A program made the position numbers and the translations under genes. From positions 1 to 46,483 of the forward strand of contig JAQVGD010000005.1 in NCBI GenBank assembly GCA_028696945.1: a DNA stretch of 46,483 nucleotides, in the 5' to 3' direction. The notes under the pieces were generated by a model, which was not told the origin of the DNA, ran no database searches, and worked only from the letters and a program-made list of their open reading frames with translations. Source of the DNA: Lutibacter sp. Lineage in GTDB: Bacteria > Bacteroidota > Bacteroidia > Flavobacteriales > Flavobacteriaceae. Each line of letters starts with the position of its first letter. The stretch's first letter is position 1. Below, in pieces: positions 1-46,483 of this stretch.

Positions 1-19
1 TATAAATTAATTTTTTCAT
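1..19 (-). CDS. start of a gene truncated by the left window edge
   Basis: An ATG on the minus strand at 19-17 is followed by codons reading M-K-K-L-I-Y, which looks like the start of a signal peptide, and then the window ends. It lies 22 bp after the stop of the SusE-like gene on the same strand, so it would be the fourth gene of the leftward susCDE arm. In related loci that slot often holds another glycan-binding lipoprotein or a secreted alpha-amylase. Only six codons are visible, so no function can be assigned. Confidence 0.5.
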
Positions 20-41
20 ATTATATGTTTTATTTTAAATA

Positions 42-1211
42 TTAAATACCAGTAATAACAGCATCACCTTTAAATCCAATTTTAAGTGTAATTGTTGTAC
101 TTCCAGCACTAACGACAAAGTTTCCATCACCATCATCCCAGGCGTTTAAATTTGTTCCAACATTAAATTTCCAGTCTTCTCCTGCACCAAAAACTGCGTT
201 GGATAACGATTTGGAACGGAATTTAACTTCACCATCGGTTAAGTTTAAAGTAATTTCCCAAGTATTTGTGTTAAAATCGTATGTCATAGGCGTTTCTCCA
301 TCCCAAGAATCAGGTGTGGCGTTACCAATAACTCCCCATTGCATTTTAATCAATTCGTAAGTTAGATTATCAATATCAACTTTTATATAATATTGTCCTT
401 CCTCAGGAATTTCAATATTTCCACTATCACCACTATTGATTAAATTACCATCCTGCGCACCATCAATAACACCATAGTTGCCCACTATATTATCCCAAAC
501 TGCTTGATTTGAAATAAATTTAAAGGCATCACCTTCGGTTGCCTTTAGATAAGCTTCAAAAACTTTTGTAGTTCCATCACCAATGTATCTCATTTCCAAA
601 CCTTGCTCTGGATTCCAATTACTTTTGCCATAATAGGATTGAACTGAACCTGTAATAAATAATTGTGGTTCAATAACAACTATTTTTTCATAAGCATTTA
701 CATTGATTGTGATTGGCTCTGAAAAACTTTTATCTTTAGAAACATCGGCCATGCTTACAACTCTTATATCAAACTCAGTAGCAGTTGAAAAATCAACTTT
801 TAATGCAGAACCTGATGTGACAAGTTGTGTATTAATTGCATTTACGGCCATGTTTAAGTCTTTATTGCTAATTTCTTGAGACAATTCGGTAGTTCCTTGG
901 CCACCTAAAGGTACGTAAACACCATTTTTAAAGTTATTTCCTTTTATGTCCATTTCAAGAAGATAAAGGATGGTGCCATTATAACTCCCCTTTACCTTAG
1001 TCCACGTAAAAGTTGTTGCTGTTTCATTTTCGTTTCCATCAACAACATCTGTGGTTTCTGTAATTTCAAAGTCAACCACGTTAGGTGTATTTAACACGGC
1101 AGTTCCTTCGACAGTTTCAGACCGAAAGATATCGATATCTGCATCATCATCCTCGCAAGACCAAATACCTATAGATAAAAGTAATATTAGTATAAATTTT
1201 AATTTTTTCAT
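42..1211 (-). CDS. SusE-like starch/maltodextrin-binding outer-membrane lipoprotein
   Basis: A 389-residue lipoprotein. The signal peptide ends in a lipobox with Cys19 followed by Glu-Asp-Asp-Asp, an acidic stretch of the kind that directs Bacteroidota lipoproteins to the cell surface. An N-terminal SusE-type Ig-like region (about residues 25-180) is followed by two similar modules. These read like SusE/SusF carbohydrate-binding domains: W-rich 'FITGSVQSYYGKSNWNPEQG' near 185 and 'WGVIGNATPDSWDGETPM' near 291. The protein probably helps hold maltodextrin next to the SusCD pair. It follows susD by 16 bp on the same strand, so it is co-transcribed. The family call rests on position, architecture and motifs, and ligand specificity is inferred from the locus. 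Confidence 0.85.
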   Translation of the reverse strand: MKKLKFILILLLSIGIWSCEDDDADIDIFRSETVEGTAVLNTPNVVDFEITETTDVVDGNENETATTFTWTKVKGSYNGTILYLLEMDIKGNNFKNGVYVPLGGQGTTELSQEISNKDLNMAVNAINTQLVTSGSALKVDFSTATEFDIRVVSMADVSKDKSFSEPITINVNAYEKIVVIEPQLFITGSVQSYYGKSNWNPEQGLEMRYIGDGTTKVFEAYLKATEGDAFKFISNQAVWDNIVGNYGVIDGAQDGNLINSGDSGNIEIPEEGQYYIKVDIDNLTYELIKMQWGVIGNATPDSWDGETPMTYDFNTNTWEITLNLTDGEVKFRSKSLSNAVFGAGEDWKFNVGTNLNAWDDGDGNFVVSAGSTTITLKIGFKGDAVITGI

Positions 1212-1227
1212 TTTAATATGGTTTTAA

Positions 1228-2739
1228 TTAGTATCCTGGGTTTTGAGGCAATAAATTCCCATTTGAATTGATTGCAAATTGCGGTACGGGGAAAATATTT
1301 CGTGTGTTTGCAGAAGTATTTTTCTCCCACCAAGATTCATTAAATTTGCCAAATCGAATTAAGTCTTGTCTTCTAGTGCCTTCCCATAATAATTCTCTTC
1401 CTCTTTCATTTAAGATGTCTTGCAACGAGTAGTTTCCTGTAATAGAAACGTTTGCTCTTGATTTAATCTCATTTACCAACGCATCTCCAGCTCCGCTTCC
1501 ATTTAAACGAACTTGGGCTTCGGCCTTCATTAATAAAATGTCTGCCAATCTAAAAAGTGCAAAATCATTGCTTAAATTTCCTTTTGCCCCTTCTTTAATT
1601 TCCCATTTGGCTACACGAACACCAGAGTTACGAATTTGATTTAGGCTATATGTATTAGCGTCCATTAGCAAAGCAGGAATATTAGGAGTTAAAATTAAAT
1701 TTACGCCAGCAACGTCATCAATAATTTCACTGCCATCTTTTGCATATTGTTGTCCAACTAAAAGTCCTTTGGCTCTTAAATCTGAACTCGCAAATAAATT
1801 ATACGTACTTTCTAATATAGCAAAACCATTCCAAGGTTGAACACTCATCTTAAATGTTTGTTGCGATAAATAATGCAAAGTTCTCATGTGAATATTAAAT
1901 CCAGTAAATTTATCTTCATCATAAGCAATTGTATAGATGTTTTCTTTTGAAGCCCCATTATCTGTTAAAAAAGGAGTTAATGGATTTCCTTCTAAAGAGT
2001 AACCTAAATTAATTACATTGTTACAAGCATCTATGGCTTCTGTCCACATTGGTGTTCCTGTATAAACTTCAGCATTTAAATATAATTTAGCCAATAAAGC
2101 ATAAGCAGTACCTTTGTTTATTGAACTAGATGCCACTCCTGGAGTTGGAGTTGATAATTTATCAACATTATCCAAGATGTCTTGAACAATTGTTTGAAAA
2201 ACTTCTGCTCTAGGTGTTCTATGTGGAAATTCTTCTGCATTGGTAAAAGTTCTTGGAAAGGGAACATCACCATAATTATCAATAGCCAAGTAGTAATAAT
2301 AGGCTCTTGAAACAATTGTTTGCGCTAATACTTCAGCAACTTCAGGGTCTTCTGTATTTACTTCCAGTATTTCAATTGCACTATTTGCTTTTGGTATGGC
2401 ATCATAAATCAATCCCCACAGTTGATTAATGGCTTCAGTAGTATTTCCCCAAGTGTGTTGATGTAATACACGCCATTTACCACCATCATCCCAGTCAGCT
2501 CCTCTAGTTGGTGCTACAGCTTCATCACTTGTAACTTCTTGAAGGAACCACCAACCACCGCCATCCAACATGCTTTGGGTCTTAGCAAAAACCGGATCAG
2601 CAATTCGAATAGCTTGTTCAGAATTTTCAGGATAGGAATCTCCTGGAATAAAATCTGAAACATCACTCTCTAAGTCTGTGCAATTGTATAGCGTGATACT
2701 TGCTATAAGTACGATTGCAATTTTATATATGTATTTCAT
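1228..2739 (-). CDS. susD: SusD-family glycan-binding lipoprotein (RagB/SusD)
   Basis: A 503-residue lipoprotein with lipobox Cys20 followed by TDLESD. It is the lid component that sits on the SusC channel at the cell surface and captures oligosaccharide. Family hallmarks are visible. The N-terminal helical TPR-like part runs through 'AKANSAIEILE'-type helices near residues 115-150. The C-terminal SusD signature includes 'LADILLMKAEAQVRLN' near 400 and 'ERGRELLWEGTRRQDLIRFG' near 445, and the protein ends with the 'NGNLLPQNPGY' tail typical of the family. It lies 11 bp after susC and 16 bp before the SusE-like gene, in one leftward operon. Maltodextrin is the likely ligand because the divergent operon encodes alpha-glucan enzymes. 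Confidence 0.95.
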   Translation of the reverse strand: MKYIYKIAIVLIASITLYNCTDLESDVSDFIPGDSYPENSEQAIRIADPVFAKTQSMLDGGGWWFLQEVTSDEAVAPTRGADWDDGGKWRVLHQHTWGNTTEAINQLWGLIYDAIPKANSAIEILEVNTEDPEVAEVLAQTIVSRAYYYYLAIDNYGDVPFPRTFTNAEEFPHRTPRAEVFQTIVQDILDNVDKLSTPTPGVASSSINKGTAYALLAKLYLNAEVYTGTPMWTEAIDACNNVINLGYSLEGNPLTPFLTDNGASKENIYTIAYDEDKFTGFNIHMRTLHYLSQQTFKMSVQPWNGFAILESTYNLFASSDLRAKGLLVGQQYAKDGSEIIDDVAGVNLILTPNIPALLMDANTYSLNQIRNSGVRVAKWEIKEGAKGNLSNDFALFRLADILLMKAEAQVRLNGSGAGDALVNEIKSRANVSITGNYSLQDILNERGRELLWEGTRRQDLIRFGKFNESWWEKNTSANTRNIFPVPQFAINSNGNLLPQNPGY

Positions 2740-2750
2740 TTTTTTATATG

Positions 2751-5744
2751 TTATAATTCAACGTTTATACCGAATGTGATTGTACGGGTTTTAGGATAAA
2801 TATTATATTGGTCTATCCCAAAATAAATTTCTCCTTTATCATTATCCCCTCCACTGAAGTTAACCTCAGGGTCAATTCCATCATAATTTGTTAGGGTAAA
2901 TACATTATTTATTGAGGTATAAATCCTTAAATTTGATATACCTTTAATAGTATTTTTAGGTAAAGTATATCCTAAGTTAATATTATCTAATTTAAGGTAA
3001 CTTCCATCTTCAATATAATAACTTAATGATTGGTATGCACCACCCACATAACCATCTAAAGCAAGTGCTTCGTCAAGTACATTTCTTTGGGTAATATAAT
3101 CTGGATTTCCAAATACTTGTTTGGTGGCATTGTAAATATCATGCCCAACAACCGCTCTAAAAGATGCGCTTAAATCCCAATTTTTATAGCTAAAGCTATT
3201 GCTCCATCCCATTTCAAAATCAGGTAAGGCATTCCCGATAGGTTTTTTATGCTCATCAGATTGGGAAACGTCATCTAAATAGTGAATTTCATTATCATTT
3301 CCTTTAACCAACCATTTTCCGTCTTCACTAACACCGGCATATTCAAATCCAAAGAAGGTTCCTAAATCATGGTTAGGGAGCATTCGTTGCGTAGCCACAC
3401 CAACAATACCCGGTGCAGAGATATAACCTACATCCCTAAAGTCTAAAGAGTATTTACCGCCATCAAGAGACACCACTTCCATTTTATTTGTAGAGAAAGT
3501 AAATGTTGTATTCCATTTAAAATTTTCGGTATTAAAAACTTTACCAATTAAAGTTGCTTCAAAACCTGAGTTTTTCATTTCACCGCCATTATAGAATACA
3601 GTTCCAGCATAATTTGTTTCTGTAGGAACATCATATACGGATAGCATATCTGTAATTTTTTTAGAGTAATATTCTACAGAACCAGAAATACGATTGTTAA
3701 AAAAACCGAAATCTATACCTACATTTATTTCTTCATTTTCATCCCATTTTAAATCGGGGTTGCCATTGTTGTAATAATCTAGATTTACAGTAGGATCTCC
3801 AGTTTCTGGGTCTATAGATGTGCCAGATGGACCTACCCTTAGATAAGATAGATAACTATCAATGTTACTGTTACCTGAAATACCCCAACTAACTCTTAAT
3901 TTTAATAAATTAATAAAATTAGCGTTGTCTTCAATAAAATTTTCGTTTGCCATATTCCAAGCTACTTGAACTGAAGGAAACCAACCCCATTGATTATTAT
4001 CACCAAATACGGATGATCCATCTCTACGAATCATTGCTGCTAAGTAATATTTTGAGTCATAATCATACATTGCACGTCCAAAAACGCCAATGTCAGTTCT
4101 TTCTCCTTTATATGATTCAATATCTCCCAATTGAACATCTTCAAAATTTTGAAGATTGTCTGCTCCAAGTGAGTTAGATACTGGCTCTCTTCCTTGTGAA
4201 AGAAATCCATCCCAATCTTGTTTTCTATAAGAATAACCCGCTAAAGTTGTTAAATTATGAACGTCATTAAAAGTTTTCTTATAAGTTAACGTTCCTTCAA
4301 GCATCGCTTGAGCCCAATTGTCATAAGCTCTTTTACCATACCCTGTTCTTATTAGCGTATTTTGTGATCCAATAGTGTTACTGTATTTTGGTTCAAAATA
4401 AGTTGATTCACTGTCATTTCTTAGGTAGCTTAAGTTTAAGTTTCCTACTAAACCCTCAATTATGGTATAATCAAGACCTAAGTTACCTGTATATTTTTTA
4501 GCATCTCTTTCATTTTGAATTTGATCTAAAATGGCTACAGGATTGTAATAATTAAATACTCTAGAAGTTTCAAAATAACTGCCATCTGAATTATAAATAG
4601 GGTCGGTCGGCAATCTTTGATAAGATTGGAATAATACATCAGTATTTCCATTTCCTCCATAATTAACATACTCGTTGCTTTCAATGGAAGCAGACATCCC
4701 CATGGTAATTTTTAATTTATCATCAAATGATTTTTGGGTTAAATCAAGCCTTCCTGTGGTTCTATTTTTATCAGATCCTACAATTACGCCTTCAAAATCA
4801 GTATTTGTGATGGAAGCTCTATAGGTATTGGTTTCAGAACCTCCAGAAATTGCAAGGTTGTTGTTTATGGTAATACCTGACCGATATACTTCATCTTGCC
4901 AATCTACAGATCCACCAGCATCAGAGAAATCACCATATTTATCTTGATTTGCTGCAATATAACTTCTATAACTTTTAGCAGACTGAAGTCCTAATTTTTT
5001 ATAAACATCATCCACGGCGATATAAGTATTGTACTCAATTTTTGCAACACCAGCCTTACCGGTTTTTGTTGTGACAAAAATAACCCCATTTGCACCATCT
5101 GCACCATATATCGCAGTCGAGGCGGCGTCTTTTAAAATATCATACGATATGATGTCTTCTGGCGCAATAGTAGTAATATCTACTCCTCTAACACCATTAA
5201 CAACATATAGAGGATTTCCACCAGCGGCAAATCCTGCAGCACCTCTAATCCTCACATCAAATCCTGCATTTGGGTCACCACCTTGTTTGGTTACACTCAC
5301 ACCAGCAGCTTTTCCTTGAATTGCTTGTATTGGGTCAACTAAAGTACCTTGATTTAAATCATTGGCCGAAACCTTTACCGTAGCTCCTGTTTTATCTTTC
5401 TTTTCAACAGTACCATAACCAATAATTACAACTTCTTCTAGTGATTCTGTGTTTTCAATCAAAACAACATCTATGGTAGTCTTGCTTCCTACAGTAATAG
5501 ATTGGGTATTGAACCCAACATAAGAGAATACCAAAATATCTTCTGGCTTAACATTTTCTAAGGTATAGTTTCCGTCAAAATCTGTTGCGGCACCTACCGT
5601 AGTTCCTTTAATAATAACGCCTACTCCAGGTAGTGGTGTTCCACCTGCTGCTTCCGTAACTTTTCCTTTAACGGTTTGCTGGGCAAACATAACTAAAGGT
5701 AAAATAAGCATGACATTAAACAAAAAAATTTTAAAATTTTTCAT
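2751..5744 (-). CDS. susC: SusC-family TonB-dependent maltodextrin transporter
   Basis: A 997-residue outer-membrane beta-barrel receptor that imports glycans with TonB/ExbBD energy. A cleavable signal peptide ends at about residue 21 ('VMFAQQ'). It is followed by a carboxypeptidase-D regulatory-like domain (about 24-95, 'GKVTEAAGGTPLPGVGV'). A TonB-box-like 'EEVVIIGYGT' lies near 103, and the plug domain runs to about 230, with the SusC-type 'PLYVVNGVRG' and 'ILKDAASTAIYGADGANGVI'. The rest is a barrel ending in the C-terminal 'TITFGINVEL'. Length is normal for the family. This is the first gene of the leftward operon. Its upstream region carries two LacI-like operators, so induction by maltodextrin through the divergent LacI regulator is likely. 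Confidence 0.95.
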   Translation of the reverse strand: MKNFKIFLFNVMLILPLVMFAQQTVKGKVTEAAGGTPLPGVGVIIKGTTVGAATDFDGNYTLENVKPEDILVFSYVGFNTQSITVGSKTTIDVVLIENTESLEEVVIIGYGTVEKKDKTGATVKVSANDLNQGTLVDPIQAIQGKAAGVSVTKQGGDPNAGFDVRIRGAAGFAAGGNPLYVVNGVRGVDITTIAPEDIISYDILKDAASTAIYGADGANGVIFVTTKTGKAGVAKIEYNTYIAVDDVYKKLGLQSAKSYRSYIAANQDKYGDFSDAGGSVDWQDEVYRSGITINNNLAISGGSETNTYRASITNTDFEGVIVGSDKNRTTGRLDLTQKSFDDKLKITMGMSASIESNEYVNYGGNGNTDVLFQSYQRLPTDPIYNSDGSYFETSRVFNYYNPVAILDQIQNERDAKKYTGNLGLDYTIIEGLVGNLNLSYLRNDSESTYFEPKYSNTIGSQNTLIRTGYGKRAYDNWAQAMLEGTLTYKKTFNDVHNLTTLAGYSYRKQDWDGFLSQGREPVSNSLGADNLQNFEDVQLGDIESYKGERTDIGVFGRAMYDYDSKYYLAAMIRRDGSSVFGDNNQWGWFPSVQVAWNMANENFIEDNANFINLLKLRVSWGISGNSNIDSYLSYLRVGPSGTSIDPETGDPTVNLDYYNNGNPDLKWDENEEINVGIDFGFFNNRISGSVEYYSKKITDMLSVYDVPTETNYAGTVFYNGGEMKNSGFEATLIGKVFNTENFKWNTTFTFSTNKMEVVSLDGGKYSLDFRDVGYISAPGIVGVATQRMLPNHDLGTFFGFEYAGVSEDGKWLVKGNDNEIHYLDDVSQSDEHKKPIGNALPDFEMGWSNSFSYKNWDLSASFRAVVGHDIYNATKQVFGNPDYITQRNVLDEALALDGYVGGAYQSLSYYIEDGSYLKLDNINLGYTLPKNTIKGISNLRIYTSINNVFTLTNYDGIDPEVNFSGGDNDKGEIYFGIDQYNIYPKTRTITFGINVEL

Positions 5745-5839
5745 CTATTTTAAGTTAATTAATAATTAAGTTTATTTTAAATTCTTGTACTATTTATTAC
5801 ATTTCACTTTGTGAAGTTAAGCAGTTAACATTTATTTAA

Positions 5840-5872
5840 CAATGATAATAGTTAGTTTTAAAGTTTCGCAAA
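5840..5872 (-). promoter_or_regulatory. candidate susC promoter
   Basis: Read on the minus strand, 5847-5840 is TATCATTG, one mismatch from the Bacteroidota -7 consensus TAnnTTTG. A TTTG that could act as the -33 element lies at 5872-5869, with a 21-bp spacer. The -33 element falls inside the first LacI-like operator, so operator occupancy would compete with or modulate polymerase. The leader would be about 90 nt. This is an assignment by consensus only. Confidence 0.35.
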
Positions 5873-5880
5873 CGTTTTCG
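5867..5880. promoter_or_regulatory. LacI-family operator-like dyad, site 1
   Basis: CGCAAACGTTTTCG is an imperfect palindrome around a central CG. The half sites GCAAAC and GAAAAC match at five of six positions, the usual form of LacI-family operators. It lies about 130 bp before susC and overlaps the putative -33 box. Its centre is exactly 30 bp from site 2. Confidence 0.6.
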
Positions 5881-5897
5881 TGTTTGTAACTTTTTAC

Positions 5898-5909
5898 GCA
5901 AACGTTGGA
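5898..5909. promoter_or_regulatory. LacI-family operator-like dyad, site 2
   Basis: GCAAACGTTGGA repeats the left half of site 1 (GCAAACGTT) in the same orientation, three helical turns further from susC. That phasing would place two regulator dimers on the same face of the helix. It lies between susC and the divergent lacI gene, so it may serve both. Confidence 0.5.
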
Positions 5910-6193
5910 GTTTGGTAGTTTCTTTTTTAATTTTTTTGAAAAATTTTACAAATAAGCTAATTTTCTGAGTTTTTCTGAGTTTTTAATGGAGTTTTATTTA
6001 ATTGTTCTACTTAAAATTACTTCATTTTTAACTATAAAGTTTATATTTGCGAAGAAGAGCACTTTTAATTTTTTTTATAGAGATTAAAGATAAAATATAC
6101 TTAAAATATTAGTATATATAAATAAAATTAAGCATTTTTTAACGTATAACCTATTAATAGCTTTAGTTTTTCAACTTTTTTCAACTTTCAGCG

Positions 6194-6466
6194 AGATTAA
6201 ACAGATGAAACGAGCATTTCAAATTTTGACACACAAAGAAATGATTAATGGCGAACAGCATCTGTACCAATAAAAAACAAAGATTAAACAGATGAATCGA
6301 GCATTTCAAATTTTGACATATAAAAGAATGATTAATGGCGAACAGCATCTGTACCAATAAAAAACAAAGATTAAACAGATGAAACGAGCCAGAACAAATT
6401 TTGATACACAGCAGAATGATTCATGGCGAACTGCATCTGTACCAATAAAAAATAAAGATTAAACAG
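6194..6466 (+). repeat. tandem repeat array A (three 87-88 bp units) ending at the lacI start codon
   Basis: Three head-to-tail units are present. Each has the order AGATTAAACAG-ATGAA, a variable middle, AATGGCGAAC(A/T)GCATCTGTACC, then an A-rich tract. The ATG of each unit lies at 6205, 6292 and 6379, and the fourth ATG, at 6467, is the start codon of lacI. Spacings are 87, 87 and 88 bp. CATCTGT at 6434-6440 can pair with ACAGATG at 6463-6469, which contains the lacI start codon. The same unit recurs before two other genes of this locus and, in decayed form, before the DUF502 gene. Confidence 0.9.
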
Positions 6467-7489
6467 ATGAAATCAAGAATTACCCTTAAAAAGATTGCAA
6501 GAGAATTTGGCGTATCAATTTCTACGGTTTCAAAAGCGCTGAAAGACAGCCATGAAATTAGTGAGGAAACAAAGGGGAAAATTAAAGCCTTTGCCGATTA
6601 TTATAACTACAAGCCAAACAATCTGGCTTTGCAGCTTCGCAACCAAAAAACATCTGTTATTGGTGTTATTATCCCCGAAATTGTACATCATTTTTTTTCA
6701 ACGGTAATCAATGGCATTGAAAAATACGCTACAGAAAAAGGATACAACGTTATGATATGCCTTTCTAATGAATCTTACGAAAAAGAGGTTTCAAACATGA
6801 GCGTGTTGACCAATGGAAGCGTGGATGGATTGATTGTATCAATAGCTAGAGAAACCCAGCAAAATCAAGACTTCAAACATTTTGAAGCCATAATTAAGGA
6901 CGATTTTCCGCTGGTGCTATTCGACAGAATTAACGATGACATTGAATGTGATAAAGTGATTATTGATGATGTTGGCGGTGCTTTTAAAGCCACAAATCAT
7001 TTGATTGAAATAGGTTCAAAACGAATTGCATTGTTAACAACCCAAGATTTTATTACGGTTGGATCATTGAGAAAAAAAGGGTATATAAAGTCATTAAATA
7101 AAAATAAAATTTCTGTTGATGAAAGCCTAATTTATAAAATTGATGACAATTTGGATTTGTATGAACAAATAAAGGAAGTGTTTAAAGCTAAAAACCTGCC
7201 TGATGCCATTTTAGCGGTAAATGAAATATATGCGGCAATTGCTTTAAAAATTGCCAAGGAAAATGGTTTAAAAATACCCGAAGACATTGCCATTATTGGT
7301 TTTACCAGCGGTTTAATATCTGAATATACCGATCCACCATTAACTTGTATTGAACAACACGGATTTTTAATGGGCAAACAGGTTGCCGAATTATTAATTA
7401 ACAGAATTGAACATAAAGGTTCTGGAGAATTTCAAAAAACGGTTATTTCACCCGATTTAAAAATTAGGAAATCAACGCTTGATAATTGA
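6467..7489 (+). CDS. LacI/GalR-family transcriptional regulator
   Basis: A 340-residue regulator. The N-terminal helix-turn-helix is clear: residues 5-24 read 'ITLKKIAREFGVSISTVSKA'. It is followed by the hinge 'YKPNNLALQLRNQKTSVIGV', and a periplasmic-binding-protein-like effector domain occupies about 60-335. The start is the ATG that closes repeat array A; the HTH begins four residues later, so no other start fits. It is divergent from susCDE and followed by the sugar permease operon, and it probably controls both arms by binding the GCAAACGTT sites. The inducer is likely maltose or a maltodextrin, which is inferred from the neighbours. Bacteroides uses a different regulator (SusR) for starch, while LacI-type control is usual in flavobacterial alpha-glucan loci. 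Confidence 0.93.
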   Translation: MKSRITLKKIAREFGVSISTVSKALKDSHEISEETKGKIKAFADYYNYKPNNLALQLRNQKTSVIGVIIPEIVHHFFSTVINGIEKYATEKGYNVMICLSNESYEKEVSNMSVLTNGSVDGLIVSIARETQQNQDFKHFEAIIKDDFPLVLFDRINDDIECDKVIIDDVGGAFKATNHLIEIGSKRIALLTTQDFITVGSLRKKGYIKSLNKNKISVDESLIYKIDDNLDLYEQIKEVFKAKNLPDAILAVNEIYAAIALKIAKENGLKIPEDIAIIGFTSGLISEYTDPPLTCIEQHGFLMGKQVAELLINRIEHKGSGEFQKTVISPDLKIRKSTLDN

Positions 7490-7520
7490 CAATTAAAAAA
7501 GTAATAGGCATTAGGCAAAA

Positions 7521-7617
7521 AACTTGAAACTTGAAACTCAAAACTCAAAACCTGAAACTCAAAACTTGAAACTCAAAACTTAAAACTTGAAACCTGAAAC
7601 CTGAAACTCATAACTCC
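7521..7617. repeat. heptanucleotide tandem repeat (about 14 units)
   Basis: AACTTGA, AACTCAA, AACCTGA and AACTTAA follow one another in strict 7-bp phase from 7521 to 7617, just after the lacI stop. Each unit begins AAC. It contains no ORF of note. Similar 7-bp-phased tracts occur at 32152-32214 and 38053-38171. Confidence 0.8.
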
Positions 7618-7626
7618 AACGTTATA
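7615..7626. promoter_or_regulatory. candidate third LacI operator half site
   Basis: TCCAACGTTATA shares TCCAACGTT with the reverse complement of operator site 2 (5898-5909). It lies at the end of the heptamer tract and about 68 bp before the putative -7 box of the permease operon, a plausible place for regulation of the rightward arm. Only one half is well conserved. Confidence 0.35.
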
Positions 7627-7693
7627 GTGCCTAAATGTTAATTTTTTTACTTAAATCTTACTTTAAAATGCCTTCAACTTAAAAATTAATTTA

Positions 7694-7701
7694 TATATTT
7701 G
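7694..7701 (+). promoter_or_regulatory. candidate -7 box of the permease operon
   Basis: TATATTTG matches the Bacteroidota -7 consensus TAnnTTTG exactly. No good TTTG -33 element is visible, which would suit a regulated promoter. Transcription would begin near 7708, giving a leader of about 80 nt before the permease ATG. Confidence 0.5.
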
Positions 7702-7789
7702 ACCCGTACTATTTTTCACACTTCACACAAAAACAATTAATTAAGGCCTATCGGCTATTGATTGTATTATATTTTTTAACAATTACATT

Positions 7790-9142
7790 ATGGAAAAACG
7801 GAAACTAAGTTTCTGGGATATCTGGAACATGAGTTTTGGCTTCCTTGGAATTCAAATGGGTTTTGCACTGCAAAATGCCAATGCCAGCAGAATATTGCAA
7901 AATTTCGGAGCCGATGTCCATGAGTTGTCATGGTTTTGGATTGTTGCACCTTTAACAGGTTTAATTGTTCAACCAATCATTGGTTATTACAGTGACAGAA
8001 CTTGGACCAAACTAGGCCGAAGACGCCCTTATTTTTTAGCGGGTGCATTAATGGCATCTGTCGGTTTGGTTTTAATGCCAAATGCCGATATGTTTATTGC
8101 CGTTATGCCTTCTCTTTGGGTTGGTGCCGGAATGCTGATGATTATGGATGCTTCATTTAACGTGGCCATGGAACCTTTTAGGGCTTTGGTTGCCGACATT
8201 TTGCCTTCTGATCAAAGAACGCTCGGATTTAGTGTACAAACCATATTAATTGGTATTGGCGCAGTAATAGGCTCTTGGTTGCCTTATGTGTTAACAAATT
8301 GGTTTGGTGTTTTAAATGAAGCCGCACCTGGCGAAGTGCCAACAAATTTAATACTATCATTTGTTATTGGTGCTTCAGTTTTAGTCATCAGTATTTTGAT
8401 TACTGTGTTTACTACCAAAGAATATTCGCCAGAAGAAATAGCGCAATTTCCAGAATCAAAGCTCGATGAAACTGGGATTGTAGAAAAATCGAGCTTGCTA
8501 AATATATTTTCCGATTTCAGAAAAATGCCGGCTACTATGAGACAACTAAGCTCAGTTCAGTTTTTCTCTTGGTTTGGTTTATTTGGTATGTGGGTATTTG
8601 CAACACCGGCAATTGCACATCATATTTACGGTTTGTCATTAGATGATACACACAGTCTTGCCTATAACATTGCTGGCGATTGGGTTGGTATTTTATTTGG
8701 CGTTTACAATGCGGTCTCAGCAGTTTTTGCCTTCTTTTTGCCAGCGATTGCCAAAAAAATAGGAAGAAGAAACACGCATGCCTTTTCACTGGTTGTTGGG
8801 GGAATTGGACTTATTTCGGTGTATTTTATGCCAAATGAAAATTGGTTGATTCTTTCTATGCTTGGTGTTGGTGTAGCTTGGGCAAGTATTTTAGCAATGC
8901 CTTATGCTATTCTGGCAGGATCAATTCCTCCTAAAAAAATGGGCGTTTATATGGGGATTTTTAATTTTTTTATTGTAATTCCTCAAATTATAAATGCTTT
9001 AATAGGCGGACCGATGGTAAAATATTTTTATGGCGGTGATGCTATTTATGCCTTGGTTGTTAGCGGAATTTCATTTTTAATTGCTGCTGCATTGGTATCA
9101 AGAGTTAAAGATGTTGATGATGTTGTATTGATAAAAAATTAG
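7790..9142 (+). CDS. MFS maltose/maltodextrin permease (SLC45/GPH-like)
   Basis: A 450-residue inner-membrane transporter with about 12 hydrophobic segments. The loop between TM2 and TM3 contains the major-facilitator motif 'YSDRTWTKLGRRRPYFLAGA' (about residues 66-85). The C-terminal half repeats a degenerate version, 'AKKIGRRNTHAF' near 322. This architecture fits the sugar:cation symporters that flavobacterial maltose loci use to move periplasmic maltose into the cytoplasm. The next genes encode maltose phosphorylase and beta-phosphoglucomutase, so intact maltose is probably the substrate. The stop codon TAG is followed directly by the ATG of the first unit of repeat array B. Confidence 0.88.
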   Translation: MEKRKLSFWDIWNMSFGFLGIQMGFALQNANASRILQNFGADVHELSWFWIVAPLTGLIVQPIIGYYSDRTWTKLGRRRPYFLAGALMASVGLVLMPNADMFIAVMPSLWVGAGMLMIMDASFNVAMEPFRALVADILPSDQRTLGFSVQTILIGIGAVIGSWLPYVLTNWFGVLNEAAPGEVPTNLILSFVIGASVLVISILITVFTTKEYSPEEIAQFPESKLDETGIVEKSSLLNIFSDFRKMPATMRQLSSVQFFSWFGLFGMWVFATPAIAHHIYGLSLDDTHSLAYNIAGDWVGILFGVYNAVSAVFAFFLPAIAKKIGRRNTHAFSLVVGGIGLISVYFMPNENWLILSMLGVGVAWASILAMPYAILAGSIPPKKMGVYMGIFNFFIVIPQIINALIGGPMVKYFYGGDAIYALVVSGISFLIAAALVSRVKDVDDVVLIKN

Positions 9143-9515
9143 ATGAAATGAGCATATTAAATTTTGGTACACAAAGAAATGGTTAATAGCGAACTTGCCT
9201 ACCGTTAGGTAGGCAGCAACTGTTACCAACAAAAAAATAAAATATAAACAGATGAAACGAGCCATAACGAATTTTGATACACAGCAGAATGGTTAATGGC
9301 GAACTGCATCTGTACCAACAAAAAAATAAAATATAAACAGATGAAACGCCTACAACAAAATAATCTAATAGAAAAAGTAAGCTGCTAGGCGTTCCATTTG
9401 ACAAAAAAAGAATAAAAATTAAACAGATAAAACGAGCCATAACAAATTTTGATACACAGCAGAATGATTAATGGCGAACAGCAGCTGTACCAATAAAAAA
9501 ATAAAATATAAACAG
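9143..9515 (+). repeat. tandem repeat array B (four units) ending at the beta-phosphoglucomutase start codon
   Basis: Unit starts lie at 9143, 9252, 9341 and 9427 (here ATG is mutated to ATA), and the next ATG, 9516, starts the downstream gene. Spacings are 109, 89, 86 and 89 bp. The first unit is longer because a 20-bp palindrome is inserted at 9196-9215. The third unit (9341-9426) has a diverged middle. The array begins at the base after the permease stop, so it fills the whole intergenic gap. The last unit has CAGCTGT instead of CATCTGT, so pairing with ACAGATG is imperfect here. Confidence 0.88.
9196..9215. repeat. 20-bp palindrome inside a repeat unit
   Basis: TGCCTACC-GTTA-GGTAGGCA has perfect 8-bp arms and a 4-nt loop. 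It interrupts the CATCTGT region of the first array B unit and accounts for nearly all of its extra length. A related GC-rich palindrome sits in the decayed unit near 40582-40608. Such short palindromes are commonly dispersed in flavobacterial genomes. Confidence 0.8.
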
Positions 9516-10172
9516 ATGAAAAAAGAACTCGCATTTATATTTGATTTAGATGGCGTAATTGTGGATACGGCAAAGTACCACTATTTGGCTTGGAGAAATT
9601 TGGCGAACGTTCTGGGTTTCGATTTTACCGAAGAACAAAATGAACTCTTAAAAGGCGTAAGCCGTGTTAAATCACTCGAAATTTTATTGTCCATCGGAAA
9701 AGTTAATTTATCCGAAGCAAAAAAACAAGAATTTTTACTTCAGAAAAATAAAGAATATTTGGAGTATGTCAATAAAATGACTTCCGAAGAAATTTTGCCC
9801 GGCGTGAATGATTTATTGAATTTTTTAGAGCTCAATGACATCAAATATGCCTTGGGTTCGGCCAGTAAAAACGCACCTTTAATTTTGGAGAAAGTCGGAC
9901 TTTTAAACAGATTTACCGCCATAGTTGATGGCAATGATGTTTCCAAGGCGAAACCCGATCCAGAAGTATTTTTAATCGGTGCCAAAAAATTAGAGATGAA
10001 ACCTGAAAATTGCGTGGTTGTAGAAGATGCCATTGCGGGAATACAGGCGGCAAATGCCGCAAAAATGATAAGTATAGGAATTGGAGATACCAATGTGTTG
10101 CATGAAGCTGATTATGTTTTTAAAGATTTGACAGCCATTACACCCGATTTTTTAAAAAATATAATGAATTAA
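9516..10172 (+). CDS. pgmB: beta-phosphoglucomutase (HAD superfamily)
   Basis: 218 residues from the chosen start. It converts beta-glucose-1-phosphate to glucose-6-phosphate in the cytoplasm. The HAD motif I 'FDLDGVIVD' gives nucleophile Asp10 and acid/base Asp12, matching Asp8/Asp10 of Lactococcus beta-PGM. 'GSASKN' (motif II region) and 'KAKPDPEVFL' with 'VVEDAIAGIQAA' (motifs III/IV) follow. The frame stays open 45 bp upstream to 9471 but that part is repeat sequence, so the ATG at 9516 closing array B is the start. It is 5 bp from the maltose phosphorylase gene and feeds on its product. Confidence 0.93.
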   Translation: MKKELAFIFDLDGVIVDTAKYHYLAWRNLANVLGFDFTEEQNELLKGVSRVKSLEILLSIGKVNLSEAKKQEFLLQKNKEYLEYVNKMTSEEILPGVNDLLNFLELNDIKYALGSASKNAPLILEKVGLLNRFTAIVDGNDVSKAKPDPEVFLIGAKKLEMKPENCVVVEDAIAGIQAANAAKMISIGIGDTNVLHEADYVFKDLTAITPDFLKNIMN

Positions 10173-10177
10173 AGACA

Positions 10178-12484
10178 ATGAACAAAAATTATATTAAGCC
10201 TTACGAATGGTCAATTGTAGAAGAAGGATTTTATGCTGAAAATGTAGAAGCCTCAGAAAGTTTGTTTAGTATTGGCAATGGGTCTATGGGACAGCGTGCC
10301 AATTTTGAGGAAGCATATTCAGGAAAAACTTTTCAGGGAAGTTATATTGGCGGTATTTATTATCCCGATAAAACTAGAGTTGGCTGGTGGAAAATTGGCT
10401 ATCCAGAGTATTTTGCCAAAGTGCTGAATGCGCCAAACTGGATTGGTATTAATATTCAAATCAATAAAACACAACTCGATTTAAATACTTGTGAAGTTTC
10501 AAATTTCAGAAGGGAATTAAACATGAAAGAAGGCTGGCTAAGTCGCTCTTTCCATGCAATTCTTGAAACAGGAGAGGAAATTCAGGTTGATACAAAACGC
10601 TTTATAAGTCTGGAATACAATGAAATAGGAGCGATTGAGTACGCTGTAAAAGCTATTAATTTTTCGGGAGAAATTTCTTTCTCTCCTTATATTGATGCTG
10701 GCATCAAAAATGAAGATACCAATTATGATGAATATTTTTGGGAAATTTTAAAAATCGTTAAAGGCAAAAAGAATGGTTGTATTCTTTCAAAAACCTTAAA
10801 AACAGCATTTCATGTGGCAACGGCCATGGAAGTTTCGTTTGAGATAAATAATGAAAATATTGAAGTTTTACAACAAACTGAAGTTAAAGAAAAATCTTTA
10901 CATTATACCTTTATCTTAAATGTTTCCAAGGGAGATACCGCTAAAATTTATAAATATGGAAGTTCTGTAAGTTCCCTAAATTATCAAAAGGAAGATTTGA
11001 TTGAAGCCGCTTTTAACAATGTTAAAAAAGCACATAACTTAGGTTTTTCGCAACTGTTGGAAAGTCAGAAGGAAGCTTGGTCAAAAATTTGGCACACGGC
11101 TGATATCATTATTGAAGGAGACATAAAAGCGCAACAAGGCATAAGATTTAATATTTTTCAATTGAACCAAACTTATTTGGGAACCGATGCCCGATTAAAT
11201 ATTGGTCCGAAAGGTTTCACTGGCGAAAAATACGGCGGAAGCACTTATTGGGACACCGAAGCTTATTGCATTCCTTTTTATATGGCAACAAAAGATGCCA
11301 GCGTGGCGAAAAATTTATTATTATATCGCTACAATCATTTGGAAAAAGCCATTGAAAATGCACAAAAGCTCGGATTTAAGAATGGAGCGGCTTTATATCC
11401 GATGGTTACCATGAATGGCGAAGAAAGCCATAACGAATGGGAAATTACTTTTGAGGAAATTCATAGAAACGGTGCTATGATTTACGGAATTTACAACTAT
11501 GTAAATTATACACAGGATTTTGAATATGTTCCAAAATTTGGATTGGAAGTAATCATTGCTGTCGCACGTTTTTGGCACCAGCGCGCCAATTTTTCTGAAG
11601 CAAAAGGCCAATATGTGGTTTTAGGAGTTACGGGTCCAAATGAATATGAAAATAATGTAAACAATAATTTTTACACCAATTATTTGACAAAATGGTGCAT
11701 TCATTATGCAGTGGAATGTTTGGAGAGGGTTAATCAGGAGTATCCGGAGGATTTTAAGCGTGTAATGGATAAAACCAAATTAACAGATGAAGAAATCGAA
11801 GAATGGTTGAAGATTGCCAATAATATATATTTTCCTTTTAGTTTGGAACACAATGTTTATTTGCAGCAGGATGGATTTTTGGACAAGGAATTAATTCCAG
11901 TTACTGAATTGCCACAATCTGAAAGACCCATCAATCAAAATTGGTCTTGGGATCGCATTTTGCGTTCTTGTTATATCAAACAAGCCGATGTTTTGCAATG
12001 CATGTTCTTTTTTGAAAACAAATTCAGCAAAGATGATTTAGAACGTCATTTCGATTTTTATGAGCCTTTAACGGTTCATGAATCCTCGTTATCGCCTTGC
12101 GTACATTCCATTTTGGCAGCTTCAATAGACAGAATGCCAAAAGCTTATGAACAGTATGTACGGACTGCACGTTTGGATTTAGACGATTATAACCACGAAG
12201 TTCATGAAGGTTGCCACATTACAAGCATGGCTGGAACTTGGATGTCAATTGTGCAAGGATTTGGCGGTATGCGCGTTTGGGAAGATGGCATTTTAACCTT
12301 TAATCCACAAATTCCAAAAGAATGGAAATCGTATTCCTTTACCATAAATTTTAGGGGAAATATTATAAAAGTTTATAAAAGTCAGACAGGAAGTAAATTC
12401 TTTAATGAATCGGAAAATGAAATTAAAATGTTGGTAAATGAGAAAGAAATTTTAATTCCAGCAAATCAATTGGTTACGGTATAA
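10178..12484 (+). CDS. maltose phosphorylase, GH65
   Basis: A 768-residue cytoplasmic enzyme. GH65 maltose phosphorylases split maltose with phosphate into glucose and beta-glucose-1-phosphate with inversion. The N-terminal beta-sandwich carries 'LFSIGNGSMGQRANFEEAYS' near residue 30. The (alpha/alpha)6 barrel carries the catalytic acid motif 'TGPNEYENNVNN' with Glu489, corresponding to Glu487 of the Lactobacillus brevis enzyme. The phosphate-site region 'EVHEGCHITSMAGTW' lies near 675. No signal peptide is present, consistent with cytoplasmic action. Its partner beta-phosphoglucomutase is immediately upstream. Kojibiose or trehalose phosphorylase activity is possible within GH65, but the maltose locus favours maltose. 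Confidence 0.92.
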   Translation: MNKNYIKPYEWSIVEEGFYAENVEASESLFSIGNGSMGQRANFEEAYSGKTFQGSYIGGIYYPDKTRVGWWKIGYPEYFAKVLNAPNWIGINIQINKTQLDLNTCEVSNFRRELNMKEGWLSRSFHAILETGEEIQVDTKRFISLEYNEIGAIEYAVKAINFSGEISFSPYIDAGIKNEDTNYDEYFWEILKIVKGKKNGCILSKTLKTAFHVATAMEVSFEINNENIEVLQQTEVKEKSLHYTFILNVSKGDTAKIYKYGSSVSSLNYQKEDLIEAAFNNVKKAHNLGFSQLLESQKEAWSKIWHTADIIIEGDIKAQQGIRFNIFQLNQTYLGTDARLNIGPKGFTGEKYGGSTYWDTEAYCIPFYMATKDASVAKNLLLYRYNHLEKAIENAQKLGFKNGAALYPMVTMNGEESHNEWEITFEEIHRNGAMIYGIYNYVNYTQDFEYVPKFGLEVIIAVARFWHQRANFSEAKGQYVVLGVTGPNEYENNVNNNFYTNYLTKWCIHYAVECLERVNQEYPEDFKRVMDKTKLTDEEIEEWLKIANNIYFPFSLEHNVYLQQDGFLDKELIPVTELPQSERPINQNWSWDRILRSCYIKQADVLQCMFFFENKFSKDDLERHFDFYEPLTVHESSLSPCVHSILAASIDRMPKAYEQYVRTARLDLDDYNHEVHEGCHITSMAGTWMSIVQGFGGMRVWEDGILTFNPQIPKEWKSYSFTINFRGNIIKVYKSQTGSKFFNESENEIKMLVNEKEILIPANQLVTV

Positions 12485-12682
12485 TTCTTAAATAACAACC
12501 CATGAAAAACCTATTTTTCAATTTATACCTTCTGTCCAAAATAATATCATACAAATATGAAGAGATTGGTTTAACTGGGAAATAAGTTAAAATATAGTAA
12601 ACGGTGATGCAATTATTTTTGAAAACACTATAGAAATCTATTAGAAAGGTGTTTTACTGCTCACAACAAAAATTATAATTAA

Positions 12683-15061
12683 ATGAAATTATTAAAATTA
12701 TTGCTAATTTTTCTTATTGCAGGAAGTTCATTGTTAAATGCACAAAATGCAGACAGGAAATTTGTTTCCGTTAGCCAAAAAAATACAGTTGTTGAGGTTA
12801 AAACCAATGATGGTTCTTATCAAATAATACCCTTTTCAACCAAAATTGTGGAAACTTCATTTATTCCCAATGGCGAAGTTTACAATCCCAATTCGCATGC
12901 GGTGGTTTTGAATTCTGAAAATTTGGAATTTAACATAACTGAAAAAGAAAATTCAATTCAATTGAAAACAGACGGTGTTTCAGTTCAAATTACAAAAACA
13001 CCATTCCAGATTTCCTATTTTTATAAGAATAAACCTTTAATTTCTGAAAGAAAAGGCTACGTTAAAACCGAAGAATTTGAAATATTAGATTTCAATTTAA
13101 CAGCCGATGAAATTTTATATGGTGGTGGTGCCCGCGCTTTGGGAATGAACCGCAGGGGAAACAGATTGCAATTGTACAACCGAGCACATTATGGCTATGA
13201 AACACGTTCGGAATTGATGAATTTTACCATGCCTTTGGTATATTCTTCCAATTTATATGCAATTCATTTCGACAATGCGCCCATAGGTTATTTGGATTTA
13301 GACAGCAAAAAAGACAATTCTTTAGTTTATGAAACTATTTCAGGTAGAAAAACTTATCAGGTGGTTGCAGGTGATTCCTGGGAAGATTTAATTGAGCAAT
13401 ACACCAGTTTAACTGGAAAACAACCGATGATTCCGCGTTGGGCACTGGGAAATTTTTCAAGCCGATTTGGTTACCATTCCCAAAATGAAACGATAAATAC
13501 CATCGATCAATTTTTGAAAGATGAAATTCCTGTTGATGCTATTATTTTAGATTTATTTTGGTTTGGAAAAGAGATGAAAGGCACGATGGGAAATCTGGAA
13601 TTTTTGAAAGATTCATTCCCTAATCCAAAGAAAATGATTGCCGATTTAAAAGAAAAAGGTGTCAAAACCATTTTGATTACGGAACCTTTTATATTGACAA
13701 CCTCAGGAAAATGGGATGAAGCCGTTGAAAAGGATATTTTGGGAAAAACCAAAGAAGGAAAACCATACACTTACGATTTTTACTTTGGAAACACAGGAAT
13801 TATAGATATTTTTAAGCCTGAAGGAAAGGCTTGGTTTTGGGAAGTTTACAAGAAATTTAACGATTATGGTGTTGCCGGTTGGTGGGGAGATTTGGGCGAG
13901 CCAGAAGTGCATCCTTCCGATTTGCAGCATGCAACAGGTTCTGCCGATGAGGTTCACAATATTTACGGCCACAATTGGGCAAAACTCATTTTTGAAGGTT
14001 ATCAAAAAGAATATCCAAACCAGCGACCATTTATTTTGATGCGCGCCGGTTATTCCGGTTCCCAGCATTACGGCATGATTCCGTGGTCGGGAGACGTAAA
14101 CAGAAGTTGGGGTGGATTGCAGTCGCAACCCGAAATTGCTTTGCAAATGGGCATGCAGGGAATAGGCTATATGCATTCTGATTTGGGCGGATTTGCAGGA
14201 AATAATTTAGATGATGAATTGTACACGCGTTGGTTGCAATATGGTGTTTTTCAGCCTATTTATCGTCCGCACGCCCAGGAAGAAGTGCCTTCTGAACCCG
14301 TTTTTAGAGAGCCGAAAACAAAAGCATTGGCCAAGAAATCGATTGAATTGCGGTACAGTTTATTGCCATATAATTACACCTTGGTTTTTGAGAACAACCA
14401 AAAAGGAACGCCTTTAATGAGACCATTATTTTTTGAAGATTCGAATGTTTCCTCATTTATAAACGATAAAACCTATTTGTGGGGCGACAGTTTTTTGGTG
14501 AGTCCAGTGGTAAAACAAGGTATTTCTGAACAAGAAGTTTATTTTCCAGCAAACTCAAATTGGTACAATTTTTATACCGATGAAAAAGTTGGTGGCGGAC
14601 AAACAAAATTGATTTCCTTAAATGAAGAAAATATTCCTGTTTATGTTCGTGGTGGTGCTTTTATTCCCAGGATTCAACCCATACAAAATACAGGATTGTA
14701 CAATTTGAAATCATTCGATTTGCATTTTTATTTTGATGAATCCGTTAAAGCAAGCGAAGGACATTTGTACAATGATGATGGTGAAACGCCAAATGCTTTT
14801 GAAAAAGGTAAATATGAGATTTTGAATTTTGAAAGCAAATACGAAAACAATAAATTAGCTATTGAAATTGAATCAAAAATTGGTAAAAATTATCAATTTT
14901 CTAAAAAAATGATTAACTTACTGATTTATAATATTTCAAAAAGACCTAGAAAAGTGACAGGCAATGATTTTACCTGGGATGAAAATAATAAGACTTTATT
15001 AATTCCTGTTTTATTAAATAATCCTTCAGTAAAAAAGATAAAAATTAAATTAATTCATTAA
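12683..15061 (+). CDS. GH31 alpha-glucosidase, exported
   Basis: 792 residues with a cleavable signal peptide (cut near residue 20, 'LLNA|QN'), so it is periplasmic. The GH31 catalytic barrel shows the nucleophile motif 'GWWGDLGEPE' with Asp403 and the acid/base motif 'PWSGDVNRSW' with Asp471. The N-terminal galactose-mutarotase-like sandwich includes 'ILYGGGARALGMNRRG' near 150. It would release glucose from the non-reducing ends of maltodextrins; related GH31 activities cannot be excluded. A 198-bp gap without a recognisable gene separates it from the GH65 gene. Its stop TAA overlaps the ATG of the first unit of repeat array C (TAATG). Confidence 0.9.
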   Translation: MKLLKLLLIFLIAGSSLLNAQNADRKFVSVSQKNTVVEVKTNDGSYQIIPFSTKIVETSFIPNGEVYNPNSHAVVLNSENLEFNITEKENSIQLKTDGVSVQITKTPFQISYFYKNKPLISERKGYVKTEEFEILDFNLTADEILYGGGARALGMNRRGNRLQLYNRAHYGYETRSELMNFTMPLVYSSNLYAIHFDNAPIGYLDLDSKKDNSLVYETISGRKTYQVVAGDSWEDLIEQYTSLTGKQPMIPRWALGNFSSRFGYHSQNETINTIDQFLKDEIPVDAIILDLFWFGKEMKGTMGNLEFLKDSFPNPKKMIADLKEKGVKTILITEPFILTTSGKWDEAVEKDILGKTKEGKPYTYDFYFGNTGIIDIFKPEGKAWFWEVYKKFNDYGVAGWWGDLGEPEVHPSDLQHATGSADEVHNIYGHNWAKLIFEGYQKEYPNQRPFILMRAGYSGSQHYGMIPWSGDVNRSWGGLQSQPEIALQMGMQGIGYMHSDLGGFAGNNLDDELYTRWLQYGVFQPIYRPHAQEEVPSEPVFREPKTKALAKKSIELRYSLLPYNYTLVFENNQKGTPLMRPLFFEDSNVSSFINDKTYLWGDSFLVSPVVKQGISEQEVYFPANSNWYNFYTDEKVGGGQTKLISLNEENIPVYVRGGAFIPRIQPIQNTGLYNLKSFDLHFYFDESVKASEGHLYNDDGETPNAFEKGKYEILNFESKYENNKLAIEIESKIGKNYQFSKKMINLLIYNISKRPRKVTGNDFTWDENNKTLLIPVLLNNPSVKKIKIKLIH

Positions 15062-15237
15062 TGAATCGAGCATTACAAATTTTGACAGATAAAAGAATGA
15101 TTAATGGCGAACAGTAGCTGTACCAACAAAAAAATAAAAATTAAACAGATGAAACGAGCCATAACAAATTTTGATACACAGCAGAATGATTAATGGCGAA
15201 CTGCATCTGTACCAACAAAAAAATAAAAATTAAACAG
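15061..15237 (+). repeat. tandem repeat array C (two units) ending at the GH13 start codon
   Basis: Units start at 15061 and 15149, and the next ATG, 15238, is the start of the GH13 gene. Spacings are 88 and 89 bp. The first ATG overlaps the GH31 stop as TAATG, so the array exactly fills the gap between the two genes. In the second unit ACAGATG (15145-15151) can pair with CATCTGT (15204-15210), with an inner GCCAT/ATGGC stem. CATCTGT can instead pair with ACAGATG at 15234-15240, which contains the GH13 start codon, across a 23-nt A-rich loop. Confidence 0.9.
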
Positions 15238-16908
15238 ATGAAAAAATATTTATTCATTCTATTATCGATTGTTTCAATAAGTTGTTCTCCTAAAAAACAA
15301 GATAAAATTTTGACAAAAAACAATACTGAAAAACCGTTTCTATGGGCAAGTGCAAACATTTATTTTTTACTGACAGACCGATTTAATAATGGTGATGTCT
15401 CAAATGATTTAAACTTCAGTAGAACTCGAGTTGCCGCTAAATTAAGAGGATTTGAAGGCGGAGATATTAAAGGAATTACTCAAAAAATTAAAGAGGGCTA
15501 TTTTACCAATTTAGGTATCAATGCGATTTGGTTAACACCAATTGTTGAGCAAATCCACGGTTCTGTTGATGAAGGTACAGGAATCACATTTGGTTATCAT
15601 GGGTACTGGACAAGAGATTGGACTTCACTAGATCCAAATTTTGGATCGGAAGAAGCGTTGAAAAATTTAGTTGAAGTTGCACATAAAAACGGAATTAGAA
15701 TTGTGTTAGATGCCGTAATTAATCATACCGGTCCTGTAACAAATGTAGATCCTGTTTGGCCTGAAGATTGGGTAAGAATTGGTCCGCAATGTGATTATCA
15801 AACCTACGAATCTACCACGGCTTGTACTTTGGTTAAAAACCTTCCAGATATTAAAACTGAAAGCGATGCAACTGTTGAAATCCCAGTGCAATTGGCCAAA
15901 AAATGGAAATCGGAAGGAAGATATGAGCAAGAAATGAAAGAATTGGATGAGTTTTTCATGAGAACTGGCTATCCGAGAGCCCCAAAATATTACATCATTA
16001 AATGGCTAACAGATTATATTGCCGAATTCGGAATTGATGGATACAGGGCTGATACCGTGAAGCATATGGAAGAAAGTGTGTGGGGAGATTTTAGAAATGA
16101 ATGTGATTATGCATTTAAATTGTGGAAGGAAAACAATCCAGAGAAAGTGTTGGATAACAATAACTTTTATTTGGTTGGTGAGGTTTATAATTATGGTATT
16201 TCCGGTGGACAAATTTTTGACTTTGGCGACAAGAAAGTCAATTATTTTAAAAATGGGTTTAACAGTTTGATCAATTTTGAATTCAAATGGAATGCTGCCC
16301 AACTTTCTTCTTATGAAGCCCTTTTTTCAAAATATGATTCTATCTTACAAAATGATTTAAAAGGATTTGGCGTTTTAAACTATATAAGTTCCCATGATGA
16401 CGGCGCGCCTTTCGACAAAGAAAGAACCAAATCTTTTGAATCTGCCACAAAATTATTATTATGTCCAGGTACTTCTCAAGTTTATTATGGCGATGAATCT
16501 GCCCGTTCATTAATTATTGAAGGTACCGAAGGTGATGCCACTTTGCGTTCCAATATGAATTGGAACGAAATTGCAAATAGGCTACAAACCAAAGAAATTT
16601 TAACGCATTGGCAAAAATTGGGATTGTTCAGAAATAACCATGTTGCTGTTGGCGCAGGAGTTCATAAAATGATTTCTGAAAATCCTTATGTTTTTCAAAG
16701 AACCTATTCAAAAGGAGATTTTAAGGATGTAGTGGTTGTAGGACTCGATTTAAATATAGGCGAAAAGAAACTGAATATAGGAACTGAATTTATGGAAGGC
16801 ACTGTTTTGGTTGATGCTTATTCCAATACCGAGGTTATTGTTAAAAACGGAATGGCGATTTTAAATACGCCATTCTCGATTGTTTTATTAGAAAAGAAAA
16901 ACCAATAA
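15238..16908 (+). CDS. GH13 alpha-amylase-type lipoprotein
   Basis: 556 residues from the ATG that closes array C. The frame is open from 15193, but the extra 15 codons are repeat and would spoil the signal peptide. Lipobox Cys16 follows 'LFILLSIVSIS', so the protein is membrane anchored. GH13 regions are intact: region I 'DAVINH' near 160, region II 'GYRADTVKH' with nucleophile Asp272, region III 'VGEVY' with acid Glu315, and region IV 'SSHDDG' with Asp387. It should cut internal alpha-1,4 bonds of starch or maltodextrin at the surface or in the periplasm. The GH97 gene follows 2 bp after the stop, so the two are tightly coupled. Confidence 0.92.
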   Translation: MKKYLFILLSIVSISCSPKKQDKILTKNNTEKPFLWASANIYFLLTDRFNNGDVSNDLNFSRTRVAAKLRGFEGGDIKGITQKIKEGYFTNLGINAIWLTPIVEQIHGSVDEGTGITFGYHGYWTRDWTSLDPNFGSEEALKNLVEVAHKNGIRIVLDAVINHTGPVTNVDPVWPEDWVRIGPQCDYQTYESTTACTLVKNLPDIKTESDATVEIPVQLAKKWKSEGRYEQEMKELDEFFMRTGYPRAPKYYIIKWLTDYIAEFGIDGYRADTVKHMEESVWGDFRNECDYAFKLWKENNPEKVLDNNNFYLVGEVYNYGISGGQIFDFGDKKVNYFKNGFNSLINFEFKWNAAQLSSYEALFSKYDSILQNDLKGFGVLNYISSHDDGAPFDKERTKSFESATKLLLCPGTSQVYYGDESARSLIIEGTEGDATLRSNMNWNEIANRLQTKEILTHWQKLGLFRNNHVAVGAGVHKMISENPYVFQRTYSKGDFKDVVVVGLDLNIGEKKLNIGTEFMEGTVLVDAYSNTEVIVKNGMAILNTPFSIVLLEKKNQ

Positions 16909-16910
16909 AA

Positions 16911-19040
16911 ATGAAAAATAGTTTAAAACTTAGCATAGTGCTTTTGAGTATATTGCTATTTTCTTGTTCAAAAAAGAGTGAATGGCAAACTGCTGTTGCT
17001 TCGCCTGACGACAATGTTAAAGTTGAATTTATGTTAACCGAGAAAGGTGAACCTACCTATTTGGTTACCTTCAAAAATAAGGAGGTCATAAAAACATCCA
17101 CATTGGGAGGTTTCGATTTAAAAGATATGGCATCTTTAAAAGAAAACTTCGAAATTATAAATGCAACAAAAAGTAATTTTAATGAAGTATGGGAAATGCC
17201 TTGGGGAGAACAAACCAAAGTTGAAAATAACTATAACGAGTTAAAAATTGAGCTTCAAGAAAAAGCAGATTTAAAACGAAAACTAACTATTGTTTTCAGG
17301 GTTTATAATGATGGATTGGGATTTAGATATGAGTTTCCTGAACAGGAAAACCTTTCTGAAGTAATTATTACCGATGAAAATACTCAGTTTAATTTAACTG
17401 GAAATCATAAAGTTTGGTGGATTCCAGGCGATTGGGATATTTATGAGCATTTGTACAATACTTCAAAATTTACAGAAATTGATGCGCTTTCAAAAGCAAA
17501 TCACCCAGATTTGGCCCAAACATACATTCCTGAAAATGCGGTAAATACGCCAGTTACCATGAAAACGGATGAAGGTTTGTATTTGAGTTTTCACGAAGCT
17601 GCTTTGGTGGATTATTCGGATATGACTTTAAAAATAGACAAGGAAAATTTAGCCATGAACAGTGAATTGGTGGGGTCTGAACGCACAGGTTACAAAGTAA
17701 AAAGAGCAGTTCCTTTTCATACGCCTTGGAGAACCCTTCAAATTGCCGAAAAAGCTGGTGATTTAATTGAATCTAAATTGATTGTAAATCTGAACGAACC
17801 AAATAAAATTGGCGATATTTCTTGGTTTAAACCCACAAAATATATGGGAATTTGGTGGGAAATGCATTTGGGAAAATCTACGTGGGATTATAGTGGAAAC
17901 CAAGATATGACTTCATTTACAACAGATGCCAAACCACATGGAAAACACGGAGCAACTACTGAAAACGCAAAAGCATTTATAGATTTTTCAGCAAAAAACA
18001 ATATAGGTGCAGTTTTGGTTGAAGGTTGGAATACAGGCTGGGAACATTGGATCGGTTTTGAAGACCGTGAAGGCGTGTTCGATTTTGTGACGCCTTATCC
18101 AGATTACGATTTAAAAGAAGTGGTGCGTTATGGAAAAGAAAAAGGGGTGGAAATTATTATGCACCACGAAACTTCTGCGGCAACTGAAACCTACGAAAAA
18201 CAACAAGATACCGCTTATGCTTTGATGCAAAGTTTGGGAATTCATGCGGTTAAAACAGGTTATGTTGGCAAAATTTTACCAAAAGGAGAATACCATCACG
18301 GACAATATATGGTGAACCAATACAACAATGCGGTACTAAAAGCGGCGAAATACCAAGTAGCCATCAATGCCCATGAACCTATTAAAGCTACTGGTTTGCG
18401 AAGAACGTATCCCAACACTATTTCCCGTGAAGGTTTGCGCGGACAGGAATTTAACGCCTGGGCTTCTGACGGAGGAAATCCGCCAGAACATTTACCGATT
18501 ATTGCCTTTACAAGAATGTTGGCAGGACCAATCGACTTTACCCCTGGAATTTTCGACATAAAATTTGACAAGTGGAAAAAAGAGAATCAGGTAAATACAA
18601 CCATAGCCCAACAATTGGCTTTGTATGTGGTAATTTACAGTCCAGTTCAAATGGCAGCCGATTTAATCGAGAATTATGAAGGAAATCCAGCTTTTCAATT
18701 TATAAAAGATGTTGGCGTAGATTGGCAAACAACAAAAGTTTTAAACGGAGAAATTGGCGATTTTGTAACTATTGCTAGAAAAGAACGCAGTTCAGAAAAT
18801 TGGTTTGTGGGTGGAATTACCGATGAAAATGCAAGAGAAATGGATATTAAATTTGATTTTTTAAGTCCAGAGGTAACCTATGAAGCCATTATTTATGAAG
18901 ATGGGAAAGATGCACATTGGAACGAGAATCCAACCTCCATCAACATCAGAAAATTGGAAATTACCAATCAAACAGATTTAAAATTAAAATTAGCTCCTGG
19001 AGGCGGATTTGCCATCAGTTTAAAACCCTTAAAAAAATAA
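16911..19040 (+). CDS. susB: GH97 alpha-glucosidase, SusB-type lipoprotein
   Basis: 709 residues with lipobox Cys19. GH97 SusB of Bacteroides thetaiotaomicron is an inverting, calcium-dependent alpha-glucosidase with acid Glu532 and base residues Glu508 and Glu439. Here 'MHHETSA' (Glu420), 'NAHEPIKATG' (Glu489) and 'RGQEFNAW' (Glu513) have exactly the same spacings of 69 and 24 residues, which supports an active inverting enzyme and not a retaining galactosidase of the same family. The N-terminal beta-sandwich occupies about 25-290. It works on periplasmic maltodextrins next to the GH13 and GH31 enzymes. It is sandwiched between two GH13 lipoprotein genes with 2- and 7-bp gaps. Confidence 0.93.
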   Translation: MKNSLKLSIVLLSILLFSCSKKSEWQTAVASPDDNVKVEFMLTEKGEPTYLVTFKNKEVIKTSTLGGFDLKDMASLKENFEIINATKSNFNEVWEMPWGEQTKVENNYNELKIELQEKADLKRKLTIVFRVYNDGLGFRYEFPEQENLSEVIITDENTQFNLTGNHKVWWIPGDWDIYEHLYNTSKFTEIDALSKANHPDLAQTYIPENAVNTPVTMKTDEGLYLSFHEAALVDYSDMTLKIDKENLAMNSELVGSERTGYKVKRAVPFHTPWRTLQIAEKAGDLIESKLIVNLNEPNKIGDISWFKPTKYMGIWWEMHLGKSTWDYSGNQDMTSFTTDAKPHGKHGATTENAKAFIDFSAKNNIGAVLVEGWNTGWEHWIGFEDREGVFDFVTPYPDYDLKEVVRYGKEKGVEIIMHHETSAATETYEKQQDTAYALMQSLGIHAVKTGYVGKILPKGEYHHGQYMVNQYNNAVLKAAKYQVAINAHEPIKATGLRRTYPNTISREGLRGQEFNAWASDGGNPPEHLPIIAFTRMLAGPIDFTPGIFDIKFDKWKKENQVNTTIAQQLALYVVIYSPVQMAADLIENYEGNPAFQFIKDVGVDWQTTKVLNGEIGDFVTIARKERSSENWFVGGITDENAREMDIKFDFLSPEVTYEAIIYEDGKDAHWNENPTSINIRKLEITNQTDLKLKLAPGGGFAISLKPLKK

Positions 19041-19047
19041 TACAATA

Positions 19048-20409
19048 ATGAGAAAAACACTTTTTATAATAACACTAATTATTTTAGCTTCTTGTAAAAC
19101 AGAAACTAAAGAAGTTAAATCAAATGAAAATAATATGGATTCCATTGCGCCAATTTCAAATGAGGCATTAGAAAACGCTATCATTTATGAAGCGAATATT
19201 AGACAGTATTCACCTGAAGGAACCTTCGAAAAATTTACGGAAGATATTCCTAAGCTGAAGGAATTGGGGGTAAAAATTATTTGGGTAATGCCAATTTATC
19301 CAATTTCAACAACAAAAAGCAAAGGCAGTTTGGGAAGTTATTATGCCATTTCCGACTATACCAAAGTGAATCCCGAATTTGGAAATTTAGACGATGTTAA
19401 AAACTTGGTAAATACCGCACATAAAAATGGCATGTATGTAATTCTGGATTGGGTTGCAAACCATACTGGTTGGGATCACGTTTGGTTAAAAGAGCATCCT
19501 GAATATTACACCAAAGATGAAAAAGGAGAAATTACGCATACCGTTGGGACAGATTGGACAGATGTGGCGGATTTAAATTACGACAACCATGAAATGCGTG
19601 CCGAAATGTTGGAAGATATGAAATATTGGCTGAAAGAAGTTGATGTGGATGGATTTAGATGTGATGTTGCAGGCATGGTTCCGCTCGATTTTTGGCAACA
19701 TTCTATTGCTGAATTGAAAAAAATAAAACCAATTTTTATGCTTGCTGAAGGATGGGAACCCAATTTGTTTGAAAATGCTTTTGATATGGGTTACAGCTGG
19801 GATACACACCATAGAATGAACGCCATTGCACAAGGTAAGGAAACCGTTAAAAACTGGGATGAGAGAATGATTCAAATTGACACGCTTTATAAAAAAGATG
19901 ATATTTTGATGAATTTTGTGACCAACCACGATGAAAATTCTTGGAATGGAACTGTAAAAGAACGTATGGGAGATGCCTCTGAAGTGATGTTGGCATTGTC
20001 ATATTGTGCGCCTGGAATGCCTTTGATTTATAGCGGACAGGAATATGATATGGACAAACGTTTACGGTTTTTTGAAAAAGACACCATCCCGAAGATAAAA
20101 GGTAAAGTATGGCCATTATTGGTAAAATTAGGGGAACTAAAAACCAATAATAAAGCATTAAACGGCGGTAAAAATGCAGCCTCATACACTAGAATTCCTT
20201 CTTCTGATGATAAAGACATTTTAATTTTCTCAAGAGAGAAGGATGGTGATAAACTCACTTTTATGGCAAATCTATCTAAAAAGGAAGTTACTTTTACCTC
20301 GGAAAAGGAAGGAGAATCAATTGATTTTTTCAGTGATGAAAAGTTTGTGTTTTCCAAAGAAAAGCCTTTAACTTTTAAAGCTTGGGAATATAAAATTTTT
20401 ATCAACTAA
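19048..20409 (+). CDS. second GH13 alpha-amylase-family lipoprotein
   Basis: 453 residues with lipobox Cys16. GH13 regions: 'DWVANHTGWDH' (region I, near 132), 'DGFRCDVAGM' with nucleophile Asp206, 'LAEGW' with acid Glu234, and 'NHDENSW' with Asp295. It is about 100 residues shorter than the first GH13 enzyme, with little insertion in domain B and a compact C-terminal beta domain. Such short GH13 proteins may act on small maltodextrins. Substrate and exact subfamily cannot be read from the sequence. It is the last gene of the rightward locus; a strong hairpin terminator begins 135 bp after its stop. Confidence 0.9.
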   Translation: MRKTLFIITLIILASCKTETKEVKSNENNMDSIAPISNEALENAIIYEANIRQYSPEGTFEKFTEDIPKLKELGVKIIWVMPIYPISTTKSKGSLGSYYAISDYTKVNPEFGNLDDVKNLVNTAHKNGMYVILDWVANHTGWDHVWLKEHPEYYTKDEKGEITHTVGTDWTDVADLNYDNHEMRAEMLEDMKYWLKEVDVDGFRCDVAGMVPLDFWQHSIAELKKIKPIFMLAEGWEPNLFENAFDMGYSWDTHHRMNAIAQGKETVKNWDERMIQIDTLYKKDDILMNFVTNHDENSWNGTVKERMGDASEVMLALSYCAPGMPLIYSGQEYDMDKRLRFFEKDTIPKIKGKVWPLLVKLGELKTNNKALNGGKNAASYTRIPSSDDKDILIFSREKDGDKLTFMANLSKKEVTFTSEKEGESIDFFSDEKFVFSKEKPLTFKAWEYKIFIN

Positions 20410-20544
20410 TTGATAAAGCTAAAAAGTTGAAAGTTTAAAGATTGTACATCAATATTGCAACAATCTGATAATTAATGTCATTAAATTTCGCCGCTATTAA
20501 TTAGGCAGCGACACATTTAGAGCACACAACCAAAAACTTACAGT

Positions 20545-20590
20545 TTACAAGATAAGGACTTTATTTTAAAGTCCTTATCTTGTAATTTTC
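20545..20590 (+). terminator. terminator of the maltodextrin operon
   Basis: TTACAAGATAAGGACTTTA and its exact reverse complement (20545-20563 and 20567-20585) flank a 3-nt loop, giving a perfect 19-bp stem followed by a short T-run. It separates the GH13 gene from pfkA. The symmetric A/T flanks mean it could act in both directions. Confidence 0.88.
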
Positions 20591-20620
20591 AACGAAATCG
20601 TTTTAGTGAATATTAGGAGG

Positions 20621-20656
20621 TTTCGTAGGACGAAAAAGCATTTAAAAGTAACTTTG
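20621..20656 (+). promoter_or_regulatory. pfkA promoter
   Basis: TAACTTTG at 20649-20656 matches the -7 consensus TAnnTTTG. TTTC at 20621-20624 is a near match to the -33 TTTG, with a 24-bp spacer. Transcription would begin about 10 bp before the pfkA ATG, a short leader. Together with the preceding terminator it makes pfkA-gapA-kinase a separate unit. Confidence 0.6.
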
Positions 20657-20673
20657 TATTATATTTTTTACCC

Positions 20674-21660
20674 ATGAGTGAACCAATTAAAAAGATAGCA
20701 GTTTTAACGTCTGGAGGCGATGCACCTGGAATGAATGCTGCAATTAGAGCCGTTGTTAGAGCCTGCACTTATTATAGAATTGATTGCGTTGGCGTTTATA
20801 GAGGTTATCAAGGTTTGATTGAAGGTGATTTTGAAATGCTTTCTGCACGTCACGTCAGCAATATTATTAATAAAGGCGGTACAATTTTAAAATCTGCACG
20901 TTCCAATGAATTTAAAACAGTTGAAGGAAGGGTAAAAGCGCATAACAGTTTAAAAGAAGCCGGTATTGGTGCTCTGATTGTTATTGGAGGAGATGGTACT
21001 TTTACAGGAGGTATAAAACTTATTGAGGAGTTTGATTTTCCGATTGTTGGAATTCCTGGAACCATTGACAATGATATTTTTGGGACAGACAACACGATTG
21101 GTTATGACACTGCCCTAAATACAGTTGTGGAAGCAATTGATAAAATTCGCGATACTGCAAGTTCTCACAACAGATTGTTCTTTATAGAAGTGATGGGGCG
21201 TGATGCTGGTTTTATTGCATTAAACTCAGGAATAGGTGCCGGTGCCGAGGAAATCCTGATTCCCGAAAAAGATTTAGGATTGGATAGGTTGGTAGAGTCT
21301 CTTCAAAAAAGTAAAGATAAAGGTAAAACAAGCAGTATTGTAGTTGTTTCAGAAGGAGATAAAATTGGCAAAAGCGTATTTGAATTGGCCGATTATATCA
21401 ATGAAAACTTCCCTTATTACGACATCAGAGTATCTGTTTTAGGGCATATGCAACGCGGAGGTTCTCCAAGTTGTTTTGACAGGGTTTTGGCGAGCAGATT
21501 AGGTGTTGCGGCAGTTGAAGCTTTACTGGACAGGTCAACAGGTATTATGGTGGGAATTACAGACAATCAAGTGTCAAAAGTTGATCTCAATAAGGCCATA
21601 AAAATGAATAACGATATTAGCAAAGAGTTACTTAAAGTAGCTGAAATAACTTCATCATAA
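20674..21660 (+). CDS. pfkA: ATP-dependent 6-phosphofructokinase
   Basis: 328 residues, the usual length of the bacterial ATP-dependent enzyme. 'TSGGDAPGMNAAIRAVV' lies at 12-28, the ATP site 'GGDGT' at 105-109, and the catalytic 'PGTIDND' at 128-134 has Asp132 as general base (Asp127 in E. coli). 'MGRDAGFIAL' and 'GHMQRGGSP' bind fructose-6-phosphate. Gly at the GGDGT position indicates ATP rather than pyrophosphate dependence. It starts a glycolytic unit with gapA 30 bp downstream, next to the locus that yields glucose-6-phosphate. Confidence 0.97.
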   Translation: MSEPIKKIAVLTSGGDAPGMNAAIRAVVRACTYYRIDCVGVYRGYQGLIEGDFEMLSARHVSNIINKGGTILKSARSNEFKTVEGRVKAHNSLKEAGIGALIVIGGDGTFTGGIKLIEEFDFPIVGIPGTIDNDIFGTDNTIGYDTALNTVVEAIDKIRDTASSHNRLFFIEVMGRDAGFIALNSGIGAGAEEILIPEKDLGLDRLVESLQKSKDKGKTSSIVVVSEGDKIGKSVFELADYINENFPYYDIRVSVLGHMQRGGSPSCFDRVLASRLGVAAVEALLDRSTGIMVGITDNQVSKVDLNKAIKMNNDISKELLKVAEITSS

Positions 21661-21687
21661 AAATAGATTAGTAAATTAAAATAATAA

Positions 21688-22695
<1,008 letters not shown>

Positions 22696-22721
22696 GAAAT
22701 AACAGTTTAAAAAACAAAAAA

Positions 22722-23582
22722 ATGATTCTAATAGCAGATGGAGGTTCAACGAAGGTTGATTGGATTTTACTGGATAAAGATGGAAGTCAGGTATTTAAAA
22801 CAAGGACTGAAGGATTAAATCCAGAAATCTTGTCTGCCGATATATTGAAAATCAGAATTCGGGCCAATGAGGAAATCTCGAGTTACAAAGACAAAGTGAC
22901 TGAGGTTTATTTTTATGGTGCTGGATGCGGAACAAAGAAATTGACATCGCTTTTGAAATCTATATTTGAATCATTTTTTAAAAATGCGAAAATTGTTGTA
23001 AAGGAAGATACTTTTGCCGCAGTTTATGCTGTAACCACAAAACCAGGAATAGTTTGTATTCTGGGAACAGGATCAAATAGCTGTTATTTTGACGGCAAAA
23101 ATGTCGATGTCAGAGTTCCTTCATTGGGCTATATTTTAATGGATGAAGCCAGTGGTAATTATTTCGGCAAAAAATTAATACGGGATTATTATTACAATAA
23201 GATGCCAAAATCCATTGCAGCACTTTTTGAAACGCAATTTGATTTGGATGCTGATGTCATCAAAAGAAATATTTATAAAGAGGAAAATCCGAATGTCTAT
23301 TTAGCGCATTTTGCTGAATTTATTTTCAAAAATGATCGCACACCGTACTTTAATAAAGTGTTGCGTAAAGGGTTAAAAGATTTCTTTAAAAATAGGGTGT
23401 TGCCTTATGTTGAATCAAGCCATGTTCCAGTACATTTTGTTGGTTCAATAGCTTTCTTTTCACAGGATATTATCAACGAAGTTGCGAATTATCATTTGAT
23501 TGAAATTGGCAAAGTTATTAGGCGACCTATTGATGGTTTGATAGAATACCATAGAGAAAAAATAAAATCAGAGAAGGTCTAA
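22722..23582 (+). CDS. BadF/BadG/BcrA/BcrD-type ATPase, probable amino-sugar or hexose kinase
   Basis: 286 residues of the ASKHA fold. The phosphate-1 motif 'IADGGSTKVDW' is at 3-13, and the phosphate-2 motif 'GIVCILGTGSNSCYFDG' lies near 110. 'LMDEASGNYFGK' near 140 and an adenosine motif 'HFVGSIAFFS' near 240 resemble N-acetylglucosamine kinases of this family. Placement after pfkA and gapA supports a role in feeding a phosphorylated hexose into glycolysis. One attractive role is phosphorylating the free glucose left by maltose phosphorylase, but amino-sugar kinase is the commoner annotation. Its 3' end overlaps the 3' end of convergent murF by 15 bp. Confidence 0.75.
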   Translation: MILIADGGSTKVDWILLDKDGSQVFKTRTEGLNPEILSADILKIRIRANEEISSYKDKVTEVYFYGAGCGTKKLTSLLKSIFESFFKNAKIVVKEDTFAAVYAVTTKPGIVCILGTGSNSCYFDGKNVDVRVPSLGYILMDEASGNYFGKKLIRDYYYNKMPKSIAALFETQFDLDADVIKRNIYKEENPNVYLAHFAEFIFKNDRTPYFNKVLRKGLKDFFKNRVLPYVESSHVPVHFVGSIAFFSQDIINEVANYHLIEIGKVIRRPIDGLIEYHREKIKSEKV

Positions 23583-24827
23583 CAACCTTTCTAAAGCCAT
23601 ACCGCGAGATCCTTTTATAAGAATCGTGGCATTGTTAATGTTTGAATAATTAGTTGAATTTTTGAAAGACTCATAACTTTCAGAAACAAAAGCATTTTTT
23701 ACACCAGTTGTAGAAAATGCTTTTCCTATTAAGAAAACCTTCGAAAAATTATACGAAATTACCAAATTTGCTATTTTTTCATGTTCCGCTTTGCTGTCTT
23801 TTCCCAGCTCAAACATATCGCCTAAAAACACCACTTTATTTCCATCCTTCAATTGGGCAAAATTTTCAAGCGCAGCCTGCATACTGCTCGGATTTGCGTT
23901 ATAGGCATCCAAAATTATTTTATTGCTGCCTTTTTCAATGATTTGCGAGCGGTTATTTGCTGGGGTATAACTTTCAATGGCATTTTTAATATCATTTTCA
24001 GAAACATTAAAATAATTTCCAACCGCAACAGCTACCGCAATATTGCTGTAATTGTATTTTCCGATAAGGTTGCTTTCAATCAAAATATTTTTAAATTGAA
24101 CATTCACAAACGGATTGGCTTCTATAAATTTAATGGTATTGTTGTTAAATTGGATGGAATTTATGTCTGATGATTGTTTTACCTGAAGTTCATCATCTGT
24201 ATTAATAAAAACAGTTCCGTTATTCAATCTTAAAAAATCATACAATTCGGATTTTGCTTTAACAACGCCTTCAAAATCTCCAAATCCTTCTAAATGTGCT
24301 TTTCCGAAATTGGTAATTAAGCCATAATTCGGTTCAGCGATGCCACATGAAAATTCAATTTCCTTTAAATGATTTGCGCCCATTTCAACAATGCCAATTT
24401 CTGTTTTTGGCGTTATGGATAACAGTGTAAGCGGTACGCCAATATGGTTGTTTAAATTGCCAGAAGTAGCCACAGTTGCATATTTTTTTGACAATACGGC
24501 ATTAATAAGTTCTTTGGTGGTGGTTTTTCCGTTGCTTCCTGTTAATGAAATAATAGGAATGGCAAGTTGCTTTCTGTGATGATTCGCTAACTTTTGAAGC
24601 GTTTCCAAAACATTTTCAACCAAGATGGTTTTGGAATCAGTTTTGTATTTTTCCTCATCAATAACCGCATAGTTTGCTCCGCTTTTTAGTGCTTCTTCAG
24701 CAAATTCGTTTCCATTGAAATTATCGCCTTTTAGGGCGAAAAACATGCTTCCATTTCTTATTTTTCGGGTGTCGGTATCCACCAAATAAGTTTGGTTATA
24801 TAACAGGTATAATTGTGCAATATTCAT
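23568..24827 (-). CDS. murF: UDP-N-acetylmuramoyl-tripeptide--D-alanyl-D-alanine ligase
   Basis: 419 residues, slightly shorter than E. coli MurF (452). The ATP-binding loop 'LTGSNGKTTTKE' is at about 95-106. Further Mur-ligase features are 'EMGANHLKEIEFSC' near 148, 'DAYNANPSSM' near 307 and 'LGDMFELG' near 337, the last two being MurF-specific. It adds D-Ala-D-Ala to the peptidoglycan precursor in the cytoplasm. It lies downstream of gldJ on the same strand, a common flavobacterial arrangement, but a hairpin terminator separates the two, so it probably has its own promoter. Confidence 0.95.
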   Translation of the reverse strand: MNIAQLYLLYNQTYLVDTDTRKIRNGSMFFALKGDNFNGNEFAEEALKSGANYAVIDEEKYKTDSKTILVENVLETLQKLANHHRKQLAIPIISLTGSNGKTTTKELINAVLSKKYATVATSGNLNNHIGVPLTLLSITPKTEIGIVEMGANHLKEIEFSCGIAEPNYGLITNFGKAHLEGFGDFEGVVKAKSELYDFLRLNNGTVFINTDDELQVKQSSDINSIQFNNNTIKFIEANPFVNVQFKNILIESNLIGKYNYSNIAVAVAVGNYFNVSENDIKNAIESYTPANNRSQIIEKGSNKIILDAYNANPSSMQAALENFAQLKDGNKVVFLGDMFELGKDSKAEHEKIANLVISYNFSKVFLIGKAFSTTGVKNAFVSESYESFKNSTNYSNINNATILIKGSRGMALERLLDLL

Positions 24828-24838
24828 AGGTTAACTAT

Positions 24839-24872
24839 AAAAAAGCCTCACTGAAATTTCAGTGAGGCTTGG
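24839..24872 (-). terminator. gldJ terminator
   Basis: AAGCCTCACTGAAA and TTTCAGTGAGGCTT (24843-24856, 24857-24870) are exact reverse complements. On the minus strand they are followed by a run of T. It lies 22 bp after the gldJ stop and before murF. Confidence 0.85.
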
Positions 24873-24891
24873 GTTTATTTTAAAAATAATT

Positions 24892-26598
24892 TTAATATCT
24901 GACTTTTGTTGTTGTTGGTTTTCTTTTTTTATAAGTCATTGGACCAATTCTGTCTGAAGCACACCTAAAACCAATATAATTGGTGGCCATATATTCGGGC
25001 AAATACCTGCGTTGGGAAGGATCTAGCCAATATTCCATATCTTTCCATGAGCCACCTTTGTAAACACGCGAGATGTCGCTAATTAAAGTAGTTCTTTTAG
25101 CAACGTCATATTCTTGCATCAATAAGCCGCTTTCTCCAATAACTTTTGGTTTAACAGGCGAATTGTACATTCGTGGTTTGGTTTCTAAATCTTCCTCATT
25201 TTTATTGTACATTTTTGTTGAAGCCAAATCACCATCTTTTACATCCACATTATAAGCTTCCTCATAATTATTTCTCATATAAGCATCGCTCTTGGTAACA
25301 GGAGTATATTTAACGCTTCCAGGCAAAAATTTAGGCACTATTTTGCCATTAGCTAAAGTATCATATTCAACTGTCTGATCATCGGCAATTACAACACTTC
25401 CTTCAGCATCAATCATTTTTTTTGTAAAAATATTTCCTCTGAAATAGTTGAAGTCATTGGCTTCACTATCAATAATTGGTCGGTAAACATCTGCCACCCA
25501 TTCAGCGACATTACCAGACATGTCATACAAACCAAAAGCGTTTGGTTCATAAGATTTTACAGCGATAGTGATATCGGCACCATCATTGCTCCATCCTGGA
25601 ACACCGCTATAATCTCCTTTTCCTTGTTTAAAGTTAGCCAATTGGTCACCTTTATATTTTTTTGATTTGTTTCGGGTATATTTTCCTTCCCAAGCATATT
25701 TTTTTCTACCTCGCGTATTGTTATACTCACGGTTTTCAACAATAGCTTTTGCTGCGTATTCCCATTCAGCTTCGGTAGGAAGTCTAAATTTAGAGCTCAA
25801 TATTCCGTCAGAAATTTTGACTTGTCTGCCAGTAAATGAACCTCTTGAAGGTCTGGATTCCCCTTTTTTAAGTTGTTTATTAGTTGGTAATCCTTTTTTG
25901 TAGATAGAAGAATCTCCATCAAAAAGACTAAATGGACTGCTTAAATAGGTATCTGTATTAAAATTGTTCTGTCCCTTAACTTCTAGAGAATCTAACTTGA
26001 AAAGAGGTTTTAGCACTCCTTTATCCATCAATATTTTTTCATTAACCCTATCGGTTCTCCATTTACAATATTGTGTAGCCTGAATCCAACTAACGCCTAT
26101 TACCGGATAATCAGCATAACCTGGATGTCTCAAATAATTTTCAGTCAATAATTCATTCAATCCCAAAACATCTCTCCAAACTAAAGTATCTGGAACGGCA
26201 GATTCATATATATGCTCATAATTTGGGTCGCTCGGAGGAAAAACTTTTTCCATCCAATCTAAATAAAATCCATATTCAGAGTTGGTCACTTCAGTTTCAT
26301 CCATATAAAATGAACGAACTTGTTGTTGAACTGGTGTGGTATTCCAGTCAAACAGTACATCATCCTGTACATGACCCATAGTAAATGTACCGCCTTCAAT
26401 TAAAACCATTCCTGGAGGTGCTTGCTGTCCTTTATATTTTGTGTCTCCCGCAAAACCACCTGCTTTCTTATCCTTAGAACTCCAACCGGTAAGAGATACA
26501 TTATTTCTTGGGTTTCTATTATGGCAACTCACAAAGAAAACAACAGTAATAGTTAACAAGATTAACTTAGAAATGTTATTTAGATTTTTTAAGTTCAT
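24892..26598 (-). CDS. gldJ: gliding motility lipoprotein GldJ
   Basis: 568 residues with lipobox Cys25. The mature part begins with the GldJ-typical 'SLTGWSS' and carries a formylglycine-generating-enzyme (sulfatase-modifying factor) fold: 'PGMVLIEGGTFTMGH' near 62, 'PVIGVSWIQATQYCKWR' near 165, 'LPTEAEWEYAAKA' near 272, and 'VYKGGSWKDMEYW' with 'YIGFRCA' near the end. GldJ is a structural lipoprotein of the gliding apparatus in Flavobacterium johnsoniae, and its loss also destabilises GldK and secretion. The known neighbour murF is conserved downstream. Upstream, where porU is expected, there is only non-coding sequence before porV. Confidence 0.93.
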   Translation of the reverse strand: MNLKNLNNISKLILLTITVVFFVSCHNRNPRNNVSLTGWSSKDKKAGGFAGDTKYKGQQAPPGMVLIEGGTFTMGHVQDDVLFDWNTTPVQQQVRSFYMDETEVTNSEYGFYLDWMEKVFPPSDPNYEHIYESAVPDTLVWRDVLGLNELLTENYLRHPGYADYPVIGVSWIQATQYCKWRTDRVNEKILMDKGVLKPLFKLDSLEVKGQNNFNTDTYLSSPFSLFDGDSSIYKKGLPTNKQLKKGESRPSRGSFTGRQVKISDGILSSKFRLPTEAEWEYAAKAIVENREYNNTRGRKKYAWEGKYTRNKSKKYKGDQLANFKQGKGDYSGVPGWSNDGADITIAVKSYEPNAFGLYDMSGNVAEWVADVYRPIIDSEANDFNYFRGNIFTKKMIDAEGSVVIADDQTVEYDTLANGKIVPKFLPGSVKYTPVTKSDAYMRNNYEEAYNVDVKDGDLASTKMYNKNEEDLETKPRMYNSPVKPKVIGESGLLMQEYDVAKRTTLISDISRVYKGGSWKDMEYWLDPSQRRYLPEYMATNYIGFRCASDRIGPMTYKKRKPTTTKVRY

Positions 26599-27394
26599 TT
26601 CAAATTAGTTAGGGTTATATTTTTCCGCAATTTACACTAAATTAATTTTTTTGCAAGAAATAATTCTAATATTTAATAAATATTTGCTACGCTTTTACTA
26701 ACGATGGTTTTCAATCTTTAGTATGCAAAATGTTGTAATATATTTCAATGATACAGCTATTTTTTTAATGAAACGCCTTACAAAGCGCAATTATTTTTCA
26801 TATTTCTTTTCGCCAAAAATACCATTTTTAGATTGTAATTGGACATATTTTTTTAAATAGTAATAAAAATAGTAGGGCGAATGGAGGCATTATCTTTACA
26901 GTATAAACTAACTTACTGTAAATATTAATTGTAAAAAAATGTTTAAACATCTCATATACACATACTTACAATTATATAAAAACCCACAGAAACAGAACTT
27001 GTAGCTTAATGACACAATTTATAAAATTCAATCTCTCTTATTTGGGCTGTTTTAAAAGTATGGAATCCTACAATAATATGAAGGAAATAGCGTTTTTTTC
27101 TCTGAAGTTGATAATGATTTTGCGTATATAAAAGTTTGAATTTTGCCTGTTGGTGGACAAATTATTATCTTGTTGTTTTTATCAATTATTTTGTGCGAGC
27201 TAAAAATAAACTAAAATTGGTAATTAGCCTGTTCAATTTTAGGGCATTTATTTGGAATTGTGCGTTGGGTTAATTTGATGATTTTGTTTTTATGCAAAAA
27301 AAAATAGGTAAATTGGCTTAAATTAAATCTGTTGAAACTTAATTTTTAAAACAGACATAAAAAAGCAGAAAAATTAGGATACTTCAATAATAAA
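26599..27394. other. non-coding gap between gldJ and porV
   Basis: About 800 bp with no ORF of useful size on either strand. Short open stretches exist but all are interrupted within 25 codons or so. One inverted repeat is visible, TTTACAGTA at 26895-26903 with its complement at 26914-26922, which could be an operator or weak hairpin. The gap must hold the promoters of two divergent genes. In other Bacteroidota porU lies next to porV; no piece of a porU-sized gene (over 1,000 residues) can be recognised. Confidence 0.7.
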
Positions 27395-27427
27395 ATGAGA
27401 TATTTGATAATTAAATATACAAAATTA

Positions 27428-28561
27428 ATGAGAAAGATAATAGGATTGACATTTTTAGTTTTTATGGTAGTTGTAGAAACTTATGCGCAAGAAAATTATA
27501 ATCCAATTACCACAGCTGCTCCATTTTTATTGATTGCGCCAGATGCACGTGCTGGTGGAATGGGAGATGTTGGCGTGGCAACTTCACCTGATGCAAATTC
27601 ACAGTACTGGAATGCCTCGAAATATGCGTTTATGGATTCTCAATTTATGGTTGGAATCACTTACACTCCTTGGATGAGGGAACTTACGAACGATGTTTTT
27701 TTGGGTGGATTTAACTTTGCAAACAAAATAGATGACAGAAGTGCTTGGGCGGCAAGTTTTAAATATTTTAATTTAGGAGAAATTCAATTAACGGATGATT
27801 TTGGAGGAGACCAAGGAACTGAAAATTTAAATGAATTCTCTTTAGATGGTTCTTATGCTTTAAAATTGAGTGAAACCTATTCCATGGGAGTAACCTTGCG
27901 TTATATTCGTTCCGATTTAGGTATTAAATCCGCAAATTCAACGCTAGATCCAGTAAATACTTTCGCAGTGGATATTTCAGGGTATTATGAATCTGAAGAA
28001 CAAAGTTACCGCACTTTTAATGGTGTATGGAGAGGTGGTTTCAATATTTCAAACATTGGACCGAAAGTTTCATATACCAATGATGGACAAGAGAATTTTA
28101 TCCCAACCAATTTAAAAGTTGGTGGTGGATTTGATTTTATATTAGATACCAACAATAAATTGGGTTTAAGTTTAGAGTTTAATAAGCTGTTGGTTCCTAC
28201 GCCAAGCGTTTCCATAAATGATGATGGCGAAGCACCTTATAAACAAGAAGACGTGAGTTTTTTTGAGGGTATTTTTAAATCATTTGGCGATGCACCTGGA
28301 GGATTTAGTGAAGAGCTTAAAGAAATTACATGGGGATTGGGCGCAGAATATATGTACGACAATTCTTTTGCTTTAAGAGCTGGGTATTTTAATGAAAGTG
28401 ATTTAAAAGGAGCCCGTAAATATTTAACCGTAGGTACGGGATTTAAGTTTAAAAGTTCCAAAATTGATATTTCTTATCTATTCAATACTTCAGAAGTTAA
28501 AAATCCTCTTGAAAATACACTCCGATTTTCCTTGTCTTTCGATTTTGGAAATTCCTACTAA
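27428..28561 (+). CDS. porV: type IX secretion outer-membrane protein PorV (LptO)
   Basis: 377 residues from the chosen ATG. An ATG 33 bp upstream (27395) is in frame but would place charged residues before the signal peptide, which otherwise reads well as 'MRKIIGLTFLVFMVVVETYA'. The mature N-terminus 'TTAAPFLLIAPDARAGGMGD' and 'SQYWNASKYAFM' are characteristic of the PorV/FadL-like barrel. PorV is a 14-strand beta-barrel that carries T9SS cargo to PorU on the cell surface and is needed for CTD-protein attachment. Final residues 'LRFSLSFDFGNSY' are a typical barrel end. The cytidine deaminase gene follows 35 bp downstream. Confidence 0.92.
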   Translation: MRKIIGLTFLVFMVVVETYAQENYNPITTAAPFLLIAPDARAGGMGDVGVATSPDANSQYWNASKYAFMDSQFMVGITYTPWMRELTNDVFLGGFNFANKIDDRSAWAASFKYFNLGEIQLTDDFGGDQGTENLNEFSLDGSYALKLSETYSMGVTLRYIRSDLGIKSANSTLDPVNTFAVDISGYYESEEQSYRTFNGVWRGGFNISNIGPKVSYTNDGQENFIPTNLKVGGGFDFILDTNNKLGLSLEFNKLLVPTPSVSINDDGEAPYKQEDVSFFEGIFKSFGDAPGGFSEELKEITWGLGAEYMYDNSFALRAGYFNESDLKGARKYLTVGTGFKFKSSKIDISYLFNTSEVKNPLENTLRFSLSFDFGNSY

Positions 28562-28596
28562 ACGACTAAATTAATTGACCATAACTATAATTTTTA

Positions 28597-29079
28597 ATGA
28601 AGAAAGTTGAGCTAAAAACACAGATTACTATTTTTGATTCTATTGAAGAACTCCCTACAATAGTAAAAGATTTGATGGATAAAGCCGTTGAAGCCAAACA
28701 AAATGCTTATGCGCCTTATTCTAAGTTTAAAGTTGGTGCTGCCATGCTTTTGGAAGACGGAACCATCATAACAGGAAACAATCAGGAAAACGCAGCATAT
28801 CCTTCTGGAATGTGCGCCGAGCGTGTTGCTATATGGAAAGTCTCCTCCGAATTTCCAACTAAAAAAATCTTAAAGCTGGCCATTTCTGCAAGTGCTTCAA
28901 CCAAAATTCTTAAAGAACCTGTGGCACCTTGTGGGGCTTGCAGGCAAACCTTATCGGAATATGAAATTAAACAGAAGGATAAAATTGAAGTTTATTTTAT
29001 GGGTGAAGTTGGTGAAATTATCAAAACTGAATCGGTTTTAGATTTGCTTCCTATAGCTTTTGATAAAACCTTTTTATAA
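28597..29079 (+). CDS. cdd: cytidine deaminase
   Basis: 160 residues, homotetrameric type. Zinc ligands are visible as 'GMCAERVA' (Cys73, with catalytic Glu75) and 'PCGACRQ' (Cys112, Cys115). 'NAYAPYSKFKVGAA' near 37 forms the substrate pocket. It deaminates cytidine and deoxycytidine for pyrimidine salvage. It sits between porV and a haemoglobin gene, as seen in other flavobacteria; the grouping with T9SS genes appears to be positional. Confidence 0.96.
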   Translation: MKKVELKTQITIFDSIEELPTIVKDLMDKAVEAKQNAYAPYSKFKVGAAMLLEDGTIITGNNQENAAYPSGMCAERVAIWKVSSEFPTKKILKLAISASASTKILKEPVAPCGACRQTLSEYEIKQKDKIEVYFMGEVGEIIKTESVLDLLPIAFDKTFL

Positions 29080-29086
29080 ATATAGC

Positions 29087-29473
29087 ATGAAGAGCGATAT
29101 TAAAGATCGAGAGGATATTTACTTGCTTGTAAAAGATTTTTATGTGAAATTAATGAATGATGATGAAATGTATCATTTTTTCTCTGAATTTTCTGATTCT
29201 GAGTTGTTAGAGGAACATTTACAAATATTGGTCGATTTTTGGGATAATATCCTGTTTTATTCAGGAACTTATCAAAGAAATGCCATGAAACCCCATTTCA
29301 ATTTACAGCCAACAAAACCTTTTAAACCAGACCATTTTCAACGATGGCTTTTGCATTTCAACAATACAGTTGATGAACATTTTAGCGGCGAAATTGCCCA
29401 TGTGGCCAAATCACGTGCGCTTTCTATAGCAACAGTTATGCAAATTAAAATAATGGAATTGGGCAAGCAATAA
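29087..29473 (+). CDS. group III truncated haemoglobin
   Basis: 128 residues from the ATG at 29087, 7 bp after the cdd stop. An in-frame ATG at 29060 would overlap cdd and adds nine residues unlike the family. Alignment by eye to Campylobacter Ctb places Tyr19 at B10, the proximal haem ligand at His70 ('MKPHFNLQP', Ctb His72), and Trp87 at G8. These residues point to oxygen or nitric-oxide chemistry, possibly NO detoxification, but the physiological role of this group in Bacteroidota is not settled. It is probably translated from the cdd message. Confidence 0.9.
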   Translation: MKSDIKDREDIYLLVKDFYVKLMNDDEMYHFFSEFSDSELLEEHLQILVDFWDNILFYSGTYQRNAMKPHFNLQPTKPFKPDHFQRWLLHFNNTVDEHFSGEIAHVAKSRALSIATVMQIKIMELGKQ

Positions 29474-29491
29474 AAAAACTTGGTATATTTG
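29460..29491 (+). promoter_or_regulatory. promoter of the FabH-like gene
   Basis: TATATTTG at 29484-29491 fits TAnnTTTG exactly, and TTGG at about 29460 is a weak -33 match with a 20-21 bp spacer. The start would lie roughly 11 bp before the ATG, inside the short gap after the haemoglobin gene. Confidence 0.5.
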
Positions 29492-29508
29492 TACTTTAAA
29501 TAAAGACA

Positions 29509-30579
29509 ATGGCGATAAATTCAGTAATTACAGGAACAGGAAGCTATATTCCTACAGTGGTTAAAAAAAATTCAGATTTTTTAACCAATCAATTTTTGAA
29601 CGAAGACGGAACACCTTTTGGTTATGAAAATGAAGTGATTATTGAAAAATTTAAATCGATTACGGGTATTGTGGAAAGACGCTATGCCAGTCCGGAATTA
29701 AACTCATCAGATTTGGCATTTTTTGCAGCAGAAAAAGCGATTGCAGATGCTAAAATTAATCAGGAAGAATTGGATTATATTATTTTGGCGCACAATTTTG
29801 GAGATGTGAAAATTGCTGCCAATCAAAGTGATATTTTGCCAAGTCTCGCTTCAAGAGTAAAACACAGGTTGGGAATTAAAAATCCGAATTGTGTGGCTTA
29901 CGACATTCTTTTTGGATGTCCAGGATGGATTCAAGGAATGATTCAGGCGGAAGCATTCATAAAATCAGGTATGGCCAAAAAATGTTTGGTAATTGGAACA
30001 GAAACACTTTCAAGAGTTTTAGACGAGCACGACCGAGATTCCATGATTTATTCTGATGGAGCAGGGGCGTGTGTTGTTGAAGCAATAGAAAGCAATACCA
30101 AAACAGGTATTTTAAGCTTTGCCGCACAAACCCATACATTGGAAGAATGCTATTATTTATTTTTTGGAAAATCGTTCGATGAAAAGGATGATGAGCACGT
30201 GAGATATATAAAAATGTATGGCAGAAAAATTTATGAATTTGGATTGAACTTTGTTCCAATGGCAATGAAAGAAGCATTGGATAGAAGTGGTGTTGATATT
30301 TTGGATATTAAAAAAATATTGATTCATCAAGCAAATGAAAAAATGGATGAGGCCATTATTAAGCGATTTTACAGATTGTGCAAAACTGATATTCCAGAAG
30401 CGGTAATGCCTATGAGTATTCATACTTTGGGAAATAGTTCTGTAGCTACCGTAATTACGCTGTTCGATTTAATTAAACACGGAAACTTAAAACCTCACAG
30501 TCTTCAAAAGGGAGATGTGGTGTTGATGGCTTCAGTTGGAGCTGGAATGAATATAAACGCAATGGTTTATAAATATTAA
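29509..30579 (+). CDS. 3-oxoacyl-ACP synthase III-like protein
   Basis: 356 residues of the thiolase fold. A FabH-type catalytic triad is complete: Cys137 in 'ILFGCPGWIQG', His273 in 'ILIHQANEKM' and Asn309 in 'HTLGNSSVATV'. FabH starts fatty-acid synthesis by condensing acetyl-CoA with malonyl-ACP. This version is longer than canonical FabH (about 317-330) and has an N-terminal insertion 'FLTNQFLNEDGTPFGYENEV' that is typical of a second Bacteroidota paralogue group with unknown acyl specificity. For that reason the symbol fabH is withheld. It has its own promoter and terminator. Confidence 0.85.
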   Translation: MAINSVITGTGSYIPTVVKKNSDFLTNQFLNEDGTPFGYENEVIIEKFKSITGIVERRYASPELNSSDLAFFAAEKAIADAKINQEELDYIILAHNFGDVKIAANQSDILPSLASRVKHRLGIKNPNCVAYDILFGCPGWIQGMIQAEAFIKSGMAKKCLVIGTETLSRVLDEHDRDSMIYSDGAGACVVEAIESNTKTGILSFAAQTHTLEECYYLFFGKSFDEKDDEHVRYIKMYGRKIYEFGLNFVPMAMKEALDRSGVDILDIKKILIHQANEKMDEAIIKRFYRLCKTDIPEAVMPMSIHTLGNSSVATVITLFDLIKHGNLKPHSLQKGDVVLMASVGAGMNINAMVYKY

Positions 30580-30606
30580 AAGAAATATTGAAATAAAGTA
30601 TTAAAG

Positions 30607-30629
30607 AGCCTGTTTTTGCAGGCTTTTTT
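30607..30629 (+). terminator. terminator of the FabH-like gene
   Basis: AGCCTG (30607-30612) and CAGGCT (30619-30624) form a stem with a TTTTTG loop, followed by six T. It ends against the 3' end of the convergent NAD(P)HX repair gene. Confidence 0.85.
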
Positions 30630-32142
30630 ACGTCTCTTTTTCCTTAGAAACTTCTAAAATAGCATCCGCTAAATACTCAAAAATAGAGCTTGCCGTAAAG
30701 GTTTCATAACCAGTTTTAGGAATAGCGATATCAGCAGATTTACCATGCAGGTAAACGCCGAAAATTGCCGCATTTAGGGGCTTATAGCCTTGGGCAATAA
30801 GTCCGGTAATGATTCCTGTCAGCACATCGCCGCTTCCTCCGGTTGCCAATGCCGGATTTCCCGTTGAATTGAAATACATGTTTTCATCTTGAATAGTAAC
30901 GGTATGCGCGCCTTTTATAACCACTATTACAGCATATTTTTTGGAAAATTCCTTTACTTTTTCGAGTTTTTCATAATCGTTTTTCCAAGTGCCAATTAAT
31001 CGTTCCAGTTCCTTTGGATGTGGCGTTAAAATGGTATTTTTTGGCAGATGGTTAAGCAATAATTGGTTTTTGGAAAGCAAATTAATGCCATCGGCATCAA
31101 TAACCAAAGGAAGTTTATTTTCTTTTATAAAATTTTCAAAACCCTGAGCTGTTTTTTCCGCAGTTCCCATTCCCGGACCAATGCCAATAACGGTTGGGTT
31201 TGTTTTAAAATTGAAATAAGTTAATAGTGAATCGGTGTCAACTTCAACCATAACTTCAGGTGCCGAAATTTGTAAAATTTCATAACCACATTTGGGAATA
31301 TAGGCAGAAACCAATCCGCTTCCAATTTTTAAGGCTGCTCTGGAGGCCAAAGTAATCGCGCCCATTTTACCATAGCTTCCTCCAATAATAAGCGAATGCC
31401 CGAAAGTTCCTTTGTGATCCCATTTATTGCGGGTTTTGTACAAAGGAATAATGTCCGTTTTTGTGATATAGTGCGTTTTCGGTTTTAAACTTTTAATAAA
31501 ATTTTGATCTAAACCAATATCAAGAACCTCCCACGTATTTACATAATCTTTATTTTCTGGCAACAAGAAAGCCAATTTTAGTGTTTGAAAAGTAAGTATA
31601 TGGCTCGACTTTAATACTGCAGAAGGATCCGTAACCGATTTGTCGCCAAACAATCCTGATGGAATATCAATAGCCAAAGTAAAAGCTTTTTTGCCATTAA
31701 GGTATTCAATTAATTCTTTGGTAAAACTTTCTGGATTTCTATTAAGGCCATTTCCGAAAATAGCATCGATTACAATATTATCAGCATTAATTTCAGGAAA
31801 ATCGTTTTTGCTTTTTATGTCGATTGGGGTTAACCCAATTTCTTTTATTTTATTGTAATTAACTTTAAATTCATCGGTTCGGATATCGCTAAAATTAACA
31901 ATATAGCAATTTATCTTATAATTATGTTTGTACAAATGGCGTGCAATGACCAAACCATCGCCACCATTATTTCCAATACCGCAAAATACATGAATTTGAA
32001 TATTGCCTCCTTGTAGTTTGTTATGAAGCCACTTAAAGCAGCTTGTGGCGGCAGTTTCCATTAAATCGACAGAAGTTATTCCTTTATTTTTAATGGTTGC
32101 TTTATCTGCTTTTGCAGTTTGTTGTGGCGAAAGAATATACAT
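30628..32142 (-). CDS. nnr: bifunctional NAD(P)HX epimerase/dehydratase
   Basis: 504 residues fusing two repair enzymes for damaged NAD(P)H. The N-terminal YjeF_N epimerase domain (1-215) shows 'GIGNNGGDGLVIARHL' at 55-70 and 'IVIDAIFGNGLNR' near 125. The C-terminal ribokinase-like ADP/ATP-dependent dehydratase has 'GHSLIIGGSYGKMGA' near 245, 'PHPKELERL' near 377 and the catalytic 'ATGGSGDVLTGIITGL' near 435. Full length matches E. coli Nnr. It is convergent with the FabH-like gene and preceded by a heptamer tract that separates it from the restriction-modification pair. Confidence 0.95.
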   Translation of the reverse strand: MYILSPQQTAKADKATIKNKGITSVDLMETAATSCFKWLHNKLQGGNIQIHVFCGIGNNGGDGLVIARHLYKHNYKINCYIVNFSDIRTDEFKVNYNKIKEIGLTPIDIKSKNDFPEINADNIVIDAIFGNGLNRNPESFTKELIEYLNGKKAFTLAIDIPSGLFGDKSVTDPSAVLKSSHILTFQTLKLAFLLPENKDYVNTWEVLDIGLDQNFIKSLKPKTHYITKTDIIPLYKTRNKWDHKGTFGHSLIIGGSYGKMGAITLASRAALKIGSGLVSAYIPKCGYEILQISAPEVMVEVDTDSLLTYFNFKTNPTVIGIGPGMGTAEKTAQGFENFIKENKLPLVIDADGINLLSKNQLLLNHLPKNTILTPHPKELERLIGTWKNDYEKLEKVKEFSKKYAVIVVIKGAHTVTIQDENMYFNSTGNPALATGGSGDVLTGIITGLIAQGYKPLNAAIFGVYLHGKSADIAIPKTGYETFTASSIFEYLADAILEVSKEKET

Positions 32143-32151
32143 TGCAGTTTA

Positions 32152-32214
32152 AAAGTTTAAAGTTAAATATTTAAAGTTTACAACTTAAAGCTAATAACCA
32201 ACAATAACTAACAA
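32152..32214. repeat. degenerate heptanucleotide tract
   Basis: AAAGTTT, AAAGTTA, AATATTT, AAAGTTT, ACAACTT and AAAGCTA follow in 7-bp phase, then decay into ATAACCA and CTAACAA. It lies between the nnr start and the stop of the putative restriction endonuclease, at one border of the inserted gene pair. Confidence 0.55.
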
Positions 32215-32225
32215 CTAATGTGATG

Positions 32226-33350
32226 TTAGTTGCTAATTTTTTGTTCAGAATACTTTAAGAATAGAATATCCGATTTACAGTTATACGTTTTTTGTTCAGG
32301 CTTCCAGTAGAATTCTGTTTCTAAACTTGACATATCCATTGATAAATTTGTCAAATGTTCAGTTATCTTATCCCGAAGGAAAACAACATTTCTTTTAAGC
32401 TTCCAACTATTAGACATATCTGTTTCATCAGTAAGTACTAAAAAGAATCTATTCGAAGCATCAAAACGAGGTTCTCCTTGATTTTCATATAGCCATTTCT
32501 TTAACTCTGTGGGATTGGCTTCTGCTTCGGCAATTATATTTTTCTTATGAGTTTTTAAAGTTGTTATAAAGTCTTTTGCTTCTTGTCTCTGATCTTCGGA
32601 TATTTTGTTGTATAAATGAAGTTTTAATACTTTATCTTTCATGTCAGTAGGTATAAATATCTTTAATTTTCTACAAATCCCTCTAAGCATAGTAAGTTCA
32701 TTTCCATATCCAACTGCTTTTAATTTATCAGCTAATAATTGTTCTGGAAAATAGGTAACCTTTAAATCGAATGGTATATCATTAATAAAAAAGTCAATTT
32801 TCTTTACTAGCCCAACCGTAGGAAGTACTATTTCGTGGTCTTTGAATAAATCTTCAATCAAAATAGAAGTCCAATGATTGTACCAAGAGTTTAGCGTATA
32901 ACCTTTTAAACTTGTCAGAAGACGACCTTCTATCTCTTCATTTATGGCGTCATAAGATTGAATTTTCTTAACGTAATTGTTAACAATATTCTTCTCTAAA
33001 CTATTGCCGAAAGAACCACCCCAATCGAAATGTTGTAGCCTAGTAAGTTGGTCAACTAAATAGTCTTGGTTTCCTATTCTTGTAGCTCGTTCTTCTTGAT
33101 ATTTTGCATTAATAAAATCATTTATTTGGCCGTTTGCAATCTGAGCCAAATTAAAAATATATTCAAAATATTCTTTTGATTTTAGCTCTGAAATATCAAA
33201 ACTGTGAATTTTACTAAATTCTTCCATCGTGTCTTTTCTTGACATACTTCGAAGTTTAAGAAATCGAATACCTCGATTATCATTTTCTATGCTTGGGAAA
33301 TCATTATTTCTAAAGCATTTTTCCAGTTGTGCAAAATTCAAGTTCGTCAT
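32226..33350 (-). CDS. putative restriction endonuclease of a type II-like system
   Basis: 374 residues, not recognised as a named family. A PD-(D/E)XK-like nuclease core is visible: Asp186 in 'LVKKIDFFIN' and, nine residues on, 'PFDLKVTYF' with Asp195-x-Lys197. A helix containing 'SILIEDLFK' comes before. It overlaps the methyltransferase gene by 41 bp in another frame on the same strand, so translation is probably coupled, and such pairs are normally restriction-modification partners. The alternative is a methyltransferase accessory protein. No specificity can be read from the sequence. The pair sits between two housekeeping genes, which suggests acquisition by transfer. Confidence 0.65.
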   Translation of the reverse strand: MTNLNFAQLEKCFRNNDFPSIENDNRGIRFLKLRSMSRKDTMEEFSKIHSFDISELKSKEYFEYIFNLAQIANGQINDFINAKYQEERATRIGNQDYLVDQLTRLQHFDWGGSFGNSLEKNIVNNYVKKIQSYDAINEEIEGRLLTSLKGYTLNSWYNHWTSILIEDLFKDHEIVLPTVGLVKKIDFFINDIPFDLKVTYFPEQLLADKLKAVGYGNELTMLRGICRKLKIFIPTDMKDKVLKLHLYNKISEDQRQEAKDFITTLKTHKKNIIAEAEANPTELKKWLYENQGEPRFDASNRFFLVLTDETDMSNSWKLKRNVVFLRDKITEHLTNLSMDMSSLETEFYWKPEQKTYNCKSDILFLKYSEQKISN

Positions 33351-34905
33351 TTAATATCCATTGCTGATTTTCTGAAAATTTAAAATTTTCAATCAATATT
33401 TTAAGTAGGTCAACATCTCCTATTAGTATTTTTTCAGAGAAGACTTTATTCATTGTTTTTAAAAAAATTTCATTTGTATCAAGACCACCATTGTTTAACC
33501 ATTCTTCAATCTGTTCAATAAATAATTGAGTGATTTCCTCGTCAGATTTACAGATTACGGGTTCAATAGTGTAAGCTTTTTGAAAAGTAACCAGCACGTC
33601 ACCTTTAATACTTGTCAATCGATTGATTTGCCTTGGGGTAAAAGATTTTTGAACAAGCCATTCATAATTGACTAATTCAAATCCGTTTTTGATGCAGGCA
33701 TTTGTAATAGCTTTCCATTCTTTTCCAGATAATGAGTGATAAGTAAGAGAAAAGTACTTATTTGGTTTAAGCACTCTTCTAATTTCAGAAAAAGCTAAAT
33801 TTATTTCCTCTTCAAATTTATTATGGTCTTTTCCTCTTTCTTTGCTATCTGAAATTACGATTTCATTTTTGTAGTCTGGTTCAAGTTTAAGCCAGGAATT
33901 CCAAATAACACTTTGTTCAAAATAGGGTACAGCATCTCCATAAGGCGGATCAGTAAAAACATAATCAATTGATTCGTTTTCGATTGATAGATTTTTGGCA
34001 TCTTTTTGAAGTGTTTGATAGCTATTAGAATAATTTACGGAATTGAAATTAAACTCACTTTTATTTCCAAACTGATTTAAATAATCTTCTTTTCCTTTAA
34101 TAATTTTTGAAAATCTATTTTCAAAATAGTGGAGAACGTTATTCTCTAAATAGGTTTCTCCAATATAGAACCCAGTCATCCAAGCTCCGGGAGCCATTGC
34201 CCCTCTGCTTTTAATTGGTGGTAATAATTTTGAACAATTTGCTAAATTGGCTGTAAAAGCAAGCTTAAATAAATTTTTTTCTTTTCCGCTTGAATGTTTT
34301 TCAATTAAAGTTAATAGTCTTGCGTGACAAGCAAGCGTTCTTTTTGTGAATAAGTCAGAAACATTCATTCCTTCTTTTGCAGAAATTCGCGAGTTTTGAA
34401 TCAGTTTTGTTGTTGGAAACCAATCAACTATTTCTCGGTTCTCTTCAAATTTCAGGTATTTTTGTGATTCTATTTCTGTAATATCAATTTCTTGAGATTT
34501 ATTAGTTCCAGATATTTTAAACTTACATTTTAAAAGATTATCATCGTTATCTCGTAAAACAGTTATTAGTTCAACAGATTGTCCATTGTAACTCCAGTTA
34601 TACCATTCAAAATTATAAGGTTCAAATTCAGATTTAATTAATTCCCATTGCTTTTTGAGAAGCTTTAAGTCTATATTTTTCTCTAATAGTTGAATGTTTA
34701 TAAAGTTAGCAACTGGATTTAAGTCGTTTGAAATCACATTTCTATTTAAAATGTATGCTTCTGAACAAAACACACCGTAACCAGAAAATGGATCAAGCAC
34801 AGTATCTCCTTCACTTGAATATTTTTCGATTAATTCTTTCAAATCATTGGAGGGCTTTTTACCCCAATATTTGTGCATTTCGTATCTATCTCTCTTCTGT
34901 TTCAA
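33310..34905 (-). CDS. DNA methyltransferase (N6-adenine or N4-cytosine type)
   Basis: 531 residues. The SAM-binding motif I 'VLDPFSGYG' lies at 36-44, followed by 'VISNDLNPVAN' (motif II region). The catalytic motif IV 'TDPPYGDAVPYFE' has Asp319-Pro-Pro-Tyr. About 270 residues lie between motifs I and IV, which is where an alpha-type enzyme carries its target-recognition domain. 'MHKYWGKKPSNDL' near the start is a signature of related site-specific methylases. The first usable start is a TTG at 34905; the first ATG is at 34878. The frame is open upstream to 34962 without an ATG. It probably protects the host DNA from the overlapping downstream nuclease. Confidence 0.88.
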   Translation of the reverse strand: MKQKRDRYEMHKYWGKKPSNDLKELIEKYSSEGDTVLDPFSGYGVFCSEAYILNRNVISNDLNPVANFINIQLLEKNIDLKLLKKQWELIKSEFEPYNFEWYNWSYNGQSVELITVLRDNDDNLLKCKFKISGTNKSQEIDITEIESQKYLKFEENREIVDWFPTTKLIQNSRISAKEGMNVSDLFTKRTLACHARLLTLIEKHSSGKEKNLFKLAFTANLANCSKLLPPIKSRGAMAPGAWMTGFYIGETYLENNVLHYFENRFSKIIKGKEDYLNQFGNKSEFNFNSVNYSNSYQTLQKDAKNLSIENESIDYVFTDPPYGDAVPYFEQSVIWNSWLKLEPDYKNEIVISDSKERGKDHNKFEEEINLAFSEIRRVLKPNKYFSLTYHSLSGKEWKAITNACIKNGFELVNYEWLVQKSFTPRQINRLTSIKGDVLVTFQKAYTIEPVICKSDEEITQLFIEQIEEWLNNGGLDTNEIFLKTMNKVFSEKILIGDVDLLKILIENFKFSENQQWILNDELEFCTTGKML

Positions 34906-34981
34906 ACTTTCTGTTATTTTCTTTTCAAAGGTAGGTTTCTTTTTTGTTATTAAGTTTTTTCAGCTTGCAGGCAAAACCCAC

Positions 34982-35935
34982 CTACCCTTTAAAAACACCC
35001 ATATCGGCATATTTTTCCATCCGTTTTTTTACGAGTTCTTCAGGAGATAATTTTTTTAGTTCACCAAAGGCTTTTAAAATTGTTTTTTCAACTTCTATAA
35101 ATGCAGCCTCTCTGTCAAAATGTGCTCCACCAAGAGGTTCTTTAATAATTCCATCGATTAGTTTTTGCTTTTTCATGTCTGCCGCAGTCAATTTTAAAGC
35201 TTCTGCAGCTTCTTCTTTGTGTTCCCAGCTTCGCCATAAAATAGAGGAGCATGACTCAGGAGAGATAACGCTGTACCACGTATTTTCCATCATATAAACC
35301 CTGTCACCAACACCAATTCCAACAGCACCTCCAGAAGCACCTTCCCCAATCACTACGGTAATAATTGGCGTTTTTAAACGGGTCATTTCTAAAATATTTC
35401 GTGCAATGGCTTCACCTTGTCCACGCTCTTCTGCTTCCAATCCTGGATAAGCACCGGGGGTATCTAAAAAAGTTACTACAGGAATACTGAATTTTTCGGC
35501 CATTTTCATCAATCGCAATGCTTTTCTGTATCCTTCAGGATTTGACATTCCGAAATTTCTGTATTGGCGCGTTTTTGTATTGTAGCCTTTTTGTTGCCCA
35601 ATAAACATGAACGATTGGTTTCCTATTTTTCCCAATCCGCCTACCATGGCTTTGTCATCTCTAAAGGTGCGGTCACCGTGTAGTTCCATAAAAGTTTCTC
35701 CGGCAAGTGCATTGATATGATCTAAAGTGTAAGGCCTTCTTGGGTGGCGAGAAAGTTGCACTCGTTGCCAAGCAGTTAGGTTTTTATATATTTCATTTTT
35801 GGTCTTCAGTAATTTTTTTTCAATGTTCTTACAACTTTCAGTCATATCAACATCGCTTTCTTTTCCAATTAAAACACATTTATCATATTGTTCCTCTAAT
35901 TCTTTAATTGGCAATTCAAAATCTAAATATTCCAT
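34982..35935 (-). CDS. accA: acetyl-CoA carboxylase carboxyltransferase subunit alpha
   Basis: 317 residues, normal for AccA. The N-terminal helix '[17 protein letters not shown]', then '[12 protein letters not shown]', '[13 protein letters not shown]', '[15 protein letters not shown]' and '[20 protein letters not shown]' are all family signatures. With AccD it transfers the carboxyl group from biotin to acetyl-CoA to make malonyl-CoA, the first step of fatty-acid synthesis. It is read leftward; 76 bp separate its stop from the inserted methyltransferase gene. Confidence 0.97.
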
Positions 35936-35957
35936 ATTTTAAAGTTTGGTTGAACTA

Positions 35958-35965
35958 CAAATATA
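35958..35965 (-). promoter_or_regulatory. accA -7 box
   Basis: On the minus strand this reads TATATTTG, an exact TAnnTTTG, with the start expected about 15 bp before the accA ATG. No -33 TTTG is evident. Confidence 0.5.
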
Positions 35966-35987
35966 ACAACTAATCAATTTTAGAAAG

Positions 35988-36872
35988 TTAAATTATAGTC
36001 TTTTTTTTATTTTTTATAATTCCGTTGATGATAACGATCAATAAAATTATGGCACCACCAACATAAAACATCGCACTCATTTTTTCTTTTTCGCCAAAAA
36101 TAATTACCGCTAAAATGATTCCGTAAACAGGTTCCAGATTTAAAGTAAGGATAACGGTATAAGGTGTTAAGTGCTTCATTATTTTTACTGAAACAATAAA
36201 TGCATAAGCGGTGCAAATACTGCCTAATATCAGCAAATAAATAAAATCTGAAGATTTTAGGGCGAATTGTTCAAAAGTAAAGCCTGTTGTGGCAAAAATA
36301 TAGATTGTTATGAATCCGACACCAAATAACATTTGATAAAATGAAATTACTTCAGCGGTGTGTTTTCTTACATATAAACCGTTAAGGACTGTAAATAAGG
36401 CCGATAAAAAAGAGGCGATTAACGCATAAATAATGCCTAGAGTATAATCTCCTTCAACATTTAAAATTAAATATAAGCCGGAGATAACAATTAACCCAAA
36501 TAGCAATTCAAGGAAATTAATTCTTCTTCTGAAAAATAGAGGTTCTATGAATGAAGTGAATAAGGCACCTGTACTCAAGGCAATTAAGGCAACGGAAACA
36601 TTGGCGACTTTTATTGCAGAGAAAAAAAAGATCCAATGGACGGCAATGATAACGCCACCAACAAAAAATTTCAATAGTGCTTTTGGTCCTACCTTTAATG
36701 ATTTTTTTTTAATTACAAAATAAATAAATACAAAGATTACAGCGAAGAGCATTCTGTACCAAACTAAAGGAATGGCACCAATACTAATTAAAGCTCCTAA
36801 AATTGCGGTAAATCCCCAAATAAATACCAATAAATGGAGATGCAGGTAGTTCTTTAGCTCAGTTTTTAGCAT
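35988..36872 (-). CDS. EamA/DMT-family transporter
   Basis: 294 residues with about ten transmembrane segments arranged as two EamA repeats (about 10-140 and 150-285). 'GFTAILGALISIGAIPLVWYR' is characteristic of the first repeat, and 'LNLEPVYGIILAVIIFGEKE' of the second. These inner-membrane proteins export amino acids, nucleosides or other metabolites; no substrate can be given here. The start overlaps the 3' end of the LptF/LptG-type gene by 14 bp, so the two are read together. Confidence 0.88.
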   Translation of the reverse strand: MLKTELKNYLHLHLLVFIWGFTAILGALISIGAIPLVWYRMLFAVIFVFIYFVIKKKSLKVGPKALLKFFVGGVIIAVHWIFFFSAIKVANVSVALIALSTGALFTSFIEPLFFRRRINFLELLFGLIVISGLYLILNVEGDYTLGIIYALIASFLSALFTVLNGLYVRKHTAEVISFYQMLFGVGFITIYIFATTGFTFEQFALKSSDFIYLLILGSICTAYAFIVSVKIMKHLTPYTVILTLNLEPVYGIILAVIIFGEKEKMSAMFYVGGAIILLIVIINGIIKNKKKTII

Positions 36873-37947
36873 TCTTGAGGTATAAATATACTGCTAAAGA
36901 TCCAAAAGCAATATTTGGCAACCAAACCACAAAGAGTGAATTTGCATCGGCTCCTGCACCCAACACTTCAGCAATTTTTAATAAAAACACATAAACAAAC
37001 ATGAGGGAAATTCCAATAGCTAAATTTATGCCCATGCCACCTCTACGTTTTTTTGAGGCCAATGAAACTGCCAAAAATGTTAATATATAGGATGAAATCG
37101 GCAAACTGGTTCGCTTATGAAGTTCAACCAAATAAACATTTAAATTGCTGATGCCTCTTTCTCTTGAGGTATTTATAAACTCATTTAACTTTATTGAGTT
37201 CATTTCTTTGGCCATATAATCAACATAAATTAAGTCGTTGGCCGTAAAACTAAATGTGGTGTCTAATTTTGGACCTGATGCTATAATATCTCTATCCTTT
37301 AAAAGGAATCTTTTTTTATAGTTAATCAATTGAAAAGAACTGTCTTTTTCCTGCCATCGAATATTATCAGCCATCAATTTATATTTTAGTTTTAAGCCAT
37401 CAAACTTTTCATAAGAAAAATTATAGCCCATATTACCGTCAACCGTATAACTTTTTAAAAAAACATAATCATTCGGTCCTAATTGTAAGTTAATATTATT
37501 TAAATAGTTGGTGTTTAATTGTTTTTTTTTCAAATAGGTTCTACTAAATTCTTCAAATGTTTTATTGCTGTTAGGCACCACAAAATGATTCATCATTAAA
37601 GCGATTACAGTAACAATAGTAGCACCTATAAAATAGGGTTTTAAAAACCTTGTAAAAGATATTTTAGCTGAGTGGATTGCAATAATTTCAGTATTTTCCG
37701 CAAGTTTTGAAGTAAAAAATATGACTGCTATAAACAATGCCAATGGCATAAATGTATTGCCGTAAATTATGATAAAATTTACGTAATAGTCTTTAAGAAT
37801 CTCTGCTAACGACAAATCCACGTGTCGCAAAAATTTATCTACTTTTTCTGAGACATCAATAGCAATGGCGATAGGAATTAACAAAGTTAACACCAACAGT
37901 AACGAGCTTAAATATTTTTTTAATATGTATTTGTCGAGTATTCTCAA
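36859..37947 (-). CDS. LptF/LptG-family permease (YjgP/YjgQ)
   Basis: 362 residues. An N-terminal segment 'MRILDKYILKKYLSSLLLVL' and two further membrane helices precede a periplasmic domain (about 130-260). Three C-terminal helices follow, including 'RTSLPISSYILTFLAVSLASKKRRGG' near 282, the family hallmark. LptF and LptG form the membrane part of the ABC exporter that moves lipopolysaccharide from the inner membrane to the periplasmic bridge. Which of the two this is cannot be decided by eye. It lies between tgt upstream and the overlapping EamA gene downstream. Confidence 0.88.
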   Translation of the reverse strand: MRILDKYILKKYLSSLLLVLTLLIPIAIAIDVSEKVDKFLRHVDLSLAEILKDYYVNFIIIYGNTFMPLALFIAVIFFTSKLAENTEIIAIHSAKISFTRFLKPYFIGATIVTVIALMMNHFVVPNSNKTFEEFSRTYLKKKQLNTNYLNNINLQLGPNDYVFLKSYTVDGNMGYNFSYEKFDGLKLKYKLMADNIRWQEKDSSFQLINYKKRFLLKDRDIIASGPKLDTTFSFTANDLIYVDYMAKEMNSIKLNEFINTSRERGISNLNVYLVELHKRTSLPISSYILTFLAVSLASKKRRGGMGINLAIGISLMFVYVFLLKIAEVLGAGADANSLFVVWLPNIAFGSLAVYLYLKNAKN

Positions 37948-38052
37948 GTTAATTGTTTAATCGTGTAATCGTTGAATTGTGTATTTGTTTAATAAATCTT
38001 ATTGAATTGTTTATTAGTATCTGGTATTGGATATCTCGTATTTCATTTTTAC

Positions 38053-38171
38053 TTCTAATATCTAATATCTAATATCTCACTTCTAATATTTTACTTTTAA
38101 TATTTTACTTCTAATATCTAATATTTAATATCTAATATCCCACTTCTCACTTCTCACTTCCCACTTCTCTA
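38053..38171. repeat. heptanucleotide tandem repeat (about 16 units)
   Basis: TTCTAAT, ATCTAAT, ATCTCAC, ATTTTAC, TTCTCAC and TTCCCAC run in strict 7-bp phase and abut the tgt stop codon. Within the tract, composition shifts from AATATC-rich to CTTCTCA-rich. It lies just downstream of tgt and upstream of the LptF/LptG-type gene, both read leftward. Confidence 0.8.
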
Positions 38172-39299
38172 CATTCTATTTTCCATTTGTTTTACCATCC
38201 TGTTTTTCCAAGGCGTAAAATTTCCGGCTAATATATGCTTTCTTGCTTCACGAACCAACCACAGATAAAAGCCTAAATTATGAATGGAAGCTATTTGTTT
38301 GCCGAGCAATTCCTTTGAAATAAATAAATGACGCAGGTATGCTTTTGAATATATTTTATCAACAAAAGTGATGTTCATATCATCAATAGGAGAAAAATCA
38401 TTTTCCCATTTTTTATTTTTGATGTTGATGATGCCATTGGCCGTAAATAACATTCCGTTACGTGCATTTCGAGTTGGCATAACGCAATCGAACATATCAA
38501 TTCCCAAGGCAATATTTTCCAAAATGTTTGCCGGTGTGCCAACGCCCATTAAGTAACGGGGTTTGTCTTCCGGCAAAATTGCGGTTACAATTTCAGTCAT
38601 CTCATACATTTCTTCTATAGGCTCCCCAACTGAAAGTCCGCCAATTGCATTTCCTTCAGCACCAACAGAAGCAATAAATTCGGCCGATTGTTTTCTTAAA
38701 TCTTTATAGGTGCTTCCTTGTACAATAGGGAAAAAAGCTTGGCTATAACCATATTTAAAAGGTGTTTTTTCCAAGTGCGTAATGCAACGATTTAGCCAAC
38801 GGTGTGTCATGTGCATGGATCGTTTTGCATAACTGTAATCGCAAGGATAAGGAGTGCATTCATCAAATGCCATGATGATATCCGCACCAATAGTGCGCTG
38901 AATTTCCATGACGTTTTCGGGAGTGAAAGTATGATAAGAACCATCTATGTGGCTTTTAAATTTCACGCCTTCTTCCTTAATTTTTCGGCTTTCCGACATG
39001 GAATATACCTGATAACCACCACTATCTGTTAAAATATTCCGATCCCAATTCATAAATTTATGCAAGCCACCAGCTTGTTCTAAAATGGTTGTTTGCGGAC
39101 GCAAATATAAATGATAGGTGTTTCCTAAAATAATATCTGGATTTATTTCGTCTTTTAATTCGCTTTGATGCACGCCTTTTACCGAACCAACGGTGCCGAC
39201 GGGCATAAAAATAGGTGTTTCAATTTCGCCGTGATCAGTGGTAATTATTCCAGCTCTTGCCTTGCTTTGAGGGTCTGTTGTTATTAATTTAAATTGCAT
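38169..39299 (-). CDS. tgt: tRNA-guanine transglycosylase, lacking the usual zinc cysteines
   Basis: 376 residues from the ATG at 39299; a TTG three codons earlier is less likely. It exchanges guanine 34 in GU(N) anticodons for preQ1. 'LTDSGGYQVYSMS' contains the general-base Asp, and 'FDCVMPTRNARNG' carries nucleophile Asp271 (Asp264 in E. coli). The region where E. coli Tgt has the zinc site CxCxxC reads 'SPIDDMNITFVDKIYSKAYL': the three cysteines align with Asn, Thr and Asp, while the distal 'IHNLGFY' His remains. The rest of the C-terminal domain aligns well. Confidence 0.95.
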   Translation of the reverse strand: MQFKLITTDPQSKARAGIITTDHGEIETPIFMPVGTVGSVKGVHQSELKDEINPDIILGNTYHLYLRPQTTILEQAGGLHKFMNWDRNILTDSGGYQVYSMSESRKIKEEGVKFKSHIDGSYHTFTPENVMEIQRTIGADIIMAFDECTPYPCDYSYAKRSMHMTHRWLNRCITHLEKTPFKYGYSQAFFPIVQGSTYKDLRKQSAEFIASVGAEGNAIGGLSVGEPIEEMYEMTEIVTAILPEDKPRYLMGVGTPANILENIALGIDMFDCVMPTRNARNGMLFTANGIINIKNKKWENDFSPIDDMNITFVDKIYSKAYLRHLFISKELLGKQIASIHNLGFYLWLVREARKHILAGNFTPWKNRMVKQMENRM

Positions 39300-39305
39300 A
39301 GTCGG

Positions 39306-39313
39306 CAAAGATA
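39306..39313 (-). promoter_or_regulatory. possible tgt -7 box very close to the start codon
   Basis: The minus strand reads TATCTTTG, an exact TAnnTTTG, only 7 bp before the tgt ATG. Transcription would then begin at or next to the start codon, giving a leaderless message. The match may be chance in such AT-rich DNA. Confidence 0.25.
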
Positions 39314-39441
39314 CTGATTAGAATTAAAGTATAAAGTTTAAAATTAAAATTAATAAAAACTGGTCAATGTTAAGTAGGTTATTTCATTATAAAGTAGCCA
39401 TTGAAAGTTTAAATCAATCCAAACCAAATTTGATTGTGATT

Positions 39442-39471
39442 AAAAGTTTTGTACACCAATGAAAAACTTTT
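39442..39471. terminator. possible hairpin downstream of the pseudouridine synthase gene
   Basis: AAAAGTTTT (39442-39450) and AAAACTTTT (39463-39471) are exact complements with a 12-nt loop. It is A/T only and has no clear T-run on the minus strand, so it is a weak call. Confidence 0.3.
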
Positions 39472-39521
39472 TTAAATTTCTTAACTATAGGCACCCCAAA
39501 CTTTTGGCACTAATAATAAGG

Positions 39522-40346
39522 TTATTGTTTATATTTCTTTTGATGTGCATCTGTTGATGCATCTTCTGTTTTGGAGGAATCTGAAATCATATTATTAATT
39601 TCAAACATCTCTTTTTCAGTTAATTCTCTCCATTTACCAACTTTAATACCCTCTAAATTAACATTCATAATTCGGGTTCGTTTCAGGCTGGTTACTTCAT
39701 AATTTAAATAATCACACATTCTTCTAATCTGGCGATTTAAGCCTTGGGTTAAAATAATTTTAAATGAGTAATCACTTAATTTAGTTACCTCACACTTTTT
39801 TGTTATTGTTCCTAAAATAGGAAGACCACTACCCATTTTATGAATAAATTCTGAAGTAATTGGTTGTCTGACTGTTACTATATATTCTTTTTCATGGTTG
39901 TTTCCAGCCCTCAATATTTTATTTACAATATCGCCATCGTTGGTTAGAAATATCAATCCTTGTGAGGGTTTATCTAACCTCCCAACCGGAAAAAGCCGTT
40001 GCGGATGGTTGATAAAATCAACTATATTTTTACGTTCTTTTAAATCGGTTGTGCAAACAATGCCAACAGGTTTGTTAAAAGCAATGTATAAAGTTTTGGG
40101 TTTTGCATTTAAAGGTTTACCGTTAATTTTAACCAAATCGCCGTCAAAAACGCGATTGCCTAGTTGCGCAATTTCGCCATTAATGGTAACACAGCCTTTT
40201 GTAATAAATTTTTCTGCTTCCCTGCGAGAGCAAATTCCAGTACTGCTGATGTATTTGTTTAAATTAACCGAGTTTTCGTTTGTTTTTTCCACACCATTTA
40301 TTTCAAAATGCGAAGTTACTAAATAATCCAAGCAACCATAAATCAA
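39522..40346 (-). CDS. rluF: 23S rRNA pseudouridine synthase, RluF-type
   Basis: Up to 274 residues. An S4 RNA-binding domain ('[20 protein letters not shown]', about 29-48) precedes the RsuA/RluB/E/F catalytic domain with '[16 protein letters not shown]' (catalytic Asp125) and '[14 protein letters not shown]' near 208. RluF modifies U2604 of 23S rRNA in E. coli. The first ATG gives 28 residues before the S4 domain, against about 7 in E. coli; a GTG at 40292 would shorten it by 18 residues and may be the true start. The C-terminal tail after '[10 protein letters not shown]' is Asp/Lys-rich and poorly conserved. Confidence 0.88.
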
Positions 40347-40532
40347 TAAATGAAAATTTAAGAACTTGCTTTAACAGATTCAAATTTTCGACATATCTTT
40401 GGTGTTTGTTAATGCTTGCATAATTGCATGAGATTGTTTTGCATATAGTTAAGAGGCAGCATAACCAATATACCTTAAGATTTCGTCAAATTGCAAGACA
40501 TGGAATACCGATTAAATTATTACTGTATGCTT

Positions 40533-40639
40533 ATGAAATGAGCAACGGTAAATGATTCAAATTGCGGCTCGATCTTTTGTGGACAGGCGGCCTGTCTGTA
40601 GGCAGACAAGTATAACCAATAAAAACAAATAATATTTAT
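40533..40639 (+). repeat. decayed copy of the start-codon repeat with an inserted palindrome
   Basis: ATGAAATGAGCA at 40533 matches the start of the array B unit at 9143, and TATAACCAATAAAAACAAA near 40611 matches the unit end. The distance from its ATG to the DUF502 ATG at 40640 is 107 bp. The middle is replaced by GC-rich palindromes: GACAGGC/GCCTGTC (40582-40596) and TGTCTG/CAGACA (40593-40608). The rest of the gap back to 40347 shows nothing recognisable. Confidence 0.45.
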
Positions 40640-41215
40640 ATGAAAAGACTTATCAACTATTTACTGGAAGGTTTGTTATATATCGCGCCATTAACTATAA
40701 CAGGATATATTATTTACTCCGTTTTTATGTTTATGGATAATTTGTCCCAAGATTTATTGTTTGAATTTTTCGACATTAAAATTCCCGGTTTGGGTGTTTT
40801 AACACTTTTAATATTCCTAATTTTTATAGGTTTTGTGGGAAGAACCTTTATTGCGCAGCCATTGAAATTAATATTTCATAAGGTAATTGACAGAATTCCG
40901 TTGGTAAAATTTGTTTATTCATCTTTTAACGATTTGTTTTCAGCATTTGTTGGCAAGGAAAAAAAGTTTAACCAACCAGTTTTGGTAAAGGTAAATTTAA
41001 GCTCTGATCTTGAAAAAATTGGTTTTATTACTGAAGAAAATTTATCGCTTTTGGATGAAGAGGATAAAGTAGCGGTGTATTTTCCGCATTCTTACAATTT
41101 TTCGGGGGAATTGTTTATTGTTCCAAAAGCCAATATTAAGCCCATAAATATAAATTCTAGCGATGTCATGAAATTTATTATTTCAGCTGGATTGACAGGC
41201 TGGGAGAAAGTTTAA
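40640..41215 (+). CDS. DUF502 family membrane protein
   Basis: 191 residues. Two hydrophobic segments near the N-terminus (about 8-30 and 50-70) are followed by 'RTFIAQPLKLIFHKVIDRIPLVKFVYSSFNDL', the DUF502 hallmark, and a soluble C-terminal half. Function is unknown for the family; the plant relatives (LIKE-COV) sit in the endomembrane system. It stands alone on the plus strand, preceded by the decayed repeat and followed by a large inverted repeat. Confidence 0.85.
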   Translation: MKRLINYLLEGLLYIAPLTITGYIIYSVFMFMDNLSQDLLFEFFDIKIPGLGVLTLLIFLIFIGFVGRTFIAQPLKLIFHKVIDRIPLVKFVYSSFNDLFSAFVGKEKKFNQPVLVKVNLSSDLEKIGFITEENLSLLDEEDKVAVYFPHSYNFSGELFIVPKANIKPININSSDVMKFIISAGLTGWEKV

Positions 41216-41249
41216 GTTTTAAAAGTTAAACTGTGATTTTTGAAACTTA

Positions 41250-41391
41250 AAAACGAAACTATCTAAAAGAAACCCAGTTTTTAACCGCAAGTAACGCCAG
41301 TCTTTTCACAAGGAATGCAAGGCACTGATTTTAAAAATTTAAAACTTTACGCACATTGCGGTTAAATTGATTTTTTAGACAGCTTCGTTTT
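41250..41391. repeat. large imperfect inverted repeat, MITE-like or bidirectional terminator
   Basis: The outer arms AAAACGAAACTATCTAAAA (41250-41268) and 41373-41391 pair at 17 of 19 positions. The inner arms TTAACCGCAA (41281-41290) and TTGCGGTTAA (41356-41365) pair perfectly. The 142-bp structure fills most of the gap between the convergent DUF502 and methyltransferase genes. It may end both transcripts or be a small non-autonomous element; no flanking target duplication is obvious. Confidence 0.7.
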
Positions 41392-41429
41392 ATTTTATGG
41401 ATTTCGAAGATTGTATTGGTTTTCAATTT

Positions 41430-42068
41430 TTATTTTTTTATGGCTCTTACCACCACAAAAGAACCTGCTCCATAACCTTTTTTTGGAGGCTGAACTTCTT
41501 TTATTTCTTCTAAATTTCCAAATAAGGTTTGGTTGTATTCAAGATTTTTAAATCCGCCTTCCTTTAATAATTTAGTGACTTGGGCTACTGAATAAAAATT
41601 TGCATACCTGAAAAAAGTGCTGCGCATTCTGTTTTCTTCATAAAATTTTCCGATTTTTTGATCTTTATCAATAAAACCAATTATAATACTGCCTTGAGGT
41701 TTTAAAACCCGTTGTGCTTCTTTAATCGCTTGTTTTATATTATTTAAATGGCAAATAGTGACAAACAGCACAAAATCGAAATTCAAATCTTTAATAGGAA
41801 GATTTTCAGCCCTGCCATTAATTATTTCAATGCCTCTTTTTAACGCAAGAGCTGCCATTTCATTAGCGGGTTCAATACCTTCCTTAATTCCTAAAATTTG
41901 CGCAAACCTTCCTGTTCCCACACCCACTTCAATACCTTTTATATTTTCTGGTAATTTTAAAAATTGTTCTTTAATAGCGGCAACTTCTGATAGATAGACT
42001 TCAGAATATTTTTCATACCAAGCCTCATAGGCTTCCACATTTTCATTAAATATATTTGCTGTATTCAT
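41430..42068 (-). CDS. class I SAM-dependent methyltransferase
   Basis: 212 residues of the Methyltransf_11/25 type. Motif I is 'GIEVGVGTGRFAQILG' (45-60), 'GIEPANEM' is the acidic loop, 'NLPIKDLNFDFVLFV' is motif II, and 'EAQRVLKPQGSIIIGFID' the post-motif strand. Such proteins methylate small molecules such as quinones, lipids or metals; the substrate cannot be told. It is monocistronic, read leftward, and ends against the large inverted repeat. Confidence 0.85.
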   Translation of the reverse strand: MNTANIFNENVEAYEAWYEKYSEVYLSEVAAIKEQFLKLPENIKGIEVGVGTGRFAQILGIKEGIEPANEMAALALKRGIEIINGRAENLPIKDLNFDFVLFVTICHLNNIKQAIKEAQRVLKPQGSIIIGFIDKDQKIGKFYEENRMRSTFFRYANFYSVAQVTKLLKEGGFKNLEYNQTLFGNLEEIKEVQPPKKGYGAGSFVVVRAIKK

Positions 42069-42143
42069 GTTGTTTTGATTTAGTGTTATTTAATTGGTTG
42101 GATTTGTGGATTTTTATATTGATAAAATTGAAATTTTGTAAAA

Positions 42144-42198
42144 TAAAACGAGGTGCTTTTAAATGGGCATTTTGCAAGTTTAAAAACACTTCGTTTTA
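42144..42198 (-). terminator. terminator of the dodecin gene
   Basis: Two 20-nt arms (42144-42163 and 42179-42198) pair at 18 positions around a 15-nt loop. On the minus strand they are followed by a T-rich stretch. The outer ends AAAACGA/TCGTTTT resemble the ends of the 41250-41391 inverted repeat. It lies about 130 bp after the dodecin stop. Confidence 0.6.
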
Positions 42199-42329
42199 CT
42201 ATTTATTAAATGGACGAAAGAAAAAGAATATAAAAGAAATAATAAAAGACTATTATAGTAAAAATCAATTGTTTATCACATTTTTCTTTCCTTATTTATT
42301 ACCGTCTATTTAGTAACTCAAATAACCAA

Positions 42330-42533
42330 TCAATCTAAAATTCCAAAAGTGACTTTTGCAGTTACCCGGAATTCCGATATTTTATTGCCATTTACCTTTA
42401 CTTGCATATCTTTTATATATACAGACTTGATGTTTTTTACCGTTTTAGAAGCTTCATTCACTACATTTTGAACGGCATCCTCAAAACTAACGGTGGAATT
42501 TCCCATGAGTTCAATAACTTTTAATACTGACAT
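42330..42533 (-). CDS. dodecin family protein
   Basis: 67 residues, the full length of a dodecin. 'VIELMGNSTVSFEDAVQNVV' and 'EASKTVKNIKSVYIKDMQVK' match the family's beta-alpha-beta-beta fold, and 'EFRVTAKVTFGILD' is the last strand. Dodecins form hollow dodecamers that store flavins or related ligands. Halobacterium and Thermus dodecins stack flavins on a Trp in strand 2; the aligned stretch here, 'NIKSVYIKD', has no Trp and a Tyr nearby, so the ligand mode may differ. It is preceded by a Crp/Fnr-like site and -7 box shared with its neighbours. Confidence 0.93.
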   Translation of the reverse strand: MSVLKVIELMGNSTVSFEDAVQNVVNEASKTVKNIKSVYIKDMQVKVNGNKISEFRVTAKVTFGILD

Positions 42534-42564
42534 AATGTTGGATTTTATGATTAATAATTATTGT

Positions 42565-42608
42565 TGAAATTAGGGGTTATATTTTTTTATTGAAATGATA
42601 TCCCTCAA
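42565..42608 (-). promoter_or_regulatory. Crp/Fnr-like site and -7 box before dodecin
   Basis: The dyad ATGATATCCCTCAA lies at 42595-42608. Read toward dodecin it is TTGAG-GGAT-ATCAT. After 22 bp comes TAATTTCA (42572-42565), a partial TAnnTTTG/A box. The start is expected near 42560 with a leader of under 30 nt. The spacing is identical to five other promoters in this cluster. Confidence 0.6.
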
Positions 42609-42790
42609 CATGTTACTTATTTTAGTTTGAGATGTAAGTATTTTTAACAGATTTTAGAATTGAGTATTGAGACTGATGATGTCAGGTATTTAGATATTGC
42701 CAATTTAATATTCAGCCATTAATTTGAATAATTATTTGGATTGATATGATGGTTTAAATTTTAATAAAATCGGAACAGAACTTTTAATAC

Positions 42791-42859
42791 CTAAACGGCG
42801 GTATTGGCTAATTTTTCGAAAAGGGATTTAGGTAGCAGATGTTCTACAGTAACAGACAT
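42791..42859 (-). CDS. small ORF of 22 codons under a cluster-type promoter
   Basis: The minus-strand ATG at 42859 opens 'MSVTVEHLLPKSLFEK' and stops after 22 codons at a TAG. It starts about 12 nt after the expected transcription start of a Crp/Fnr-like promoter (42876-42919), the same arrangement as the confirmed genes nearby. A neighbouring frame stays open further on ('RRLGIKSSVPILLKFK'), so this may be the beginning of a frameshifted gene or a true small protein. No homologue is recognised. Confidence 0.3.
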   Translation of the reverse strand: MSVTVEHLLPKSLFEKLANTAV

Positions 42860-42875
42860 AATGTAGAATTTTGTT

Positions 42876-42919
42876 CTAAATTAGTGATGCTTGTGAAGAT
42901 TGATAATGATATTGCTCAA
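42876..42919 (-). promoter_or_regulatory. Crp/Fnr-like site and -7 box, leftward
   Basis: ATGATATTGCTCAA lies at 42906-42919 (TTGAG-CAAT-ATCAT when read leftward). After 22 bp comes TAATTTAG at 42883-42876. It points at the small ORF starting at 42859 and, further on, dodecin. Confidence 0.5.
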
Positions 42920-43001
42920 AATAGGTTGTTTGTTTAGTTGTTTAATTGTTTATTTTGTAAATTTAATTTTCAAGCTTTCAAACATTCAATCTCAAGAAAA
43001 A

Positions 43002-43015
43002 CTGATATTAATCAA
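43002..43015. promoter_or_regulatory. additional Fnr-like dyad
   Basis: CTGAT-ATTA-ATCAA matches nine of ten fixed bases of the E. coli FNR consensus TTGAT-N4-ATCAA. It has no -7 box at the cluster spacing in either direction. Its centre is 23 bp from the site at 43025-43038, so it may be a second binding site for the lipoprotein promoter. Confidence 0.45.
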
Positions 43016-43024
43016 TTATTGGGA

Positions 43025-43068
43025 TTGATATTCCTCAATACATAAAATATTTGGGCTTGCTAATTTTA
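43025..43068 (+). promoter_or_regulatory. Crp/Fnr-like site and -7 box before the lipoprotein gene
   Basis: TTGATATTCCTCAA lies at 43025-43038. TAATTTTA at 43061-43068 follows after 22 bp, and the ATG is 17 bp further. The dyad centre is about 41 bp before the expected start, the class II position used by FNR and CRP activators. Confidence 0.65.
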
Positions 43069-43085
43069 AGATAAAACTAAAAGTC

Positions 43086-43715
43086 ATGAAAAGAATTGCA
43101 TTATTTATAGGAATATTATTGTTATCGGCTTGTTCTTCTACCAAGTTTGTGGACAGTTGGAAGAACCAAGAAATTACTTCTTTTGAACCAAAAAAAATGT
43201 TGGTAATTGGAATGACTGATAATCTGACCGCTCGTAAAATATTTGAGGAAAAATTAAAGAATGCTTTTGTGCATAGAAATATTTATGCCGTGGAAAGCAT
43301 GGCTGTTCTTGATGAAGGTTTTAGCAATTCCAAAAAAAGCGAAAAAGAAATAGATGAAATGATAAAAAAAATAGCCGATGAAGGTTTTGACGCCGTTGTA
43401 ATCACATCGGTTAAGGGTGTTGATGAACGTGAAGACTACCGTACAGAACATTACCCATTTATCGGTTATCGTTGGTCGCGATTTGGAAGGTATTACTATT
43501 TGAATCAAGACATTTATTATACCCCGCAATATTATGAATCCTATAAAGTTTACAAGGTTGAAACGGCAATTTATAATATCAATAAAGATGATACCAAATC
43601 ACTTGTTTGGGTAGGTGCATTAAATTTGGTAGATCCCGAAGCAATCACTTCAACAGTAAATAATTATGTAACCAAAATAATTAAACAACTTGAACGCGAA
43701 AAACTGATAAAATAG
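43086..43715 (+). CDS. lipoprotein of unknown function (DUF4136-like)
   Basis: 209 residues with lipobox Cys16 ('LLLSACSSTKFVDSW'). The mature part starts with the SSTKFVDSWKN pattern seen in small lipoproteins of the DUF4136 type, then an alternating alpha/beta region with 'KKMLVIGMTDNLTARKIFE' (about 37-55) and 'IADEGFDAVVITSVKGVDE' near 95. A Tyr-rich stretch near 140-150 ('YRWSRFGRYYYLNQDIYYT') follows. The function is unknown. It shares its promoter type with dodecin, UspA and the helical protein, so it is probably induced under the same condition. Confidence 0.72.
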   Translation: MKRIALFIGILLLSACSSTKFVDSWKNQEITSFEPKKMLVIGMTDNLTARKIFEEKLKNAFVHRNIYAVESMAVLDEGFSNSKKSEKEIDEMIKKIADEGFDAVVITSVKGVDEREDYRTEHYPFIGYRWSRFGRYYYLNQDIYYTPQYYESYKVYKVETAIYNINKDDTKSLVWVGALNLVDPEAITSTVNNYVTKIIKQLEREKLIK

Positions 43716-43728
43716 CTATTATGCAGCC

Positions 43729-44574
43729 TTAATAATTGACTTCATTAAAGCTTAGTAAAGGGATGCTTCCAAAGGATTCCATTTCTTTAACCAAGCCACG
43801 GTAAAAGAGTTTTTTCAGGAATCCGCTTTTTTCTCGTTCCAGCATAGCCACCATATCAGCTTGATTGGTGTCTAAATAGTTTTTGAGTGTATTAAATATT
43901 TCTTCTGAAAATAGCACATTGAATTCAATCTTTTTATAGGTTACCTTTTGCAATACCAGTTCCTTAAACCATTCCATTTTTATATTTCCATCCCCATTAA
44001 TAACTTTGTCAATGTGTACAACTTTAATTTTGGCATTAAATTTATTGGCAATTTGAGACACTTTATAAATTGCGCCAATATCTTCTTCTTCAAAATCTGT
44101 GGCATAAACAATTGTTTTTACCTTTTTGCTATCTGCACTTTCAGGAATTGCCAATATAGGGCAAGGAGCTTTTTCAATTAGGTTTATGGTAGTATTACCC
44201 ATAAAAAGATCTTCTAACGCACTTTCTTTTTTCATTCCAATAACAACCATAAATGCTTTATGCTCGGTTGCTTTTGAAATTATTCCTTGGGCAATGGACA
44301 ATGCTTCAAATGATTCGGTTTTTATGTTCATTTCCTCCAAATTTTTCCCCAAGTGTTTTTTACAGAAACTTTTGAGGTTCGAGTTGTGTTTTTTAAGTGT
44401 TATTTTCTCGAGCTCACCGTAAAAAACGTCAAATTCCAATCCCAACATCAACGGAAGTTGATAAACATGAATCACCAATAAATTAGCACCCATTTTTGAG
44501 CTTATTTCACGCGCATATTTTATGGTAGTGACCGCATTTTTTGCGTAATCTATGGCACATATAACTGTTTTCAT
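43729..44574 (-). CDS. tandem-domain universal stress protein
   Basis: 281 residues made of two UspA domains. Domain 1 (1-145) has 'VICAIDYAKNAVTTIKYARE' and 'FMVVIGMKKESALEDLFMGN' followed by 'TTINLIEKAPCPILAIPE'. Domain 2 (150-280) has 'KTIVYATDFEEEDIGAIYKV' and ends 'VKEMESFGSIPLLSF'. The first ATP-binding motif G-x2-G-x9-G(S/T) is only partly kept. Usp proteins respond to starvation, redox or anaerobic stress. It is convergent with the lipoprotein gene (13-bp gap) and divergent from the helical protein gene, with its own Crp/Fnr-like promoter. Confidence 0.9.
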   Translation of the reverse strand: MKTVICAIDYAKNAVTTIKYAREISSKMGANLLVIHVYQLPLMLGLEFDVFYGELEKITLKKHNSNLKSFCKKHLGKNLEEMNIKTESFEALSIAQGIISKATEHKAFMVVIGMKKESALEDLFMGNTTINLIEKAPCPILAIPESADSKKVKTIVYATDFEEEDIGAIYKVSQIANKFNAKIKVVHIDKVINGDGNIKMEWFKELVLQKVTYKKIEFNVLFSEEIFNTLKNYLDTNQADMVAMLEREKSGFLKKLFYRGLVKEMESFGSIPLLSFNEVNY

Positions 44575-44602
44575 CTTGTCTATTGTTTAGCGGGTTAAAA
44601 AT

Positions 44603-44646
44603 TAAAGGTATTGATCCAAAGTCAGTAATAGAATGATATAACTCAT
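44603..44646 (-). promoter_or_regulatory. Crp/Fnr-like site and -7 box before the universal stress gene
   Basis: ATGATATAACTCAT lies at 44633-44646 (ATGAG-TTAT-ATCAT toward the gene). After 22 bp comes TACCTTTA at 44610-44603. The UspA ATG is 28 bp further. Confidence 0.6.
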
Positions 44647-44663
44647 TTATACACTTGTATTAA

Positions 44664-44707
44664 TTGATAATGGTCATTTTTTTGAGCGAATGGCTTTACT
44701 AAATTTA
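44664..44707 (+). promoter_or_regulatory. Crp/Fnr-like site and -7 box before the helical protein gene
   Basis: TTGATAATGGTCAT lies at 44664-44677, and TAAATTTA at 44700-44707 follows after 22 bp. The leader to the ATG at 44796 would be about 85 nt, longer than at the other promoters. The centre of this dyad is 31 bp from the UspA dyad. Confidence 0.55.
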
Positions 44708-44795
44708 ACGCATAAATTTTGATGGTTTAAATGGCGCTTAATCATTCAATATTTATCAAATATAATAATTTTTCTAATTTAAAATTGAAACTATT

Positions 44796-45248
44796 ATGAG
44801 CGATTTTAGAAACAGGCCAAGCGGAACTTACATTTTTGAAGCCAATTGGGAAGAATTATACATTCTTACAAAATACTGGAAATCGGATTTATTGTTTTAC
44901 AAAGACGATTTAAATTTTTTGGATAATTTGATCGATAAATATTTAATATGGATTTCAAAAAAAGAGGACAGTGAAGCCGTGCGTAAAATTGACAACAGTA
45001 TTTTAGAAACCGCTAAAAAATGTGCCGATTTATTGAAAAGAGTTGAAAAGCATTTAAAGCGTTTGGCAAAATTAATGGAAGATCCTTTTAAACACGATTC
45101 TCATCAATTTAGAACCGAACATCAGCAACTTGAAAGTGATATTTCAAATTTTGTGAAAGTTTTTAGAAATAATAGAAAAGAAGTTTTTGAAGTGACTTCG
45201 CTTGTGGTTGAAAGCGATAAATTTATTCGGCAGTTTGTGGTAGGGTAA
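44796..45248 (+). CDS. helical protein of unknown function
   Basis: 150 residues, no signal peptide. It is predicted by eye to be almost all helix: 'ELYILTKYWKSDLLFYKDDLNFLDNLIDKYLIW' is amphipathic, then a Lys-rich heptad-like stretch around 65-95 ('CADLLKRVEKHLKRLAKLME') suggests a coiled coil. The His-rich 'KHDSHQFRTEHQQLESD' near 100 could bind metal but this is weak. No family is recognised. Its promoter places it with dodecin and UspA in the putative stress regulon. Confidence 0.7.
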   Translation: MSDFRNRPSGTYIFEANWEELYILTKYWKSDLLFYKDDLNFLDNLIDKYLIWISKKEDSEAVRKIDNSILETAKKCADLLKRVEKHLKRLAKLMEDPFKHDSHQFRTEHQQLESDISNFVKVFRNNRKEVFEVTSLVVESDKFIRQFVVG

Positions 45249-45431
45249 TGTTATTTCTAAAACTTTTGAAACGCTAAATATTTAATATATAACCCAGATT
45301 TTAAAATGATTGGTTGGCTAATCTAAATTATTTAAAGTCGTTTTTTAAGCCGATAATAAAAATGGAAGCAAAAATTCACTAACTATTTCTGGAGTTATTT
45401 TCAATATTATCGGAAACCAAGTTGTTTGTAA

Positions 45432-45644
45432 ATTAAAACATCAGAAAAGGAACAACTTATAAAATACATTGAAGGAGATTTCATAACTTACAAAAATTAT
45501 AAAAACCAAATACCTGAAACGCTATCAGTTTTTAGATAAACCAATGACAATCCCTTCGGAAAGCGATTCATCCATAGATAAAAAGTATTTCAAGATTATT
45601 TGGAAAGTTTAAAGCAATTGGTAAAACATTATTTAAAAACATGA
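45432..45644 (+). pseudogene. decayed coding remnant with two in-frame stops
   Basis: One reading frame gives 'TSEKEQLIKYIEGDFITYK', stop, 'TNDNPFGKRFIHR', stop, 'KVFQDYLESLKQLVKHYLK', then a final TGA that overlaps the ATG at 45641. The composition is protein-like, charged and helical, unlike the noncoding DNA around it. It may be the tail of a lost stress-type gene. The sequence from 45249 to 45431 shows nothing recognisable. Confidence 0.35.
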
Positions 45645-45673
45645 AAAAAAAATCTAATTTTAAAATCAATAAT

Positions 45674-46039
45674 ATGGGAGGAATAGCTACATCAAACCGA
45701 CAAATTACTTTGTATTATGATGCTAATTCCAGTATCGCTAAACAAACTTTGGCTTTTGCAAAAGCGGAAGGATTACCAATACTTGAAATAGACATTTTAA
45801 AAACACCATTTACTGGAACACAAATAGTTGAACTTGCAAATCGTTTAAAACTAGAGGTTAAAGATTTCATAAACCAAGAGCTTCCTGCATACATTTCAAA
45901 ATTTGACCCTCATAAATTATCAACAGATGATTGGATTAAAATGATACAAAACAATCCAGAAATTATGAAACAGCCCATTGCTTTAAGAGGCGATAAAACG
46001 GTTTTAGTGGAAACCCCAACAGATATTTTAAAAATTTAG
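45674..46039 (+). CDS. ArsC/Spx-like thioredoxin-fold protein without cysteine
   Basis: 121 residues from the ATG at 45674; an in-frame ATG at 45641 adds a basic stretch 'MKKKSNFKINN' and overlaps the stop of the decayed remnant. 'QITLYYDANSSIAKQTLAFA' corresponds to the ArsC start, where the catalytic Cys of the CX5R loop would sit in the turn; here it is Ser, and no cysteine occurs anywhere in the protein. 'MKQPIALRGDKTVLVETP' matches the cis-Pro region and final strands ('RPI...G'). It cannot be a normal arsenate reductase. A regulatory or binding role is possible. It lies at the end of the stress cluster. Confidence 0.72.
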   Translation: MGGIATSNRQITLYYDANSSIAKQTLAFAKAEGLPILEIDILKTPFTGTQIVELANRLKLEVKDFINQELPAYISKFDPHKLSTDDWIKMIQNNPEIMKQPIALRGDKTVLVETPTDILKI

Positions 46040-46083
46040 TTGAGAAATATCATTTTAAGGGTTCTTTATTTTGAATAATTTTA
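46040..46083 (+). promoter_or_regulatory. Crp/Fnr-like site and -7 box, rightward, at the right end
   Basis: TTGAGAAATATCAT lies at 46040-46053, directly after the ArsC-like stop. TAATTTTA at 46076-46083 follows after 22 bp and is identical to the -7 box of the lipoprotein promoter. It would drive transcription into 46090-46400, where no clear gene is seen. A 49-codon frame from a TTG near 46162 (contains 'LIAQINEEILSVMTGFNNQY') is the only candidate product. Confidence 0.5.
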
Positions 46084-46380
46084 ACAAACAGTAAAAGTTT
46101 TGAAGAATTATTTTAATTGCTACATCTAGGAAGCCTTGGCAAAAGACCACAGAAGAAATTAATTGGATTTAGAAAAATTAATTGCGCAAATTAATGAAGA
46201 AATTCTTTCGGTAATGACTGGTTTTAACAATCAATATTGGGAAAATACACCAAGGAAATTCCCACTAATACAAAGGGATTTAAGATTCAATTCTTCTAAA
46301 AACAATAAATAGTTTACAAGAAATAAAAAGCAAAACAATATTTAAGGAAAAAATACATTTAAAATTATTAGTGTCCGATA

Positions 46381-46409
46381 AAAAATCCCTCAATAATTGA
46401 GGGATTTTT
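46381..46409. terminator. bidirectional hairpin terminator
   Basis: AAAAATCCCTCAAT (46381-46394) and ATTGAGGGATTTTT (46396-46409) are exact complements, with A-run on one side and T-run on the other. It would end the rightward transcript from 46088. Confidence 0.85.
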
Positions 46410-46483
46410 CGTATATAGCAGAATTAATCTATAACCAAAAATTCAGCTATGGGCAAAAGTACAATTTTTTTCGGACAGCCGAT

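What the first reader, a model, noticed from the sequence alone, without database searches (positions are those of the whole stretch)
26599..27394. porU is absent from its usual place between gldJ and porV
In Flavobacterium johnsoniae porU lies between gldJ and porV, and in Porphyromonas gingivalis it is adjacent to porV. Here gldJ and porV face away from each other across about 800 bp of non-coding DNA. PorU is the sortase of type IX secretion and acts together with PorV, so it should exist elsewhere if the system works.
Basis: partly seen in the sequence, partly recalled or inferred. Interest (0 to 1): 0.55.

Follow-up and report, generated by a model that had tools for sequence, protein, structure and literature searches.

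The report
Secretion sortase gene genuinely lost here
This marine bacterial lineage (Lutibacter) has really lost the sortase of its type IX protein-secretion machine, together with the sortase's two partner proteins, while keeping the export channel, the shuttle protein and some cargo; it is a natural test of how cargo is displayed without the sortase, but such losses are already known elsewhere.

Summary
gldJ (24892-26598, -) and porV (27395-28561, +) flank a 796-bp AT-rich gap without porU. It is not a misassembly: the same clean gap occurs in many independent Lutibacter assemblies, and it keeps a fossil of porU's last codons (27365-27393) directly before porV.

PorU was not found elsewhere. 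PorU and C25-peptidase profiles find nothing in the genome, although they ring strongly in sister species; 17 of 38 genomes of the genus lack PorU. PorQ and PorZ, its partners in the attachment complex, are missing in the same genomes and present in every PorU+ genome tested. All 11 Arenibacter genomes tested and one Maribacter lost all three separately.

PorU-minus genomes keep SprA, PorV, type A cargo (fewer: median 10 against 19) and similar type B cargo. Best explanation: the PorU-PorQ-PorZ module was lost; PorV, with its own promoter, carries the remaining cargo, which presumably keeps its C-terminal domain at the surface.

PorQUZ-less systems are already reported (Sphingobacteriia; two sponge isolates lacking PorU/PorQ), and about a third of Flavobacteriaceae genera lack PorU. 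This is a well-resolved new case of a known kind. The inference that porU 'should exist elsewhere' is not supported.

The parts
23568..24827 (-). murF, conserved neighbour
   Evidence: TIGR01143 352 bits; syntenic in relatives
24892..26598 (-). gldJ, gliding/T9SS lipoprotein
   Evidence: TIGR03524 835 bits
26599..27394 (.). gap where porU stands in relatives; non-coding, about 25% G+C
   Evidence: no ORF of 60 aa; no PorU remains by six-frame profile search except the 3' fossil
26599..26770 (.). conserved gldJ-side flank, matching the gldJ-porU spacer of PorU+ species over about 130 nt
   Evidence: 74-82% identity; about 90% conserved within the clade
27040..27112 (.). conserved island of about 70 nt in the PorU-minus clade, function unknown
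   Evidence: 76-86% in several clade members; no Rfam hit
27365..27393 (+). fossil of the last codons of porU (...EKLVILQ stop in relatives), here with a 1-nt deletion
   Evidence: alignment of the junction in 13 PorU-minus and 13 PorU+ loci
27399..27406 (+). GATATTTG, likely -7 promoter box of porV (consensus TAnnTTTG)
   Evidence: 13 of 13 PorU-minus Lutibacter; exact TAnnTTTG in 17 of 22 PorU+ loci outside Lutibacter against 0.06 expected per sequence
27428..28561 (+). porV, shuttle for type A cargo (ORF open from 27395, likely start 27428)
   Evidence: NF033710 534 bits; start inferred from the alignment
28597..29079 (+). cdd, cytidine deaminase, conserved neighbour
   Evidence: TIGR01354 123 bits; syntenic

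Best explanation
porU was deleted in an ancestor of this Lutibacter clade, leaving the gldJ-side promoter region, porU's last codons and the porV promoter. PorQ and PorZ are gone as well, so this is a type IX secretion system without the PorU-PorQ-PorZ attachment module (shown by profile searches). SprA still exports type A CTD cargo and PorV still takes it from the channel (inferred from retention of SprA, PorV and CTD cargo). With no sortase, the CTD is most likely neither cut by PorU nor replaced by LPS: the cargo stays on PorV at the surface, or leaves with its CTD (inferred, by analogy with P. gingivalis porU mutants). Type B CTD adhesins, which use other shuttles, are hardly affected in number.
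For: PorU profile silent in the genome and in 17 of 38 genomes of the genus, over 1340 bits in nearly all the others. C25 profile silent in all 27 distinct PorU-minus genomes, 342-382 bits in 10 PorU+ controls. PorQ: 15 of 15 PorU+, 0 of 20 PorU-minus. PorZ: 13 of 13 PorU+, none convincing in PorU-minus. SprA present everywhere. Type A cargo kept but fewer, 4-13 against 16-59; type B medians 6 and 7. porU 3' fossil and conserved porV promoter box. Independent joint loss in Arenibacter/Maribacter. Uncut cargo stays on PorV in P. gingivalis porU mutants (PMC5562754).
Against: Fate of the CTD is not shown by any sequence evidence. GldK/L/M/N, SprE and SprT were not searched, so activity of the whole system is inferred. 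The genome is a 310-contig draft with 6.9% contamination. A highly diverged PorU-like enzyme of another fold would be missed.
Confidence: 0.72

Rival explanations
1. The module was lost and an unrelated surface peptidase now removes the CTD, for example the conserved S8-type protease that itself carries a type A CTD, so cargo is released rather than held on PorV.
For: An S8-like protease with a type A CTD (about 551 aa) is among the best-scoring and most widely kept cargo proteins of PorU-minus Lutibacter. T. forsythia proteases can remove CTDs by autoprocessing (PMC5445135).
Against: The same protease is also kept in PorU+ species, so it was not gained with the loss; no gene specific to PorU-minus lineages was identified.
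Confidence: 0.17
2. The type A branch is decaying: PorV and the remaining CTD cargo are leftovers and only type B (gliding) secretion still matters.
For: Type A cargo is reduced. PorV changes faster relative to MurF in PorU-minus than in PorU+ Lutibacter (1.12 against 0.57).
Against: PorV is intact with the full profile match and a fixed promoter box. Intact cargo frames persist. The deeper Arenibacter/Maribacter clade still has 8-15 type A cargo proteins and no PorV speed-up against a PorU+ genus.
Confidence: 0.09
3. Assembly or binning error removed porU from this contig.
For: Fragmented draft genome of 310 contigs.
Against: Same gap in L013, L014, L016-L022, L031, L032 and L080 from different projects and in Arenibacter isolates; porU fossil at the junction; PorQ and PorZ missing too; 12 of 29 high-quality genomes of the genus lack PorU.
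Confidence: 0.02

Closest known systems
T9SS of Sphingobacteriia (no PorQ, PorU, PorZ; PMC7323717)
   Same: The same three proteins are missing together while the channel and PorV are kept; the authors also suggest that cargo stays on PorV.
   Different: There a class-wide absence; here a recent loss inside a genus, with PorU+ sister species and a fossil of the gene.
Flavobacteriaceae sponge isolates Aa_F7 and DN50 (PMC7440613)
   Same: No porU between gldJ and porV and none elsewhere; PorQ also not found; other T9SS and gliding genes kept, colonies spread.
   Different: Hypothetical genes stand next to gldJ there; PorZ and cargo were not reported in the passages read; Aa_F7 is nearest Flagellimonas, not Lutibacter.
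T9SS of Flavobacterium johnsoniae / PorU+ Lutibacter
   Same: Same gene order murF-gldJ / porV-cdd and the same tested parts (SprA, PorV, GldJ, type A and B cargo).
   Different: porU between gldJ and porV, and PorQ and PorZ, are present there. In F. johnsoniae PorU is reported not to be needed for secretion of ChiA, RemA or SprB (Kharade and McBride 2015, from memory, paper not held; the gliding part is cited in PMC7440613).
P. gingivalis porU mutant (PMC5562754)
   Same: PorV and exported cargo present without the sortase; uncut cargo is found on PorV.
   Different: A laboratory mutant that still has PorQ and PorZ; here a natural, fixed loss of all three.

Membership tests
Type IX secretion system (core) | SprA/Sov export channel | tested here: met
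   TIGR04189 2545 bits, G000:C201:14118-20948
Type IX secretion system (core) | PorV shuttle | tested here: met
   NF033710 534 bits, window 27395-28561
Type IX secretion system (core) | GldJ (gliding/T9SS lipoprotein of Flavobacteriia) | tested here: met
   TIGR03524 835 bits
Type IX secretion system (core) | GldK/PorK, GldL/PorL, GldM/PorM, GldN/PorN motor and ring | not tested
Type IX secretion system (cargo) | type A CTD cargo (TIGR04183) | tested here: met
   5 in the own genome
Type IX secretion system (cargo) | type B CTD cargo (TIGR04131) | tested here: met
   4 in the own genome
T9SS attachment complex (PorU-PorV-PorQ-PorZ) | PorU sortase | tested here: not met
   NF033707 and PF01364 silent in G000; positive controls ring in relatives
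T9SS attachment complex (PorU-PorV-PorQ-PorZ) | PorQ | tested here: not met
   0 of 20 genomes without porU at the locus, including close Lutibacter relatives; 15 of 15 PorU+. The own genome itself was not in that search
T9SS attachment complex (PorU-PorV-PorQ-PorZ) | PorZ | tested here: not met
   PF21544 has no match in G000; 13 of 13 PorU+ genomes match
T9SS attachment complex (PorU-PorV-PorQ-PorZ) | CTD cleavage and attachment to A-LPS | not testable with these tools
   needs proteomics

The most novel reading that the evidence does not exclude
A PorU-independent way of finishing type A cargo, either lasting display on PorV with the CTD as a non-covalent anchor or cutting by an unknown CTD peptidase, was reached independently in Lutibacter and in Arenibacter/Maribacter after loss of the whole PorU-PorQ-PorZ module.
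Probability: 0.3. Interest if true: 0.6.

Novelty: new member of a known kind. Interest (0 to 1): 0.36.

Why it matters
T9SS models place PorU at the last step for type A cargo. Sister species of one genus with and without PorU, PorQ and PorZ, sharing the export channel and some cargo, let one ask directly what PorU is needed for and how cargo is held without it. The three genes vanish together in at least two lineages, which marks them as one discrete, dispensable module. Annotation pipelines should not score a T9SS as broken because porU is missing.

Tried and rejected
(1) porU elsewhere in the genome: none. (2) Misassembly: refuted. (3) Coding remains of porU in the gap: no profile hit in six frames (best E 0.22); only the 3' fossil. 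(4) RNA family in the gap: none in Rfam. (5) Mobile element or large repeats in the gap: only short repeats that look like chance. (6) Number of losses inside Lutibacter: the locus tree separates L032 (0.94 support), but SprA does not reject a single loss (AU p 0.236), so this is left open. (7) Faster PorV change in PorU-minus Lutibacter is not repeated in Arenibacter and may reflect different divergence levels. (8) PorV sites invariant in PorU+ but changed in PorU-minus (24) do not cluster clearly. (10) The Kharade and McBride 2015 paper is not held.

Full report
OBSERVATION. The window has murF-gldJ on the minus strand and porV-cdd on the plus strand, with 796 bp between gldJ (24892-26598) and the longest porV ORF (27395-28561), and no ORF of 60 aa in the gap. 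Profiles confirm GldJ (835 bits) and PorV (534 bits). In PorU+ relatives the same neighbours enclose a 3.7-kb porU on the porV strand.

NOT AN ASSEMBLY ERROR. The organism is most likely a Lutibacter: the PorV relatives at 76-87% identity are mostly records named Lutibacter. The same porU-less gldJ/porV junction appears in L013, L014, L016-L022, L031, L032 and L080, from different projects, and in Arenibacter isolates (13 loci) and one Maribacter (L072). The gap itself shows what happened. Its left ~130 nt match the gldJ-porU spacer of PorU+ Lutibacter (74-82%). Its right end holds the final codons of porU (27365-27393; window GCAGAAAAATTAG-GATACTTCAATAATAA, PorU+ L023 AAAAATTAGTAATACTTCAATAATAA at its 3' end). 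The middle is poorly conserved apart from a ~70-nt island (27040-27112). No other PorU coding remains are detectable.

PORU WAS NOT FOUND ELSEWHERE. The PorU profile finds nothing in the genome (3.36 Mb, 96.65% complete, 6.9% contamination), nor does the C25 peptidase profile. The first C25 search rang in no control genome, so it was repeated with positive controls: all 10 PorU+ genomes ring at 342-382 bits and all 28 PorU-minus rows (27 distinct genomes; G064 and G008 are the same genome by identical coordinates) are silent. In the genus 17 of 38 genomes lack PorU, 12 of the 29 of high quality.

THE WHOLE ATTACHMENT MODULE IS GONE. PorQ scores 390-454 bits in all 15 PorU+ genomes tested and is absent from all 20 genomes without porU at the locus, where only PorV itself or other weak family members ring at 41-73 bits. 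The own genome was not in that search; its close relatives were. PorZ is present in all 13 PorU+ genomes (75-140 bits) and has no match in the own genome. Across the PorU-minus set four distinct Lutibacter show only weak partial matches (20.8-28.5 bits) in frames of over 1000 aa, most likely other beta-propeller proteins; one of them (G017, also listed as G063) just passes the cut-off when neighbouring matches are added. PorU, PorQ and PorZ are encoded apart from each other in PorU+ genomes (for example G074: C3, C2 and C4), so one deletion cannot explain their joint loss.

THE REST IS KEPT. SprA is present in every genome tested and full length in the own genome (G000:C201, 2545 bits); in G003 it is split over two contigs, in G074 it is reported in two pieces, and in G002 it has one in-frame TGA. 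Type A CTD cargo is present in every PorU-minus genome. The own genome has five matches: an S8-like protease, a 131-aa CTD-only protein, a 443-aa protein and two short frames. Counts are lower than in PorU+ Lutibacter, 4-13 against 16-59 in high-quality genomes (medians 10 and 19, no overlap, p 7e-6, not corrected for phylogeny). Type B cargo is similar, medians 6 and 7, p 0.07. PorU and PorZ are CTD proteins themselves and may account for one or two of the type A difference. GldK/L/M/N were not searched.

INDEPENDENT LOSSES. In a tree of MurF, GldJ, PorV and Cdd the Arenibacter/Maribacter PorU-minus clade (support 1.0) and the Lutibacter PorU-minus loci are separated by many PorU+ lineages, so there are at least two losses. 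Inside Lutibacter one or more losses cannot be told apart. Over the family, 101 of 151 genomes, nearly one per genus, have PorU, so about a third of genera lack it; how many of those keep PorV was not tested.

HOW PORV SURVIVED. A TAnnTTTG box, the Bacteroidota -7 element (established knowledge), lies just before porV in 17 of 22 PorU+ loci outside Lutibacter, against 0.06 expected per sequence. In PorU-minus Lutibacter the variant GATATTTG is present in 13 of 13, in the window at 27399-27406. porV therefore probably has its own promoter, which the deletion spared. The box overlaps the frame opened by the 27395 ATG, so translation most likely starts at 27428.

MECHANISM. Shown here: loss of PorU, PorQ and PorZ with retention of SprA, PorV and cargo. 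Inferred: SprA exports type A cargo, PorV extracts it, and without a sortase the CTD stays on. In P. gingivalis porU mutants uncut cargo accumulates on PorV (PMC5562754). PorV is the type A shuttle in F. johnsoniae (PMC12618676). Type B cargo depends on PorP/SprF proteins instead (PMC10202324), which fits its similar number here. Whether another peptidase trims the CTD is open.

COMPARISON AND NOVELTY. The joint absence of PorQ, PorU and PorZ in Sphingobacteriia, and the idea that cargo then stays on PorV, were published in 2020 (PMC7323717). Two sponge isolates of Flavobacteriaceae without PorU and PorQ, with gldJ in the familiar neighbourhood and spreading colonies, were published the same year (PMC7440613). 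The present case adds a within-genus contrast, PorZ and cargo data, a molecular fossil of the deletion and an independent Arenibacter/Maribacter loss. It is a new member of a known kind.

Noticed in passing
L094 (G000:C12:1148-1381), L097, L101, L103, L108, L111; L104-L107: Very short proteins made of a signal peptide and little more than a type A CTD (about 105-131 aa) are conserved in Lutibacter with and without PorU; in Arenibacter and Maribacter they stand in tandem pairs. Function unknown.
   Followed up: partly
window 27040-27112: An island of about 70 nt in the otherwise unconserved gap is 76-86% alike in several PorU-minus Lutibacter; no Rfam match.
   Followed up: partly
e.g. G059:C14:94263-95264, G060:C5:181625-182656: A third PorV/PorQ-family protein (about 75-101 bits to PorQ) appears in PorU+ genomes and seems missing in nearly all PorU-minus ones; it may be a further member of the lost set.
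   Followed up: no
G002:C13:23473-30303: sprA of one PorU-minus Lutibacter has an in-frame TGA: sequencing error or pseudogene.
   Followed up: no
PorV loci of PorU-minus Lutibacter: PorV changes about twice as fast relative to MurF as in PorU+ Lutibacter (1.12 against 0.57), a possible sign of relaxed constraint; not seen in Arenibacter against Leeuwenhoekiella.
   Followed up: partly
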